This document shows positions 1-64,000 of a stretch of 64,000 bases of DNA, piece by piece (within the stretch, counting starts at the first letter, position 1; each line of letters starts with the position of its first letter). The DNA is from an uncultured Myxococcales bacterium. GTDB taxonomy: Bacteria; Myxococcota_A; Bradymonadia; UBA7976; VGTA01. The notes under the pieces are model-generated. The model was given only the letters and a program-made list of their open reading frames with translations. It did no database searches and was not told the DNA's origin. A program made the position numbers and the translations under genes. Location of the stretch: NCBI GenBank assembly GCA_937146725.1, contig CAKZRU010000098.1, positions 1 through 64,000 of the forward strand. Reading direction: 5' to 3'.

Positions 1-113
1 TCATGAAAATCTGGAAGTTTTTTTAAGACGATTTAAGACTTGTCTGTTGATTAGGGGTTGCGTTTGAGTGTTCAATAGTATGCACAGTATATAGCTTTAT
101 GATGTACAGGGTG

Positions 114-161
114 ATCGAATTTAACAATTCGATTACTTTACCTGTCCCTTTTTCTTATAAT
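114..161 (+). promoter_or_regulatory. Possible promoter with adjacent inverted repeat
   Basis: A perfect 7-bp inverted repeat, ATCGAAT/ATTCGAT with a 6-nt loop, lies at 114-133. It abuts a TATAAT box at 156-161, which has a weak TTACTT -35 candidate 17 bp upstream. The pair sits about 80 nt ahead of the secreted protein gene at 244. The repeat could be an operator. The -10 box is a full match to consensus but the -35 box is poor, so this is a tentative call. Confidence 0.3.
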
Positions 162-243
162 CATAAGGTGTTATGCATTCATACCAATGTGAACAAACAA
201 GATTAATAGTTATAAAGCCTATTAAAAAGGAGACCTAGACTAT

Positions 244-2757
244 ATGCGTCAGTTAGTCCTCGTTTTATTACTTCTAATGCCACTTACTAATCAATTAAAG
301 ACTGCACAAGGAGAAATAGTGGACAACAGTAATACTGTTGAAAGCACTGTAAATAACACAATTCAATTTACTAATGAGATTTTCACGGTTAATTATACAG
401 TAAGATGTGATATCGGGCTAGAAGTTCAAGACTCGTTGATTAGAACCATAGAAGAGTCTGCTGAACAAACTCACGAAACAAGTGAACATCAGAGGTCTAC
501 TTCATTACATTTGAATAAGCTACAAGCAAAATTGGGATTGTTAAGTATAGGCGGATCTTTTGAGCATACAAACTTAACCTACGGTATTAATGAGTCTGAT
601 ACAGTCAAATCCAATCACAGTACTAAGATCAAAAGTGTAAAGAATACACAAAGGATTAAAAGTAAGGATATATTTTGGGAAATCGCAATACTTGTTCAAA
701 ATATTTCCCGCAATAAAACACTCATTTTAAAAGATGTTGGTATTAAGTTTAATATCAACGGTGTTCCGCATGAAGCTAGAGTACCTCGAGGAAAAAACTA
801 TAGAATATTCCCATCAAGAAATGAACGAGTATTAATCAAAATACCTGTTGAAACTCGTGATCAAATGAGAATTATTCAAAATGGTTGTAAACACAATTTC
901 AATCAAATAAAATTTGACCCTCTAAAAGATTTCTTAGGTACAATATATACAGAAGATGATCGTAAAACGGACCTAATATCTAAAGTAATCATTAATAATC
1001 AAAATGCAATTAAATTAAAATGGAAACTTTATTCACAATACAATGCATTACCCAGAGAGGTCTATTATAAACTTAAAGGCATCAGTAATACGAGTCTTGA
1101 ACAAATACTTACACGATATAAAATAATGACTGGAGCTGAGCCTAAGTCTTTGAGAACTGATGGAGTCTGGTTTAATATTTACAAACAAAAACTGTCGGTT
1201 ATTAATCAAACTGAACCATTGAAAAATCAAGATCACGATCTTACTTTTATTACGTTTGAAGAGATCAATAAAGTAATAATGGAATGTTATAAACATAAAA
1301 ATAAAGGTTGTGTTCCTCAAGAATTAATAGAGCCTCTTCAAGAAAGTAGTTTCAAAGATACATATTACAAATATATTGCCCTTTTAGGACAACAAGATAA
1401 GATTATAGAAAATCGAGACTACATCAATCAACTCCAAGAAAAAGAGTGGTTAGAGATATATTTATTGCTTGCAGGTCTTGACCCTAAAAAAGTTACTAAA
1501 CTAACTCAACGGACTGAAACTTACTTCCAGTATGTTAACAAACTGAACAGCAGTATTTGGAAAGCATATCTTTCAGATAAAAGTTCATTGATAAAGATTG
1601 AAACTGAAATTAATGAGTTCAGAAAATTACTTGAGCTTGCATGGAAACTGAATCCTGATTTCGTCCAAAAAAATCTAGGCAGCTATCTCGATACACTGTT
1701 GTGTGTCAACAAACTATTAGATAGAAAGTCATTAATTAAGACAGAAAACTCTCAAACCATTACTCGGCTTAAATTATTAGCAGCAGGTATATCGCCATCA
1801 ATTATCGAAAGCCTTATTTCTGATAACCCTAGGAGTTTTGAATCAAAACTTATAAATGCTTATTTAATCGACTTAAAAAAGGATAAAGCGAACCGCCAAT
1901 TTCCTCTTCAAGTATTGAAAGATCACTTTGATTCTAGCCTGGTCCTCAGTAATCCTTCAATAAGTTCATTTGATAACTTGATTCGCTATGTGAGAGCTAA
2001 GAGTAGATCCACTTATGTATCGGCCAAGTCTGATTATGTGAGTCTTGGCATGGTAGAAAAAGATGAACCAATATTTTTATATATAAGAAATACATGGAAA
2101 GTTGGTTCGGGATATACGTGGGTTGGCCCTGAGGGCTATAATAAATCAAGTTATAGAATTTGGACTAAAGCATTTAACCCTATTTCTTATCAGACTGAAG
2201 AAAGTATGCTTGGCCAGCTAATTTGTTATATAAAAAAAGATGGAGAAAATACTTATATCAACATGATTAAACAAAGACTTACATATTTCGTACCTTACGT
2301 TTCCGGTGAGTTTTTATGTATTATCAATGATCATGATCGAGATAATAACTCGGGAGAACTTCTTATTACCCTTAAAAGCAGTCATCAGAACAAAAAAATG
2401 ACTTCATCTAATACTCAACGACTTCTAAATGATTGGAAAGGTGTTAGGTTTAGTTCAGCCAGCGGAAAAAACTGGACCATTGAGTTAAATGCCAGACGTG
2501 ATAGTAAACAGTTATCAGTGGAATATCCTACGTATGGTTGTAAAGGGGAGTGGCACTTACTTACAAGATCTGAAGATAACTTAACTTTTACCTATAAAGA
2601 AGTGTTATCAAAAGGCTCCTGTACTAATAATTTATTTGTTTCTGTAAAACTAGAAAATGATCATTTGATTGATGCTAGGTATTATCGAACCTTAGAAGAA
2701 TCAAAGCAACATGGAGAAGATTGGGTTGACCAAGCCTATTTGAGAAACTTTCAGTGA
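244..2757 (+). CDS. Secreted protein of unknown function with PA-IL-like lectin module
   Basis: The function is not recognised. The start ATG follows a good ribosome site (AAGGAG, 10 nt upstream). Residues 1-23 form a signal peptide with a Leu-rich core and cleavage near TAQG, so the protein is exported. The middle, about residues 230-560, is rich in Lys, Leu and Asn and looks helical. Residues about 590-705 resemble PA-IL-like galactose-binding modules: an aromatic-rich strand with WVGPEG, then GEFLCIINDHD with a following DNNSGEL, the usual G-x-L-x-x-x-IND...NSG layout. The last 90 residues contain two Cys pairs and a SVEYPTYGCKGEWHL segment, like small beta domains that end secreted bacterial proteins. 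The gene is visibly more AT-rich than its neighbours, which suggests recent acquisition. No partner gene is adjacent. Confidence 0.75.
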   Translation: MRQLVLVLLLLMPLTNQLKTAQGEIVDNSNTVESTVNNTIQFTNEIFTVNYTVRCDIGLEVQDSLIRTIEESAEQTHETSEHQRSTSLHLNKLQAKLGLLSIGGSFEHTNLTYGINESDTVKSNHSTKIKSVKNTQRIKSKDIFWEIAILVQNISRNKTLILKDVGIKFNINGVPHEARVPRGKNYRIFPSRNERVLIKIPVETRDQMRIIQNGCKHNFNQIKFDPLKDFLGTIYTEDDRKTDLISKVIINNQNAIKLKWKLYSQYNALPREVYYKLKGISNTSLEQILTRYKIMTGAEPKSLRTDGVWFNIYKQKLSVINQTEPLKNQDHDLTFITFEEINKVIMECYKHKNKGCVPQELIEPLQESSFKDTYYKYIALLGQQDKIIENRDYINQLQEKEWLEIYLLLAGLDPKKVTKLTQRTETYFQYVNKLNSSIWKAYLSDKSSLIKIETEINEFRKLLELAWKLNPDFVQKNLGSYLDTLLCVNKLLDRKSLIKTENSQTITRLKLLAAGISPSIIESLISDNPRSFESKLINAYLIDLKKDKANRQFPLQVLKDHFDSSLVLSNPSISSFDNLIRYVRAKSRSTYVSAKSDYVSLGMVEKDEPIFLYIRNTWKVGSGYTWVGPEGYNKSSYRIWTKAFNPISYQTEESMLGQLICYIKKDGENTYINMIKQRLTYFVPYVSGEFLCIINDHDRDNNSGELLITLKSSHQNKKMTSSNTQRLLNDWKGVRFSSASGKNWTIELNARRDSKQLSVEYPTYGCKGEWHLLTRSEDNLTFTYKEVLSKGSCTNNLFVSVKLENDHLIDARYYRTLEESKQHGEDWVDQAYLRNFQ

Positions 2758-2882
2758 AACCACATAACGTAAACACAAGAAACATAACAAAGAACCCAAC
2801 AAGGCAAAGAACCCAACAAGGAATCAGTAGACTATATAACGCTCTAGATCTTTAGCTAATTCCCTCTCTCAAAGCATAAGTT

Positions 2883-2909
2883 ACCCGCACCTTAACCAAA
2901 GGTTAAAGC
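2883..2909. repeat. Transposase-flank repeat, copy 1
   Basis: A 27-nt sequence identical to 13366-13392. Its core TTAACCAAAGGTTAA is a 6-bp perfect hairpin with a 3-nt loop. Both copies lie about 95-120 nt beyond the 3' end of a related Y1 transposase reading frame, and weaker similarity continues between hairpin and stop codon (for example GCCACTACGTC in both). This is what the terminal hairpin of an IS200/REP-associated element looks like. The rest of the 2758-3001 gap shows nothing else beyond a short direct repeat of 'aagaacccaacaagg'. Confidence 0.7.
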
Positions 2910-3001
2910 CTAAAATATATACCTAAACTGTAAACTCCTACGCTGTTAAACTTACGACTACCAAAACTTCAAAGGCCACTACGTCTAAGCCTAAATTAGT
3001 C

Positions 3002-3364
3002 TCAATCAGACAAATACCTGCCGCCAAACATAGGGAAACCACCCTCTGGAAAGCAGACAGAAGCCGTTTGAAGACTCAAATGAATCGCTTGACTTAAGTC
3101 AGCAGAGACCTCTTGGAAACGTGCTTTAAATTCAAAGTACAGCTTTTGATAAGCCTTCAAGGCTTTAATACACTTTGTCCGGCATAATGGACGGGTTCCT
3201 CTTTTGGTGAAACGGGGTTTACAAGTACGTTCTCGTAATACCTTTTTCATATCCATTACTTGAGTTATTTTATGTTCTTTTAACGCATCTCGAATGCCTT
3301 CAGCAGATAGTTTTCGACAAAGGTCTTGATCCTCTGAGTTTTTAAAATCCTGCCAAACTGTTCG
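3002..3364 (-). pseudogene. C-terminal remnant of Y1 (REP-associated) transposase
   Basis: The frame reads without stops from about 3364 down to 3002 and matches the last 120 residues of the intact transposase at 13487-14422. Shared stretches include RPLCRTKCIK, AYQKLYF and FGGRY at the end. Upstream of the Met at 3256 the similarity continues (LCRKLSAEG against LCSRLSAEA), then breaks at a stop at 3365-3367. The catalytic HUH motif and Tyr are absent, so it cannot encode an active enzyme. The copies differ at many residues, so this is an old paralogue and not a recent duplicate. Confidence 0.85.
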
Positions 3365-3529
3365 TTATCGACGTCCCGCATGTGATGTTAGTGGTGCCTG
3401 TGTCTGTGCAGATGAATCTCTGAGCCCAAGTTGCAACTAGGATCAAGTAACTAGGTTCATTGTGAGTTAGATTAAATCTTGTTAGTTTACCTCTCCACTC
3501 AACTAAGCTTGGTGGAGAGGAGAGTGATA

Positions 3530-5149
3530 TTGCTTAGAAACAAATATTTAGCAGCCACTAAAACGACTAAAATTAAAAAAGTAACGACTAAAACAGCCAT
3601 CATGACCTGTGTCTTGTTTTTGCTCTGCTGTGTACAATTTAGCCTTGCTCAAGTGCTTGAATCTGACTTTGATGGGATGACTTTTGTTAAGATTTCGGCG
3701 GGTGAATATCAATTTGGTTCATCCTCAGATCAGGTGTTGCGTCTAAGTAATGAGCTTCCATTACCCATCAAGATTTCCCATAGCTTTTGGATGGGTAAAT
3801 ATGAGGTGTCACAGGCGGAATGGTTGAGTGTTATGGATTATAATCCAAGTACTTACCAAGCTTTGGCCCCTGATCAAAATCGACCCGTAGAAAATATGAC
3901 TTGGCAACAGGCTCAAGACTTTGTGGCTAAACTTAATGAGCAGGCGGGCGGTATTTATTATCGCTTACCTACCGAAGCCGAGTGGGAGTATGTGGCCAAG
4001 GCGGGGCAGAGTGATACTTGGTCTTTTGGTAATGATCTTGGCGCATTAAGTTCTTATGCCTACTATGCTGCTTCCGGGCCTCAAGCTCGTGGTTTAACTC
4101 AGGCTAACCCTTGGGGCGTTCATGATCTTTATGGCAATGTATATGAATGGGTACAAGATTGGTATGTACCTTTTAAGTCAGAAAATCGAGGGGCTTGTCC
4201 TCCCTTGAACGGTCAATACAAGGTCATTCGTGGGGGAAGTGTCAATTGTGAGACACGTTGGTTAAGATCGGCGAGTAGAAACTTACTTGCTCCTGATCGC
4301 AGTAGTTATGCAGTCGGGCTACGCTTGGTGCGTGTTGATCAACCCGATCAAGATCCGTATCGGTCAGTGATAAGCTGTGAACCTGTTCTTGCATCAATGG
4401 AACAAGTGCCTGGCTTGGTCATTGCCGAAATTCCTAATGATTTACCTGTCTACGATCGTGGTGATTGGCCACATTGGATCGATAGTGATGGTGACTGTCT
4501 TAATACCCGGCATGAAGTCTTAGAAAGTGAAAGCTTAGCTGTGGTGAGCATGGTTAGTGGCGATCACTGTCGAGTAGATCAAGGGTTATGGGCTGACCCT
4601 TATACCGGTCTTAACTTTACCAATGCCTCAGACCTTGATGTTGACCATATGGTGCCCTTGGCCAATGCACATGTCTCGGGAGGATGGCAGTGGACAACAG
4701 AGCAAAAAAGAGCCTATGCCAATGATATAATTGATCCTGAGCATCTTATTGCGGTGCAAGCTGCGGCAAATCGTTCTAAAGGGGCTCGAGGCCCCGAAGA
4801 GTGGCAACCGGATAATTTGGCATACCACTGTGACTATGCCAAGATTTGGATTGGGATTAAGGCACGGTGGGGCTTGACGGCAACAAATCTTGAATGGCTT
4901 GCCTTGCTCTCTATGCTAGACACTTGTCCTAACGGTCGACCCTTAATTACCAATCCGCCCGAGGTGGATGAGTCTTTATTGGTACAAGAGCCCGATCATC
5001 CGGGAGATGTGGTTAATTGTGGTGACTTTAACCATTATGATGAGGCCTTTGCATGGTTTATGCAGTATTATGAAGAATATGGAGATATCGCTCGCTTAGA
5101 TGCTGATGGAGATGGCATTCCCTGCGCTTCTTTACCGGGGGCGCCTTAA
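3530..5149 (+). CDS. Secreted FGE-sulfatase / HNH nuclease / Excalibur fusion protein
   Basis: I place the start at TTG 3530 because GGAGAGGAG lies 7 nt upstream; an open frame runs back to 3479 without a ribosome site. The product has 539 residues. A Lys-rich n-region and a hydrophobic core (VLFLLCCVQFSLAQ) form a signal peptide. Residues about 50-268 are a formylglycine-generating-enzyme-like (SUMF1) domain, with RLPTEAEWEY, GNVYEWVQDW and IRGGS motifs. Residues about 310-470 match the DUF1524/GmrSD C-terminal HNH endonuclease family, with DVDHMVPLANAH as the catalytic segment followed by NRSKG and CDYAK. Residues about 496-537 are an Excalibur calcium-binding domain ending DADGDGIPC. It is predicted to be an extracytoplasmic nuclease; the FGE domain may bind rather than catalyse. 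The stop is 41 nt from the convergent adenine methylase gene. Confidence 0.85.
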   Translation: MLRNKYLAATKTTKIKKVTTKTAIMTCVLFLLCCVQFSLAQVLESDFDGMTFVKISAGEYQFGSSSDQVLRLSNELPLPIKISHSFWMGKYEVSQAEWLSVMDYNPSTYQALAPDQNRPVENMTWQQAQDFVAKLNEQAGGIYYRLPTEAEWEYVAKAGQSDTWSFGNDLGALSSYAYYAASGPQARGLTQANPWGVHDLYGNVYEWVQDWYVPFKSENRGACPPLNGQYKVIRGGSVNCETRWLRSASRNLLAPDRSSYAVGLRLVRVDQPDQDPYRSVISCEPVLASMEQVPGLVIAEIPNDLPVYDRGDWPHWIDSDGDCLNTRHEVLESESLAVVSMVSGDHCRVDQGLWADPYTGLNFTNASDLDVDHMVPLANAHVSGGWQWTTEQKRAYANDIIDPEHLIAVQAAANRSKGARGPEEWQPDNLAYHCDYAKIWIGIKARWGLTATNLEWLALLSMLDTCPNGRPLITNPPEVDESLLVQEPDHPGDVVNCGDFNHYDEAFAWFMQYYEEYGDIARLDADGDGIPCASLPGAP

Positions 5150-5190
5150 TTCTATCATTTGACATCCACTTATTTTTGAGATCCCCCCAT

Positions 5191-6507
5191 TTACTTGATT
5201 AACTGAGCAAAGCTTTGGTCCTCAGGATTAAACAGCCAAGTTGAGTTTGGTAAGCTGTAGTTTTCATCTTGCTTAAGCCAAGCATTTAACTTGGGAAACT
5301 TCTCAATATCTCCCTTAGCCTTTTTGGGAGTGAATCTTGCTTTGGAAGCAAAGCGTTGGGGATTTTTGCATGCAATTATCAAATACTCGCGCAAAGGAGC
5401 TTGAGCATTTGCTCTATCGATCCACTGTCCTGACTTTTTAGCAATTTGGCTTTGCTTGTTAGCCCGATGTTCGGTCATATATACTCTAAACGAGGTCATA
5501 TCACAGCCGGCCCAACGATAAATCGCTTCAAAGTCTTTGGCGGTTAATAAGCCTTTATTAGAGTAAGAAAAAGCCACAATGGGCGCTCTTACTTCTTCGA
5601 TTAAGCGGATAAACTTGGGCATAACCACAGCACGCTTGTTACGTTCTAAGGGCTCAGTGTAACCCTTGGTATGAACGGGTTTAGAAGCCTTACCAAAGGT
5701 TTGGGGGCGATCATTGGTGACCAAAGTATGCCATAGGTGATAAAATGATGAATACCGAGTCGCCACTACCAAGTTTTTATTATTGGTACCATAGGGTGGG
5801 TCAAAATAAGCTAAATCTGCTTTAATATTAGGTAATTGCTCAAATATGTCACCCGTCAAATGTTTATGCTTACTTTGGGAGCGTTTTTCAAGCTGAGGTA
5901 CTTCCAAGTGAATGTCTCTTTGGGCGGCGATGCACCAGCGTTTTAGGTAGCCATTTTGGTGGCCAACCACATTTGACACTTTGTTGACCGCTAAAATAAG
6001 CGAGAGCAGTAAGACAGCTTCTTCACTATCCGAGATCTCTCCGCTTTGTTGCCAAAGGGCAATTTGATGACGCATCATGTCAATACGACGGGCATTTTTT
6101 TTAAGCCATACCTTTTTGACGCCATTCTCATCCTCTGAACGGCCCTCATTCCACTCACCGCCATATGTTTGGCTAAACCAGCCATCACAAGACTCAAAAA
6201 AGTCTCTATTTAAGTTATTTAAGTGTCGAATATACTTTTTATAGTGGGAAGGGGCATAAGGATTATTTAGATATGCAGAAAGGATCACTTTAGAAAACGA
6301 AAGTTTATCGTTACTGATAATCCGATAATGATCTCTAAAATAATATGATACTCGTCCACTTCCCGCAAAGGCATCAAAAAAGCTTTTGGGCTTAGTTTTA
6401 ATGAGGCCAAGATCTGCATTAGACATGGAGGCCACAAAATGATCAATCGCCGCTTCTATAAAGGGTAAAAGGCTTTGCTTGCTCCCCATGTATTGAATGG
6501 TTTTCAT
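5191..6507 (-). CDS. D12-class adenine-specific DNA methyltransferase
   Basis: Transfers a methyl group from SAM to the N6 of adenine in DNA. The N-terminal YMGSKQSLL segment and FFDAFAGSGRV (43-53) form the SAM-binding site, and DPPYG at 236-240 is the catalytic motif IV; this order is typical of the Dam/DpnM (D12) family. At 438 residues it is longer than Dam (about 280), with extra sequence at 100-200 and after 330 that may form the target-recognition region. No restriction endonuclease of a classical type is adjacent. The nearest nuclease is the secreted HNH fusion, encoded convergently 41 nt away. It could be an orphan methylase or half of a restriction-modification pair. The target sequence cannot be read from the gene. 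Confidence 0.9.
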   Translation of the reverse strand: MKTIQYMGSKQSLLPFIEAAIDHFVASMSNADLGLIKTKPKSFFDAFAGSGRVSYYFRDHYRIISNDKLSFSKVILSAYLNNPYAPSHYKKYIRHLNNLNRDFFESCDGWFSQTYGGEWNEGRSEDENGVKKVWLKKNARRIDMMRHQIALWQQSGEISDSEEAVLLLSLILAVNKVSNVVGHQNGYLKRWCIAAQRDIHLEVPQLEKRSQSKHKHLTGDIFEQLPNIKADLAYFDPPYGTNNKNLVVATRYSSFYHLWHTLVTNDRPQTFGKASKPVHTKGYTEPLERNKRAVVMPKFIRLIEEVRAPIVAFSYSNKGLLTAKDFEAIYRWAGCDMTSFRVYMTEHRANKQSQIAKKSGQWIDRANAQAPLREYLIIACKNPQRFASKARFTPKKAKGDIEKFPKLNAWLKQDENYSLPNSTWLFNPEDQSFAQLIK

Positions 6508-6573
6508 AGATATATCATTTGTGGATTAATTATAGTGCATGTCTTGAGGGGCTTAAGAGTACGATTTAGGGGT

Positions 6574-7689
6574 CTATTTAGGGGCCAAGTGAGCACAGCG
6601 CTGCAAAAGTAAGGCTCGTTTCTCAGCCTTTGCTTTTATACGTTCTTTACGTTTTTGGGCCCGTTCAGCTTTGATTTTTGCTTGTTCCTGCTTACTGAAC
6701 ATGGCGAACTCTTGCTTACGCTGTTCTTCGGTGTCTTTTTCAGCGAGTTTTCTTTCTTTTTGTTCGACTTTAGAAAACCAACTAAGTCCTTCACAGCCTA
6801 AACCTTTTGGCAAAGGGCCTTGGTTATCGCATTCTAGACTATCCTTGGGGCAATGTAAGCGAATATGAAAATGTTGGTGATGCCCATACCAAGGCCTAAG
6901 CTTTCTCAGCCATAAAGGCTCAGGCTGGGTTTTAAACTCTGGACTTGCTTTGTAAAGTGTGCACATTTGCTCTTTGATTCTAAAATGCACAAAAATACGA
7001 GCTACTTCTTCTTGCTCTGCCGCTAATCTAAGTAAGGTTTGATGGCGCTTAGACCATACTTTTTGATCAATGAGTTCTCGCCAGCCACTAATGAGGCTTG
7101 GATGCTCAATATCAAAGCGCTTTTGCTTAAGTTTTTTGGCACTCCACTTTTTTTTCTTAGCCTTTCGCTTAAGCTTTTGAAGACGTCGCTTAGCCTCAGT
7201 TTGAAGATAAGTAGCATCACCACCAAACCATACATCGACATCTAAGCCACTCTGATGACTACGATGCCCATAGGCCATTAGGCCACCACGAACTTGTGAT
7301 AGATCACCTACTTCAATCGGGGTTAACTGCTTTTCTTGTACAGCTTTACCGAGCTTTCTGACTAGGTTGATGCTTTCAGGATGAGCAAAGTAGCGGTGTC
7401 TAAAACGTCTAATACTTTTAAAACCTGGGCCTTGCGCGGGTAAGGATGCTGCACCTTGTAGACAGCCATTAGCATAAGAGCCAATACTTTGAGCCTGACC
7501 TTTACTAGGTGTTTTGGCTTTAGTCCAAGGAAGCCGCTCTCTTTTGGCCCAAGCGGATGAATGGAATTGAGCACTCAACTGAGTTAAAGCGATACTGCAC
7601 AATAGAACCATGTAAAACACGGGGAGCCGGCTTAGCTTTCCATAAAGTAAAAGACTGTGTAAGCGTTTTGACAGATCTAATTTAGGCAT
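6574..7689 (-). CDS. mepA: Penicillin-insensitive murein endopeptidase (peptidase M74)
   Basis: Cleaves the D-Ala-mesoDAP cross-link in peptidoglycan in the periplasm. Residues 20-48 form a signal peptide ending HSSAWA. The zinc-binding motif GHRSHQSGLDVD lies at 141-152 and is followed by a second His cluster, HHQHFHIRLHCP, at about 274-285; both match the LAS metallopeptidase MepA. The family is usually about 270 residues. The extra length here is a basic Lys/Glu-rich C-terminal tail (about 310-371) and a Lys-rich insert near 168-185 (KKKK runs). It shares the minus strand with the DivIVA-domain gene 44 nt upstream, so a common transcript is possible. Confidence 0.9.
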   Translation of the reverse strand: MPKLDLSKRLHSLLLYGKLSRLPVFYMVLLCSIALTQLSAQFHSSAWAKRERLPWTKAKTPSKGQAQSIGSYANGCLQGAASLPAQGPGFKSIRRFRHRYFAHPESINLVRKLGKAVQEKQLTPIEVGDLSQVRGGLMAYGHRSHQSGLDVDVWFGGDATYLQTEAKRRLQKLKRKAKKKKWSAKKLKQKRFDIEHPSLISGWRELIDQKVWSKRHQTLLRLAAEQEEVARIFVHFRIKEQMCTLYKASPEFKTQPEPLWLRKLRPWYGHHQHFHIRLHCPKDSLECDNQGPLPKGLGCEGLSWFSKVEQKERKLAEKDTEEQRKQEFAMFSKQEQAKIKAERAQKRKERIKAKAEKRALLLQRCAHLAPK

Positions 7690-7733
7690 CTCAATTACTT
7701 TCTGAGTTCGCTCTAATCAAGTCTAGTGTAGAC

Positions 7734-8693
7734 CTAAGTTTCTTCTGCCACTTCAGTATTTGTGTCAGTATTTAAGTCTTCTTGTAAGCTTTCAGGCTCA
7801 ACTCGGCGAGGCACTTCGGATAAAACTTGCTGTAATTTAGCCAAGCCTGACTTTTCATTGCTGATTTCTCCAGCTTTTGGACTTGACTTAACCGAATCCA
7901 AGGCTTTGGGGGTGAGAGTTGGGCTGGGCTGGCTCACTGCACTGCTTTTTAAGTTACTTTTAGGAAGCTCAAGCCGGCTAGCCGCCAAAGGGCGACTGGT
8001 GAGAGGCTCCGGAATAGAGGGCGTCAAGATTTCTTGTTCAGCTTGCTTTTGTATTTGTGGAGAAGATGACAATAATTCTTCACCAAGCGAATTACCTAAA
8101 GCAAGAGTCAATTCACGAGCTTCTAAGAGTGTGTCTCCCTTATCTTGAGTCCTCGCCTGCGAACTACTTTCTTGAAATAATGACTCTGACATCGTCTGCC
8201 ATTCTGCTTCTTCATTTCGCCAACGATCTTGTGCGGTGCGTAAGTGTTCCTCTTGATTTTCTAACATTCTCAAGTGAGATTCTACGACTGAACGCAGTTC
8301 AACACTTAAGCGCTCTCGTTGTCTTTTTAGACTTTGGGTCTCACTGAGTAACTGATGTAGACTTTGGCGCCCTTCTTTAAGAATTCGCTCGGCCTGTAAC
8401 TCGGCTTCTTTAATCAATAGCTCAGACTCTCGTCTGGCTTCTTCTCGATTTTGCTCAGCTAAAGAACTTGCCGCGATTAAGGCATCTCGTAAGCGGATTT
8501 CATAGTCTTCAACCTGAGCTAAGCGCTGTGCCTTTAATTCAAGGGCTTCTTCGGCTTTTTCTTGCTCTCGGATCATCGTGGTTAACTGATGTGAAACCTG
8601 AGCTAAAAAAGACCTAACTTCATCCGGATCATAACCACGCCAAACCGTTTTAAACTCATGACGTTCGATTTCGATAGGGGTTAGTTTGATCAT
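7734..8693 (-). CDS. DivIVA-domain coiled-coil protein
   Basis: Residues 1-35 match the DivIVA N-terminal membrane-targeting domain: IEIERHEFKTVWRGYDPDEV, then FLAQV. A long coiled coil rich in Glu, Gln, Arg and Leu follows to about residue 170. The last 150 residues are low-complexity (Ser, Pro, Leu, Lys) and probably disordered. DivIVA proteins sense negatively curved membrane and scaffold division or polar growth proteins. In Gram-negative lineages of the myxobacterial type this domain is known but its role is less clear. The start ATG has AAGGAG 8 nt upstream. It lies just upstream of mepA, so a cell-wall or division role is plausible. Confidence 0.85.
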   Translation of the reverse strand: MIKLTPIEIERHEFKTVWRGYDPDEVRSFLAQVSHQLTTMIREQEKAEEALELKAQRLAQVEDYEIRLRDALIAASSLAEQNREEARRESELLIKEAELQAERILKEGRQSLHQLLSETQSLKRQRERLSVELRSVVESHLRMLENQEEHLRTAQDRWRNEEAEWQTMSESLFQESSSQARTQDKGDTLLEARELTLALGNSLGEELLSSSPQIQKQAEQEILTPSIPEPLTSRPLAASRLELPKSNLKSSAVSQPSPTLTPKALDSVKSSPKAGEISNEKSGLAKLQQVLSEVPRRVEPESLQEDLNTDTNTEVAEET

Positions 8694-8919
8694 GACTGTG
8701 AGCTCCTTAAACTATGCTTTACCTAAATACTAACTCATTTTTTCTTATGACTTAATCAAGCTTCTCAAAAAGGCTGACTCTGTAAAAGAATCAATAAAAG
8801 AACACAATTGAGAGAAGGCTTGTTCTAAGAGTGCATCAATGTATTGACGAGGATGAATCTAAAGTCAATCTCAAGTCAAAAACTTAGGTATTTTCTAGTC
8901 TTTCTCTAGTCTTTATCCT

Positions 8920-9744
8920 CTATCCTTTTTCAAGAGTCCTAGAACGCTGACTTGCCGCAATCACAGCTTCAAAAAAAGCACTTCTAACGCCATGCTGTTC
9001 TAAAATACGTACACCGGCAATCGTTACACCTCCGGGAGAGGTAACCCGATCTTTAAGAACGGCAGGATGCTCTTGGCAGGCAAGATGCCCACTACCCAAA
9101 ACCGTATGTGCCGCTAGTCTGAGCGACAGCGCTCGCGGTAAGCCTTCATGTACACCAGCATCAGCTAAAGACTCGATTACATTAAATAAATAAGCAGGCC
9201 CACAGCCCGAAATTGCAGTTGCCGCATGAAAGTCGCTTTCTTTAGGTAGTTCTTCCACATGGCCTAAAGGCTGAAGAAGCTCACGGCTACGTGTGACCAG
9301 TGTCGCTTTTTCTTCTTCGGTGATTTGAGGATCAATACAGCTTAAGGTCAAGCCATGTCCAACTTGAGCAGGTAGATTTGGCATCAACCTAATCAAAGTC
9401 ACCAAATTATTAAAGGCCAAGCGAAGTTGAGCAAAGCTAGTACCTGCCAGCATACTCATCACTAATGGCTTGGATTGAGCGAGTCTGGTTTGTACTCTTG
9501 AGTCCTTAAGCCATTGCTCAACATGATGAAGCTGATAAGGCTTAATGCCCAAAAAGATTTCATCAGCTTCAACAAGTAAGTCCACCGGGCTTACCGCCTT
9601 GACCTCAAACTGCTGCGCTGTTTGCTTTGCACTTGATTTGGCGGCGACCAAAATCTGCTCAGCTTGCACTACCCCCTGAGCTAACAAGCCAGATAGAATC
9701 GCTCGTCCCATTTGCCCACATCCCAAAAAACCAATACGTGTCAT
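8920..9744 (-). CDS. proC: Pyrroline-5-carboxylate reductase
   Basis: Last step of proline synthesis: reduces 1-pyrroline-5-carboxylate with NAD(P)H. The N-terminal GFLGCGQMG is the Rossmann dinucleotide-binding loop. MSMLAGTS, RLMPNLP and ISGCGPAYLF follow in the family order, and the C-terminal signature reads VTSPGGVTIAG. Its 274 residues match the usual length. AGAGGTT precedes the ATG. A 226-nt gap separates it from the DivIVA-domain gene; it holds no further gene I can support. Confidence 0.95.
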   Translation of the reverse strand: MTRIGFLGCGQMGRAILSGLLAQGVVQAEQILVAAKSSAKQTAQQFEVKAVSPVDLLVEADEIFLGIKPYQLHHVEQWLKDSRVQTRLAQSKPLVMSMLAGTSFAQLRLAFNNLVTLIRLMPNLPAQVGHGLTLSCIDPQITEEEKATLVTRSRELLQPLGHVEELPKESDFHAATAISGCGPAYLFNVIESLADAGVHEGLPRALSLRLAAHTVLGSGHLACQEHPAVLKDRVTSPGGVTIAGVRILEQHGVRSAFFEAVIAASQRSRTLEKG

Positions 9745-9976
9745 ATAACCTCTTATCTATTTCAAAGCCGATAAAATAATTTAATCCCTTATTAATATCA
9801 TCTGATGAGCAACATAAAGATAAAAAATCAGATCATGATTGTACAAAAATAACAATAGCTTAACATTCAGAGAATCCAGTAAACCAATCCTGCTAAAAAT
9901 ATTTTTTCAAAAAAAGCTTGCAGAAGCGATACAAGCTTGCTAAATATTCGCTTCGTAGCTGTCTAGCGGGATGGCA

Positions 9977-10005
9977 TTAACATCTTTGTTATGTCTGAGT
10001 TAGAT
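9977..10005 (+). promoter_or_regulatory. Putative sigma70 promoter for the tRNA pair
   Basis: TTAACA at 9977-9982 matches the -35 consensus at five of six positions. After a 17-bp spacer, TTAGAT at 10000-10005 serves as a weaker -10. Transcription would begin around 10012, about 20 nt before tRNA-Gln. No better candidate is visible in the 286-nt gap upstream. Confidence 0.45.
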
Positions 10006-10031
10006 TAGTCACACCTTTTTAAGGTTCTTAA

Positions 10032-10103
10032 TCGGAAATCGTCTAATGGTTAGGACTATGGTTTTTGGTACCATCAATCTAGGTTCGAGTCCTAGTTTCC
10101 GAG
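10032..10103 (+). tRNA. tRNA-Gln (anticodon TTG)
   Basis: The acceptor stem TCGGAAA pairs with TTTCCGA, with G as discriminator base. The anticodon stem ATGGT/ACCAT encloses the loop TTTTGGT, giving anticodon TTG for glutamine. The T arm carries the usual GGTTCGAGTCC. The 3' CCA is not encoded, so a CCA-adding enzyme is needed. It starts a two-tRNA transcript with tRNA-Glu only 4 nt downstream. Confidence 0.95.
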
Positions 10104-10107
10104 TTTC

Positions 10108-10180
10108 GGTCCGTTCGTCTAGGGGTCTAGGACGCCGGCCTCTCACGCCGGTAACACGGGTTCAAATCCCGTACGGATCA
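10108..10180 (+). tRNA. tRNA-Glu (anticodon CTC)
   Basis: The acceptor stem GGTCCGT pairs with ACGGATC (one G.T wobble), with A as discriminator base. The anticodon stem CCGGC/GCCGG closes the loop CTCTCAC, so the anticodon is CTC, reading GAG. The T arm is ACGGG-TTCAAAT-CCCGT. CCA is not encoded. A second tRNA-Glu(TTC) must exist elsewhere to read GAA, which the genes of this window use often. Confidence 0.94.
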
Positions 10181-10186
10181 CTTATT

Positions 10187-10210
10187 AGCGCCTTTTTAGG
10201 CGCTTTTTTT
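10187..10210 (+). terminator. Rho-independent terminator of the tRNA transcript
   Basis: AGCGCC and GGCGCT form a 6-bp GC-rich stem around a 6-nt loop, followed directly by a T tract. It starts 7 nt after tRNA-Glu and would separate the tRNA transcript from epmA. Confidence 0.9.
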
Positions 10211-10258
10211 GTTTGTAGACTTAACACAGCTTGAGTCTTTTAGAGATTTTGTGCTCAA

Positions 10259-11296
10259 ATGACTAATCAGCATATTAAGCCTAGTTCTTTTCAATCAAAC
10301 TCGTCACAGAACACACGATTACTCGATCGGGCACGCTTACTTTGGGCTTTGAGAGAGCAGTTTAATGCCGATGACTTTTTGGAAATCGAAAGTCCTAGCA
10401 TAGTTGTGTCTCCCGGCTTGGAGCCTCAGCTTGATGCCTTTGAAGTCCATAGCGAATACGCACATGTTGATCAGGCGGAAAGACGCTGGCTTCATACCTC
10501 ACCTGAATATGCGCTTAAACGCTTTTTAGCCATTCAAGGTCAGCAAGTTAATCGCATATACAGTCTGGGGTCATGCTTTAGAGATGAACCAACTTCAAAC
10601 TCGCATAGCCCTGAGTTTACCATGCTTGAATGGTATGCCCGAGATCTCAGTCTTGAGGACTTAATGACCCAGTGTGAAACCCTGATCAAAAAGCTTTCTG
10701 CTGTGGCTGAAAGCTTGGGTTATCCGCAGACGCACTTACCCCAAAAAGAGTTTGAGCGTCTCAGCGTGCATGAGGCTTTTATACGCTATGCCGGCATCGA
10801 CTTAAATCATGCTCAAAGTATTGAAAAACTCAGACATTGTGCAAAAGAGGCGGGTATTAGGGCTGATGGATTACATGGCTCATGGGATGATGTCTACTTT
10901 CAAATCTTTATGGATTTGGTAGAGCCCAAACTCTCGACAAATGGACCTTGCTTTTTATATGATTTCCCCGCCTCTCAAGCAGCTTTAGCCAAGCTAGATC
11001 CACAAGATTCACGTTGGGCAAGACGCTTTGAGCTGTTTATTAATGGGATTGAGTTAGCCAATGCTTTTGATGAATTAAGTGTGGCCAATGAGCAAAGAGA
11101 ACGCTTTCAAGCGGATCTCAATATCCGTGCCCAAAGAGGTGCTCAAACCCCTCCTATGGATGAAGTTCTTTTGACTCATCTTGATCAGCTAGGCCAATGT
11201 GTGGGGATCGCTTTGGGCTTTGATCGCTTAGTTATGCTACTGCTCAACGCTGATCATATTGATCAAGTGCGTTTGCAAGCTTGGAATAGCCCATAA
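10259..11296 (+). CDS. epmA: EF-P beta-lysyltransferase EpmA (PoxA/GenX)
   Basis: Attaches (R)-beta-lysine to a conserved lysine of elongation factor P, which relieves ribosome stalling at polyprolines. The protein is the catalytic core of a class II lysyl-tRNA synthetase without the anticodon-binding domain. Motif 2 is RIYSLGSCFRDE followed by HSPEFTMLEWY; motif 3 is GIALGFDRLVMLLL near the end. The length, 345 residues, is close to the roughly 325 of E. coli EpmA and far from the roughly 500 of LysRS. EpmB and EF-P genes are not in the window. birA follows after 24 nt and coaX after it, so the three genes may be one transcript. Confidence 0.92.
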   Translation: MTNQHIKPSSFQSNSSQNTRLLDRARLLWALREQFNADDFLEIESPSIVVSPGLEPQLDAFEVHSEYAHVDQAERRWLHTSPEYALKRFLAIQGQQVNRIYSLGSCFRDEPTSNSHSPEFTMLEWYARDLSLEDLMTQCETLIKKLSAVAESLGYPQTHLPQKEFERLSVHEAFIRYAGIDLNHAQSIEKLRHCAKEAGIRADGLHGSWDDVYFQIFMDLVEPKLSTNGPCFLYDFPASQAALAKLDPQDSRWARRFELFINGIELANAFDELSVANEQRERFQADLNIRAQRGAQTPPMDEVLLTHLDQLGQCVGIALGFDRLVMLLLNADHIDQVRLQAWNSP

Positions 11297-11320
11297 ACGC
11301 TGTTACTTTTAGGAACAATC

Positions 11321-12127
11321 ATGACTGTAATATGGCTAGACCACTGTGCAAGCACTCAAGATGAATTATCTCAGGCAGATCAAGCGGTCATAGCAGTTGC
11401 GACCCTAAATCAAAGTGCCGGTCGAGGCCGTCGAGGGCGGGCATGGCAAAGTCCCAAAGGTGCAGGCTTAGCGCTAAGCTGGAGAGCGGCGGTTAATGAT
11501 TTAGCCATCGAAGACTTACCCTTACTTTCTTTGGCTTCAGGGGTCGCTTTATATCGAACGTTAAGTCAATACTTGACTCAGCCTTTGACTCAGCCTTTGA
11601 CTCGGTCTCTGACTCGGTCTCAAGCAGCTTTAAGTCAAACTGATGAGCCTATCAATGAGCTTTGTCTTAAATGGCCCAATGACTTGTTGTTTCAACATCG
11701 TAAACTAGCCGGTATCTTATGCGAAGGTAGAATCACTAACAATGGACAGGCTGTACTTGTAGGGATTGGGCTTAATCTGTTTCATCATCATGAGTTTCCC
11801 CAAGAATATGCCATACTCAGTGAACTTGGCATACAGCTAGAGTCAGCAAGTACTCTTAAAGAAGCCCGTGACATTCAAGAGTTTTGCCATCGCTTGATTG
11901 CTGAACTTGAGCAAGCGCTGAATGAACTCAAAGAACATAAAGCTGGATTATTAGCGCAGTGGCAGAGGTTTGGATTAAGCTTGGGAACTCATTTAAAAGC
12001 AGCCGGTTACCAAGGAGTTTACCAAGGGATTAACGCACAAGGTGCGCTCTTACTTGACATTAATGGACAAGTCATTTCTGTTGAAAGCGGTGAAGTACAT
12101 CTTTTATCTTTGGCCTCACATTTATAG
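11321..12127 (+). CDS. birA: Biotin--[acetyl-CoA-carboxylase] ligase
   Basis: Activates biotin to biotinyl-AMP and transfers it to the biotin carboxyl carrier protein. The ATP/biotin-binding loop is AGRGRRGRAW; KWPNDLL and RKLAGILCEG, then VLVGIGLNLF, follow in family order. The protein starts directly at the catalytic domain, so it lacks the N-terminal DNA-binding domain of E. coli BirA and should not act as a repressor. A short beta domain ends it (about 220-268). An odd insert at about residues 85-101, LTQPLTQPLTRSLTRS, comes from a 12-15-nt DNA repeat (11574-11622) placed between core strands. Confidence 0.92.
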   Translation: MTVIWLDHCASTQDELSQADQAVIAVATLNQSAGRGRRGRAWQSPKGAGLALSWRAAVNDLAIEDLPLLSLASGVALYRTLSQYLTQPLTQPLTRSLTRSQAALSQTDEPINELCLKWPNDLLFQHRKLAGILCEGRITNNGQAVLVGIGLNLFHHHEFPQEYAILSELGIQLESASTLKEARDIQEFCHRLIAELEQALNELKEHKAGLLAQWQRFGLSLGTHLKAAGYQGVYQGINAQGALLLDINGQVISVESGEVHLLSLASHL

Positions 12128-12150
12128 CTTTACATTCATAAGGTTTGACT

Positions 12151-12945
12151 ATGCTACTTGCGATCGATGTTGGTAACACTCAAAGCGTCCTTGGACTTTA
12201 TCAAAACCAAGAGTTAATTGGAGAATGGCGGGTCAGTACCCAGCCACATCGTACCGCCGATGAAATGGGTACCTTGATTCACAGTTTATTTCGTCATCGC
12301 GCTCTCCTTAAAGAGGGGCTTAAAGTGATTGACGGGGCGATCTTATCAAGTGTTGTGCCCTCGATTACGCAAACCTTTCGGCAAATGGTGAAGCTTTATT
12401 GTGATGCGCCTTGTTTAACCGTAGGTGCTGACACTGATACGGGTATGCCTATCTTATATGATAATCCCAAAGAAGTTGGTGCGGATCGTATTGTTAATGC
12501 TGTTTCCGCCTATCACCAATGGCCCCAAGCCCTAATCGTGATTGATTTTGGTACAGCCACCACCTTTGATGTGGTGAGTCAGCAAGGAGAATATCTAGGA
12601 GGTGCTATTTTTCCTGGCATTGGGATTTCGTCTGAAGCTTTATTCATGAATGCCGCCCGCCTTCCCCGAGTTGAGCTGAGTCCTCCTCCCTCTGTCATTG
12701 GTAAAAATACCGTACATAGTATTCAATCCGGCCTTATTTATGGCTATGTGGCCATGGTCGATGGGATTGCCCAACGCATGAAGCAAGAACTTAAGCAAAG
12801 CTCACAGGTAGAGCCCTTAGTCATTGCTACCGGCGGACTTGCACCGCTCATTTTTGAGCACAGTGCCCAAATTAACCACTTAGCCCCAAGATTAACTCTA
12901 GAGGGACTACGACTTATTTATGAGCGTAATCAGAATAAGTTTTAG
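12151..12945 (+). CDS. coaX: Type III pantothenate kinase
   Basis: Phosphorylates pantothenate with ATP, the first step of coenzyme A synthesis. The ASKHA-fold motifs are clear: IDVGNTQ at the N-terminus (phosphate 1), GADRIVNAV, and DFGTATTFDVV (phosphate 2). ATG 12151 is chosen because AAGG lies about 8 nt upstream; a TTG at 12145 in the same frame would add only two residues. The length, 264 residues, is typical. It follows birA by 23 nt, a linkage seen in many bacteria. Confidence 0.94.
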   Translation: MLLAIDVGNTQSVLGLYQNQELIGEWRVSTQPHRTADEMGTLIHSLFRHRALLKEGLKVIDGAILSSVVPSITQTFRQMVKLYCDAPCLTVGADTDTGMPILYDNPKEVGADRIVNAVSAYHQWPQALIVIDFGTATTFDVVSQQGEYLGGAIFPGIGISSEALFMNAARLPRVELSPPPSVIGKNTVHSIQSGLIYGYVAMVDGIAQRMKQELKQSSQVEPLVIATGGLAPLIFEHSAQINHLAPRLTLEGLRLIYERNQNKF

Positions 12946-13365
12946 AGTAAGCTTTGGTTAAAGTCAGTACTCGTCTTCATCTCAAAGTGATAAGAGCTCT
13001 GAGTGTTGAGATGTGGTGAGTAGACAAGCGGTAAAAGACTCGAGGGCGTTTTACCCAAAGCCACCTGAGGCTCAGCCGAGGCTCAGCCGAGGCTCCGGGA
13101 GGGTCAAGCGGTAAGCTTAGGGCAAGGGAGAGCGCGAGAAACGCTCTGAATGGATATATAGAACGCATATTGATCTTTACTCCTTATGAAGACCAAATGT
13201 TTTAAAATGTTTGAAGCGCTTATGCGTCATGCTGAAGCGCCCAAGGTGGAAAGAAATAAGTCAAAAGCATGAGCCTATTAACAACAACAACCGAACCAAC
13301 AACCGAACCAGCCTTATAATAAAGCGTTACTCTATTTTAGTTTTTTCTGATTTAAGATGTATCTC
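12946..13365. other. Intergenic region without a supported gene
   Basis: This stretch lies between coaX and the transposase-flank repeat. It contains short direct repeats: 'gaggctcagcc' in tandem near 13067-13092, and a repeated 'aaccgaaccaac' near 13290. A 63-residue minus-strand frame (12977-13168) has a hydrophobic start but no ribosome site or family match, so I do not call it. No RNA gene or clear terminator is seen. Confidence 0.5.
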
Positions 13366-13392
13366 ACCCGCACCTTAACCAAAGGTTAAAGC
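13366..13392. repeat. Transposase-flank repeat, copy 2
   Basis: Identical over 27 nt to 2883-2909, with the same TTAACC-AAA-GGTTAA hairpin. It lies 95 nt beyond the stop of the intact Y1 transposase and is probably one end of the element, recognised as a hairpin in single-stranded DNA. Confidence 0.7.
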
Positions 13393-13486
13393 TCTCAAAC
13401 TCATCTTTTGGTGTTATTTGTCCTTATATTGTTAAACTTACAATTACCAAAAACTTAAAAGCCACTACGTCATCGATAAACAAAGC

Positions 13487-14422
13487 TCAATCAGGTGAAT
13501 AACGACCTCCAAACAAAGGTACACCACCTGCTGGGAAGCAGATTGAAGCTGTGTCATATCCTAGTTTGATCGCCTGTCTCAAATCAGCGGATACTTTTTT
13601 GAATTTGGCTTTAAAATCAAAGTACAACTTTTGGTAAGCCTTAAGCATTTTGATGCACTTGGTTCTACATAAAGGACGATTGCCACCTTTGGTAACCCTT
13701 AATTTTCTCACATTTTCGCTCAGTACCATCCTCATACCCAACGCTGGCTTTGAACCACGCTTTAAAAGCGCATTTCGAGTGGCCTCAGCGCTTAATCTTG
13801 AGCAAAGCTTTTTGTACTCAGACTTTGATAAATGTGCCCACATTGGAGGTTGGGTGAGCTTGATTTGATGCTGTGTTGTGAACTCATCAATCAGTTTACC
13901 ATCTCGGCGCTGCAAAGAATGGTAATAAGCAGTGCGGTCAACCCAAGGGCCACTGACTTTCTTACCCATCACCAATTGCCGATAACCATGCAGTCCTGTC
14001 CAATCTTTTGGATGATCAACTAAGCCTTCTTTAACCGAGTTTTGAGTAATATATTTAAAGACTTCTTCAAGGCTTTCTACATCAAGGATTTCTTCACTTG
14101 AATAGCGTTTTTGCCATAATGTACCATGCCAATTATGAACTCGTGCTAACTCTCTAGCCAGATTTCCCTTGAAATAGCACATAAATTCAGCCAAATCAGG
14201 ACTTGATTTAGAGCTGAGTAACAGGTGGAAATGATTGCTTAAAAAGACATAATGATGAAGCTCAATCGTCTTTTGATGCTGCTCTAAAGAGTATGCTAAG
14301 ACTCCACGAGTAATGGCTCGGACTTCCCGAGTTGGCTTTAAAAATCCAAAGCCTTGAATACATCTTGACACCACATGATGAGTGGCCCAAGTTTGGGATT
14401 GATAGCGTAAATGTGCCGGCAT
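13487..14422 (-). CDS. Y1 transposase, REP-associated tyrosine transposase type
   Basis: A single-strand DNA transposase of the Y1/HUH class. The metal-binding HUH motif is HFHLLL at 64-69, preceded by a HHYVFLSN strand. The catalytic tyrosine is Y124 in FKYITQNSVKEGLV, the usual (R/K)YI..N...AGLV context of REP-associated transposases. The remaining 150 residues are basic and include Cys (RPLCRTKC) and a Gly-rich end, FGGRY. It has a good ribosome site (GGAG 8 nt before ATG) and no frameshift, so it may be active. A truncated relative lies at 3002-3364, and both share the hairpin flank. Confidence 0.92.
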   Translation of the reverse strand: MPAHLRYQSQTWATHHVVSRCIQGFGFLKPTREVRAITRGVLAYSLEQHQKTIELHHYVFLSNHFHLLLSSKSSPDLAEFMCYFKGNLARELARVHNWHGTLWQKRYSSEEILDVESLEEVFKYITQNSVKEGLVDHPKDWTGLHGYRQLVMGKKVSGPWVDRTAYYHSLQRRDGKLIDEFTTQHQIKLTQPPMWAHLSKSEYKKLCSRLSAEATRNALLKRGSKPALGMRMVLSENVRKLRVTKGGNRPLCRTKCIKMLKAYQKLYFDFKAKFKKVSADLRQAIKLGYDTASICFPAGGVPLFGGRYSPD

Positions 14423-14735
14423 AAATATACTCCTTGATGAAAGTGAAGGACGTATACTCTCTCGCTAAAAATGTTATTTTGTTGCGTAAAATTATGAAAA
14501 AAGTTTAATTTCGGTCAATAAATACTTAGTTTTTTTGGAGAAATATTTTGCTGCTTCAGTTCAAGCTTCAGTTCAAGGTTCGCTTCAGTTCAAGGTTCAG
14601 CTTCCAAGTTCAAGATCAATTCAAGTTGATAGGTTATGGTCGTTATGGCAAGCTATGAAGACTTACGATTCTAGCTCATTACAATTAGCGATCCCTCTCA
14701 TGCGAACTACCTTTGGCGAGTAAGGAGCTTTTTAT
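14423..14735. other. Divergent intergenic region with short direct repeats
   Basis: It lies between the transposase start and the DUF1592 gene. Degenerate copies of 'cttcagttcaag' recur between 14554 and 14630. A 62-residue frame starting with TTG at 14535 crosses these repeats and ends 12 nt before the DUF1592 start codon; its product has no features, so I do not call it a gene. The AAGGAG at 14724-14729 is the ribosome site of the next gene. Promoters are not obvious. Confidence 0.45.
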
Positions 14736-16427
14736 ATGCAATTTCCTTCTTCGACTTCTTATGCTTTAAACTATTTGATTGTCTTTTCCGTTGTCTGTTC
14801 GGGCTGTATTGAGGCTCGACGAACAACGCTTGAGCCAATGAGTGAGTTGGTCAGCACTGAAATAGATTCGGGCTTAAACGACCTTCCACCGGCTCCTTCA
14901 GTGCCTCCCGGATCAACAGCACTTAGACGTCTGACTCGTACGCAATATGAACAGTCATTGAAATCTGTTTTTGGAGAGACTGTTGTTGTTCCAAAGGTTT
15001 CGGAACCCGATATTCCAGAAGCCGGCTTATTTTCTGTGGGCGCCTCAATTACAAGCTATAGCCCTAGAGGTATAGCTTCGCTTGAAGAAGCGGCCTATGC
15101 AGTTGCCCAGCAGGTGGTAAGTACAGATGAACTCAAATCACGAGCGATTCCTTGTGATCTTGAGACAGAGTCTACTGAGACTCGTGTCAGCTGTATAAAT
15201 GACATTATGGCTCTTAATGGTTTAAGGTTATGGCGTCGACCACTTAAGGAAGATGAATTAGGTCGCTTAGTCTCTTTAGCAAATCAAGCTACTGAGGTAC
15301 TCAACGATCCATGGCAAGGGGTTAGTTTTGGCTTAGCAGCGATGATGCAATCTCCAAACTTTTTATATCGTCTTGAGCTTGCGCCAAGTCAAGTGAGTGC
15401 CGAGGGTGAACGCTTTGATCCCTATGCTCTGGCAACTCGGCTTAGTTTTTTCTTGTGGAATCATTCACCTGATGATGAATTACTAGAGGCTGCTGATTCA
15501 GGTATTCTCGATACCCAAGAAGGACTCAAAGCACAGGCTGAACGCTTAATGGCGTCGCCACAATTTAAGTTTGGCCTTGAGCAGTTTTTTATCGAGAAGC
15601 TTAAACTTTATGAGTTGGATACCCTTCGTAAAGATCCATTGCAGTTTGATCATTACAGCCCAGAACTAATGCGAGAGGCTCGGGAAGAAACGCTTCGGCT
15701 TATCGATTACTATGTGCTTGAGCGTGATAGTGATCTCCGTGAATTGATGACCTCTCGTGAGCATTTTCTAACGCCACGTTTGGCGGCATTATATGGTGTG
15801 CCAGCACCGGTTCAAGATGGCTTTAGACGGGTAACCTTACCCGAAGAAAGTCCGCGTTTAGGCTTACTTTCCCATGCGTCACTCTTAAGTATAAATGCTC
15901 ATCCCGCAGCGTCTTCCGCGACTTTAAGAGGACGCTTTGTTCGTACTGTATTGCTGTGTCAAGAGATTCCCCCTCCGCCTCCTGGCGTGGATACTGCCAT
16001 ACCAGAAGCTTCTGGAAACACCCGTACCCTTCGTGATCGAGTGGCCGAGCACCTGACCAACCCAAGCTGTGCTGGATGTCATAAGCTTCTCGATCCCATT
16101 GGGCTCGCTCTTGAAAATTATGATGCGATTGGCCGTTGGCGAGAACGTGATAATGGTGCATTAATCGATGCAAGTGGTGAACTTGATGGTGTGTCCTACG
16201 AAGATCCACAATCACTCTCGCAAGTCGTACGAGAACATCCCGGGTTTACTTCGTGCTTGGTCAAAAGTGTGGCGCAATATGCAACCGGTCGTTTGATCAC
16301 AAACGAAGAAGCACCTTTGCTTCAAGATCTGAATACCCGCTTTGAGCGACTTGAGTTTCGTCTTAAGCCCTTATTTTTAGAACTTGTCCTTAGTCCTTTA
16401 TTTTACAACGCAGGAGCACCCAAATGA
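14736..16427 (+). CDS. DUF1592/DUF1588-type lipoprotein with CxxCH motif
   Basis: First gene of a three-gene operon. Residues 1-27 form a lipoprotein signal with lipobox VCSG-C. The domain order is that of the planctomycete/myxobacterial DUF1587-1595-1592-1588-1585 family: LRRLTRTQYEQSL near the N-terminus, LRLWRRPLKEDELGRL (DUF1595-like), LATRLSFFLWNHSPDDELL (DUF1592), then GLLSHASLLSINAHPAASSATLRGRFV (DUF1588). The segment CAGCHKLLDPIGLALENYD at about 445-463 carries a CxxCH haem-c-like motif. The length, 563 residues, fits family members that lack an extra N-terminal cytochrome domain. The biochemical role is unknown; the family always travels with DUF1552 proteins, as it does here. Confidence 0.9.
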   Translation: MQFPSSTSYALNYLIVFSVVCSGCIEARRTTLEPMSELVSTEIDSGLNDLPPAPSVPPGSTALRRLTRTQYEQSLKSVFGETVVVPKVSEPDIPEAGLFSVGASITSYSPRGIASLEEAAYAVAQQVVSTDELKSRAIPCDLETESTETRVSCINDIMALNGLRLWRRPLKEDELGRLVSLANQATEVLNDPWQGVSFGLAAMMQSPNFLYRLELAPSQVSAEGERFDPYALATRLSFFLWNHSPDDELLEAADSGILDTQEGLKAQAERLMASPQFKFGLEQFFIEKLKLYELDTLRKDPLQFDHYSPELMREAREETLRLIDYYVLERDSDLRELMTSREHFLTPRLAALYGVPAPVQDGFRRVTLPEESPRLGLLSHASLLSINAHPAASSATLRGRFVRTVLLCQEIPPPPPGVDTAIPEASGNTRTLRDRVAEHLTNPSCAGCHKLLDPIGLALENYDAIGRWRERDNGALIDASGELDGVSYEDPQSLSQVVREHPGFTSCLVKSVAQYATGRLITNEEAPLLQDLNTRFERLEFRLKPLFLELVLSPLFYNAGAPK

Positions 16428-17812
16428 TTAAGCTTTGTCCTCGTTTTTCTATGGACTCATCGTCTTTTCGTCATAAGTCTCGCTTTAGCCGACGTAGTGC
16501 CTTACGCGGCATCTTGGGAGGCTCAGCGATTACAGTAGGTTTACCTTGGTTAGAGTCAATCGCCCCTCGTGGTCTTAAAGGACAGGCTCTGTCTGAAGCT
16601 CGTGCTCAACTGAGCAATTCGCCTAAACGCTTTGCGATGTTTTTTTGGGGCAATGGCTGTCAACCAGACCGATGGCTACCCAATGGCGACGGCGAGGCAT
16701 GGATGCCTTCCCCTTTATTAGAGCCCTTAGCCCATCTCCGTAATGAGATCGCTGTTATCAGTGGAATGGAGGTTAAGGTCGGTAATATTGAGGCACATAT
16801 ATCAGGTCCGGCTGGCTTTTTTACAGGCAAGCAAGCCATTGTTAAAGGAGGGGGAGGCTGGACCTTTCAAGGGCCCACAATTGATCAGCAAATCGCTGCA
16901 CTTATTGGCGGAGAAACTTTATATCGCTCGCTTGAGGTAGGCGCTGAGCCTAATATGCGTGGCATGTCTATGAATGGTCCGGATAGTCATAATACACCCG
17001 AAAGTGATCCAATCGCTTTATATGAGCGTCTTTTTGGAGCGACTTTTCGTGAACCGGGCGAGGGCATGGTCGATCCCAAACTTGCCCTTCGTCAAAGCGC
17101 ATTAGATGCGGTCATGGAAGATATGCATTCGCTTAAGTCTCGACTTGGCAATCATGACAAGGCTCGTTTGGACCAACATCTCACCGCAGTACGAGACCTT
17201 GAATTACGCCTTGCTAGACTTCAAGAAACCCCAATCCTAAGAGAGGCATGTATTAAACCAGAGCGACCCAGTGAAGTTTCTCTTGTAGAGGGTAGAGTTC
17301 AATTAGAAGCAAGAGCACAAGTGATGGCAGATTTATCAGCGATTGCCTTGGCCTGTGATTTAACTCGAGTGCTCAGCTTTTGGTATTGTGATCCTCTTAG
17401 TAATCTACTTCATCCAAATACAAACTCAGGACATCACCAGCTCACTCATGATGAACCCGGTGATCAACCTCAAGTCACAGAAATCATTATGAGTGCGCAA
17501 CGCAGTCTGGCCTATTTCATTGAGCGCTTGCGTAGTATTCCCGAAGGAGAAGGAACCTTGCTTGACCAATGTGCCTTGTTAGCAACCACTGATGTCAGCG
17601 AGGGAAAAACGCATCAAATTGATGAATATCCCATACTTTTAGCCGGACAAGCAGGTGGTGCTTTAAAAATGGGGCATCACTATAGATCGACAACCAAAGA
17701 GAATACGTCACATCTTGCCCTGTCTGTTGTTCGAGCGCTGGGTATACCCGCCGCAAGTTATGGTGAGGATGAAGCTTTTGTGGAAAGCGGTTTATCCGCT
17801 GTGGAGGCCTAA
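16424..17812 (+). CDS. DUF1552 protein with Tat signal
   Basis: Overlaps the DUF1592 gene by 4 nt (ATGA), so translation is probably coupled. A twin-arginine signal SRFSRRSALRG (19-29) precedes a hydrophobic stretch (GILGGSAITVGLPWLE), so the protein is exported folded. The DUF1552 motifs are present: FAMFFWGNGCQPDRWLP, ISGMEVKV, GFFTGKQ, a central helix with RLDQHLTAVRDLE, and a later DPLSNLLHP...GHHQLTHD with several His residues. DUF1552 proteins are related to the sulfatase/alkaline phosphatase-like DUF1501 group, but no activity is established. Length is normal at 462 residues. Confidence 0.9.
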   Translation: MIKLCPRFSMDSSSFRHKSRFSRRSALRGILGGSAITVGLPWLESIAPRGLKGQALSEARAQLSNSPKRFAMFFWGNGCQPDRWLPNGDGEAWMPSPLLEPLAHLRNEIAVISGMEVKVGNIEAHISGPAGFFTGKQAIVKGGGGWTFQGPTIDQQIAALIGGETLYRSLEVGAEPNMRGMSMNGPDSHNTPESDPIALYERLFGATFREPGEGMVDPKLALRQSALDAVMEDMHSLKSRLGNHDKARLDQHLTAVRDLELRLARLQETPILREACIKPERPSEVSLVEGRVQLEARAQVMADLSAIALACDLTRVLSFWYCDPLSNLLHPNTNSGHHQLTHDEPGDQPQVTEIIMSAQRSLAYFIERLRSIPEGEGTLLDQCALLATTDVSEGKTHQIDEYPILLAGQAGGALKMGHHYRSTTKENTSHLALSVVRALGIPAASYGEDEAFVESGLSAVEA

Positions 17813-18838
17813 ATGAGATCTCAAACGAACTCACTCGCTCTTAAATATGTAGCATTGCTTATCAGTTTTATGATGAGTTTTGGGATGATCGCCTGCACCT
17901 CCAATGAATCAAGTTCAACAAACGATTCAAATATAGCGAGTTCAGCCGGAAGTACGGGGGCAGACGGAAACATGGGTTCGGCCGGAAGCGATATGATCGA
18001 AGAGATGGAAGGCGCAAGTGAGCAAGCAAATGAAATGCTGTACTTTGAGGGTGAACGCTATGTACGTTCTCAAACACATGCCAATATTGTACAAAGCTTT
18101 CAATTTTTAGAGCTTGAAGATGATGGCATTGCTCGTGGCTTTGATTTGGATGGTATTCTGAGTGAAGATGGTGATGAAGAAGGCTGTGGTCATGGGGATT
18201 TTGTTTCTCCTGAGGGTAGAGAGGGCGTAGATAATCAACTTGCAGAGTTATGGGCAACCTTGGCTCCTTTGGTGGGAGAGCAGGTTCACGCACTCTTACA
18301 AAATGCGATTAATGAGGGGCGAGTACTTGTCGTTTTGGAACTCGAAGGTGTAGATGATTTACAAAATGATGATGAGGTCACTCTGAATGTCTTTAGAGGT
18401 GTTGCTCGTCCATTGATTGGAACGCAAGGTCTGATTTCCTCTGATCAAACCTTTGACTATGACTATGACAGTCCTTTATCGACGGTGAGTGGCTTGCAAC
18501 TCAAAGATGGAACATTGATTGCCGGACCTCTTGAATTAAATATACCAATCACCATTTTATCGCTCGATATAATCGCCAAAGTAGAGTTTGCTCGAGTTCA
18601 GCTCACCCTCAATGATGAGGGCGAAATGAGTGGTTATCTTTCGGGCGCGATGAATGTCCCAGAACTCAGTGAGGCTCTGCTTAATACCGATGCTCAAAAT
18701 GAGGCACGCATTGTTGTGCCCTTTTTTGAGCGTAATGCTGACATGGTTCCGGTGGATGATACATGCACCTATATTTCAATGGGAATGGCTTTTGAGGGCA
18801 CCCGCGCCTATATTGTTCGGGATCATAGCCAAGAATAA
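17813..18838 (+). CDS. Lipoprotein of unknown function, third gene of DUF1592 operon
   Basis: The start codon immediately follows the stop of the DUF1552 gene, with GGAGG 8 nt upstream inside that gene. Residues about 15-29 form a lipoprotein signal with lipobox MIAC. A Ser/Asn/Gly-rich linker follows to about residue 70. The remaining 270 residues are acidic and beta-rich, with alternating hydrophobic strands and three or four Cys. No family is recognised. Its placement suggests it works with the DUF1592/DUF1552 pair at the outer membrane. Confidence 0.85.
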   Translation: MRSQTNSLALKYVALLISFMMSFGMIACTSNESSSTNDSNIASSAGSTGADGNMGSAGSDMIEEMEGASEQANEMLYFEGERYVRSQTHANIVQSFQFLELEDDGIARGFDLDGILSEDGDEEGCGHGDFVSPEGREGVDNQLAELWATLAPLVGEQVHALLQNAINEGRVLVVLELEGVDDLQNDDEVTLNVFRGVARPLIGTQGLISSDQTFDYDYDSPLSTVSGLQLKDGTLIAGPLELNIPITILSLDIIAKVEFARVQLTLNDEGEMSGYLSGAMNVPELSEALLNTDAQNEARIVVPFFERNADMVPVDDTCTYISMGMAFEGTRAYIVRDHSQE

Positions 18839-18986
18839 TATAGTGATCTTTATTCAACTCACCAAGAGCAATATTTTGCTAGTTTGGCCTGAATTAATTC
18901 GGGCTAAATGATCCAAAATTGTCCTAAATAGAGAAAAATATTTGTTGTTTATAAGGAGAGAAACTAGATCACAAAAGGAGCTCATT

Positions 18987-19373
18987 ATGTCACGCCGATC
19001 AAATAAGCAACGTCGCAAGAAACGCCGAGAACGTAAAGATGCCTTACAAGAAGCCAAGATCGAGTTCCATAAAAAGTATCCCGAGCGAGGGCGTTACTTA
19101 CCCATGTTCATGATCAATCTCTATGCTCAAATGTATGGCTACGAATATGCAAATGAGCGTTATAAAGAGAACCGAGACCCACTCAATTTCGATCATATAT
19201 TAATGAAGAAAAAGCGTAAGTTATATGATTATTACTTTAGCCATAATCGGTGGAAGCAAGGCTTAGAATCCTTGAATAAACCTGGATGGGCACCTAACCC
19301 ACGACTTGAATATGAGCCTGTTCAAATCCCATCAGCGCAAATACTTGTGGATACTTTATCTACAGACTCATAG
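18987..19373 (+). CDS. Small basic hypothetical protein
   Basis: ATG 18987 has AAAGGAG 7 nt upstream; the frame is open back to 18942 but that start has no ribosome site. The product has 128 residues. The N-terminus is strongly basic (RRSNKQRRKKRRERK), followed by aromatic-rich segments with many Tyr and Asn residues (YLPMFMINLYAQMYGYEYANERY). No family is recognised. Charge suggests nucleic-acid or ribosome contact, but this is inference. Confidence 0.65.
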   Translation: MSRRSNKQRRKKRRERKDALQEAKIEFHKKYPERGRYLPMFMINLYAQMYGYEYANERYKENRDPLNFDHILMKKKRKLYDYYFSHNRWKQGLESLNKPGWAPNPRLEYEPVQIPSAQILVDTLSTDS

Positions 19374-19486
19374 TCTACTGCCCCATACATAGTCTCTCCA
19401 TAGTCTTGACTTTGTGACCCTCTTGCTTTGAGCTTGATTTATTATATGTAATAAGGGTGTTGAAAAAAGCTTGATAAGGTATGAGC

Positions 19487-20476
19487 ATGACGGAAACGAA
19501 TCATAGTGGGATATGTACCCAAAGTTCAGCAAGTGGTTCTGGCAAATTAATTCTGCTGGGTGAGCATGCTGTTGTTTATGGGTATTCGGCTGTTGCACTT
19601 GCCTTACCCAAAGGGCTAAAGGTGTGCATAGAAGCTGATGAGCAACAAGCCTATGGCTTAAGTTTTGCTCAAGAAGGTCGCTTCGGCACTTTTAGTTCCC
19701 AAACTAGATCCCAAGATTCTTCGGAAGGAACCTTGTTGATGAAAGCCTTTCGGCAAGGCTTTGATTGGGCACAAGCTCAAGGTTTACACTTAAACGCTCA
19801 TTATAAGCTTAAAGTAGAAGGCGCTTTGCCCTTTAAAGTGGGTTTAGGCTCTAGTGCAGCCTTATCGGTGGCCACTTTAAAAGCACTTGCTCAAATCCAC
19901 CAACATGAATGGTCTAAGAACGAGCTTTTTGAAGGAGCGATGGTGATGGAAAGAGTTTTTCATCATCAGCCTTCTGGTTTGGATCATCGAGTGTCTATTG
20001 AAGGTGGTATTCAGGGATTTCAACGCAAGCAAGGAGAGATTAACTTACAAGCGCTTCATCATACTCAACCTTTGCATTTGGTACTCACTTGGGGGCCACG
20101 ACAAGGAACAACTGCAGATGCGGTAAGTCGGGTAGCGATTAAGAAAGCTGAGTATCCTATATATTACCAAGAGTTATTTAAGCAAATAGAGTCTAATACC
20201 CAAGTAGGGCAACAAGCTTTACAAGACGGAGATCTAAATAAACTAGGTCTTTGCTTTGACTTAAATCACAAGTTTTTAAGAGATCTTGGTGTGGTTACAC
20301 CTGCGCTTGATCAAGCCTGTATACAGCTTAGAAAATTAGGTGCTTTAGGAGCCAAAATGAGTGGAGCGGGTATGGGAGGCACTAGTTTTGGACTTTTTCA
20401 AACTCAAGAGCAGGCTTTGTCGGCTTCCTTGAGCTTACAAGAACAAAATCAGCCAACATGGCAAGTTAGTATTTAA
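19487..20476 (+). CDS. Mevalonate kinase (GHMP kinase)
   Basis: Predicted to phosphorylate mevalonate in the mevalonate route to isoprenoids. The GHMP motifs are in order: KLILLGEHAVVYG near the N-terminus, PFKVGLGSSAAL in the ATP loop at about 117-128, and GAKMSGAGMGGTSFG near the C-terminus. The N-terminal GEHAVVYG form is characteristic of mevalonate kinases rather than galactokinases or homoserine kinases. I prefer ATG 19487 because AAGG lies 7 nt upstream; ATG 19481 is only 1 nt from it. No other mevalonate-pathway gene is in the window. Myxobacteria are known to use this pathway. Confidence 0.85.
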   Translation: MTETNHSGICTQSSASGSGKLILLGEHAVVYGYSAVALALPKGLKVCIEADEQQAYGLSFAQEGRFGTFSSQTRSQDSSEGTLLMKAFRQGFDWAQAQGLHLNAHYKLKVEGALPFKVGLGSSAALSVATLKALAQIHQHEWSKNELFEGAMVMERVFHHQPSGLDHRVSIEGGIQGFQRKQGEINLQALHHTQPLHLVLTWGPRQGTTADAVSRVAIKKAEYPIYYQELFKQIESNTQVGQQALQDGDLNKLGLCFDLNHKFLRDLGVVTPALDQACIQLRKLGALGAKMSGAGMGGTSFGLFQTQEQALSASLSLQEQNQPTWQVSI

Positions 20477-20529
20477 ATGGATCTTTTAGAGATTTTTTAG
20501 AGTAAATTGGCTTCGGCTTATGAGCTTTT

Positions 20530-23500
20530 TTACTCGCCTACTTGAGTTTCTAATAAGTACCAATTTCCGTTAGAAGAAGGACCGATCACAATATCGTCGG
20601 CACCATCACCATTAAGATCCATAACATGAATACGTTCGGGCTTATTGGTAGAATCTTCTACGCTCCAGTCTTCACGCCAATCCACCGCCCATTGCTTGTC
20701 ATAAAAGCCTGAGCCACTATGTCCTTGTAAGAGTTGCCATTCTCCTAAGTCACCCTTTGGCCCAACGAGTATAGCTGCCGGTGCGTTTGCTTTGGGATGC
20801 ATGACTCGTATACGACGGGCATTGTCAGACCAGTTTTCATAGTTATTATGAATTGTTCCTTCATAGCGTAAACTGGCGGAGGTAACACCAGAACCTGCGA
20901 GCATATACCAATTTCCATTAGCGCCACTTGGTCCTAAAACAATATCATCTCGGCCATCTCCATTAAAGTCAGCAATCCAAAAACGCTCACTATTCTCATG
21001 CCAATTTTCATAAGCTTGGCGTACACAACCGCGATCAATAAAGTCACTAGGGGCAGCGCTACCTTGTAGTAAGTACCAACAGCCATTTACACTATATGGA
21101 CCGATCACAATATCATCACGGCCATCCCCATTGGCATCTAAGACTTTTATGCGCTCGGCATTATCCCACCAACCCCCATAGCTTGTGCCCACTGTACTTA
21201 AAGCGCGTCCGGCATTAAAGTCAGCCACTGAAGCCACCCGGCCTTCCAGAATATACCAAGCACCAGCCGATGAAGGGCCAATCACAATATCATCAGCACC
21301 ATCACCATTGACATCAAGAGGGCGGATACGCTCGGCTTTACTTGACCAATTATCTTTGTATTCAACCACACAGCCTCGATCATTTAAATCGGCGCCTTGT
21401 GCAGTGCTTGTGCCCTGTAAAACATACCAGCAACCATCCACACTGTAAGGTCCAATCACAATATCATCACGCTGATCTCCGTTAACATCCATAACTCGGA
21501 TGCGATCGGTATTATCCCACCAACCAGCATAGGCTTGCACAACACAGCCACGATCAATAAACTCGCCGGATTGCTCACCTTGACTGCCTTCTAGTAAATA
21601 CCAACAGCCATCTCCTTGATTAGGGCCTAAAAGCATATCATCAGCGCCATCACCATTGACATCGAGTACCCATAACCGTTCGGTACGATCCCACCAACTT
21701 GCATAGTGATTTGAAAGCAGTCTGACTTCATCTCGACTATGTCTAGAGCGGATTGCTTGGTTTAGGCTGGTTGCATTGGAAGCAAAGGTATTGGAAATGG
21801 GTAGATCATAAATATAAGGAAAATAACTACTCCAAGGAAACTCCCAAAGCGGACGATTTTGAAAGTGACGGCTTCCGGATTCGGAAGCAGACCACAAATG
21901 CTTACCGACTCGAGCTAAATCTTCTCCACCGGCCACACCACCTTTAACTGTTACTCGACCTAAGCTTTGGACTTGAGCGCCCTCACAGTTAGTGTTGGCA
22001 CAGCGAGCAGCGCTTAGTGAGTCTTTATAAATGTAGCTATCATTATCACCGTAACTGACGCTGACATAAAGTAGGTCACCATCAACATCTATACCTTGAG
22101 CTTTTTGACGAATCTTAAAGGTCTGGTCGGCTTGTCCGCCTTGGATGGTGCCATCATTTAGGTTGAGCTGGTAGGCATAGGCTTGTGCTATACATGAACC
22201 ACCATTACAAAATTGTCCTACCATCAGATAATCGCTTTGATCGATCATCACGTGGGAAACAAAGGATGAGGCAGAAACAACCCAACTCAAGTTATTTGCT
22301 CCACCCAAGAGCCCACAGGCATCTAAGCTTCCATAATTGAGTTGATTTGGGGCTAACGCAGGCTCTTGTAGCAAGGTGGGTACGGTGTAGCGTTCAACGC
22401 GACTTCCACCACTTGCATACAAGTAAGCAGAACCACTGTGACTACGAGCAAATGCTAAGCCACCTACATGAGAGTCTTCGATCTCGCCGGAAAGTAACCA
22501 ACACCGAGTCATTTCAAAGTTTGCTGTGGCGGGATTGAGTTCAACAATCATTGAGTTTTTATCACCAAAACCACTGTCGCTTGCATCATTGCCATCCGCA
22601 TCTTTGTAATAAAGACTTAAATATAGACGCTCATCAGTACATTCGTGAGCTGGACGCGCTTCGCAGCTAGAAGCAACCCCTTGTACAATATAGCTCTCTT
22701 GTAAAAAGGGAACGAGCGCATCTCGATGATCAAAATGACAGTCGGTTCGACAGCCATGATCAACTAAATCAGAGTTAGCTGCACCTTGATCACAGCGCTC
22801 ACCATGGCTGACTTCGCCATCGCCACAATATGCAGTTTGGCCATCCACTAGCTCACAGTTCGCGTTACAGACTTGGCAACTTTGCTGTCCATATTCGCAA
22901 TTGAGCTCAATCAGACCAGCGGTATCGCAAGCTTCATTGGCTTGCAGTTCTCCATCACCGCAATATGATGTTTGTCCAGTAACTAGTTCACAGTTAGCAT
23001 TACAAACTTGGCAATTTTCCTGTCCATATTCACAATTAAGATCGACAAGACCCGCAGTATCACAGGCTTCATTGACATGGAGTTCTCCATCACCACAATA
23101 AGATGTTTGTCCAGCAACCAATTCACAGTTGGCATTACAGACTTGGCAACTTTCCTGTCCATATTCACAGTTTAGGTTAATCATACCCGCTGTATCACAA
23201 TCTTCAGGTGCTTGGACTTGGCCATCACCACATTGATCCACAGGGATTTCCATATCGACGGGCAAGACTTCCATATCAACAGGCAAGACTTCCATATCGA
23301 CAGGCAAGACTTCCATATCAACAGGCAAGACTTCCATGTCGACAGGAATAACATCCATGTCGACAGGAATAACATCCATGTCGACAGGAATAACATCCAT
23401 ATCAGTGCTTGGGCTTTCCATGTCTTCTTGTGGAGGCCTGGTATCAGCAAAAGAAAATTGCATATCACTATAAATCTCATCATCTGACGCCTGTGAGCCT

Positions 23501-23613
23501 TGAGCACAGCCAGTAAGACAGATCAGAATAAAGATTAAACTCCCAAACCAAAGTCGAGAGTTTACTGTGAATTGATATCTGAATTGATATCTGAATTGAG
23601 ATTGAAAGGGCAT
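20530..23613 (-). CDS. Large lipoprotein with Asp-rich stalk, Cys repeats and FG-GAP repeats
   Basis: A lipoprotein signal ends at lipobox CLTG-C (about residue 35). Next comes a stalk of 7-residue repeats such as PVDMDVI and PVDMEVL (about 70-122). Three near-identical 45-residue Cys repeats follow (about 128-262), each CGDGE..., CDTAGL, NCEYGQ, CQVCNANCELV, plus a fourth degenerate one. A beta-rich region covers about 280-620. Residues about 640-1027 hold seven FG-GAP/VCBS-like repeats of about 55 residues, each with DVNGDGADDIVIGP and a WYLLEG strand. FG-GAP repeats form beta-propeller blades and bind Ca2+. It is probably a surface adhesin or binding protein. It is encoded convergently with the mevalonate kinase gene. 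Confidence 0.88.
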   Translation of the reverse strand: MPFQSQFRYQFRYQFTVNSRLWFGSLIFILICLTGCAQGSQASDDEIYSDMQFSFADTRPPQEDMESPSTDMDVIPVDMDVIPVDMDVIPVDMEVLPVDMEVLPVDMEVLPVDMEVLPVDMEIPVDQCGDGQVQAPEDCDTAGMINLNCEYGQESCQVCNANCELVAGQTSYCGDGELHVNEACDTAGLVDLNCEYGQENCQVCNANCELVTGQTSYCGDGELQANEACDTAGLIELNCEYGQQSCQVCNANCELVDGQTAYCGDGEVSHGERCDQGAANSDLVDHGCRTDCHFDHRDALVPFLQESYIVQGVASSCEARPAHECTDERLYLSLYYKDADGNDASDSGFGDKNSMIVELNPATANFEMTRCWLLSGEIEDSHVGGLAFARSHSGSAYLYASGGSRVERYTVPTLLQEPALAPNQLNYGSLDACGLLGGANNLSWVVSASSFVSHVMIDQSDYLMVGQFCNGGSCIAQAYAYQLNLNDGTIQGGQADQTFKIRQKAQGIDVDGDLLYVSVSYGDNDSYIYKDSLSAARCANTNCEGAQVQSLGRVTVKGGVAGGEDLARVGKHLWSASESGSRHFQNRPLWEFPWSSYFPYIYDLPISNTFASNATSLNQAIRSRHSRDEVRLLSNHYASWWDRTERLWVLDVNGDGADDMLLGPNQGDGCWYLLEGSQGEQSGEFIDRGCVVQAYAGWWDNTDRIRVMDVNGDQRDDIVIGPYSVDGCWYVLQGTSTAQGADLNDRGCVVEYKDNWSSKAERIRPLDVNGDGADDIVIGPSSAGAWYILEGRVASVADFNAGRALSTVGTSYGGWWDNAERIKVLDANGDGRDDIVIGPYSVNGCWYLLQGSAAPSDFIDRGCVRQAYENWHENSERFWIADFNGDGRDDIVLGPSGANGNWYMLAGSGVTSASLRYEGTIHNNYENWSDNARRIRVMHPKANAPAAILVGPKGDLGEWQLLQGHSGSGFYDKQWAVDWREDWSVEDSTNKPERIHVMDLNGDGADDIVIGPSSNGNWYLLETQVGE
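22828..23232 (-). repeat. Three tandem 135-nt Cys-rich coding repeats
   Basis: The units at 23232-23098, 23097-22963 and 22962-22828 each encode 45 residues with eight Cys. Cys spacing and most residues are conserved between units, so they arose by duplication within the gene. Confidence 0.85.
23248..23401 (-). repeat. 21-nt tandem coding repeats (lipoprotein stalk)
   Basis: Seven full units plus a partial unit of 21 nt encode the heptads PVDMEVL/PVDMDVI. Two subtypes form blocks: an L block (23248-23352) and an I block (23353-23401). The near-identical DNA suggests expansion by replication slippage. Confidence 0.85.
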
Positions 23614-23683
23614 AATACTGATCCTATGATTAACAGTTTTTTACCCCTTAAGCCTATCAGCTTAACTATTGATTCTCCATAGC

Positions 23684-24043
23684 TTATTCGCCACGATATA
23701 CACAGCCACTTGTACAGGTTTCAAAGGTTTCTACCTTACTAAGTTCGGGAAGTAAGGGCTTCATTTTATTCCAAATCCATACCGCCAAAACTTCACTGGT
23801 TGGATTTTCTAGCCCCTCAATCTCATTTAGATAATGATGATCAAGTTGGTCATAATAAGGCTTAAAAGCAGCTTTGATATCAGCAAAATCACGTACCCAG
23901 CCGGTTTGAAGCCCTAAAGGGCCTTCTAGATATAGCCTTACTTTGAAGGAATGGCCATGTAAGCGACCACACTTATGTCCTTCGGGTACATTTGGCAGGT
24001 GATGTGCAGATTCAAATATAAACTCTTTATAGATCTCTACCAT
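23684..24043 (-). CDS. queD: 6-carboxy-5,6,7,8-tetrahydropterin synthase
   Basis: Second step of queuosine (7-deazaguanine) synthesis: converts dihydroneopterin triphosphate to 6-carboxytetrahydropterin. The N-terminal [10 protein letters not shown] holds the first zinc-binding His, and [14 protein letters not shown] holds the catalytic Cys and the HGH zinc ligands. FADIKAAF and DHHYLNEI follow. The length, 119 residues, is normal. It lies 24 nt downstream of queE in a queC-queE-queD operon. Confidence 0.94.
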
Positions 24044-24067
24044 ATCTCATTCCTTTTATTTTTTCTC

Positions 24068-24733
24068 TTAAGGGATACCGATATACTTATGAGTTTGAAG
24101 ACTCAAGCGCCACTGAGGATTCATCAGACAGTATTTAATTGCGGCTTGTGTGTTTTCAGCCTGCTTTGGGCCATCCATAGGCTGTAGGTAAAAACGTTTA
24201 AAATTAAGCTTGGTAAAAAGCTCAGGTTGCGCTTGAAGTTCGACTTGGGGATAAACGAGTTTAAGCTCATGTCCCTCGGTTAAAACCAAGGGCGCATTCG
24301 CTTTGGGGCTAACACAGATATGATCAATCCCTTGCGGGGCTTTTTGAGTGCCATTGGTTTCAACAGCAATTTCAAAACCAAGGCTATGTAAGTGGTCCAC
24401 TAAGGCTTGATCTAGCTGTAATAAAGGCTCACCACCTGTAAAAACAACTAAAGCATGCTCGTTTTCTTGTGATTGATCTTGAGCTTTAGTTGATCCATCC
24501 CAGGTTTCTTGAATGGCTTTTCCAAGACTTTCAGGATCAGCAAAGCGACCTCCTCCCTCACCATCAGTGCCGACAAAGTCTGTGTCACAAAAGCGGCACT
24601 GAGCTTTGGCTCGGTCTTGTTCTCTGCCGCTCCATAAATTGCAGCCTGTAAACCGACAAAATACCGCGCTACGTCCGGCTTGCATCCCCTCACCTTGAAG
24701 GGTGTAATACATTTCTTTAACTTTATAACTCAT
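24068..24733 (-). CDS. queE: 7-carboxy-7-deazaguanine synthase (radical SAM)
   Basis: A radical-SAM enzyme that contracts the ring of 6-carboxytetrahydropterin to 7-carboxy-7-deazaguanine. The cluster-binding Cys follow the QueE pattern C-x14-C-x2-C, starting at GCNLWSGR and ending CRFCDTDF, instead of the common CxxxCxxC. YYTLQGEGMQAGR and VFTGGEPLLQ, ETNGTQ and CVSPKA are all family signatures. The length, 221 residues, is normal. It begins 5 nt after queC. Confidence 0.95.
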   Translation of the reverse strand: MSYKVKEMYYTLQGEGMQAGRSAVFCRFTGCNLWSGREQDRAKAQCRFCDTDFVGTDGEGGGRFADPESLGKAIQETWDGSTKAQDQSQENEHALVVFTGGEPLLQLDQALVDHLHSLGFEIAVETNGTQKAPQGIDHICVSPKANAPLVLTEGHELKLVYPQVELQAQPELFTKLNFKRFYLQPMDGPKQAENTQAAIKYCLMNPQWRLSLQTHKYIGIP

Positions 24734-24738
24734 TATAT

Positions 24739-25443
24739 TTACACATAGGGGGCCGGGTCTGAGATTCCATTTTCCATAAAGCCCTTAAGCCGTAAAGCGC
24801 AGGCATCACATTCACCACAAGCTTCACCTTGCTCACTTGGTGCATAGCAGGTTACTGTTTTGCTGTAGTCTACGCCCAAGGCCAAACCCTGCTCTATAAT
24901 TTGAGCCTTACTCAGGTCGATAAGAGGCGTATGAATGGTAAGTTTTTGGCTACCTTCAACACCAGACTTAGTCGCCAAATTCGCCATTTTACTGTAAGCT
25001 TCGATATATTCGGGCCGGCAATCCGGATACCCACTATAGTCTACAGCATTGACTCCAATAAAGATGTCATGTGCTTCTAAAACCTCTGCCCAAGCAAGGG
25101 CAAAAGATAAGAAAATGGTGTTTCTTGCAGGTACGTAGGTGATGGGAATCCCCTCGGACATATCATCAATTTCTCGTCCTTTGGGAACTTCAAACTGATC
25201 GCTAGTAAGTGCTGAACCACCAAATATTCTCAAATCAATTTCAGCAATCACATGTTCAGCAACATTAAACTGCTTGGCAACACGCCGAGCGGCTTCTAAT
25301 TCTATCTCATGCTTTTGCCCATACCGAAAAGTGATTGCATAGGTGTCAAAGCCCTGTGCTTGAGCAATGGCCAAAATGGTTGATGAGTCAAGACCACCAC
25401 TTAACAGCACAACCGCTTTTTTCTTGTGATCATTATTGTTCAT
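24739..25443 (-). CDS. queC: 7-cyano-7-deazaguanine synthase
   Basis: ATP-dependent conversion of 7-carboxy-7-deazaguanine to preQ0. The PP-loop motif [10 protein letters not shown] is at the N-terminus, [10 protein letters not shown] follows, and the C-terminal zinc site is CYAPS...[10 protein letters not shown] with four Cys. It leads the queCED operon and has AGAGGA 7 nt before its ATG. queF and tgt, needed to finish the pathway, are not in the window. Upstream by 66 nt is a lipoprotein gene in the same direction, so read-through from the Mla-like operon is possible. Confidence 0.95.
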
Positions 25444-25509
25444 CTTACTGTCCTCTTAATCAAAGTTTAAGCCTTCGACATATCATAAGATAAGACTTTA
25501 GCCTATATA

Positions 25510-26109
25510 TTAAAGGACGTTAATATCGACATCAAAGATGACCTTGATTTCGATGGTTGTATCTACTTCGGGGCGACGTGAATCATCGATTTCAATCGTA
25601 ATTTCTCCCCCACCCTCAAGCAGATAGTTCTTTAGGTCATCATCTATGGTTTCAAAGCTGATCTCTCGATCTCCACTTTGAGGAGGCATAGCGGTGGCCA
25701 TTTCTAGTTTGGGTAAGTCATTGGCTTGAATATAAAAACGCATAGCGCCCAAAAAAGAAAGATCGGCATTTTCATTGTCCGGAGCCGTGATCTTCATGGT
25801 GAGTGCTTTTAAAGTAATCTTATCGACATCATCACTAGAATAACCAGTATCAGAAAAGGCTTGTTGCTGGCTTAAATCAACTCTTGTAAAGGCATCGAGC
25901 TGTGGAAAACCACCTAAAACACTTTCAAGCATACTGCCCTTTTGAATGGTGGTTGAGGTGGTAATCGGTACTTCGATGTTATCTAAGGATTCGAGATCCT
26001 TTAAAGTATCACCACAGGCAAAGCTGAAGAGGGAAATCAGAAAAACACTGATAGGTAATAGGAAGTTCCAAAGGTTTTTCGAAGTGTTCAAGTTTAATGT
26101 TGTATTCAT
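25510..26109 (-). CDS. Lipoprotein of unknown function at end of Mla-like operon
   Basis: A hydrophobic stretch FLLPISVFLISLFSFAC ends in a lipobox (FSFA-C, about residue 32). The remaining 168 residues are acidic and beta-rich, with regularly spaced hydrophobic strands and repeated DD/DN pairs; it ends in a strand-like IEIKVIFDVDINV. No family is recognised. It starts 30 nt after the GTPase gene with AAGGA as ribosome site, so it probably belongs to the 32230-25510 transcript. An outer-membrane component of that system is plausible but not shown. Confidence 0.8.
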   Translation of the reverse strand: MNTTLNLNTSKNLWNFLLPISVFLISLFSFACGDTLKDLESLDNIEVPITTSTTIQKGSMLESVLGGFPQLDAFTRVDLSQQQAFSDTGYSSDDVDKITLKALTMKITAPDNENADLSFLGAMRFYIQANDLPKLEMATAMPPQSGDREISFETIDDDLKNYLLEGGGEITIEIDDSRRPEVDTTIEIKVIFDVDINVL

Positions 26110-26139
26110 AAGTCCTTACTTTCTTTTTTTAGGATAGAT

Positions 26140-28956
26140 TTAGGGTGTATTTTGCTTTTCTAGCCAATTCAATTCAAATAACCACTTTGGTAAGGGATGG
26201 CTACTTTGAAGTTTAACTGAGCAGAGATCTTCCGGAGCAAATTGAATGGTGCCATTAGGTGGATCTCTGTGTTCATGCCATTCTTTAGTGAGCCCTACAA
26301 GATCATCATCTTGCTCAACTTGCTCAACTTGCTCAACTTGCTCAACTTGCTCAACTTGCTCAACTTGCTCAACTTGCTCAACTTGCTCAGGTTTAGTGGT
26401 AGGCACAGGTGGTGGGCCAGCTGAGTTTTGCTGAGCCGTAGGAATCACACGAGGGTCCATACTGCCATCTTGGTCATAAATTGAAAGCTTGAGTTTTTGC
26501 CATGGTGACCACGTGATTTCAACGCTTTCTCCCTGACTAAGTTGAGCCACATCAAGCCAAGCTTTATCTTGCAGAGCTTGTACTCTTACATAGTAGGTCA
26601 TCTGATCAGGATAATACACAGTGTAATATGACCAATGTCCTTCATTGATCTTATAACCCAATGCTTCAAAGCGATCGTCATTACAGGTGATACTTTCGAG
26701 CATTAAACTCAATTTTTGAGGCTCGATCCATTTCTGGAGTTCGATCAGGCGAGTATTCCACAACTTAAGTGAGCCTTTGATATCATTGGCACCATTTAGG
26801 CTTTGTAAGGTTGCCAAGTCTAAGTGCATCTGCTCTATCGCTGTTTGTAACTGAGTAGGATCTTGATGCGTACGACTAAGTGCATGGGTGATTTTATTCT
26901 GCCATGAAAGTTCGGCTTGGCTCAGACGTACTCGGGCGGCTCGGTGATGGTCTAAATAGTTCTCTGCCCATTTAATCATTTCTTGAGCTTGCAATGATTG
27001 TTTTTGCTGGTCGACTTCACGATTAAGAAGCTCTACCCAGTGACTCATAATCTCCTTAGGCATTGCTAGATTAAGCATATATTGGCTTTCTAACTCACGG
27101 CGATTAAGTTCAAAGTCTTGAATCAAGCGTAAGCGTTTTATTCCAGCGTTTAGCTTACTCTGACTGAGTTGGCCCAATAAGCTTTGCCAAGCTCTATGCC
27201 AAGTCTGTTTTAACAGTCGTTGATAATTAAGAACAATCGGGTCTCTTGGACTGAGAACTTGTGGATTAAGTACTTGGCTATCACTTTGCCATCTCAATAA
27301 GGGAGAAAGATGCAGAAAGAGGAGTTTCTGAGGATTTTTGATCATAACCTTAGTATTGATTTGAGAAACCTGTTGCAGTGAAACCTCTAGGGTCTGCTTA
27401 TAAATACTTAGATAACTGTCATGAATAAGACATGTAAACTTATCTTCTCCCTGTGAGTATTCACAGCGTTTACGCCATTTATTGAGTTCTAAACTTTTAA
27501 AAAGCTCTTGAGGCACGACTATGCTTTGGCTAGCTGTTAGTTTTTGTCTAGTATTTATATTTTGAATTAAGCTATTGATATCATTGATAAAACTAACTTC
27601 GGTTTCTTTTCTTTTTAGCCACACTGCGACTTGCTTTTGAAAGCTTAAATATTGTTCAAGCTCTTGGTTGAGTTGCTGCTCTGCTTGTGACAGATTCCGT
27701 TCATCAACTAAGCTTTTAATAAGCACACGACTTTGATCGTTTAAGTGCTTATAATAAGCGGAGTTAAGAAGCTTCAAGTCCTTATGGAGATCATCTTTAT
27801 AAAGGCTTAAAGGGTGAAAGATGGATTGTGCGCTGTGATAGGCCTTAATATAGGGCTGCGAAGATGTATTTAAGCTACCCCAATCCCAAGTTACATCACC
27901 TCGAATGGTGGGTAGCGTACTCATTTGGAACACTCCTATCAGCCACCAAAGTAAGAAGCCAGACAAAAGCAAAGTAAAAGACAGCTTTTTTTGACTTGTT
28001 TTATATTCTGCTTGTACTTGCTGCCAATGTGCTTGACGCTCAAGTAGTCGCTCTTTGACTTGGTTGAATAGACTTAAACCAAAGTGATTGAGTTCTGACC
28101 ATTGGCTTTCGGCATGCTCATCGACTGAGGTCCAATAGATCTTTAATGCTGATTGATGAGCTTTAAGTTGTAATAAGGGTAGGACTGTTGAGAGTATATA
28201 GTCTTCCCAGAGCTTAATATGCTCAGAGTCTATTTGTTGAATAAGATCACTTTTACTGATGATCAGATATACTGAACCAGCGGGAGAATGTTGATAGTAG
28301 CGCTCAAGGATTTGCGTATAGTGAAGCATTGAAGGGTATGCTTGCTTTTGCTCAAAAGCCTTAACAAGTTCGGGGCCATCCAAGACTAAAACTAAAGCTT
28401 CGCTTTGACTAAGGATTTGGTTGAAATGCCCTTGATGACCACGCTCGTCTAATAAGAAATCACCCGGAAAGTTGTATAGATTTAGGCAATAAGGCTTGAG
28501 CGCATCAAAGGTGCTTTTTAAGTAAACCTGTTCCGGATGTGTATCTTTTTGATAACGATCTTTTGTAAAGAGTGTTCGTCTCACTCGAATCAAGCTTTCG
28601 CTACTGTATTCATCTAGATTGAGTTGTGAGTCTCCATCATAATCCGATAGCTCTTTAAGATGTCGACCTCTGAGTTTTTCTTCTTCTCTATGGCTCAATA
28701 AGCGTATATTTAAGTGCGGACTTGCATATGAGCTAAATTGATAGCCAAGATGAGCAATTAGCTGACTTTTTCCGCTTTCACAGCCCCCAACAAAGCTGAT
28801 GTTGAGTATGGTTTGTTCGCCTATTTTTTGAGGATTTAAGTGTGGGTTATGTAAAGGATGCTCTTGAACGGCTTGAGAGGCCTTCCAAAATTGCAGAGCA
28901 CTTTTTACACTGTATGCTAACCCAGCTAAAGCCGGAATGATTACAAGACGGGTCAT
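26140..28956 (-). CDS. Membrane-anchored GTPase with TssM-like topology
   Basis: The first ATG overlaps the stop of the ABC gene (TAATG). A hydrophobic segment lies at about 4-25. A P-loop GTPase-like domain spans about 50-300: GGCESGKS at 57-64, a DxxG-like NFPGDF, VLVLDGPEL, and a G4-like ISKSDL near 236. A second hydrophobic helix, LLLSGFLLWWLIGVF, lies at about 327-345. The last 590 residues are helical, then end in a beta region (TWSPWQKLKLSIYDQDG) and a (VEQ)n tract. One cytosolic GTPase between two helices with a large outer part is the topology of type VI TssM/IcmF, but no IcmF signature is seen. It may energise or gate the ABC system upstream. Confidence 0.75.
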   Translation of the reverse strand: MTRLVIIPALAGLAYSVKSALQFWKASQAVQEHPLHNPHLNPQKIGEQTILNISFVGGCESGKSQLIAHLGYQFSSYASPHLNIRLLSHREEEKLRGRHLKELSDYDGDSQLNLDEYSSESLIRVRRTLFTKDRYQKDTHPEQVYLKSTFDALKPYCLNLYNFPGDFLLDERGHQGHFNQILSQSEALVLVLDGPELVKAFEQKQAYPSMLHYTQILERYYQHSPAGSVYLIISKSDLIQQIDSEHIKLWEDYILSTVLPLLQLKAHQSALKIYWTSVDEHAESQWSELNHFGLSLFNQVKERLLERQAHWQQVQAEYKTSQKKLSFTLLLSGFLLWWLIGVFQMSTLPTIRGDVTWDWGSLNTSSQPYIKAYHSAQSIFHPLSLYKDDLHKDLKLLNSAYYKHLNDQSRVLIKSLVDERNLSQAEQQLNQELEQYLSFQKQVAVWLKRKETEVSFINDINSLIQNINTRQKLTASQSIVVPQELFKSLELNKWRKRCEYSQGEDKFTCLIHDSYLSIYKQTLEVSLQQVSQINTKVMIKNPQKLLFLHLSPLLRWQSDSQVLNPQVLSPRDPIVLNYQRLLKQTWHRAWQSLLGQLSQSKLNAGIKRLRLIQDFELNRRELESQYMLNLAMPKEIMSHWVELLNREVDQQKQSLQAQEMIKWAENYLDHHRAARVRLSQAELSWQNKITHALSRTHQDPTQLQTAIEQMHLDLATLQSLNGANDIKGSLKLWNTRLIELQKWIEPQKLSLMLESITCNDDRFEALGYKINEGHWSYYTVYYPDQMTYYVRVQALQDKAWLDVAQLSQGESVEITWSPWQKLKLSIYDQDGSMDPRVIPTAQQNSAGPPPVPTTKPEQVEQVEQVEQVEQVEQVEQVEQVEQDDDLVGLTKEWHEHRDPPNGTIQFAPEDLCSVKLQSSHPLPKWLFELNWLEKQNTP
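26311..26389 (-). repeat. 9-nt coding microsatellite (VEQ)n
   Basis: Eight perfect copies of TTGCTCAAC plus a partial ninth encode repeated Val-Glu-Gln at about residues 855-882 of the GTPase. A 9-nt unit changes length in frame, so slippage would not disrupt the gene. Confidence 0.95.
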
Positions 28957-30749
28957 TAGTTGGCCTCAGCGAGTAAAAGAATAAAAAAGAGTAATAAAGT
29001 CACCAATACACTCATAACATTGGCCTTACTTAGATTTTCCATAGTTTCTAAGCTCGATTTTCTTTTTTGAGCACCATAATACGTACTGATCAGAGCGATT
29101 GCTAAACCGGAAATAACGGTTTTAACAATAAACATACCTGTTCCATCAAACCAAAACATGCCACTTGGTTTTAGGTTTGCCCAATATGTATCAGCCCATA
29201 TATAATAGGTACAAAGAGGGTTGGTTAGCATGGCGACAACAAGGGAACCGAGAGAGGCACACCAAAAGGCCAGGTATGATAATAAGGCACAAGATACTGA
29301 GAATGTGAGTAGTAATTGAGGAACAAAAAACCATAAAGGCGGAACGCCAAAGTTTTCTAATGCTTCCCATTGACGCTTGCTTTCATCCCGCATTTCCGAA
29401 AGATAGGCAGTCACAGCAGTACCGGCTCGAGCAGCAACGCAAATACAGGTAAACAAAGGAATTAAGGCGCGATATAGCACCACACCAAAACCAGAAAGCA
29501 TTTGCTCAAAAAAAGTGGGTAAAACAAAGCGACTTACCTCAACTGTTCCCAAGTCTTCCACAGCCACACTACCTAACTCCATATTGAATGAAAAATAGGT
29601 GGCAACAGCACCTAGACCAAACCCCGCTAAAAGGTGAAAAGGCAGGCCCTGAATTAAAATCCGCTGAAAAAAACGCTTAAGATAAACTCGTGCCCAAGAA
29701 CTTTTTAAGCTGTTCAAGCCACGTTGCATTGAAGCGATGAAATTAGGGAGCTTTTGTGCTAATTGTAAATCTAGAACTTGCGCATTATGCTTGAGTTCTT
29801 CTTCAAGAGAAAATGATCTTTTGGCCGGTAAGCGAGTTTGCGCTAAACGCTTTTGGTATTCATCAGCGGTGACAGGTGGGCATTCGTTGATAAACTCGCG
29901 GTCTTGACTCAAAAACCAAACTCGATCAGCGACTGGAAGAAAACGCTCATAATCGTGTGTAATAACCAAGGTGAGTGCACATTGAGATCGATCATGTGCT
30001 TGACGAATCATTTGAATCGCAGTTTCTGCGCTTAAGGGATCCAAAGCTGATGTTGGCTCATCAAAAATCATAATTTCTGGCTGATATGCCAACATGCGTG
30101 CTAAAGCGACTCGTTGCCTTTGACCTCCTGATAACGAACTCACTGCTTCATGCATCAGAGTATCAGGAAGTTGTAAGTCTTTCATGATATCTTCAATCCA
30201 ACCATTCCACTTAAGATCTGGCTTTGGATGACGAGAGCGATCATTGGCAAACTTGAGATTTTCACTGACTGTTAGGTCATCAAAAAGTGCCAAAGACTGA
30301 AACATAACGCCGACACGACCTCTAAGTAGCTCGGGATAGCTTTGACCTAATATTTCTACTTCAATGTTATGAGCACTGTGAGCTTGCTCTTGCTCTTGCT
30401 CTTGCTCTTGCTCTTGCTCTTGCTCTTGAGAATTTTGGAGTGAGTGAGTCAGTTCATTAAGACGGAGTTTAATCGAAGGGTTTAAGCGTTGGTCACCACG
30501 ATTGATATAAAGGCTTTGGCTGACAGGTGAGGTAATATCGAGTAGGAAATTGGTGAGTAAGCTTTTGCCGGCACCACTTGGGCCAAGTAATAGAACAAAA
30601 TCACCGGTTTGGGCACTTAGTTCACAAGAATGATAAAGCTGTTCTGCTTGCTTACTTGCTTGAGCAGACCCTTTTTCTGGAGGCCGGATTGATTCTAAGG
30701 CAAACTGACTAATCTCGATCACGGGTAATGATTTAGGTTCTGTGTTCAT
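28956..30749 (-). CDS. Fused MlaF-MlaE-like ABC transporter (ATPase plus permease)
   Basis: Residues about 10-290 are an ABC ATPase: Walker A GPSGAGKS at 56-63, signature LSGGQRQRVALARML near 205, Walker B IMIFDEPTSALDP, and H-loop VITHDYE. Residues about 345-597 match the MlaE permease family, with AARAGTAVTAYLSEMRD and ALENFGVPPLWFFVPQLL as the conserved cytoplasmic loop. MlaF and MlaE are normally separate proteins that move phospholipids between membranes; here they are one chain. An (EQ)7 tract (109-122) lies in the ATPase between Walker A and the Q loop. Its ATG overlaps the upstream gene by 4 nt, and its stop overlaps the next start, so the three products are probably made together. 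Confidence 0.9.
   Translation of the reverse strand: MNTEPKSLPVIEISQFALESIRPPEKGSAQASKQAEQLYHSCELSAQTGDFVLLLGPSGAGKSLLTNFLLDITSPVSQSLYINRGDQRLNPSIKLRLNELTHSLQNSQEQEQEQEQEQEQEQAHSAHNIEVEILGQSYPELLRGRVGVMFQSLALFDDLTVSENLKFANDRSRHPKPDLKWNGWIEDIMKDLQLPDTLMHEAVSSLSGGQRQRVALARMLAYQPEIMIFDEPTSALDPLSAETAIQMIRQAHDRSQCALTLVITHDYERFLPVADRVWFLSQDREFINECPPVTADEYQKRLAQTRLPAKRSFSLEEELKHNAQVLDLQLAQKLPNFIASMQRGLNSLKSSWARVYLKRFFQRILIQGLPFHLLAGFGLGAVATYFSFNMELGSVAVEDLGTVEVSRFVLPTFFEQMLSGFGVVLYRALIPLFTCICVAARAGTAVTAYLSEMRDESKRQWEALENFGVPPLWFFVPQLLLTFSVSCALLSYLAFWCASLGSLVVAMLTNPLCTYYIWADTYWANLKPSGMFWFDGTGMFIVKTVISGLAIALISTYYGAQKRKSSLETMENLSKANVMSVLVTLLLFFILLLAEAN
30384..30425 (-). repeat. 6-nt coding microsatellite (EQ)7
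   Basis: Seven perfect copies of TTGCTC encode Glu-Gln repeats within the ABC ATPase domain. The unit preserves frame, so copy number can vary without loss of the protein. Confidence 0.95.
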
Positions 30750-32230
30750 GGTTTAACCTGTCCTTTAATTTGCCCCTGTTCACTATGAGGAAAACGATGA
30801 CCGGGTTTAAGCGTATTACCTTGCCCAGGATATACATGGACAATCGGTCGTTTTTTTCCACTGAGCTGCTCTTGGATTACAGAGAGCAAAAGTGGATTTG
30901 GCCCCTGACCCTGCTCGTCAAGCAAGATAGAGTTCATACCTTTTTGAGCAATCAGCTTTAATTCAGATCCCAAAGTATCGATGTTATTTGAAAAACTTTG
31001 TGTACTACTCAATTCTCGAAGTGCGCCAACAATTTGTGCCAACCCTTTTTCTCCATATTCTTTTTTAAGATGTTGAATCAAGACTTGATCTTGGCTGAGT
31101 GCCTGCCAAAAATGCTTGAGTAAAACTTTACTCTTAAGTTTTTGGTTAAGGTGAGCGAGTACTTGTTGGGCTTCTTGTGAAGCCTGTGGCCATTCTTGGC
31201 TGAGACTGCCATAGACTTGCTTGGCTAGGTCTATGCCACCACCTTTGGCTGATCGAATGACGATATTTTGTGCATTCTTACGAATACTAGAGCATATCTT
31301 TGAGTCACCTAGCTCAAAAAATGAACCTAAAACACCACTCAGACTCGTGGGATCTATAATGCTTGCAACAGAGAGTGCGCAATAGCCCATATCTATACTA
31401 AAGGCGCCTTGTTCCCATTCGTCATTGATTGTTTTAGAGGTATTTTTACTAAACTCTTTGCTTCCCATCCATACGCCTTTGCCAAGTTCCTTAAAGATTT
31501 GCTTCCAGCGGACATTTTTAAAAGCTAAAGCGCCTAAGTTGCCTAGAGCTTGATCATTTTCAAGGGCCTTTGAAAGCTCGGTTAAGTTAACTCTAGCTGC
31601 GATTTCGATCATAAAAGCCTGTTTTAAATGATCAATGAAAACAGGGTCTTGTATTAAACGAGTTGTCAGGTCACTTGGTAATGAGTTGGCGAGTTTTGTT
31701 TTAATGTTAGGCCAAAAAGCAAACCAAGATGCTTGGAGTCTTTCTTGGCTCTTTTTCATCTCCTTTTGTAGGTTTTGCCCTCTTGCGGAATAGAATAGGT
31801 CTTGGATAAGAAGTTCTACCGATGGCGCTTGAACTCTTAAACTAAATTGAGTTTCACTTTTGAGTAAGTATTGGGCCGCTTCCGGAAATAGTCCTAAAAC
31901 TAAACGACTTTGCCCTTGGTCTTGAATGAGTTTTTGGCCCAAACCAACCAACTTTAAATGTGGTTTTACCTGATGAACTGCGACCCGTTGCGGTGATTCA
32001 GCAAGTTGCTCTTGTTCGCTTTTACTTAGATGTTGTGCATCGACTTCCACTTGAATCAGTTGTGATTGCCCCAGAGGAGTGCGAATGAACAAAGTTGAGT
32101 TCAGAGAAAAAAGCTTTGGTAAAGCGAGAGCAGTCATAAAAAGAGCACTTAAAATAATCAGTACTATTGTGATTTGATAAGTAAGACCTCTCAACTTAAA
32201 CAGACTAAACCATAATTTGAATTTAGACAT
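30746..32230 (-). CDS. Single-pass membrane protein, candidate divergent MlaD/MCE partner
   Basis: Residues about 18-40 form one transmembrane helix with a basic cytoplasmic start; the remaining 450 residues should lie in the periplasm. MCE domains are usual at this place in Mla operons. Residues about 60-130 show a faint MCE-like pattern: a GLGQKLIQ turn, a strand SRLVLGLFPE, then SETQFSLRVQAPSVE, comparable to the 'dSrFwv..P' strand of MCE proteins. I cannot confirm this by eye. The rest is helical with one Cys pair, and the C-terminus is Gly/Pro/Gln-rich. It is the first gene of the operon, divergent from the Fur-family gene, and overlaps the ABC gene by 4 nt. Confidence 0.75.
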   Translation of the reverse strand: MSKFKLWFSLFKLRGLTYQITIVLIILSALFMTALALPKLFSLNSTLFIRTPLGQSQLIQVEVDAQHLSKSEQEQLAESPQRVAVHQVKPHLKLVGLGQKLIQDQGQSRLVLGLFPEAAQYLLKSETQFSLRVQAPSVELLIQDLFYSARGQNLQKEMKKSQERLQASWFAFWPNIKTKLANSLPSDLTTRLIQDPVFIDHLKQAFMIEIAARVNLTELSKALENDQALGNLGALAFKNVRWKQIFKELGKGVWMGSKEFSKNTSKTINDEWEQGAFSIDMGYCALSVASIIDPTSLSGVLGSFFELGDSKICSSIRKNAQNIVIRSAKGGGIDLAKQVYGSLSQEWPQASQEAQQVLAHLNQKLKSKVLLKHFWQALSQDQVLIQHLKKEYGEKGLAQIVGALRELSSTQSFSNNIDTLGSELKLIAQKGMNSILLDEQGQGPNPLLLSVIQEQLSGKKRPIVHVYPGQGNTLKPGHRFPHSEQGQIKGQVKP

Positions 32231-32320
32231 ATTTCTCCTAAATGAAGCTTATAAATAGGAAGCAGGGACTTTCATTGACCATATTTATCTTAGATATACT
32301 TAAGATCGCTAGAAGAATAC

Positions 32321-32349
32321 TTGCCAAGTCAATAGGGCTTATCTAGAAT
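32321..32349 (+). promoter_or_regulatory. Sigma70-type promoter of the Fur-family gene
   Basis: TTGCCA at 32321-32326 and TAGAAT at 32344-32349 each match consensus at five of six positions, with a 17-bp spacer. The predicted start is about 40 nt before the regulator's ATG. The same 165-nt gap must also hold the promoter of the divergent Mla-like operon. Confidence 0.55.
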
Positions 32350-32395
32350 ACAAAAACTTAAGCTTTCTTTTTAACTTGTCACTTTTAGGTTTTTT

Positions 32396-32824
32396 ATGAA
32401 TATTAATCAAGACGAAGCGCGAGATTTGCTCAAGCAACATGGCTTGCGAGCCACAGCGCCACGCCTTGCTGTACTAACAGTTCTTTCGGAATCAAAAACG
32501 CCACTGTCATACAGTGATATGCTTGATCGATTGCAAAACAGCCCATGGGATCCTACAACGGTTTATAGAAACTTAATTAAACTCAGTGAAAGTGGCTTAG
32601 CAACAATCGTAAGCAGAGTCGAAGGGATCAGTCGTTATGCCTTGGTTAACGAGCCAGGAGACAAGCATAAGCATCCCCATTTTGTCTGTGATGACTGTGG
32701 GCAGATCTCTTGTTTACCAGAGGAGTTAAGTGCAGCAATGTCCATTGACGGAGATTGGGCCAAGTCCATTGCCGGTGCCGCCCTTCAATTACGCGGAGAG
32801 TGTCCCAAGTGCTTAGTCCCTTAA
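32396..32824 (+). CDS. Fur-family metal-dependent transcriptional regulator
   Basis: A winged-helix N-terminal domain: LKQHGLRATAPRLAVLTVL, then WDPTTVYRNLIKLSESGL as the recognition region. The C-terminal half has HKHPHFVCDDCGQISCLP (first CxxC) and ECPKC at the end (second CxxC), the structural zinc site of Fur, PerR and Zur. Its subclass cannot be told from sequence alone; the ligands of the regulatory site are mixed. At 142 residues it is normal in length. It is divergent from the Mla-like operon and could control it, but no 19-bp Fur-like palindrome stands out between them. Confidence 0.92.
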   Translation: MNINQDEARDLLKQHGLRATAPRLAVLTVLSESKTPLSYSDMLDRLQNSPWDPTTVYRNLIKLSESGLATIVSRVEGISRYALVNEPGDKHKHPHFVCDDCGQISCLPEELSAAMSIDGDWAKSIAGAALQLRGECPKCLVP

Positions 32825-32853
32825 GTTGACCCAAAAGCTAAGTTCTTGATTGC

Positions 32854-33825
32854 CTAAAAAGCACAGCGACAAATCGCCAGACCACCTCTTGTCCCACAGT
32901 CTCTTGTGCTTCTGCTCTGACAAGTTATAGAAGATGCAGTCCAAGCAGCTGTGCAACGTCCCCTAGCCTGCTCGCAAAACTCATCACAATCTTGGTAAGA
33001 TAGCCAACCCAAGCCCCATAAAAGATCCACTTGATAGTTGCAATCCTGCGAGTTAGGTAAAGCATTACCACAGAAGCGAGCATCACTGATTTGTGGGCAA
33101 GATGCATTAGGTCCCATACGATTCATACATTCCCCGCTGGCAGTACACACTCCATTTCCATTATTACAAGCCTGTCCGGGCGTTGGAGTTAAGCTTGCTT
33201 CTTCTTGCCCTGAACACCCTTCCATCGTCACACACTCTGGTAAATTGACTGTGGCAATAATTTCCTCCTGTACTGAACAAGCATCTTGAACATCACTCAA
33301 GCAACTTCCTTGCTCACAGAGTTGCTCTTTGGGAGTATAACTCACTTGAATACAAGCCGAAACTCCTCCGGGACTTACTTCTTTTCTGAACTCATTAAAG
33401 CGAGAGCACTCAGGAATGGGACAACCTCCTACTTGATCATCCACTTGAATTTGACCATTAACACAACTTTGGCAGGGCGCTAAGCCAATATTGGCGCTAC
33501 ATTCGTCAAAGCCTTGGTCAACTAAAGGGCCTTGGTCAACTAAAGGGCCTTGATCAACTAAAGGGCCTTGATCTGCTAAAATACTTTGATCTGAGCTATC
33601 CAAGATCATGTCATCTATAATCACTTGTCCACCTTGTACCCATGGGTCGGAAGGTGTAGGAATCCCGGCGGATTGGTAGCCAGAACTTGGGTCAGAGATC
33701 GGCGAGCAGCCTTCATCTTCTTCAAAGCAATCGAACTGAGAAAAGTCAGTACAAGCATGAGTCATCAGTACGCAAACACATATAAGTAGATGATTGACTG
33801 TAGAATGATACTTAGATGTAGGCAT
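32854..33825 (-). CDS. Cys-rich lipoprotein with LVDQGP repeats
   Basis: Lipoprotein signal with lipobox MTHAC (about residue 25). An acidic linker contains the repeats LVDQGP (about 88-106). The remaining 215 residues have more than 20 Cys, including CSVQEE and CNNGNGVCTASGECMN, which are EGF- or knottin-like disulfide patterns. It ends CGTRGGLAICRCAF. No enzyme motif is seen. It is convergent with the Fur-family gene, 29 nt apart. It belongs to the same loose class as the other repeat-stalk lipoproteins in the window. Confidence 0.82.
   Translation of the reverse strand: MPTSKYHSTVNHLLICVCVLMTHACTDFSQFDCFEEDEGCSPISDPSSGYQSAGIPTPSDPWVQGGQVIIDDMILDSSDQSILADQGPLVDQGPLVDQGPLVDQGFDECSANIGLAPCQSCVNGQIQVDDQVGGCPIPECSRFNEFRKEVSPGGVSACIQVSYTPKEQLCEQGSCLSDVQDACSVQEEIIATVNLPECVTMEGCSGQEEASLTPTPGQACNNGNGVCTASGECMNRMGPNASCPQISDARFCGNALPNSQDCNYQVDLLWGLGWLSYQDCDEFCEQARGRCTAAWTASSITCQSRSTRDCGTRGGLAICRCAF
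33511..33564 (-). repeat. 18-nt tandem coding repeat (LVDQGP)
   Basis: Three near-identical 18-nt units, then a degenerate fourth, encode LVDQGP in the stalk of the Cys-rich lipoprotein. Units differ by one G/A change. Confidence 0.85.
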
Positions 33826-34142
33826 GAAAGATCCGACTAATATAAATAGTTATAAGCCTTACTAAACACTTTTTCGGCTTATCAATGAGCTATGAGTCTT
33901 AAGACTAAATATAAACATAGCATAGCCAACAAACGCAAAAAAAGCTGTTGATGAATTGTTTCTTGGGCTTTTCTATGGATTTCGATTTAAAGGTTATCAT
34001 TTTAGAGTTGGACCAGAGATTTAGGCAAGAACTGCCTCAATTTTAAGAAATCAATGGACGTAACCGTCCGACCACCCAAAACCAAAAGCCAGTAGGCCTA
34101 TACCTATCAGAAAACAGGCAGTCTAAAAACGACTAGGCTAAA
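33826..34142. other. Intergenic region with two short hairpins
   Basis: No gene is visible between the Cys-rich lipoprotein and the IS66 remnant. Two perfect 5-bp hairpins occur, AGGCA-AGAAC-TGCCT at 34023-34037 and GGACG-TAAC-CGTCC at 34056-34069. They lie downstream of the transposase remnant and might derive from the insertion sequence end, but neither is followed by a clear T tract. Confidence 0.45.
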
Positions 34143-34907
34143 CTAAGCCCAAGCGTGACTAATACGGTCAGTTGAAGACTGCCATTGGGTAGGTAATAAG
34201 CTCCGAACCTCAGACATGGGGGTGGTTTGAACCCGCAGAAGTACATCCGAAAGATATTCTTCGGGATTGATGCCACACAAGCGGCAGGATTGAACTAAAG
34301 ACAGAACCACAGCGTAGGATTCTCCACGGCCTGCACTCATGAACATGGACGTTTTTCGGGCTAGTGCAACTCTGCGAAGCAGTCTTTCGGCATGGTTGTT
34401 GTCTAAAGGGATGATGGGATTGGTTAAAAACTGAGTCAAAGCTTCCCATTGGTTCAAAGCATACTTGATTGCTTTACCAAGTGGTGATTTAGGAGGTATT
34501 TGTGGGTTCTTTCTGTCTAGGATTGCTTTGAGTTCTAACATGATGGGCTGACTTTGCTGTTGCCGAACTTCTAAGTGCTGTTCGGTACCCTCAAGCTTTT
34601 GACGCTTTACTTCAGCTTCAATGCGATATAATGAAGCGATTAAATCAATGATTTCTTTTGACTCATCAGGTGCTGTAACAAAGGCTTCCACAAAGTAACG
34701 GCGGGCATGCGCCATACAGCCCACTCTGGTCCAGTCTTCAAGTTGAGCGACTTTGTTGTAGCCAGCATAACCATCAGTCATGAGAATCCCATTCGCATTT
34801 TTTAAAAGCTTTCCGAAGCGGAATCCCAAAGCGGCTCCATTGATCTGCTTGCCGGCTAAAAGGAATAGCATCATAAGCGCAAAAGTGGCTATTAGCTTTT
34901 TATTCAA
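34143..34907 (-). pseudogene. IS66-family transposase, C-terminal remnant
   Basis: From about residue 35 the frame matches the IS66 catalytic and C-terminal regions: GILMTDGYAGYNKVA (second catalytic Asp region), VGCMAHARRYF, IPLDNNHAERLLRRVALARK (last acidic residue) and the IS66_C end, LCGINPEEYLSDVLLRV. IS66 transposases have about 500 residues; the N-terminal half, with its zinc-binding and first catalytic Asp, is missing. The first 30 residues form a hydrophobic stretch (FALMMLFLLAG) with no IS66 match, probably sequence fused at a deletion point. No TnpB or TnpC gene is adjacent, so the element is dead. Confidence 0.85.
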
Positions 34908-35035
34908 GGCTTTGTCAGGGTATGCGCTAAGAACCCTCGATCATGCTCAATTAAATCTCAACTCACTCAGTGCATAACATAAAGAGCTGAGTATTTGCTT
35001 TGAGCTAAGAACTAAGCTTCATCTACTGAGACGAT

Positions 35036-35368
35036 CTATTGAGAAATTGCTGCCCATAAACGTGAGCTACGGTTACCTGAACGACAGTACGCTAAAATCT
35101 TACCCTCATTGGCTTGCTCAACAGCGTTGGCAAAGTCGGGTACCATTTGTGGGTCGGGCATAGAGGGATTAAAAGGCACGAAAAAGAACTTCATACCTGC
35201 CGCTTCAGCACTTGCTTTAATTGTATCAGCACTGGGTTGACCTGGATCCTCGCCATCTGGTCGATTGCAAATCACTGTGCCAAAACCTTGTGCGGCAAGT
35301 TCTGCCATTTCATTGGCTTGAACTTGACCACAAACAAAAACTCGATCACTTAGTTGACTTAAATTCAT
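35036..35368 (-). CDS. DUF442 / beta-lactamase-hydrolase-like phosphatase-fold protein
   Basis: A small (110 residues) dual-specificity-phosphatase-fold protein of the DUF442/TIGR01244 family. The P-loop is YCRSGNRSSRLW with the catalytic Cys at about 94, and NRPDGEDPGQP lies in the middle. In many bacteria this domain is fused or adjacent to an ETHE1-type metallo-beta-lactamase and functions in sulfide or persulfide detoxification. Here it lies 45 nt downstream of such a gene, and AAAGGT precedes its ATG, so the two form one operon. Confidence 0.88.
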   Translation of the reverse strand: MNLSQLSDRVFVCGQVQANEMAELAAQGFGTVICNRPDGEDPGQPSADTIKASAEAAGMKFFFVPFNPSMPDPQMVPDFANAVEQANEGKILAYCRSGNRSSRLWAAISQ

Positions 35369-35413
35369 GTGACTTACCTTTCACGGTAAAAAAACATTAG
35401 TGTTTTATATTGA

Positions 35414-36286
35414 TTAAAGCGCATTTACAGGGACTTTAAGGAATACTTGACCCTGTTCATCTGCTTCGGGCATATGTCCTGCACGAATATTGACTTGAAT
35501 TGCAGGAATAATCAAGCGAGGCATATTGAGAGTAGCATCACGCTCGCTACGCATTTTAATAAACTCAACTTGATCCTTGCCCTCGCCTACATGCAGGTTA
35601 TTAGCCTTTTGTGCACCAACTGTGGTTTCCCATGCATAGACATCACGTCCCTTGGCTTTATAGTCATGACCCACAAACATACGTGTCTCCGGTGGAAGCG
35701 CTAAGATCTTTTGTACAGAGGCATAAAGTGTTTCAGCTGAACCGCCTGGAAAATCACAGCGAGCCGTACCAAAATCAGGCATAAACAATGTATCACCTAC
35801 AAACAAAGCATCTCCTGCCAAATAACTTACGCACGCAGGCGTATGGCCCGGCGTATACATGACCTCTACGGTCATTTCACCGATCTTAAAAGTTTCACCA
35901 TCGCTAAACAGATGATCAAACTGAGAACCATCTCTTAAAAAATGCTCATTTTCATTAAAGACATTACCAAACACGCCTTGCACTTCACGAATATGCTCGC
36001 CAATGGCAATTTTACCCCCGAGTTCCTTTTGTAAATAAACCGCTGCAGATAGGTGATCAGCATGTGCATGCGTTTCGAGAAGCCATTCTATTTCAAGATT
36101 ATTTTCCTTAACAAAGGTAATGATTTCATCTGCAGATTTAGTAAATGTACGGCCCGCTGCATAATCAAAATCAAGAACAGAATCTACAATGGCCACCTTA
36201 TTGCTTTGAGGATCTTTAACCACACTGGTTACTGTGTTGGTTACATTCTCAAAAAATACAGTGACTTCTGGCTTAACAATACTCAT
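35414..36286 (-). CDS. Metallo-beta-lactamase-fold hydrolase, persulfide-dioxygenase-like
   Basis: The metal-binding motif is THAHADH at about 71-77, with later His/Asp ligands in YTPGHTPACVSY, VGDTLFMPDFGTARCDFPGG and FVGHDYK. The FGTARCDFPGG segment is typical of the ETHE1/Blh persulfide-dioxygenase-like subgroup. The length, 290 residues, fits Blh-type hydrolases more than ETHE1 (about 245). It probably oxidises glutathione persulfide, or a similar species, together with the DUF442 protein. AAGGAG lies 7 nt before ATG. No sulfurtransferase, BigR regulator or sulfide:quinone reductase gene is adjacent. Confidence 0.88.
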   Translation of the reverse strand: MSIVKPEVTVFFENVTNTVTSVVKDPQSNKVAIVDSVLDFDYAAGRTFTKSADEIITFVKENNLEIEWLLETHAHADHLSAAVYLQKELGGKIAIGEHIREVQGVFGNVFNENEHFLRDGSQFDHLFSDGETFKIGEMTVEVMYTPGHTPACVSYLAGDALFVGDTLFMPDFGTARCDFPGGSAETLYASVQKILALPPETRMFVGHDYKAKGRDVYAWETTVGAQKANNLHVGEGKDQVEFIKMRSERDATLNMPRLIIPAIQVNIRAGHMPEADEQGQVFLKVPVNAL

Positions 36287-36388
36287 AAGAGTCTCCTTTT
36301 CTATAATCTGAAATCGATCTCATCATTAAAGTAATTTATGTCACAACTATGTGGTTTCAATTTTAACTTTGCATCTGTTGTGCCAAAA

Positions 36389-36432
36389 ATAGATTCAGCT
36401 TTCATTTTTTTAAAAAAACTAAAGCTATCTAT
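36389..36432. repeat. AT-rich inverted repeat with T7A7 centre
   Basis: ATAGATTCAGCTTT at 36389-36402 pairs with AAAGCTATCTAT at 36421-36432 with a 2-nt bulge, and the loop contains TTTTTTTAAAAAAA. It lies about 100 nt upstream of the hydrolase gene and 150 nt beyond the end of the next lipoprotein gene. It could be a terminator for the lipoprotein transcript or an operator for the hydrolase pair. The rest of the 297-nt gap is AT-rich without further signals. Confidence 0.4.
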
Positions 36433-36583
36433 AAATTAATCTTAAAAAACAAAAACATAGACAAATAAGGTCGACAGACACTAAATTTAAAACACTCTGT
36501 TCAATTCATCTTTTATAAGACAACTGAAATAAACATGAAACTAACATGAAACAAATATACTTTTTTGGATGGTGTAGATGAAA

Positions 36584-38017
36584 CTATCGCATCATAATCC
36601 GATATTCTACATCCTCCAAACTTGCCCCCTGACGAGCCAACTCATCCTGTAAAAAAGGTCCAAGAGTATCTAAAACTAAGTAGTACTGTTGACGAGGCAA
36701 AGGCTGAAACATGAGTCTCACCACTTCAAAGTTGGTTCCAAGATTGTAATTATCTTGGCAAGCAAGAGGAACATAAGTCGCATTACAATCGGTGGTGACA
36801 CTAAGAGTAATGGGTAATAATACACCGTTAACGGAGACTGAAGCATTTAACTCAAAGGGTTGCATAAGGTCTTGCTCAGTCTCGTAAATAAACACAACTT
36901 CTGAGCCTTCATCCACGCCTAAGCGACCATCATCAATCACAAGACATCCGGATTGAGCTCGCCTAAGTTGTGATGCACTTGCTAAACCATTGGCTGTGAC
37001 AATTGCTTGCTCATAAGGAATAGGGCTTTGGCAAGAACTTACTCCATTATCCCGAGTACACTCTCTTTGTATGCAAAGCTCACCCTCCTGACAGTCCCCA
37101 TCAAGATTACATAGTCCTTGTGGTAAAGAAATACAGCTGAGTTCATTGCAATAGCTCAGCCCATAGCAGTTAGCAGCACCGGCTTCTCCCTCACAGCATT
37201 CAGAAGCCATTGCTGCTGCACTTTCATCAATTACTTGATCACAGTCATCATCATAGCCATTACAGATTTCAGTGATTGAAATAGGGCTAGTAGTCCAAAT
37301 CCCTTCTTGGCACTCATCATAGCCACAGGTTGCTCTTTGCCTGTATTCTCCGTTGGTACACCCAGGATCAACATTGACTTGCACATTTAAAAGGTCTCCT
37401 AGTTCGCCATCACTCACACTGAAGATAAGCATATAGGTTTGACCCCCTTGTGCAACACTAGGCGTCCAAGCAAGACTTTGGTCATTCGGATTAAAAACTG
37501 CACCATTAGGCAAACTACCAGCCGTATAAACCAAGGATTCAGGGTTGTCATCCATGGCGGAAATCGTAAAAGAAATTAACTCACCAACTTGAGCTCTTTG
37601 ACGCCTAACAGGGTTAAAAACAGGAGGCTGATTAGTATCTATTTCAGTACCACCTAAACCGGTATCGGCCACATCTGCATCCATTACTTCTATATCCATA
37701 CCGGCGACTTCGGCATCAATCACCTCCATATCCATACCGGCGACTTCGGCATCAATCACCTCCATATCCATACCGGCGACTTCGGCATCAATGATCACCA
37801 TATCTAAAAGCTCGGCATCGCTCATTTCATCCGGTATCATATCAGAGTGATTTGGAGAAGCTCGTGCATCCAATATCTCTGTTATGATGCCTCCACTTGG
37901 GGGGTCTATCAGGACTTGATCATCACTATCACAGCCGGTGCTGAGTATGTTCAAGCTAATACATAGTGCTACAAAATACAGGCGACTAACAATAAGCCCA
38001 AAGTTTTGATGAATCAT
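36584..38017 (-). CDS. Lipoprotein with repeat stalk, Ig-like domain and MopE-type motif
   Basis: Lipoprotein signal with lipobox ILSTGC (about residue 29). A stalk of 12-residue repeats (VIDAEVAGMDME, three copies) spans about 73-115. One putative Ig/cadherin-like domain (He_PIG type) follows at about 130-215, with GELISFTISAMDD and LAWTPS and a final VSDGEL. Then CNGYDDDCDQVIDE at about 250 is the MopE-type metal-binding motif known from copper-binding proteins, and a Cys-rich part follows. The last 150 residues are beta-rich. Surface location is likely; the ligand is unknown. Confidence 0.85.
   Translation of the reverse strand: MIHQNFGLIVSRLYFVALCISLNILSTGCDSDDQVLIDPPSGGIITEILDARASPNHSDMIPDEMSDAELLDMVIIDAEVAGMDMEVIDAEVAGMDMEVIDAEVAGMDIEVMDADVADTGLGGTEIDTNQPPVFNPVRRQRAQVGELISFTISAMDDNPESLVYTAGSLPNGAVFNPNDQSLAWTPSVAQGGQTYMLIFSVSDGELGDLLNVQVNVDPGCTNGEYRQRATCGYDECQEGIWTTSPISITEICNGYDDDCDQVIDESAAAMASECCEGEAGAANCYGLSYCNELSCISLPQGLCNLDGDCQEGELCIQRECTRDNGVSSCQSPIPYEQAIVTANGLASASQLRRAQSGCLVIDDGRLGVDEGSEVVFIYETEQDLMQPFELNASVSVNGVLLPITLSVTTDCNATYVPLACQDNYNLGTNFEVVRLMFQPLPRQQYYLVLDTLGPFLQDELARQGASLEDVEYRIMMR
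37692..37799 (-). repeat. 36-nt tandem coding repeat (lipoprotein stalk)
   Basis: Three copies with a 36-nt period encode the 12-residue repeat VIDAEVAGMDME. The first two are identical; the third diverges only at its end. Confidence 0.9.
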
Positions 38018-38129
38018 AATTTACACAACCTTTTTATAAGGATTAGGTCACTTTTATAGTAAAAGAGATCACTCATAAGTAAAAGTAAGTTCATACGTTC
38101 TAGCTCATCAATCACCAGAAAGCTAAAAA

Positions 38130-39020
38130 ATGAGTCAAACATCTACTCATACTAATCCCAATACTGCACATAAGCATAATGCTACTCAAATAAATCATCA
38201 ACCGAACATACTTAGAGTTAACCCAAAGTTTATTGGCGTTGTTCACTTAAGCGCTTTACCGGGAGATGCTCGGGCAAATACAAGCTCTTTTACCCCTTGC
38301 TATCAAAAAGCAATCGCTGATGCTCAAGCATTGATTGACGGAGGGGTTGACGGAATCATTGTGGAAAACTTTGGTTCGGCTCCTTTTAATAAGGGCACCA
38401 AAGATGATCCTGCGCCAGCCCATCAAATTGCAGCTCTAAGCGTGGTTGCCACTCAAATCCGTACTCTTGCGCCTCATATTCAATTGGGCATCAACTGCTT
38501 GCGTAATGATGCTCTATCAGCTTTAGGGATTGCGAGTGCAGTCGGTGCTGACTTTATTCGTGTCAATATTTTAAGTGGGACCTATGTCACCGATCAAGGT
38601 GTTATCGAGGGAGAAGCCGCACGCGTTTTGGCTTATCGTCGTCAGCTACATGCTGAACATATTAAGATTTTTGCTGATATTTTAGTAAAACATGCATCAC
38701 CTTTAGCCCCCTTAAGCGCTGAGCAGGCTTGCTTAGATACTTGGAAACGAGGCGGTGCTGATGCTCTCATCGTGTCTGGAACAGGAACCGGCGCACCGGT
38801 GGATGCGTCCTTATTACACAAGGTCCAAAATGCAGTAAATGGAGGTGTACCCATCTATATTGGCTCTGGATTAAATATAAATAATATTCAATCCTTAGCA
38901 CCACTTGCATCCGGCGCGATTGTGGGAACTTCGCTAAAAGAAAAGGGTGAGCTAAGTGCCCCTGTATCTGCTCAACGAGTACATGACATGAAGCAAGCCC
39001 TTAAAGTATATTGGTCTTAA
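38130..39020 (+). CDS. BtpA-family protein
   Basis: A TIM-barrel-like protein of the BtpA/SgcQ family, with FIGVVHLSALPGDAR near the N-terminus, ALIDGGVDGIIVENFGSAPF, LGINCLRND and a C-terminal PIYIGSGLN...GAIVGTSLK. Cyanobacterial BtpA is required for photosystem I accumulation, but family members are widespread in non-photosynthetic organisms, where the function is not known; a nucleoside or sugar metabolic role has been suggested. The length, 296 residues, is normal. The first 25 residues, rich in Thr, Asn and His, are extra. It has no obvious functional link to the lipoproteins on either side. Confidence 0.88.
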   Translation: MSQTSTHTNPNTAHKHNATQINHQPNILRVNPKFIGVVHLSALPGDARANTSSFTPCYQKAIADAQALIDGGVDGIIVENFGSAPFNKGTKDDPAPAHQIAALSVVATQIRTLAPHIQLGINCLRNDALSALGIASAVGADFIRVNILSGTYVTDQGVIEGEAARVLAYRRQLHAEHIKIFADILVKHASPLAPLSAEQACLDTWKRGGADALIVSGTGTGAPVDASLLHKVQNAVNGGVPIYIGSGLNINNIQSLAPLASGAIVGTSLKEKGELSAPVSAQRVHDMKQALKVYWS

Positions 39021-39060
39021 AGGCTTAGTCCATGAATTAGGTTATAAAATAGCGTTTGAC

Positions 39061-41577
39061 TTAGTCATTAGAAGTATCTGAAAGGCAAGCTGAAACAGTA
39101 TTGCCTGATGTGCTACTTACATTGGGTTGACAGGTAAACTCATAACGACAGCTAAGACCATTATCACAGCGTTGCATACACTTTTGATCGCCAAACCCAT
39201 CACTTGCACATACACGACCACTTCCACAGTCGCTATCAGCGTTACAAGACTTAGAGCATAAGCCATATTCAAAGCTATAAGTATCAAACTCATAAATACA
39301 CTCATAGCCGAGGTTACAGTCCAATTCATCAAAGCATGGAGCCCCGACTTCGTCGCCAATTCTGACTCTTAGGTCATACTCAATCCCAATTTCAACAAAG
39401 CTAATGCTGTATTGCACTAAACCACCATTTAAGCCTGGATCAATCAGATAACGTTTACAGTTGAAGCGCTCACTTAAGCAACCATCAACCGGCTCAAAAA
39501 AGGTTTGTCCTACGGGTGTAAGATCTTCAAAAGCATTTTGGGCATTTACAACAGGAGTCCCCTCATCGTAGGTAAGATACAAAATCAGTAATCGTCCTGG
39601 GTCAACAATAGTTTCAAACCAATCTTCATCAGCACAGGCTCGGAGTTCTCGATACAGCTCAGGAGACAGCGAATAGCTATCGGCAGCTTGATCATAAGAC
39701 TCGAAACGATCCGGCTCACAAACACCGGCCCCTTCAATATCAACTCGTAAATCATAGGTTGGCTCACGGTCGGTATATATTTGCTTGACTTCTAAAATAT
39801 AAGTTCCGGCAACCGGTGCCGACGGGACAATGATTTGCTCATTATCTGTGGGAGAATTACTATACCACGACTGAAAGGGCATTCCGCTATTGTCATTAGG
39901 TGCCATCAAGCGAATGTCAATATCGGAAACAGAATGACTAAAAAAGGTATTCACACTGATGCGATCTGCGCGTTGTACATTAAATGAGTAATAGTCAATA
40001 TCATTACGACATAAACCCAATGCATAATCTTGACCAATGCCAATAGGGCTTGCTGTACCGGGAGAGTCATTACCTAAGCCCTCAAGCCCATCTGCTTCAC
40101 AAGCCACCACATTTTCTTGTACAGAATAAACGACTGAATAGGTATTAGGTCCATCTCCGGTATACATTTTCACTTCTAAACGATAGGTTCCTGGCTGAAG
40201 TACATCGGTCACCAAGCGTTCTTCATTGGTAAAGCCATTTGAGGCACCTATTCTTTGGCTATTGCTGTTATATAAAGTGATATCGATATCGCCCTGATCA
40301 TGTTGAAAGCTTGTCACCACCTCGATCGCGCCCAATCGATTCAAAGAGATCTCATAATTATCTATTTCGGTTTGGTCACAAATCACTCGATTCTCTAACT
40401 GCTGGCCTTCGGCCAAAGGCGCAGTACCTCCACTCATACCTGCCGGATCTTGTGGGCAAACTCTCAGCATAGCCGTCACTTCGATTGAAACACTTAAAAA
40501 GGCCTGAAACTCACCATCTGTCACAGTAAATATGGCATCATGTGATATCCCGCCTTGATCGGCTCTTGGGGTCCATGAAAAGCGCTTGGTAGTTGGTGAA
40601 AACTCAGCCCCATCAGGAATTTCTTGAGCTTGATATACTAGGTTTGCCGGCATTTCATCTACCGCATTAATTTCAAAAGCAAGCATTTGGCCTACCGTTA
40701 CTTGCTGTGGTGCTAAGGGATCAAAGACCGGTGGTCGATTAGAGCTACTTTGTGCACTCGCATCCTGTACAATCAATACCATCGGTGTTGAATCTTCACT
40801 ATCTCCATCACTCACCGAAGCGACCAAGTTATACTGTCCAATCTGACTCACTGCGGGCGTCCAAGTAATCACGCCACTTGTCGCATCCAACATAAGCCCA
40901 TTGGGGATCATTCCGTTTAAGCGATAGGTTAACGGTTGGTTATTCAAGTCTTCACCAATCAATTGAAAACGCCAAGGTTCTCCGGCATTGATCAAGATTG
41001 AACCAATGGGATCAATCTTAGGAGGAAACTGTTCTTGTGAACCTGCCGCTGATACTCGAACTGCGATCGTTTCTTGATCCTTGAGTGTTCCATCAGATAC
41101 TTCAAAAGTAAGTAATACGCTCCCAATTTGCGCTTGGGTTGGGGTCCAAGTAAAGAGCCCCTGCTCTTTCTCAAACTTAGCACCATCGGGTAGTGCTGAT
41201 CGTAAACTAAAGCTTAATAGATCATTTTCCGGATCACTGGCCACTAGCTGAATGCTCAAGAGCTCTCCAACTACGGCAACCTTATCGCCAATTCTCATGA
41301 GGGTAGGGCGACCACTAGTTGGCATACTTCGTCCGCCACCGCTTTCACCACCGTACATACCTCCGGTAATCTCGGTCCCTCCGCTTGAGCCACCAAGCCC
41401 TGGATTAATCACATTTGGCCCCGAATCAACCGGCTCAACACAGGCAACTGTCAGTAGACATAACAGTAAAGATAAAGGACCGAATAATCCTCTAAATCTA
41501 GTATACATTTGTTGTCTTTGGGTAGTGTGCGCCTGGATCAAAAAGTCTGTACGTTTGGCTATGGTCACACTGTTCAT
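39061..41577 (-). CDS. Large lipoprotein with Ig-like and PPC-type domains
   Basis: ATG 41577 has GGAG 7 nt upstream. A signal ends at lipobox LTVAC (about residue 46) and is followed by a Gly-rich linker. Three Ig/cadherin-like (He_PIG) domains of about 97 residues follow, marked by FTWTPT near 142, ITWTPA near 238 and FSWTPR near 335, each ending in a SDG/TDG turn. Two or three PPC-like beta domains come next (about 385-620), with DNYEISLNRLGAIEV, PGTYRLEVKMY and DIDYYSFNVQRADRI. The C-terminus (about 760-838) is Cys-rich, with ELDCNLGYECIYEF. A surface or adhesive role is likely. Confidence 0.87.
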   Translation of the reverse strand: MNSVTIAKRTDFLIQAHTTQRQQMYTRFRGLFGPLSLLLCLLTVACVEPVDSGPNVINPGLGGSSGGTEITGGMYGGESGGGRSMPTSGRPTLMRIGDKVAVVGELLSIQLVASDPENDLLSFSLRSALPDGAKFEKEQGLFTWTPTQAQIGSVLLTFEVSDGTLKDQETIAVRVSAAGSQEQFPPKIDPIGSILINAGEPWRFQLIGEDLNNQPLTYRLNGMIPNGLMLDATSGVITWTPAVSQIGQYNLVASVSDGDSEDSTPMVLIVQDASAQSSSNRPPVFDPLAPQQVTVGQMLAFEINAVDEMPANLVYQAQEIPDGAEFSPTTKRFSWTPRADQGGISHDAIFTVTDGEFQAFLSVSIEVTAMLRVCPQDPAGMSGGTAPLAEGQQLENRVICDQTEIDNYEISLNRLGAIEVVTSFQHDQGDIDITLYNSNSQRIGASNGFTNEERLVTDVLQPGTYRLEVKMYTGDGPNTYSVVYSVQENVVACEADGLEGLGNDSPGTASPIGIGQDYALGLCRNDIDYYSFNVQRADRISVNTFFSHSVSDIDIRLMAPNDNSGMPFQSWYSNSPTDNEQIIVPSAPVAGTYILEVKQIYTDREPTYDLRVDIEGAGVCEPDRFESYDQAADSYSLSPELYRELRACADEDWFETIVDPGRLLILYLTYDEGTPVVNAQNAFEDLTPVGQTFFEPVDGCLSERFNCKRYLIDPGLNGGLVQYSISFVEIGIEYDLRVRIGDEVGAPCFDELDCNLGYECIYEFDTYSFEYGLCSKSCNADSDCGSGRVCASDGFGDQKCMQRCDNGLSCRYEFTCQPNVSSTSGNTVSACLSDTSND

Positions 41578-41804
41578 AAGAAACTCCTATGATAAATGAT
41601 AAGTTCAACTCTAACCGGAGTAAGTCCTAGTCTCCTTTAGAGATATTTTAGATGATAAATAATCATCAAACATCATAGTCAAGTCAGGCAATGAACGCGA
41701 TTATTTTATGAAGATACTCGTCAACCAATCTATGTGCAGATCATCAGGCAAGTATTTTTTACATCATCATTGGGTAAATGGTCTTAAATTACGCTCTATC
41801 TTAG

Positions 41805-42494
41805 CTAGCGTTGAGCCATTCGCTTGCCACCCTCACCCTGTAATTGACGGGTGATTCCATCGGCTACCATTTGAATGGCGACCCTATTTCCACCTCCTCG
41901 TGGAACAATAACATCAGCATAACGGCGAGATGGTAAAACAAAGGTAAGGTGCATGGGACGAACAGTTGCTTCATACTGTCCTAGTACACGCTCAAGAGAA
42001 CGCCCTCGTTCAGCGATATCACGACGTAAACGACGAACTAAGCGCACATCATCTTCTGTATCTACAAAGAGTTTAATATCCATCAAAGAACGTAAAGCAG
42101 GATTTTCTAATACTAAGATTCCTTCAACGATGATCAAAGGATGTGGATACACCGGAATCACTTCTTCCGTGCGTTCATGATTTTTATAACTATATACAGG
42201 TTTATTAACGGCATGGCCCTGCTTTAGAGCCTTGATATGCTCGATCATAAACTCAGTATCAAAGGAATCCGGATGGTCAAAGTTGACTTGGGCCCGTTCT
42301 TCAAAACTTAGATGAGAAAGATCTCTGTAATAGTTATCATGCTCAAGATAGGCAATACTCTCTGGCCCAATGAGCTCAATTAAAGAACGAGCAACGGTTG
42401 TTTTACCTGACCCAGTTCCGCCGGCAATCCCTAAAATCAATGGCGTTGGTTGAACTGCAGATTCTAAGGATTCATGACCTTGGTTGATCATCAT
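41805..42494 (-). CDS. udk: Uridine kinase
   Basis: Phosphorylates uridine and cytidine in pyrimidine salvage. The P-loop is GGTGSGKTTVA; YYRDLSHLSFEERAQVNFDHPDSFD and the conserved YSYKNHERT, VEGILVL and DIAERGRS stretches follow as in E. coli Udk. The length, 229 residues, is slightly above the usual 213. GGGAG lies 4 nt before the first and 7 nt before the second of two adjacent ATGs, so the start may be one codon later. greB follows upstream in the same direction, 79 nt away. Confidence 0.94.
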   Translation of the reverse strand: MMINQGHESLESAVQPTPLILGIAGGTGSGKTTVARSLIELIGPESIAYLEHDNYYRDLSHLSFEERAQVNFDHPDSFDTEFMIEHIKALKQGHAVNKPVYSYKNHERTEEVIPVYPHPLIIVEGILVLENPALRSLMDIKLFVDTEDDVRLVRRLRRDIAERGRSLERVLGQYEATVRPMHLTFVLPSRRYADVIVPRGGGNRVAIQMVADGITRQLQGEGGKRMAQR

Positions 42495-42573
42495 TATACT
42501 CCCGATGTCTTTTAATAGCGTTTTGACCTTTCATAAGGCATTGCTGACCTAAGAATCAAGTCGATAATGATGT

Positions 42574-43050
42574 TCAATTCGGTAAATTAATCGAATTTAC
42601 ACAATATACCTTATTGCCCGCAGGGGTATTAAACTCAAAATCATCATCCACTTTCTTGCCCATCAAGGCCTTGCCAATCGGTGATAAATACGAGACTTTT
42701 CCAAGTTTTACATCACTTTCATCGGGGCCTACAATTTGAAAGCGTTTAATCTCTTCTGTCTCTAGGTTTTCAACTTCTACCATTGACAAAAAATCTACAG
42801 TTTCAAACTGCTGAGGTCCTGCTTTGACTTCTATTCGATCCATACGCTGTGCCAAATACTTAAGACGTCGATCGATTTCTCTCATCTTTTTTTTGCCATA
42901 AATATACTCGGCATTTTCGCTACGATCTCCCTCGGCAGCCGCATCGGCAACCTGCTGGACAACCGTGGGGCGTTCAACCTTAATCAAATGATGATATTCA
43001 TCTTCTAAACGCTGATAGCCCTCAGCACTAATCCATTCTTTTCTCACCAT
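42574..43050 (-). CDS. greB: Transcription elongation factor GreB
   Basis: Restarts backtracked RNA polymerase by stimulating transcript cleavage. The N-terminal coiled coil carries EGYQRLEDEYHHL and the acidic tip region GDRSENAEYIYGKK; REIDRRLKYLAQRM is the GreB form of the helix (GreA differs here). The C-terminal FKBP-like domain ends GKALMGKKVDDDFEF. The length is 158 residues. Its start overlaps the end of the upstream secreted protein gene by 7 nt, so it is co-translated with an envelope gene, which is unusual for greB. Confidence 0.93.
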   Translation of the reverse strand: MVRKEWISAEGYQRLEDEYHHLIKVERPTVVQQVADAAAEGDRSENAEYIYGKKKMREIDRRLKYLAQRMDRIEVKAGPQQFETVDFLSMVEVENLETEEIKRFQIVGPDESDVKLGKVSYLSPIGKALMGKKVDDDFEFNTPAGNKVYCVNSINLPN

Positions 43051-43727
43051 TCATCTCCTCGAACCACTCGTCCCTGTCTAGCCATACTCTTAGAAAATAA
43101 GTTTTGAGTTAGGGCATCTAAGGTAGCGGTTAACTGTTCAATACGTAATTCTTTGGATAAACGAGTCGCCGGATCTCTTGGGTTGGAAATAATTAAGTCA
43201 ATTTGCAGACGGCGTCGTGTGTAATAAATACGAGTCACTTCTTTTAAGACACCTTCTTGCAAGCCCGCCAATGATGATACATCAAGCACTTCTGGATTAA
43301 AGAGTAGCCGAGATAAGCTCCAAGTACCTGACACTTGAAATTCGGTCACATCACCTGATGATTCATCCTTACCAATCGCATAATTTTGGGTTGGTTCACC
43401 TTGTAAAAAGTCTAATTTATCAATGAAAACACCATTATTACTTTGGCGATAGCGAACATTAACATCGGGTAAAATATATTTCCAATTTGCTTTACTGCGC
43501 ATCGACTCAATTGTTTTGGGCTCAGCATTATAAAAACGAAGTGCCGCTCGATGAACTTCTTGAATTGTAGGTTCAGCTTTGAGTGCCTGTAATTCCTTTT
43601 GTATACGAGGATCATTAAAGTTTTGCGCTTGAGCTTGAGTACTTTGGAAAAGAAGCCCCCCTATGAACAAGAAACCAATCCTAAATGTTTTTAAAACGGT
43701 CATATACAGCTTAAAGCGAGGTAGCAT
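43044..43727 (-). CDS. Secreted protein sharing a module with the BNR-repeat protein
   Basis: Signal peptide at 1-34 ends QAQA. The remaining 190 residues align with the last 170 of the neighbouring protein at 43766: both have L..EP...EV..AALR, a LP.V strand, a W.LS.L segment, then PRDP/PRDQ and LR.E.LTA.L. The pattern resembles parts of TolC-type outer-membrane proteins but is too short for a full channel. The function is unknown. It lies between the BNR-repeat gene (38 nt) and greB (7-nt overlap). Confidence 0.82.
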   Translation of the reverse strand: MLPRFKLYMTVLKTFRIGFLFIGGLLFQSTQAQAQNFNDPRIQKELQALKAEPTIQEVHRAALRFYNAEPKTIESMRSKANWKYILPDVNVRYRQSNNGVFIDKLDFLQGEPTQNYAIGKDESSGDVTEFQVSGTWSLSRLLFNPEVLDVSSLAGLQEGVLKEVTRIYYTRRRLQIDLIISNPRDPATRLSKELRIEQLTATLDALTQNLFSKSMARQGRVVRGDEW

Positions 43728-43765
43728 AGGCGTTCTCCAAAAATAATAAAAAGAGGGTATAAGAA

Positions 43766-45754
43766 TTAGTAGCTTTTCGGCAAGAGCTTAAGTGCATCAA
43801 CCGGAGGAAAAAGGTCACCGGCAATTTGATTTAAATGGGCCGTGAGTTCTTCAAGCCTTAAGTGCCTCATTAAAGTTGTTCTTTGGTCTCGTGGATCAAG
43901 CTCTAATGAAGTCAGTAAATTAAAGCGTTCTTGATAAAGATTGATGACAAAATATCTGAGGTCACTCTCTTTTTTTCGAAACTTTAATTCCCGTCGATGC
44001 AAAGCATGCTCGCCTTGGTGGGCAATCAAATCCGACAGATTCCAATTTAAAAAAGCCCCCCAGACAGAATAGGCAAAAAGACCATCATTTTGATTGGTCA
44101 CTTCACCGGTATCTTTGAGTAAATAATTTCTTAGAGTGAAGCCAATATCTGCATTTCGACTAGCAAAAAACGCATCGACTTGAGGAAGCCAAGCACTTGT
44201 TTTCGCCTTGCGTTCAAGGGCCAAGCGGCTCTCTCGATGTAAGCCTGCTTTACGTAAGGCAGCATTCACCACTTCTGTCATTGAGGGTTCTCTCTGTAAA
44301 CGTGCCTTGAGCTCACTATAGCCTCTCAGATCACTTGGTGGAGGAGGACGGGCTGATAGTTTTAATATTTCTGCTGATGTTAACACCCAAAGCTCTCCAT
44401 AAACATCGGGTGAGCGCTTGAGCATACGAATATTCCAATCAACCGCGCCAAAATAAGCAATTTGCCAATTTTGTCCACCATCAAAACTCTGCCAAAGATC
44501 TTGTTCGGTCGCTAAAATATAATGAGCAGGCATAAAGCCTTGAATAATATCAATAATCTTTTGACCTACAAAAACAAGTCCACCGGCTCTTTCAAAAGAT
44601 TTAGCACCATTTACACTCATCATTAAGCCATCTTGCGTAGCTAATAAAACTCGCTCTGGCCGATGTGGATCAACTAGAATACGACTTACATTACTCAAGG
44701 GTGGGTAGGTATCAAAAAAACCGATATCAAAGCTCTGCCCACCATCCTCGCTGTACACCATAGACCAGTCTAGGCCCACCCACATTTTATGCGGATTTTG
44801 GGGATCAAAATTGATCCACTGTACATTTGCTCTTACCACAAAGCGATGAGTGACCTCAGCAAAAGTATTGCCACCATCGTGTGATACCCTAAGGCCGGCT
44901 TTGGTACCGATCCAGATTTCATTAGGCCGATAGGGATTGATCTTAACCACATTCACACTACGCTCTCGCGCATTGATGCCCGCATAGCTTAGTGGCCAAG
45001 AGTCTCCACCGTCTCTTGAGTGATAAAGGCCACCTTCAGTCGCAACAATAATCTCCTTAGGATTATAAGGAGGGGTAGCAATATAATTGACCGCAATGTT
45101 TTGATTTGATTTTTCGATGATGGGATCACGCCAACTCACCCCGAGCTCAAAGCCCGTTTTACGACGAACTGTACTTGTTAAGCGCCCTGATGCTCGCCTA
45201 GCTCTGAACTCTGACATATACCCAAGCATTTCAGAGGAACCAACCACATCATTATTAAAATATGAGCGAACTAACCCACCTGCTTGAGGAAGTCTTTGAT
45301 TAAGATCAATCAAGTTTTGAAAGGAAAACAACTGTCCTGGGGAAGGAAGAATCCCCTCATTTAATAAGGAAATTGAAAGCATTGGTGGGTTATAATGCCC
45401 ATATTCTGACCCCAAAAAGGTACTTCTTGGGGTTAAAACGCTTCCTTCAAGCCAACTTTCACCGCCATCTTCGCTTTGATAGACCCTACCCAAACGATTA
45501 CCAATGATGATTTCCCGTGGGTTTGATGGCAAAAAGTGAATGCACATCAAGGGTGGCTCAAAGCGTAAGCCACGAGCTTTATCTTCTATATACAATGGAC
45601 CTGTTAAGGGTCGCTGATTGAGTAGTTGAGCCTGAGCAGGCTGATCAGAGCCCAACAGTAAAACCAAAGCAATTAAACAGTAAGTGAGGTTTAAGTATAA
45701 GAGCATCTGTAAAGAGCTTGCTAGACTGTGCTGATTACTTAAACGAAACGACAT
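43766..45754 (-). CDS. Secreted BNR/Ycf48-like beta-propeller protein with C-terminal module
   Basis: A signal peptide ends DQPAQAQ (about residue 43). Residues about 60-470 contain repeated sortilin/BNR-type strands: VYQSEDGGESW, LYHSRDGGDSW, LRVSHDGGNTF, VYSEDGGQSF and LWQSFDGGQNW, so a beta-propeller of the Ycf48/Vps10 type is predicted. Residues about 483-655 form the module shared with the 227-residue protein downstream (EPSMTEVVNAALR, LPQVDAFF, LRLEELTAHLN). It is exported; the partner is unknown. The two-gene arrangement suggests that the pair act together, maybe in assembly of an outer-membrane complex. Confidence 0.85.
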   Translation of the reverse strand: MSFRLSNQHSLASSLQMLLYLNLTYCLIALVLLLGSDQPAQAQLLNQRPLTGPLYIEDKARGLRFEPPLMCIHFLPSNPREIIIGNRLGRVYQSEDGGESWLEGSVLTPRSTFLGSEYGHYNPPMLSISLLNEGILPSPGQLFSFQNLIDLNQRLPQAGGLVRSYFNNDVVGSSEMLGYMSEFRARRASGRLTSTVRRKTGFELGVSWRDPIIEKSNQNIAVNYIATPPYNPKEIIVATEGGLYHSRDGGDSWPLSYAGINARERSVNVVKINPYRPNEIWIGTKAGLRVSHDGGNTFAEVTHRFVVRANVQWINFDPQNPHKMWVGLDWSMVYSEDGGQSFDIGFFDTYPPLSNVSRILVDPHRPERVLLATQDGLMMSVNGAKSFERAGGLVFVGQKIIDIIQGFMPAHYILATEQDLWQSFDGGQNWQIAYFGAVDWNIRMLKRSPDVYGELWVLTSAEILKLSARPPPPSDLRGYSELKARLQREPSMTEVVNAALRKAGLHRESRLALERKAKTSAWLPQVDAFFASRNADIGFTLRNYLLKDTGEVTNQNDGLFAYSVWGAFLNWNLSDLIAHQGEHALHRRELKFRKKESDLRYFVINLYQERFNLLTSLELDPRDQRTTLMRHLRLEELTAHLNQIAGDLFPPVDALKLLPKSY

Positions 45755-45854
45755 CTATCACTCAGCCTTAACTCAGTAAATGCAAGTAAAACCTGCTCAA
45801 AACTTAGCCTATAACTCATCTTACAGAGACTTATTTCAGGGTGAAACTGTGAGT

Positions 45855-46694
45855 CTATTTAGGTTGTAGGCGTTTGAGTTCATCAAAGCCGGGCAACTTG
45901 GATAAATCAGGCAAAATAACAATTTCAATTCTTCGATTTTGCGTTTTTCCCTCATCTGTTTCATTACTTGCGACCGGTTTTTGTTCACCATAACTAGCCC
46001 CTGAAATCTGAGTAGAAGGCAATCCACTATTGACCATAGCTTTGACAACATTTAGGGCTCGGTCAGCCGCTAGATCCCAATTAGATGGATAACGCTTGGT
46101 AGCAATTGGATCATTATCGGTGTGTCCTTCGACTTGAAAAGCGCGCTCAGGAAACGAAGCTAAAACCTGTGCAACATCAGCAATCGCAGTTTCACCGGCC
46201 TCAGATAGTTGCGCCGACCCCTTATCAAAAAGAATATCGGTTGCCAAAACCAGTACCATGCGGCCATCAACGATTTGAACTTTAAGCTTTCCGGTATCAA
46301 TTAAGGGTCTAAAACGATCTAATAAGGCCTTAAAAGAAGCAATACGGGCCTCGACTTCGGCTTGGCGTCTAGCCTGCTCTCTAAGCGCAATTTGCATTTC
46401 ATCTACAGATGCTTGCAAGGCAGAACGATCACTTAACAAAGCTGTATTCTTGTTTTTTTCTTCACCAAGACTTTTGGACAGTGCCGTTTTGTCTTTGCTC
46501 AATTGATCTCGCTGAGCCTCGGTTGTGATCAACTTTACTTTAAGGTCTTCGGCTATTTTTTGCTCATTTTTATACTGAGCCTGCAAAGCCTCAAAGGTAC
46601 TCTTTTTTACACAAGCACTGAGGGAGGCCGCTAAAATGAGAGTTAATAAATACAACTTGTTACTTGGAAAGTTTTTAATCTTTAGCTTTATCAT
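45855..46694 (-). CDS. OmpA-domain lipoprotein
   Basis: Lipoprotein signal with lipobox SLSAC (about residue 28). A coiled coil rich in Lys, Glu, Ala and Gln spans about 30-130. The C-terminal OmpA/MotB domain (about 150-270) has DILFDKGSAQLSEAG, VEGHTDNDPIATKRYPSNWDLAADRA and GASYGEQKPVASNETDEGKTQNRRIEI, the peptidoglycan-binding motifs. It should tether the outer membrane to the cell wall. It is upstream of the BNR-repeat gene by 100 nt in the same direction. Confidence 0.92.
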   Translation of the reverse strand: MIKLKIKNFPSNKLYLLTLILAASLSACVKKSTFEALQAQYKNEQKIAEDLKVKLITTEAQRDQLSKDKTALSKSLGEEKNKNTALLSDRSALQASVDEMQIALREQARRQAEVEARIASFKALLDRFRPLIDTGKLKVQIVDGRMVLVLATDILFDKGSAQLSEAGETAIADVAQVLASFPERAFQVEGHTDNDPIATKRYPSNWDLAADRALNVVKAMVNSGLPSTQISGASYGEQKPVASNETDEGKTQNRRIEIVILPDLSKLPGFDELKRLQPK

Positions 46695-46918
46695 TAGCGA
46701 TTACTCCTTAGGGGTCACTCGACTTGATCACTAGGCTTAATGATTAAGCTAGGTGAGTATACTAAAAGGCTGCAACAAAGATATGCCTAAAATCTTTGAT
46801 GCTCAACTTGATTAGATAGATAAAACGTGCATACAACGCTCTTGATTGATAAACAAGCTAAGCCTTTGTTGCAATATCTGTTTTATGTAATCTCTTTCGT
46901 TACTTTTTGGAGAAGTTC

Positions 46919-47851
46919 ATGTCTAGCTCTTTTGATTCCGAGTCAATTCATCCTCATACCGATAAACGAATGGTTATTTTTGACTTTGACGGTACCTTAA
47001 CCGATGCTGAACAAGAAGGTCAGCCATTTCGAGCCGGATATCTTGATGATTTAGCCGTGCTCACCGGCTGGCCCCGAGAGCAAATAGAAACCGAAGCCAT
47101 TAAGTTTGAAGCAGAAGTCGCAGCTAACCCTGAACGCTTTGGCTGGATGTTCAAAGGTCAAATTGTTGCTCCGGCAACAGTTGACCCCTATCTTCGAATG
47201 ATGCCGGTGGCAAGACATCTACTCGATCAAGCTCAAGCTTTGATGACTGCTCAAGATCGTGAACGAGTTTTAGATGGTTTATTGTATAAATATAACTATC
47301 AAAAAACCGTAACCGCTTTTCGTGATCATGCAGGAGAGAGCTTGGCAGAGCTCATTAGCCAAGGCCATCTCAGTGGAGAGGCTGGTGAACTTTTTGTGGT
47401 CACCAACTCACATACTGAGGCCGTACAACATAAAATTGCTCAGCTTGAATCACAAAGACAGCAAGCTGACTTAGGCGATCCTTCTCTAACGCCATTGATT
47501 GAAAGAGTATTTGGTAGAGCCCAAAAATACATCGTTGATCCAAGTTTTGACCTTGTTCCCGAATCGCTCTCTTTACCTGGTCTTGATCGTCCTGTTTTAC
47601 TAAGACGCAAACATTATTTTGAAGTTTTAAACCGACTCAGAGAGCAAGCCGGTGTACCTTGGTCACAAGTCTGGGTATTTGGTGATATCTTTGAACTTGA
47701 CCTGAGTTTACCGATTGCTTTAGGCGCTTCTGTGGGTCTGATGGCAAACAAGTTTACTCCACAATGGGAACTTGATTATTTGGCTGCACATGAGCGAGGT
47801 TATATCCTTGATAGTTTAGCACAAGTACAAGAAGTGCTTGGCTTATCCTAG
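46919..47851 (+). CDS. HAD-superfamily hydrolase
   Basis: ATG 46919 follows GGAGAAG; an in-frame TTG at 46907 would put the ribosome site inside the gene. The product has 310 residues. Motif I is VIFDFDGTLTDA; VVTNSH is motif II; the RRKHYFEVL and WVFGDIFELDLSLP segments give motifs III and IV. HAD enzymes are phosphatases or related hydrolases; the substrate is unknown. The gene is divergent from the OmpA-domain lipoprotein. Confidence 0.82.
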   Translation: MSSSFDSESIHPHTDKRMVIFDFDGTLTDAEQEGQPFRAGYLDDLAVLTGWPREQIETEAIKFEAEVAANPERFGWMFKGQIVAPATVDPYLRMMPVARHLLDQAQALMTAQDRERVLDGLLYKYNYQKTVTAFRDHAGESLAELISQGHLSGEAGELFVVTNSHTEAVQHKIAQLESQRQQADLGDPSLTPLIERVFGRAQKYIVDPSFDLVPESLSLPGLDRPVLLRRKHYFEVLNRLREQAGVPWSQVWVFGDIFELDLSLPIALGASVGLMANKFTPQWELDYLAAHERGYILDSLAQVQEVLGLS

Positions 47852-47947
47852 TTTAGCAATTACATGGTCAAATTCTGAGTTTGGAAAATGATTTGTGTTG
47901 CTATTTATTAAGATCGTAGCGATATCAAGTGAGTAGAGTTCTGCATC

Positions 47948-48592
47948 ATGCTTAATCCTAACATTAAAGTATATGAGCCACTGCAAGAACAAAACGCCCA
48001 TGTGATTCTCATCGATAATTATGACAGCTTCACTTATAATTTAGTGCAGGCCTTTTGCATGCTGGGTGCAAGGGTCAGTGTTGCTTTAAATGATCAACTT
48101 ACGCTCCAAGAGATCTTATCACCTAAGTATACACATATCGTGATTTCTCCGGGCCCTGGTCATCCGCAAAAAGCAAAGGATTTTGGTGTTTGCCAAAACT
48201 TATTAAACGCCTTACCCATCAACAAGCCTATTTTGGGAGTCTGCTTGGGCTTTCAAGGGATTGCAGCCCATTTTGGTGCCCAAGTGATCAGAGCTCCCAA
48301 GGTGATGCATGGTAAAACAAGTCTGATTACTCATGAACAAAGCGGTCTCTTTTTAGATGTACCACAACCGCTATCGGTCATGCGCTATCATTCACTGTGT
48401 GTGGATGCCCAGAGTTTGCCTCAGTGCTTAAAGCCCACTGCCTATAGTGATGATGACCATCTGCTCATGGCTTTTGAACATACAGAATGGCCTATATATG
48501 GCGTTCAGTTTCACCCCGAAAGTGTGGGAAGTCCTTTAGGACCCATGATTTTAGCAAACTTTTTACAGCCATCATCTTTTAAGAGACCATAA
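47948..48592 (+). CDS. Anthranilate/aminodeoxychorismate synthase glutamine amidotransferase
   Basis: Class I glutamine amidotransferase that supplies ammonia to chorismate in tryptophan or folate synthesis. The signatures are VILIDNYDSFTYNLVQ, ISPGPGHP, ILGVCLGFQGIA (nucleophile Cys) and YGVQFHPESVGS (catalytic His). MRYHSL is the usual MRYHSL core of PabA/TrpG. With 214 residues it is normal in length. No TrpE/PabB gene is adjacent, so the pathway (PabA or TrpG, or both) cannot be assigned. Confidence 0.93.
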   Translation: MLNPNIKVYEPLQEQNAHVILIDNYDSFTYNLVQAFCMLGARVSVALNDQLTLQEILSPKYTHIVISPGPGHPQKAKDFGVCQNLLNALPINKPILGVCLGFQGIAAHFGAQVIRAPKVMHGKTSLITHEQSGLFLDVPQPLSVMRYHSLCVDAQSLPQCLKPTAYSDDDHLLMAFEHTEWPIYGVQFHPESVGSPLGPMILANFLQPSSFKRP

Positions 48593-48691
48593 TCTTAGCT
48601 CATGATCTTAGCTCATCAAGAATAAGCGATTAGGGATTGGCACAACTTATGCTTTTGGTCACTCATGACTTAATAAAAGTGAGATGACAAG

Positions 48692-49312
48692 ATGCAAATA
48701 AACCATACATACAAGCCAAGCTTCACTCAATTGCTATCCATAATCATGCTTTGTATCTGTGCTTGGCCAATCGAAAGCTTTGCCGAGTCTGTTGAGCCCC
48801 TGTTAAACGCGGACAAGGCTCAGAAACTCAATCAGACAGCAACTTTAGAACATCAGCCTAAACTTAAGCTTTCTCCTGATATTTTAGGCCTAAGAGCCAT
48901 CTATGGTCGAAGCCATCTAAGTGAAGAAGAAGCCATGACTCTTTCTCCCACTCATTCACAAACAGAAGATCTCTATGGTTCAGCCGTTTCTGTGGAATGG
49001 GTGATGTTAAATCATCATCTTGAGTTAGAGCTTATTTTTGGTTTTTATAAGCACAACGGTTTATTGGATGAGTTTGGAGAACTTGTATTTAAGGTTCCTT
49101 ATCATATTAATCATCAAGTTGAGCTCTTATTTGGTTTTGGCACTCTTGTAGAAACCTATGACCAACATCCAGAGTTTGGGATTACCGGTGATATCAACTT
49201 TCGTTATTGGATGAATAAGCACTGGGGGCTTTCAGCTGAATATGATTATTTAAGATTTATTTCAGGCACTGAAAGCCAAGAATGGATTGCCGAAGTGCTG
49301 TATCGCTTTTAG
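48692..49312 (+). CDS. Putative outer-membrane beta-barrel protein
   Basis: Signal peptide (IIMLCICAWPIESFAES) at 1-32. The mature 175 residues have alternating hydrophobic strands and end with an aromatic residue (EVLYRF), the usual signal for outer-membrane barrel assembly. It contains VSVEWVMLNHHLELELIFGFY, LLFGFGTL and NFRYWMNKHWGLSAEYDY, like small 8-stranded barrels. The family is not recognised. Its role is unknown. Confidence 0.75.
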   Translation: MQINHTYKPSFTQLLSIIMLCICAWPIESFAESVEPLLNADKAQKLNQTATLEHQPKLKLSPDILGLRAIYGRSHLSEEEAMTLSPTHSQTEDLYGSAVSVEWVMLNHHLELELIFGFYKHNGLLDEFGELVFKVPYHINHQVELLFGFGTLVETYDQHPEFGITGDINFRYWMNKHWGLSAEYDYLRFISGTESQEWIAEVLYRF

Positions 49313-49379
49313 GATGGGTCGATACAGCTTATGAAACAAGTAAAACAAAAGACGAGGATGAAAACAAACGCATACTTCC

Positions 49380-51374
49380 CTAATTCATCCGATTGAGATG
49401 CACTCTGATGAGTAAATCAATGGGGCCAAAGCCAATAGGAAACTCTACCCAGCCACCCTTCACTTGCATTTGACCATTAGTATCAACTTGCGGTGCATCT
49501 GGATTGACCCATAGTTGTCCGTTATCTAAGTTTCCACAACTGATATCTAAGTCAAAACTACCAGCAAACTCATCATTTAAGTCAGTGCTTTCGCGCAAGC
49601 TAACCGTTCCTTCTAAAGATAGATCTAGACGTTCAGTAAAGCTGAGTCCGGCGGCCACTAGACGCATTTCGCTATTAAGATCTAGGATCACGTTTTGTTC
49701 GTCTGTCCATACCGCAATTCCGCGTCCACGTGCACCACTTTCTACCAAATCAAAGCGGTACTGTTCCACAACATCACTTGGTACAATGGCAATGGCTTCG
49801 TCAATCCAATATTGCCCTGTTGGTAAAGCTGAACTTGCACTTAAAGCTCGAGATTCCCCAGCTTCAAAGCGAACCTCCACCGGTGGTGGTGCCCAAGTAC
49901 TACTCTCACTTGGTGCACATTCTCCGGGAATATATCTTTGTGCGGGCAATGTGGACTGATTGCATAAACTCACCGGAATCGGTGGGCTGATATAGGCAAA
50001 ATTAAAGCACATTTCATCAGCGGTCTTCTCTCCAAAGCGTAAAGGCTCATCGCTATCATTCTCATAGACACATGAGGTTTTGATTAAATCCCCTTGGGCA
50101 AAGTCCATCTCGGTTGCATAAACATACTGACTTTCAAAATCCCAGCCATCCAAGGTAATTACATCTTCCCAAACAATATCCGCGCTTGGTTCTTGGTTAA
50201 TCCAATCACGGGTGACCGACTGTTGAAAACGAGCTCCCTTTTCATGCATATGTGGAAAGCTTGCAATCAAAGAAGTCCCTTGCGGTAGTTCACAATATCC
50301 TGTCACTTCTTCACGGCTACGTGGGGGTACCTCAAAGCCGACCGGTCCAAGAGTTAAAACTGCAACTTCGGGTCCTTCGGTAGGCCCATGATAAATGCGT
50401 ACTCCACTCCGATCGGATGTATTTTCATACTTAGCACTATTATTATAATGAATCTGTAAGGTTAAGGCCTGCCCAGGGCTTAGGCGAATCCCACCCTCAG
50501 CAAATTGCAAAGCGCCTTGTCCCGGTGCCCATGCATAAACCATATCAAAAGGATTGTCATCATCACATTTACTATGTGTGCCCGGTTCACGCCCCCCCGC
50601 ATCGGGAATCACCACCACATGGTGTAAAATCCGAGCATCATCAACAATGGTCTCGACTCGACGAATAAAGCGTTCTTCATTGATCGGAGCACTGATTGTA
50701 AAACACTCATAACGATCATCTCGACGAGTGGGCACTGTAAAGCCATCTGCTCTTAGCTCAAAAAAATCGACATTGCTTGGCAATTCATCTGGAGCAGTCA
50801 ACAAGGGGCGAGAGCTTGAAAATCCACCGGCTGGAACAGGAGTAGGCGTTTCACCAAGTTCTCCACAGCTTAACCAAGAATATAGGCTCATCCGTTCTTC
50901 TGCATTGAGTGGTTCTTGACCGGCCGGTGGCATACTTCCTTCGGATAAACTTTGTGCAACACGCAAGGCATGCTCGGGGGTAAAGCTTTCATAGTCCATT
51001 AATGAGAAGGGTGCCCCAAACTGAGGTTCTGTGCCATGGCATAGGCCACAGCTTTCGCTTAGAATGGCCTGCATCTGAGGCCATTGCTCTATATTTGGCT
51101 GACAAGTTTCTGCGGTGACTCCGGCAGTATCTCCAGCCATCTCTTGCCCAGAAGCAAGTTCCCCCGCTGCATTCATACCTGCTTCTTCACCACCTTGAGA
51201 ACTTATTGTACCTGACTCACCTGCTTCAGTACCGGCTAAACCTTCTTGACTCAGTGCTGTATCAGTCGGTTCACACCCTAATACACTCACAACTAAACCA
51301 AGGCTAAGCACTTGATAGATCCTATTAATCTGAGTATTTAAACTCGTTTTATACATTAAGATTTTCCTTATCAA
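49380..51374 (-). CDS. Lipoprotein with haem-c motif and PHM-like copper monooxygenase domains
   Basis: Signal with lipobox VLGC (about residue 34), then a Gly/Glu/Ala-rich linker. Residues about 93-175 resemble a cytochrome c segment with SCGLCHG (CxxCH). Residues about 210-500 match the Cu type II ascorbate-dependent monooxygenase fold: ARILHHVVVIPD (HH copper-A ligands), YAWAPGQG, LTLQIHYNN (later His) and FPHMHEKG (HxH-type copper-B ligands). In animals this fold hydroxylates peptidylglycine or dopamine; in bacteria it is known in DUF1588/PSD1-type proteins but with unknown substrate. It is membrane-anchored on the outside of the cell or in the periplasm. Confidence 0.87.
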   Translation of the reverse strand: MIRKILMYKTSLNTQINRIYQVLSLGLVVSVLGCEPTDTALSQEGLAGTEAGESGTISSQGGEEAGMNAAGELASGQEMAGDTAGVTAETCQPNIEQWPQMQAILSESCGLCHGTEPQFGAPFSLMDYESFTPEHALRVAQSLSEGSMPPAGQEPLNAEERMSLYSWLSCGELGETPTPVPAGGFSSSRPLLTAPDELPSNVDFFELRADGFTVPTRRDDRYECFTISAPINEERFIRRVETIVDDARILHHVVVIPDAGGREPGTHSKCDDDNPFDMVYAWAPGQGALQFAEGGIRLSPGQALTLQIHYNNSAKYENTSDRSGVRIYHGPTEGPEVAVLTLGPVGFEVPPRSREEVTGYCELPQGTSLIASFPHMHEKGARFQQSVTRDWINQEPSADIVWEDVITLDGWDFESQYVYATEMDFAQGDLIKTSCVYENDSDEPLRFGEKTADEMCFNFAYISPPIPVSLCNQSTLPAQRYIPGECAPSESSTWAPPPVEVRFEAGESRALSASSALPTGQYWIDEAIAIVPSDVVEQYRFDLVESGARGRGIAVWTDEQNVILDLNSEMRLVAAGLSFTERLDLSLEGTVSLRESTDLNDEFAGSFDLDISCGNLDNGQLWVNPDAPQVDTNGQMQVKGGWVEFPIGFGPIDLLIRVHLNRMN

Positions 51375-51444
51375 AAACTCTTAGTGACCCACTTGCAACT
51401 GACGAGAGAATCAACTAATGGCTACATTTTGATAAAGAGCTTAC

Positions 51445-53280
51445 TTAGGATTTCCCTTTAGGTCGAGCATTCCATACTCGACTTGCCAAAATTGTACCTA
51501 AAATACCCACAACAATCATCGAAATTGGCCAACCTACCCATTGGCTTGGGTCGGTGGCTGCCCCAACCAACTGACCCTGTGCGTTAAGTTCCTCATGCGG
51601 TAAGATTTGAGCATAAATAATACTCATCACGGCGGTACCTAAGTAAACAAAACCATCAATGATACCTACGGCAATTCCCACATTTTTACGCCCACCAAAG
51701 TCCATACTTGCTGTACCAGACAGCATCCCATGTACCCCGATAACAAAAGTTGAAATCACGATGGCAAGAACTCCTGGGACGGATAACTTAGCCCCCAAAA
51801 AGCTTATCGCCGGTGTATCATAGAAGAAGAATAAGGCAATTGAACCAAGGGTAATGCCTGCATAGAGGATGGCTGCAACTGGACCACGGCGAGATTGAAA
51901 GACTCGGTCAGAAATCACGCCTGCTACAAGGCCTCCCATAATACCTGCAATACACAGTAACATCCCCCAATTGTCATAGACAAAATCGCCCGCTAAATGA
52001 AGGTTTACATCGGTTTGCTTGGCAAAGGTACGATACCATTGCATCGGTGCCTGACGAATAAAGCCACTACAAAACTCAACCAAGGCAATCGTGATAATAA
52101 TCGGATTGCTAAGCATCATCTTAAATACTTCGCCCGCACTGCGTCTTGGCCCATCATCACCCGAAGAAGCATCCGCAGTGTCAAAGTCAATGAGACCAGC
52201 CTCACCCGGTGTGTTTCGTACTACAAAAATATTGATGATAAAGAATACGGCTAATAAAGCTGCCGGTACGAAGAACACTTGACTTAAACCAAAATTACCA
52301 AGGATGAGATAGCCAATATCAAAAGCTAAATAAATCCCTAATGAAATCAAAATTCCAAAGATCGCTCCAAAAACACCGCGTTCTTTAAGGTGAAACCATG
52401 AAGCATTAACCTTAACAATGGCCACAGCCCCAAAAGATTGAAAATACATATTAAGGCCATAAAGAATCGAAAAAACCAGTACAAAATGACTTGCGATTTC
52501 TTGAGCCATAAATCCCTGATGAGAAAGACTATAGGCACAAAATCCCATTAAGGCATTGGCAATACAGGCACCAAAGCCACCTAATAAAATGGCAAAGCGT
52601 CCCCCTAAACGATCGGTGAGTGGTCCATTGATTAAAAAGGAGAAGCCATAGACCACAGTCCCAGCGGCAAATATAATGCCAAAGGCTTCGTTAGACATCA
52701 TCACCTCTTGATCAGCGCCTTTCATATTTTCAAAGGCAAACTTGCTGACCTTAAGATTATATCGTCCCATATATAAAAAGGCATAGGTTAAGCCCAAAGA
52801 TAGCCAATTCATGACTCGGCGATTTCTAAAGGCTTGACTACGCCAAGAAATATCCTGTCCTTCAAAGTTGGGGGTTGGTAAGCGAGATAAGATGATTGCA
52901 ACCACCATAAGTAAGAGTAAGATGGGTAAGATCTTTGCCCAAAACCCCTTTTTAGCTTTCTTCTTTTTCTTTGTTTTTTCTTTGATCTCTTTATGAGCAG
53001 TGATGACTGCTTGCTCTGCTTTTACTTGATCTGCTTTTACTTGATCTGCTCGTAGCTCCGACTTTGTGTTTTTAGAGTCAAAAGAGGTGGGGTCGACACT
53101 TTTTTCTTTTTCTATATTTGTCTTTTGTTCCGTACTTGGGGTTTGAGCCCAAGCTTGCTGACTAAATGAAGAAGAACTTAAGTTAAAAAACTCGCTAAAA
53201 TGAGGACTAAGACTGGCAAAAGTCACTAAGATCATGCTGAAAAGCAAGCGACGAAAGCAAAAGGCCATAGAAAATGACAT
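51445..53280 (-). CDS. MFS transporter of the organophosphate/phosphate antiporter type with N-terminal extension
   Basis: ATG 53280 has GGAG 7 nt upstream; an ATG at 53292 would swallow this site. The N-terminus is a signal-like segment ending AWAQ, then a Lys/Glu-rich linker (about residues 50-115, KKKKKAKK), then one extra helix (ILPILLLLMVVAIIL). The MFS core of 12 helices follows from about residue 155, with YMGRYNLKVSKFAFENM and NGPLTDRLGGRFAILLGG as OPA-type (GlpT/UhpT) motifs. The substrate is likely a phosphorylated small molecule, but this is unproven. Usual members have about 450 residues; the first 140 here are extra. The neighbouring plsC and sucCD genes are also metabolic. Confidence 0.87.
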   Translation of the reverse strand: MSFSMAFCFRRLLFSMILVTFASLSPHFSEFFNLSSSSFSQQAWAQTPSTEQKTNIEKEKSVDPTSFDSKNTKSELRADQVKADQVKAEQAVITAHKEIKEKTKKKKKAKKGFWAKILPILLLLMVVAIILSRLPTPNFEGQDISWRSQAFRNRRVMNWLSLGLTYAFLYMGRYNLKVSKFAFENMKGADQEVMMSNEAFGIIFAAGTVVYGFSFLINGPLTDRLGGRFAILLGGFGACIANALMGFCAYSLSHQGFMAQEIASHFVLVFSILYGLNMYFQSFGAVAIVKVNASWFHLKERGVFGAIFGILISLGIYLAFDIGYLILGNFGLSQVFFVPAALLAVFFIINIFVVRNTPGEAGLIDFDTADASSGDDGPRRSAGEVFKMMLSNPIIITIALVEFCSGFIRQAPMQWYRTFAKQTDVNLHLAGDFVYDNWGMLLCIAGIMGGLVAGVISDRVFQSRRGPVAAILYAGITLGSIALFFFYDTPAISFLGAKLSVPGVLAIVISTFVIGVHGMLSGTASMDFGGRKNVGIAVGIIDGFVYLGTAVMSIIYAQILPHEELNAQGQLVGAATDPSQWVGWPISMIVVGILGTILASRVWNARPKGKS

Positions 53281-53407
53281 TGTACACTCCATAAATAAAA
53301 AGAGCCTTGCTTAAACGTTCAATTCTAAACGCTTAAGCCTAAGCAAACAGGTAATACTCAGTTAAGTAATACCTCTCAATAGGATAATACCCAAGATATA
53401 AATGAGT

Positions 53408-54202
53408 TCAGTCTTGAGTAAAAGCTTCTTGATAGACTTGTTCCGCTCTTGCCTTTGCTTCTTTGACCCTTTCGCTTAGGTCTAAAGCATTTTGTGAGGG
53501 TGAGGAGCCTTCAGCTTTTTGGCCAAGTGGAGCCAAGGTCGGTAAGAAATGAATAGCACAAGGCCGGTCTGCATCATGGTGAATGATTCGACTGCCCGAT
53601 CTAAGCAAGCGACTTGTTCCCTTTACCAAAAGAGGATAGGTCATTAATTCATATTGCTCGGCAACCACAAAGGCACCGGAACGAAATGGTTTAAGGGTTC
53701 CATCACGGCTTCGAGTCCCCTCTGGAAAAAAGAACAGGGTAGCGCCTTCTTGAATCGCCTTTTTAATCGCTTCTCGGCCCTTGCTTTCATTGAGATGTTT
53801 TTGGGCACCACGATACACAGGAATGTGACCACAGGCCCTTAAGTACCACCCCAAAAAAGGTACCTTAAATAAAGAAGACTTAGCCAAAATGCGTATATCA
53901 AAAGGCGCAAGGGCTGCAATGAGTATAATATCAAGGTGACTGGCATGATTTGCAATCATAATACCTTGCTTTAAATCCCCTAAACTCTTTGCCCAATCAG
54001 CATTTGAATCCGCGGAAAGCTCAGGCTTAAGATTTAAAACCCAACAACTGCCCTTGGCCCACCAATGAATACAGCGCTTAGCGACTGAACGTAGTCCCAC
54101 GGCTGAGCTTAATACGCCAAGTGAGCCACAGGCGATGGTAATAACCGCAAAGGGCCCCCAAGTACTTAAATAAATCCATGCTTCTTTAAGCTTTTGGATC
54201 AT
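53408..54202 (-). CDS. plsC: 1-acyl-sn-glycerol-3-phosphate acyltransferase
   Basis: Acylates lysophosphatidic acid to phosphatidic acid in the inner membrane. Motif I is NHASHLDI (NHxxxxD), motif II is KVPFLGWYLRACGHIPVYRG, motif III is FFPEGTRSRDGTLKPFRSGA, and YPLLVKGT is motif IV. An N-terminal hydrophobic segment (FAVITIACGSLGVLSSAV) anchors it. Length 264 residues is normal. It starts 5 nt after sucD, so it is co-transcribed with sucCD, a less common neighbour. Confidence 0.93.
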   Translation of the reverse strand: MIQKLKEAWIYLSTWGPFAVITIACGSLGVLSSAVGLRSVAKRCIHWWAKGSCWVLNLKPELSADSNADWAKSLGDLKQGIMIANHASHLDIILIAALAPFDIRILAKSSLFKVPFLGWYLRACGHIPVYRGAQKHLNESKGREAIKKAIQEGATLFFFPEGTRSRDGTLKPFRSGAFVVAEQYELMTYPLLVKGTSRLLRSGSRIIHHDADRPCAIHFLPTLAPLGQKAEGSSPSQNALDLSERVKEAKARAEQVYQEAFTQD

Positions 54203-54207
54203 TAAGT

Positions 54208-55083
54208 TTAGCGTCCCATCGCCTTAAGTAGAGCCTCACCCATACCTGATGGAGTCTCTGCAACTACGATACCTGCTGCTTGCATTGCGGCAATTTTATC
54301 TGCCGCAGAGCCCTTACCACCAGAAATAATCGCACCTGCATGGCCCATGCGACGGCCGGGAGGTGCGGTTACACCTGCAATAAATCCAGCCACTGGCTTC
54401 TTCATATTTTCTTGGATCCAAGCCGCTGCATTTTCTTCAGCATTACCGCCGATTTCACCAATCATGATCACTGCTTCGGTGTCGTCATCTTCATTAAAGG
54501 CCTTAAGGACATCAATAAAGTCTGTACCATTTACAGGGTCACCACCAATACCCACACAAGTGCTTTGACCGATGTTAAGTGCGGTGAGTTGGCCAACTGC
54601 TTCATAGGTTAGGGTACCAGACTTGCTGACCACACCCACCTTACCTTGTAGGTGAATATGACCAGGCATAATACCGATTTTGCAAAGGCCGGGGCTGATA
54701 ATGCCGGGGCAGTTTGGTCCGATCAAACGCGAACTTGATCCGGTTAGAGCCGCCTTGACTTTAACCATATCCATCACCGGAATGCCTTCGGTAATACATA
54801 CGATCAGCTCAATGCCGGCACCGATTGCTTCTAGGATTGCATCCGCTGCAAATGGTGGTGGCACATAGATGACAGAAGCATTTGCTTGTGTCTCTTTGAC
54901 CGCTTCGGCAACCGTATTGAATACGGGTACCTTATCTTCAAACATAAGACCGCCCTTACCTGGGGTGACACCACCCACTAGGTTAGTGCCGTACTCCATC
55001 ATCTGCTTACAGTGGAAAGAACCGGTTGCTCCGGTAATACCTTGACAGATGAGTCTTGTATTCTCATTTACCCAAATCGCCAT
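54208..55083 (-). CDS. sucD: Succinyl-CoA ligase, alpha subunit
   Basis: Subunit of the TCA-cycle enzyme that makes ATP or GTP from succinyl-CoA. The start is ATG 55083 with GGAG 8 nt upstream; the frame is open for 24 more codons but they have no ribosome site or homology. The CoA-binding start [22 protein letters not shown] and the active-site His loop [15 protein letters not shown] are canonical. The length, 291 residues, is normal. It follows sucC by 34 nt. Confidence 0.96.
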
Positions 55084-55117
55084 ATGTAAAACTCCTAATA
55101 ATTGATTGTCTGGGTGA

Positions 55118-56281
55118 TTACGCGAGTACTGCGCTGACGATCTTTTGAGCGCCATCGATCATATTGTCTGCAGAGATCAGCTTAAGTCCACTGCTCTGAA
55201 GCAGTTCTTTACCAAGTTCAACATTGGTTCCTTCAAGTCTAACCACAACCGGAATCTCTAAGCCGAGTTCCTTAGTTGCTGCAATTACACCTTCAGCAAT
55301 AATGTCGCATTTCATGATACCACCAAAGATATTGACAAAAATACCCTTAACATTTGGATCTTGAAGAATGATCTTGAAACCAGCAGTTACCTTTTCTTTG
55401 TTTGCTCCGCCACCAACATCCAAGAAGTTTGCCGGTTCACCACCACAGTGCTTGATGATGTCCATGGTGCCCATTGCTAAACCGGCGCCATTGACCATAC
55501 AACCGATGTTACCATCGAGACTAATATAATTGAGGTCAAACTTACTCGCTTCGATTTCTTTTGGATCTTCCTCATCCTCATCACGAAGTTCCATGATGTC
55601 AGGATGGCGGTAAAGAGCGTTAGAATCAAAGTTGATCTTAGCGTCAAGAGCAACAATATCTCCGCCCTTAGTCACAATCAATGGATTGATTTCTGCAAGT
55701 GATGCGTCTTTTTCGGTGAATGCCTTATACAAAGCCTTCATGAACTTAACCGCTTTATTGACAGCCTTGCCTTCAAGCCCAAGACCAAAAGCTAAGTTAC
55801 GAGCTTGATAATCGCTTAAGCCTGTCACAGGGTTAACCCACTCCTTAAGGATCTTTTCTGGCGTTTCCTCAGCGACTGTTTCAATCTCCATACCGCCTTC
55901 AGTACTTGCCATAAAGCAAACACGACTTTCTTCACGGTCGAGAACAACACCAAGATAGAGTTCGCGATCGATGTCAGCGCCCTCTTCAACGTAAATACGT
56001 CGAACAAGTTGACCGGCAGGACCAGTCTGGTGTGTAACAAGATTCATGCCTAGGATTTCGTCGCTTATGCTACGTACTTCTTCAATACTTCGGGCCAGTT
56101 TAACACCGCCGCCTTTACCGCGTCCACCAGCGTGAATCTGTGCTTTAACAACCCATACACTGCCACCGAGTCTTTCGGCTGCAGCAACGGCTTCGTCAGA
56201 AGTAAAAGCAACTTCACCACGAGGTACTGTGACCCCATAGGCGCTGAGAACTTTTTTGGCTTGGTACTCATGAATGTTCAT
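55118..56281 (-). CDS. sucC: Succinyl-CoA ligase, beta subunit
   Basis: Binds the nucleotide and succinate, partner of Suc[36 protein letters not shown], the NPLIV metal region and [22 protein letters not shown] are canonical. The length, 387 residues, matches the family. It is the first gene of sucC-sucD-plsC; its 5' region is divergent from the flippase gene across about 240 nt. Confidence 0.96.
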
Positions 56282-56522
56282 CGGGTTTGCTATCCTTTAT
56301 CTCATGTCCAAGTGAACTTTGATGTTCAAAGAGTGATTAAATGAGGTGCTAAGCTTTACATGGTTTTTTACGCCTCGACAAGAATAAGCAACAAATACAA
56401 TCAACAAGTCGGCTTTTCATTACTTGAACCACCACTTGGACTATGCTTTATATGCACCAAATTAAAGTTAAAACGAGGGCAGAACGGAATCATCATTTTC
56501 TTTTGCTCTAGAGAGTTATGCT

Positions 56523-58112
56523 ATGGATCACCACGATACAGACACAAACCATGAAGCCAAAGAAAACCAAGCTAAGGTCTTAGATACACCTTCTAAAACG
56601 AATAAAGAAGACAGTGTGGGTGGAGGACTCTTAGTCATTACCGGTGCTAAACTATGGTTTATGGTAGGGGGGGCTTTGATTGCTTTTGGGCTTCCTTATC
56701 TCTTTGCTGGCATGGGCAAAGATGGTGCTGCTCTGTATGGTCAATACTCCGATATTAATAATACTTTAAGTATATTGAGTATGATGATTGTGACGGGTGG
56801 GATGCAGGCCGTCTCTAAATGGACAAGTCAATTTGGCCAAGATCAAGATCGAGTTCAAGGCGCGCTTTGGCAAATGTGGTGGTTCATGTTAAGTGTGGGC
56901 ATTCTTGTGGGGGGTGGCTTTATGTTGGTTTCACCATGGCTTGCTCAAGCGCGTGGTGTACCTGAGCTCAGTTCGGCATACCAAGCCGCTGGTGGCGTTC
57001 TCTTTGCTTATGCCTTGTATGTGGTCTTTATCGGGGCTTTGAATGGGCGTAAGCACTTTAAAGCACAAGCTCTATATGATGCTGGCTTTACCACGTTAAA
57101 AGTGAGTCTTATCTTAGGTGCAGTTTCGCTTGGCTTTGGAGTAACCGGTGCTTTTGGAGGCTTTGCTTTAGCAGCCTTACTGATCATGGCTATTGCCGCC
57201 TTTAAAGTGGGCTTAGGCTCTAAGGGACAAAGCTCACCTAAACGCCAAATCTATGGCTATGCTTTGCAAGTTATGGCCTATACCTTGGTTTTTAATCTGA
57301 TTTTTAAATTAGATCTCCTTATGCTCAAACCGGCTGCTTTGGCAAGTTTAGGAGCGATGGAGTCCGATCGACTTATGGGTATATATAACCTAGCCTTACA
57401 AGTCTCTCGCTTACCTTGGCAAGTCACGATTGCGGTCACTTTTGTTATTTTTCCTCTGCTCAGTGAAGCGACCTTTGCTCAAGATGAAGAAAAAAGTCGA
57501 CAATATATCAGCCAAACACTTCGCTATTTGCTGATTTTGGTAGGGGCAGCCTGTGCTGGTCTATTTGCCTTACCCCAAACAGTCACAGGCTTATTTCCAA
57601 GCAGTTACAGTGAAATGACTCATGCTCTACTTTGGACTGCACCTGCCTATTTGTGTTTTACCCTATTTAATATGTGCAATACACTGCTTATGTCGGCTGG
57701 TCGTGCGAGCTCAGCCTTCGTCATTGGTGTTAGTACAGTAGGGCTTGCTTTGGGTCTATATTGGCTTACACTTTATAGTACTTGGACAGAGCCAGCGACC
57801 TCCGTCATTGAATATGTAACAATTGCCGGACAGGTGGCTTTATTTACCTTTGCCTTTGGACTAGCGATGGGTCTGTTTAGATTAAAGCAACTCTTTGGGG
57901 TCGCTTTACCTTTAGGAACAAGTATCAGAGTGCTCGTATGCTCAGCACTTCTATGGTTGATTGGTCAACAGATTCACAGTGACTCAAAAATAATCCTCTT
58001 GCTGTCTTTGGCTTCATTGGGTCTACTCTTTTTTGTTATCCTCTATGCCTTAGGCGAATGGGACAGCACAGAAAAAGCCAACTTTAAAGCCCGAATTAGT
58101 CGTAAGAAATAA
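56523..58112 (+). CDS. Polysaccharide/oligosaccharide flippase (MOP superfamily)
   Basis: A 12-14 helix membrane protein of the MATE/PST/MurJ-like superfamily. The N-terminal 45 residues are hydrophilic (MDHHDTDT), then KLWFMVGGALIAFGLPYLFAGM starts the membrane domain. Helices with Gly pairs follow, and a SDINNTLSILSMMIVTGGMQAVSKW loop matches the MVF/PST start. It probably flips a lipid-linked saccharide. No glycosyltransferase is adjacent. The two ArsA-like ATPase genes follow after 7 nt and in overlap, so all three may form an operon. Confidence 0.85.
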   Translation: MDHHDTDTNHEAKENQAKVLDTPSKTNKEDSVGGGLLVITGAKLWFMVGGALIAFGLPYLFAGMGKDGAALYGQYSDINNTLSILSMMIVTGGMQAVSKWTSQFGQDQDRVQGALWQMWWFMLSVGILVGGGFMLVSPWLAQARGVPELSSAYQAAGGVLFAYALYVVFIGALNGRKHFKAQALYDAGFTTLKVSLILGAVSLGFGVTGAFGGFALAALLIMAIAAFKVGLGSKGQSSPKRQIYGYALQVMAYTLVFNLIFKLDLLMLKPAALASLGAMESDRLMGIYNLALQVSRLPWQVTIAVTFVIFPLLSEATFAQDEEKSRQYISQTLRYLLILVGAACAGLFALPQTVTGLFPSSYSEMTHALLWTAPAYLCFTLFNMCNTLLMSAGRASSAFVIGVSTVGLALGLYWLTLYSTWTEPATSVIEYVTIAGQVALFTFAFGLAMGLFRLKQLFGVALPLGTSIRVLVCSALLWLIGQQIHSDSKIILLLSLASLGLLFFVILYALGEWDSTEKANFKARISRKK

Positions 58113-58119
58113 TAGCGAT

Positions 58120-59148
58120 ATGCCTCATTCCAACCGGAACGCCTCTTGTCAAGATGCTGTTATATCAGACTCTAAGTACCTGCAGATGAAATTGCCCAAT
58201 CAAGATCTTTTAGCAAGGCGCTTTCATGTCATTATGGGTAAGGGAGGCGTGGGAAAGAGCACAGTGGCTATGGCCTTGGGCTTAAGTTTTGCTAAGCAGG
58301 GTTTAAAAACTTTGATTTGCGAAGTTGATGATCGAGAAATGATGAGCCATGCTTTTGAAGTTGCGCCCTCTTATTCTGAAGTGCGAGAATTACAAGATAA
58401 CCTTTATGCGGTGTGTATAGATACACAGTCGGCCTTAAGTGAATATGGGGCTTTAAAGCTTAAGCTCAAAGCTTTGTCAAAACTGCTCACAGAAAATCCT
58501 CTGACTCGTGCCTTAATCTCGATTGTACCAGGTGTTGCTGACTTAATCGCATTGGGTAAGGCCTTTAACCATGAGCGAGAACGTAACCAAAGTTCGCACA
58601 CATATAAGTGGGATCGAATTATTGTCGATGCACCATCAACCGGACATGGTTTGACTTTTTTAAAGCTTCCTCTTGTGATTCAAGATGTTGTACCTAGCGG
58701 AAATATGCGTAAAGAAGCAGATGAAATGTGGGCTTTACTCTCCAATGCTAAGCGTTGCTGTATTCATGTGGTGAGCACAACCGAAGAAATGCCAATTCAA
58801 GAAAGCAAAGAACTGTGGAAAGCATTAGATATGCTTGGTTTATCAGCACAGGCCCTTTGGTTAAATAAAGTTGTATACTCAGAACACTCACCGGTATCAT
58901 TGGCGTTGATTTTAAAGCGCTTAGAACAATCACAGCAACTTCAAAACCAATTATGGTTATCTCATTTATTAGAACAAAAAAACGCGGTATATGAGGAACA
59001 ACTGAAGCAAATCGCTAAATTAGAAATAATCAACGGAGAACGTGCATTTTTACCTTATTTTCCAACTCAAACGCCAACTAAGCTTCGTGAGTCTATTTCT
59101 TATGCACTGGATGCTTTAGATCAGCAAAAAGGTGAAGCTCATGTTTAG
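58120..59148 (+). CDS. ArsA/Get3-like ATPase, first of a tandem pair
   Basis: An SIMIBI-class P-loop ATPase. The deviant Walker A motif is MGKGGVGKSTVAMALGLSFA at about 39-58, the switch region is CEVDDREMM, and IIVDAPSTGHGLTFLKLP is the Walker B/switch II. The family pair of this type, long and short, is known from myxobacteria and actinobacteria and is not tied to arsenite export. The first 30 residues before the P-loop show no homology. It ends by overlapping the next gene by 8 nt. Confidence 0.87.
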   Translation: MPHSNRNASCQDAVISDSKYLQMKLPNQDLLARRFHVIMGKGGVGKSTVAMALGLSFAKQGLKTLICEVDDREMMSHAFEVAPSYSEVRELQDNLYAVCIDTQSALSEYGALKLKLKALSKLLTENPLTRALISIVPGVADLIALGKAFNHERERNQSSHTYKWDRIIVDAPSTGHGLTFLKLPLVIQDVVPSGNMRKEADEMWALLSNAKRCCIHVVSTTEEMPIQESKELWKALDMLGLSAQALWLNKVVYSEHSPVSLALILKRLEQSQQLQNQLWLSHLLEQKNAVYEEQLKQIAKLEIINGERAFLPYFPTQTPTKLRESISYALDALDQQKGEAHV

Positions 59149-60298
59149 AACTCGACTTCATCTTTTTTTAGGAAATGGTGGAGTGGGTAAAACCACCTTA
59201 AGCGCTGCTTGGGCATTAAGCTTAGCTGAGCAAGGTTTAAAAGTTGCTTTGATCACCATAGATCCGGCCAAACGTCTAGCACAATCCTTAGGCTTAGACC
59301 ATTTAAGTGGTTCTTTATCACAAACACCACTCAACAAGAATCTTTGGGCGATGATGCTAGATAGAGAAACCACGAGTCATCGCTTGGTTAACACCTATGC
59401 ATCTAGTCCAGATATAGGTCAAAAAATCATTAATAATAGATATTTTAAAGCCTTTAGTACTTCTCTAGCCGGTGCCCAAGAACTTATGGCGATTCATGAG
59501 CTTTATCAGGCGATTTCTTGTGGAGATTATGATGTTGTTGTCTTAGACACTCCACCTTCACAGCATGCTCTTGATTTACTTGAAGTTCCTAAGCGTTTGG
59601 AGCGAGCTTTGGATGGACCGGCCTTGCAATGGCTCTTTAAATCAGAAGCCGATATAAAAGTCTCTAGGCTCAATAAAAAAGCCTCTTTGAGAGGTACCTT
59701 AGCTGGCCTGAGTAAAACCATTGCACTTAAGGCTTTTACAAAAATGACCGCTGGTGCATTTATTGAAGATCTACTTGAATTTATTAGTCTATTTGGTGAT
59801 GTATTAAAGCAAATTAAGGCGCAAGGTCTCTCTGTAGAAGAAATGCTCTACCAAGGAAATACTCATATATGGGTTGTGGCTGCCCCTGAGAGTGCCTCGC
59901 TAAGAACTTCAATTAAATTGATTAATCATCTCAGTAAAAAAGATTTAAAAGTCGATACTTTATGGCTTAACCGCTGCCCATTAATGCTGACCGAAGCGAT
60001 GCATCAAAATCTTGCAATCAAAGCCTTGCTGAATAGCGGTCTTGCCGACCTTGGCATATTGAACGAATTAGAGGCATCTCATAAAGCACTAGCCGCCAGT
60101 ATATTGCATGAAGAAGCGGACCGAGCTTTGGATATTAAAAACTTGCTTGATACAGAATTGAACCATCTCACTTACTATTTAATCAGTGAGCAAAGTCGTC
60201 AACGATCTCCTGCTCAAACGGTGCATATACTCTCTCAGTACTTTAGCAAACACTTCGTATTTAAAGCCTGCCTACAAGAAAGTGAAGCAGGCCCATAA
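59141..60298 (+). CDS. ArsA/Get3-like ATPase, second of a tandem pair
   Basis: ATG 59141 overlaps the previous stop by 8 nt; a GTG at 59132 in frame is less likely because AAGGTGAAG lies just before ATG and acts as ribosome site. The Walker A motif is LGNGGVGKTTLSAAWALSLA, LITIDPAKRLAQSLGL is the ArsA signature, and VVLDTPPSQHALDLLEVPKRL is the Walker B region. The product has 385 residues. It likely pairs with the first ATPase as a heterodimer. Confidence 0.88.
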   Translation: MFRTRLHLFLGNGGVGKTTLSAAWALSLAEQGLKVALITIDPAKRLAQSLGLDHLSGSLSQTPLNKNLWAMMLDRETTSHRLVNTYASSPDIGQKIINNRYFKAFSTSLAGAQELMAIHELYQAISCGDYDVVVLDTPPSQHALDLLEVPKRLERALDGPALQWLFKSEADIKVSRLNKKASLRGTLAGLSKTIALKAFTKMTAGAFIEDLLEFISLFGDVLKQIKAQGLSVEEMLYQGNTHIWVVAAPESASLRTSIKLINHLSKKDLKVDTLWLNRCPLMLTEAMHQNLAIKALLNSGLADLGILNELEASHKALAASILHEEADRALDIKNLLDTELNHLTYYLISEQSRQRSPAQTVHILSQYFSKHFVFKACLQESEAGP

Positions 60299-60327
60299 AC
60301 TCGCTTAATCGCAACGACCTCAAGCCT

Positions 60328-61971
60328 TTAGGGAGTAATCAAGTAGCTCTCTACCAATCCCTTCCCTTTAAGGTGAACACCTCCGGTTGAAATCAAGGGA
60401 TAGGCTTCCTTTTGGATCAGTGCATTTTTGGTTTCTTCTGACAGATGTACGTGCCCTGGTTGGCCATTTGCTTCTAATCTTGAAGCAATATTTACAGTGT
60501 CCCCCCAAACATCATATAAAAATCGTTTTTCACCAATAATTCCGGCAGCCACCGGTCCACTGTGAATACCAATTCTCATCTCTAAAGGTAAACCTAATGC
60601 TTCTTTAAGCTCAGCTAATTTAGCGATCATCGCTAAGCCCATTTGTAACAAAACATCAGCATGATCTTCGCGGGCAACCGGTAAACCTGCCGCTGCCATA
60701 TATGCATCACCAATCGTTTTGATCTTTTCCACCCCATATTCTTCCGCAATCGCATCAAAAGCCGAAAAAACCTTATCTAAAGTTTTAATTAAGACCGCTG
60801 GAGAAAGCCGGGCTGAAAGTTTGGTAAAACCCACCAAGTCTGAAAAAAGAATACTGGTTGATTCAAAGCGATCGGCAATTTCTTGCTCACCACTATCTAA
60901 GCGTTTGACAACGGCTTCGGGTAGAATTCGGGTCAATAAGGACTTGTAGCGATCATTTTGAGCCTTCATTTCATCCGCAAGGCGTTTTTTTTCAATACAC
61001 GCACTGATACGAGCTTTAAGTAATACGCGATTAAAAGGTTTTTGCAGATAATCTTCCGCGCCTACTTCAATACATCTAATCGCACTTTCAATCTCACTAT
61101 CCCCTGAAATCATTAAGATTGGCAAATGTTGCCAGCGAGGACTTTCTTTAAGTTGTAATAAAAGATCGTAACCGGTGACACCGGGCATGACTAAATCGAG
61201 TAGGAGTAGGTCATAGTCTTTTTCTTCTAGTTTTTTGAGTGCTTCTGCGGCAGAGGCTGCTTCTTCACCAATAAGGCCTTCACGTCTGAGCATAGAGCAT
61301 AAAAGATCACGATTGCTTTGGCTGTCATCAATCACTAAGACCCTTGAACTCTCCTGCTGATACTCTGTAATCGCCCGTTGAATCTCACTCAAGGTTTGAT
61401 TTTCAGGAATCAGTAAGCTTTCTACCGGTCGCATGGGTGCTGGCGTTCTTAAAGGTCTAGGCGAATCAGCCATTGGGATCAAAGTAGAACGATGCACATC
61501 TAAGTTCGCTCTTTGTGGAAAGAAACCATCGATTGACTTGTTAAAATGTTGAAGCTGAGAAGAGAAAATCACTACATTTTCTCTGAGGCTATCCATCCAA
61601 GCAATACCACCTTCTTCTTCACTCAGTTCCTCAAGAGTTTCCTCTAAAATCTCACTATAACCAAGAACGACACCAAGAGGATTACGAAGATCATGTACAA
61701 ACTTTCGTTCAAACTTATGCCATCCCCCATCATCGAGAGTTTTTTGAATCTCTTGGCCAGTGCTTAGATCACTCGGTAGTTTATCTTGTACAAGAGTCAC
61801 CATATCTCTCACACTGGAGGAAATCGCGAGTAAAGGCTCTAGCAAATCCGGATCACTACTTAAATTGCCGGCTTCTAGTTGTTGAACATAGATCACCAAT
61901 CCTCGTAAAATGGCACTAATTTTTTGTTTTGCTTGGATCAAAGGCTCGATTTCTTTTGTATCGCCTAGCAT
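60328..61971 (-). CDS. DHp-REC-class III nucleotide cyclase signalling protein
   Basis: ATG 61971 has GAGGA 4 nt upstream; a TTG at 61989 in the same frame is less likely. Residues about 90-165 resemble a histidine-kinase dimerisation domain (FERKFVHDLRNPLGVVLGYSEIL, with the H-box His), but no ATPase domain follows. A receiver domain spans about 213-335: VLVIDDSQSN, phosphoacceptor Asp in LLLLDLVMPG, then KPF. The C-terminal class III adenylate/guanylate cyclase domain (about 370-547) has FSDLVGFTKLS (metal-binding Asp), KTIGDAYMAAAGLP and DVWGDTVNIASRLE. It is predicted to make cAMP or cGMP in response to phosphorylation by a separate kinase. Confidence 0.92.
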   Translation of the reverse strand: MLGDTKEIEPLIQAKQKISAILRGLVIYVQQLEAGNLSSDPDLLEPLLAISSSVRDMVTLVQDKLPSDLSTGQEIQKTLDDGGWHKFERKFVHDLRNPLGVVLGYSEILEETLEELSEEEGGIAWMDSLRENVVIFSSQLQHFNKSIDGFFPQRANLDVHRSTLIPMADSPRPLRTPAPMRPVESLLIPENQTLSEIQRAITEYQQESSRVLVIDDSQSNRDLLCSMLRREGLIGEEAASAAEALKKLEEKDYDLLLLDLVMPGVTGYDLLLQLKESPRWQHLPILMISGDSEIESAIRCIEVGAEDYLQKPFNRVLLKARISACIEKKRLADEMKAQNDRYKSLLTRILPEAVVKRLDSGEQEIADRFESTSILFSDLVGFTKLSARLSPAVLIKTLDKVFSAFDAIAEEYGVEKIKTIGDAYMAAAGLPVAREDHADVLLQMGLAMIAKLAELKEALGLPLEMRIGIHSGPVAAGIIGEKRFLYDVWGDTVNIASRLEANGQPGHVHLSEETKNALIQKEAYPLISTGGVHLKGKGLVESYLITP

Positions 61972-62184
61972 CAAATCCTCTACTTTCAACCTACAATATA
62001 GATAAGCATGACTTAAGATAACCTACTATTGATAAAGAGTCGATGCTTGCTTTCAAGTTTAAGTTGTTAAAAATCAGTACCAAGAGACTTCATCTTGTGG
62101 TGTACTGTTTTGTTGATAATTAACTTAAGTTGAGAAGATAGAAACACACTTCTCTTTCTTGATCTAACTAGATGTAGGTAAAAC

Positions 62185-64000
62185 GTGAAAAATAAACGAG
62201 AATTAAATAAAGCCTCGATTAAAAGTTCGCCTTTAAAAGAACCGCTTTGTTCTTTACAAAACAACTCTAATGCTTTGCTTTCTACACAAGCCCTAAGTTT
62301 GAAAACCTTATTAGCTCTCATGCTAAGCCTCTGTGTACATGCTTGTGACAGCGATCCCGAAGGTCCTGAAGCAGGCGAAATGATGGCTGGTGAAATGCCC
62401 GCTGGTGAAATGCCCGCTGGTGAAATGCCCGCTGGTGAAATGCCCGCTGGTGAAATGCCCGCCGGTGAAATGCCCGCTGGTGAAATGCCCGCCGGTGATG
62501 ATCCACAAGTGCCTGAATGTAATGATGGCTTGGATAATGATCAAGATGGCTTTGCTGACTTCCCCCAAGATCCAGGGTGTGGTTCCGCTAATGATAATGA
62601 TGAATATAACGAATTGATTCCGCCTGAGTGCTCAGATGGTATTGATAACGACCGAGATAACTACACAGATGAAGAAGATCCAGGCTGTGTTTCACCGGCT
62701 GATCAAGATGAGAGTGAGGCCGATGGAGAGCCAGCCTGTGCTGACGGTCTAGATAACGACTTTGATGGAGCGATCGACTTTCCTTTTGATGTTGGTTGTA
62801 ATGCGGCCGGTGATGTTGATGAAACCGACCCTTCCTTAGAACCACAGTGTTATAATGGCTTGGATGATGATGGTGATGGCCTTGTTGATTTTCCATTAGA
62901 TCCGGGTTGTACTGGTCGCGGTGATCGTGATGAAGCAGATAAAACACCACCTCCTCAATGTACAGACGGCATTGATAATGATCGTGATGGTTATGCTGAT
63001 TACCCAGAAGATGATGGCTGTATTTCAGCCGCTGACTATAGCGAGCGGGGGACTTGTGGTGATATTTACGATCCGCCACGACTACGTAATGAACAAGAAG
63101 TGACTGTTAACACCAGCCGTGGTTTATTTGAAAGTGCAGGCTCTTGTGGTGGTCAAGGTAGCCCAGAGCTTGTCTTTAGCTATGTGCTTGAAGAAGCAGT
63201 TGAAGCCTTAGTGATCACAACCGGTGGAGAACGTACAGATGTACCAACAACCCTGTATGTAAGACGAACTGAATGCTTAGACCCTGATTTTGAACTTGGC
63301 TGTATTCGCGAAGACCAAAGTGCAGATACCTTTGGACATAGTCTACGCGTTGAAAACCTTTCACCAGGTGAATACTTTATCTTTGTCGATGGTGTAGCGG
63401 GTGCTGGTGGTGTGGTAGATCTGACTATCGAAGAAGTCCCACTTGCCGCTTGTCTGAATCGTAAAGATGATGATGGTGATGGTCGTATTGACTACCCTCG
63501 TGATCCGGGCTGTGAAGTTCCTGAGGACCGTGATGAAACCGATCCGGAAAGCTATCCTGCTTGTAGTAATGATGATGATGATGATGGTGACGGGCTCATC
63601 GATTACCCATTAGATCCAGGCTGTATCTCTGCTTCAGCAAACGACGAGTTAGAGCTTTGTGGTGATGGTGTTCGCTTTAAAGAGTATTTCTTTGGTCAAA
63701 GCGAAGCGATTGTGAATACAGCGACAGATGAGGCAAGTGGAAGTAATTTGGCCGGTAGCTGTGGTGGAAATGGCAATCAAGAAGTGATCTTCCGCTATCG
63801 TAATCCACAAAACGCCCGCTTAGAAATTAGTGCCGACCACTCAGAAACTCAAAGCCCAAGCGTCATTTATGTACGTAGTGACTGTGCATCATCCAATACA
63901 GAATACCGCTGTAGTGATGGTGCAAGCGCTCCTTCTGGTGGTGGTCGTATTATCATTGGAGAAGCTGCACCGGGTGATTATTTCATTGTGGTTGATACAC
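62185..64000 (+). CDS. Partial lipoprotein with AGEMP stalk and Asp/Cys repeats (runs off the window)
   Basis: I place the start at GTG 62185, the best candidate upstream of a signal; the frame is open to the right edge. A hydrophobic stretch LLALMLSLCVHAC gives a lipobox (HAC, about residue 54). Seven AGEMP repeats follow. Then seven copies of a Ca-binding-type Cys repeat follow, each like CxDGxDNDxDGxxDxPxDPGC, five in a row and two more after a beta domain (about 300-425) with PPC-like strands. A second beta domain starts after them (LCGDGVRFKEYFFG). The total length is unknown. Surface location and metal binding are likely. Confidence 0.85.
   Translation, partial: MKNKRELNKASIKSSPLKEPLCSLQNNSNALLSTQALSLKTLLALMLSLCVHACDSDPEGPEAGEMMAGEMPAGEMPAGEMPAGEMPAGEMPAGEMPAGEMPAGDDPQVPECNDGLDNDQDGFADFPQDPGCGSANDNDEYNELIPPECSDGIDNDRDNYTDEEDPGCVSPADQDESEADGEPACADGLDNDFDGAIDFPFDVGCNAAGDVDETDPSLEPQCYNGLDDDGDGLVDFPLDPGCTGRGDRDEADKTPPPQCTDGIDNDRDGYADYPEDDGCISAADYSERGTCGDIYDPPRLRNEQEVTVNTSRGLFESAGSCGGQGSPELVFSYVLEEAVEALVITTGGERTDVPTTLYVRRTECLDPDFELGCIREDQSADTFGHSLRVENLSPGEYFIFVDGVAGAGGVVDLTIEEVPLAACLNRKDDDGDGRIDYPRDPGCEVPEDRDETDPESYPACSNDDDDDGDGLIDYPLDPGCISASANDELELCGDGVRFKEYFFGQSEAIVNTATDEASGSNLAGSCGGNGNQEVIFRYRNPQNARLEISADHSETQSPSVIYVRSDCASSNTEYRCSDGASAPSGGGRIIIGEAAPGDYFIVVDT
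62386..62490 (+). repeat. 15-nt tandem coding repeat (AGEMP)7
   Basis: Seven copies of GCTGGTGAAATGCCC (two have GCC for GCT) code for AGEMP just after the lipobox of the partial lipoprotein. The repeat is nearly perfect in DNA, so its copy number may vary. Confidence 0.95.

Follow-up and report, generated by a model that had tools for sequence, protein, structure and literature searches.

The window, which is the whole 64,000-nucleotide stretch of DNA analysed here, carries on its minus strand four neighbouring genes that we designated A to D. Gene A (30746-32230, minus strand) is predicted to encode a divergent MCE protein of 494 aa, and gene B (28956-30749, minus strand) encodes an ABC ATPase and an MlaE permease in one chain. 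Gene C (26140-28956, minus strand) probably encodes a membrane GTPase of 938 aa, and downstream of it gene D (25510-26109, minus strand) encodes a small putative lipoprotein. A and B overlap by 4 nt (30746-30749) and B and C by 1 nt (28956), and a gap of 30 nt lies between C and D. No promoter or terminator signals above chance were found across the A-D region.

A sequence-only reading of this region had regarded the four genes as one unit. Its open reading frames, coordinates and overlaps were correct, but D was found not to be conserved with A-B-C. The A-B-C order is kept in five of six copies from three genomes, despite an identity of 18-28% among the C proteins, so the gene order conservation that had been looked for in relatives exists for these three genes and not for D. 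A homolog of D is absent from the two closest genomes (G001 and G002), and its sole relative, with 54% identity, is located in an unrelated context in another genome (G010). For these reasons D was left out, and the conserved unit is three genes (A, B and C), not four.

The minus strand also carries, immediately after D, queD-, queE- and queC-like genes for queuosine precursor synthesis (window 23684-25443). A transposase-like fragment at 34143-34907 is apparently truncated and IS66-like by eye. Putative surface lipoproteins with tandem repeats near the N-terminus are encoded at 20530-23613, 32854-33825 and 36584-38017. Their repeats, such as DMDVIPV/DMEVLPV, DQGPLV and DMEVIDAEVAG, resemble linker repeats that are common to unrelated proteins.

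The predicted MCE protein A and the one-piece pump B

As known from MlaFEDB, LetB and Mce1, lipids cross the envelope by way of MCE proteins, which are arranged as rings or needles on an MlaE-type permease; A and B directly fit this scheme. Protein A consists of one TM helix (about residues 16-48, with the TM segment itself predicted at 20-38), a small beta domain (59-134) that is the candidate MCE domain, and a long helical region (138-436), which agrees with its earlier description as a single-pass protein. A conserved motif, GPNPLLLxVxxE-LSG-RPxV, is located toward its C-terminus. Single-sequence scans of the window protein gave no match in Pfam, including PF02470, in NCBIfam, or in PADLOC, and PF02470 detects 2 of the 40 members of the A family, with a best E of 4e-4.

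When the profile of the Planctomycetota A proteins was compared by hhalign with an MCE profile made from 24 PF02470 domains of relatives, a Prob of 89 and a pairwise E of 2e-6 were obtained, with the TM helix and the MCE domain in register. The Prob was 94 for an A profile of 34 sequences and 91 for a 40-row alignment that included the window protein. In the shuffle control, the real A profile scored 48.8 against a maximum of 20.1 across 60 column-shuffled profiles. The five A sequences of the window's own family alone showed no hhalign match to the MCE profile, so that the Planctomycetota relatives were needed; window A matches the Planctomycetota A proteins with a Prob of 96 and an E of 5e-9.

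The AF2 model of window A reached a pLDDT of 79-90 in the beta domain. Its best PDB matches by Foldseek were LetB, YebT, MlaD, PqiB and Mce1 structures, with probabilities of 0.95-1.00, most of them close to 1, although the E-values were only 0.013-0.2. The MCE domain that had been expected in A was thus recovered by profile-profile comparison and by AF2/Foldseek, though PF02470 itself gives no match. Taken together, the profile comparison and the model give good support to the placement of A as a divergent member of the MCE proteins, probably anchored in the inner membrane, with a long helical extension. Weak matches of the A profile were also seen elsewhere in Myxococcota; two were inspected, one of them in an HlyD-like protein, and neither was an MCE protein.

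Protein B contains an ABC ATPase (about residues 41-284) and an MlaE permease (about 355-597). Both Pfam domains were over the cut-off, ABC_tran (PF00005) with an E of 2e-26 and MlaE (PF02405) with an E of 2e-18 and 67 bits (cut-off 22.5), in agreement with the fused ABC ATPase-MlaE permease reported from the sequence alone. The motifs of the ATPase, namely Walker A (GPSGAGKS), the Q-loop, the signature (LSGGQ), Walker B (DEPTSALD) and the H-loop, are intact. B can therefore be assigned, with good support from its sequence, as an MlaFE-type ABC transporter in which the ATPase is joined to the permease. A low-complexity (QE)n run is inserted in B at about residues 110-125.

Another fused ABC-MlaE gene (L006, G004:C34:8683-9882), followed by a canonical PF02470 domain (G004:C34:10032-10259), was found in same-order relatives. 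Because these relatives carry the fusion together with a canonical MCE domain, the joining of ATPase and permease is not peculiar to A-B-C; it defines a family that Planctomycetota share.

The A-B pair is similar to the Mla core of E. coli (MlaF-MlaE-MlaD) in having an MlaE-family permease, an ABC ATPase and an anchored MCE protein, and the long-MlaD type of Veillonella parvula also has an MCE protein with a helical extension, as in A (PMC10665443). Unlike in the Mla core, the ATPase and the permease are here one polypeptide, the MCE domain is too divergent for Pfam, a GTPase is added, and two copies co-exist in a genome that also harbors canonical MlaE and MCE genes. In contrast to the canonical six-part Mla system, neither the A-B-C operon nor the corresponding operons were found to encode MlaA, MlaB (STAS) or MlaC. 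The sequence-only reading had suggested that a GTPase and a lipoprotein replace or add to the usual Mla parts. The GTPase does appear as an addition, but an MCE protein is present as A, and the lipoprotein is outside the unit.

Protein C, a candidate membrane GTPase

Protein C has an N-terminal hydrophobic segment, a G domain (about residues 46-300), a TM helix (325-343) and a helical outer region (about 350-745). Two membrane helices and an outer domain had been described for it; one TM helix is clear, while the N-terminal segment is weak in the window protein but clear in three of four relatives. The charges flanking these segments suggest that the G domain is cytoplasmic and that residues 345-938 are periplasmic.

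The G domain carries the G1 (GGCESGKS), G3 (NFPGD) and G4 (SKSD) motifs. Window C matched Gtr1_RagA (PF04670) with 27.9 bits against a cut-off of 22, and DO-GTPase2 (PF19993) was sub-threshold in window C and over the cut-off in two orthologs. RagA was found in a PDB profile search (E 0.003). Foldseek with the C model returned RagD, RagC, Gtr1-Gtr2 and Arf-like GTPases, although some designed helical proteins ranked higher and the quality of the model is poor (pLDDT 55). A Rag/Ras-type P-loop domain was therefore found in the Pfam, PDB profile and structure searches alike, as had been anticipated for a GTPase. These data support well the assignment of the N-terminal part of C as a putative P-loop GTPase domain of the Rag/DO-GTPase2 type, the fold neighbours being taken from a low-confidence model.

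The C-terminal domain (746-938) has a conserved C758, WxPW and YxQDGxxD, and the pattern WxPW...QDGxxD...D is kept in all five C sequences. No known fold was matched by the outer/C-terminal domain. A C2 domain at the C-terminus was an impression by eye, and fold searches gave no support for it; the repeat in the window row was removed by hand there. A low-complexity (VEQ)n run is inserted in C at about residues 856-882, and this stretch has 84% identity to a second gene in the window's genome (G000:C77, L043).

Two copies per genome and the distribution of A-B and C

Each of the three genomes of the family has two A-B units, here called copies I and II. In every copy, B is immediately preceded by a homolog of A, and C is beside five of the six. 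The exception is copy II of G002, where neither all three forward frames at the end of the contig nor a six-frame profile search revealed a C after B. The B homologs in the two nearest genomes show 65-69% identity to window B (65-67% in another comparison of relatives), the second-copy B in each of the three genomes about 50%, and the homolog in G006, a Myxococcota genome further removed, 28%. In G006, A and B are back to back with apparent canonical MlaE, MlaF and MlaD (MCE) genes (L037:345-7256, G006:C183).

The trees of A and of B agree in grouping copy II of G000 with copy II of G001 and copy I of G001 with copy I of G002, while the window copy and the second copy of G002 are not firmly placed. 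This grouping suggests that copies I and II diverged earlier than the genomes. The ATPase motifs of B are intact in every copy read, in copies I and II alike. G1, G3 and G4 are present in all three C-I, and all GTP motifs are lost in both C-II. The co-conservation of a copy II that has intact A and B and a C without GTP motifs suggests that the products may assemble into a hetero-oligomer in which an active G domain is paired with an inactive one. Such a pair recalls the Rag-type and double-GTPase heterodimers, and DO-GTPases are often present as two paralogs that are thought to dimerise (PMC7159879). C is similar to DO-GTPase2 (PF19993) and Rag/Gtr (PF04670) in G domain sequence, fold and this two-paralog tendency, but it differs in being joined to a large outer-facing domain, in its link to a lipid transporter, in a second paralog that has no GTP motifs and in the absence of a GAP1 partner.

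A canonical MlaE and long MCE pair is located elsewhere in the genome of the window. Only one PF02470 protein was found per genome in the three genomes of the family, whereas each genome of related families had between 1 and 8 matches. On the best reading, A-B-C is a transporter that exists alongside the canonical Mla genes.

A permease-based scan of contigs gave 15 loci, ten of which come from Planctomycetota or another bacterium. The A profile matches the neighbour of B in six of these (E 1e-5 to 1e-12), and some of the remaining ones have a similar single-pass ORF beside B. A is present in 37 of the 199 sampled Planctomycetota genomes, and B adjoins A in 26 of the 30 Planctomycetota loci retrieved, three of the other four being short or cut. 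A-B also occurs in two other Myxococcota families, with one pair in G220. C was found in 3 of 284 genomes of the phylum, all belonging to the family of the window, and it was absent from 11 A-B genomes found by other searches. Since Planctomycetota and at least two further genomes of Myxococcota have A-B but no C, C is an accessory component: A-B is a wider family, and the GTPase C is an addition by the window's own bacterial family.

MCE/ABC lipid transport is a class of machine that is already known. What is unusual here is an MCE family that Pfam misses almost entirely and that is coupled with a one-piece pump, and the lineage-specific addition of a GTPase/pseudo-GTPase. Surveys of MCE transporters have relied on a Pfam profile (PMC5561183) or on homolog searches (PMC10665443). 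A whole MCE sub-family with a one-piece ABC-MlaE pump nearly escapes the Pfam profile that such surveys use, and it is present in roughly a fifth of the sampled Planctomycetota, whose outer-membrane lipid supply is poorly understood.

A possible role of C in lipid transport

No report of a GTPase as a component of an MCE transporter was found in the literature searched on MCE systems. We see an even chance that A-B-C is a three-part MCE/ABC lipid transporter to which a GTPase/pseudo-GTPase pair has been added as a switch or envelope tether. By comparison with the Mla and Mce1 structures, two B proteins, or a B-I/B-II pair, would form the transporter, and the A subunits would form an MCE ring and needle on top of B. 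Lipid would move between the inner membrane and the periplasm or outer membrane. C would flank this complex, the G domain lying close to the ATPase and the periplasmic part following the needle, and GTP binding by C may open, assemble or tether the MCE channel, bringing the transporter under GTP control. C seems suited to couple a nucleotide switch to the channel, because its cytoplasmic G domain joins a long outer part through the membrane. The copy II unit of G002 is a point against C as an integral part. If the proposal is true, the dedicated GTPase and its inactive twin in copy II are a directly testable switch for the regulation of MCE transport.

An alternative that we consider unlikely, though to be taken seriously, is that C is mainly structural. 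Its outer helical and C-terminal domains would brace the MCE needle or extend to the outer membrane, leaving the G domain as a decaying or purely anchoring remnant that does not switch. The identity of the G domain between the C copies is 15-26%, no better than that of the rest of the protein, and the W-x-PW, QDG and D motifs stay in all five sequences although both C-II are pseudo-GTPases, as this alternative would have it. On the other hand, G1, G3 and G4 are kept together in all three C-I, and between the C-I of G001 and G002 the G domain is 63% identical compared with 42-43% for the rest of C, which points to purifying selection on the copy I G domain and argues against a mere remnant.

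The switch proposal can be extended to two paralogous MCE transporters that would be combined in one hetero-oligomer and switched by a membrane-spanning active GTPase and pseudo-GTPase; we consider this extension quite doubtful. Both for this and for the main proposal, the mycobacterial Mce1 system offers a precedent: its permease is a heterodimer and its MCE ring a heterohexamer, both made of paralogs, and it includes an accessory membrane protein, LucB (PMC9882608). Mce1 differs from A-B-C in that it has no GTPase, a separate ATPase (MceG) and six different MCE proteins per operon.

It is also improbable that C belongs, as a DO-GTPase, to a biological-conflict system and is merely co-transcribed with the lipid transporter. 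DO-GTPase2 was over the Pfam cut-off in two orthologs, and DO-GTPases were reported to occur as paralogous pairs, some with TM segments (PMC7159879), but the proteins of the unit include no GAP1 domain match and no effector, a PADLOC match is absent, and both copies keep C in a stable order with A-B, in contrast to variable defence modules. We give hardly any weight to the idea that C is a relative of TssM/IcmF from type VI/IVb secretion, the unit borrowing a piece of the T6SS membrane complex and D being its TssJ-like lipoprotein: the overall topology is alike, as the sequence-only reading had noted (a cytoplasmic GTPase, a TM helix, a large outer domain and a lipoprotein nearby), but neither window C nor its orthologs gave an IcmF-type Pfam match at E up to 10, the structural neighbours of C are Rag/Arf GTPases, and D is not conserved with the unit.

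Protein D gave no match in single-sequence Pfam, NCBIfam and PADLOC scans, and it carries a lipoprotein-like signal, LFSFAC, consistent with its previous description as a lipoprotein. In two relatives, the gene after C encodes a small protein other than D (L053:12556-13056; L054); it belongs to no known family and starts with FxFTSGRRSxHHxHTGYGL.
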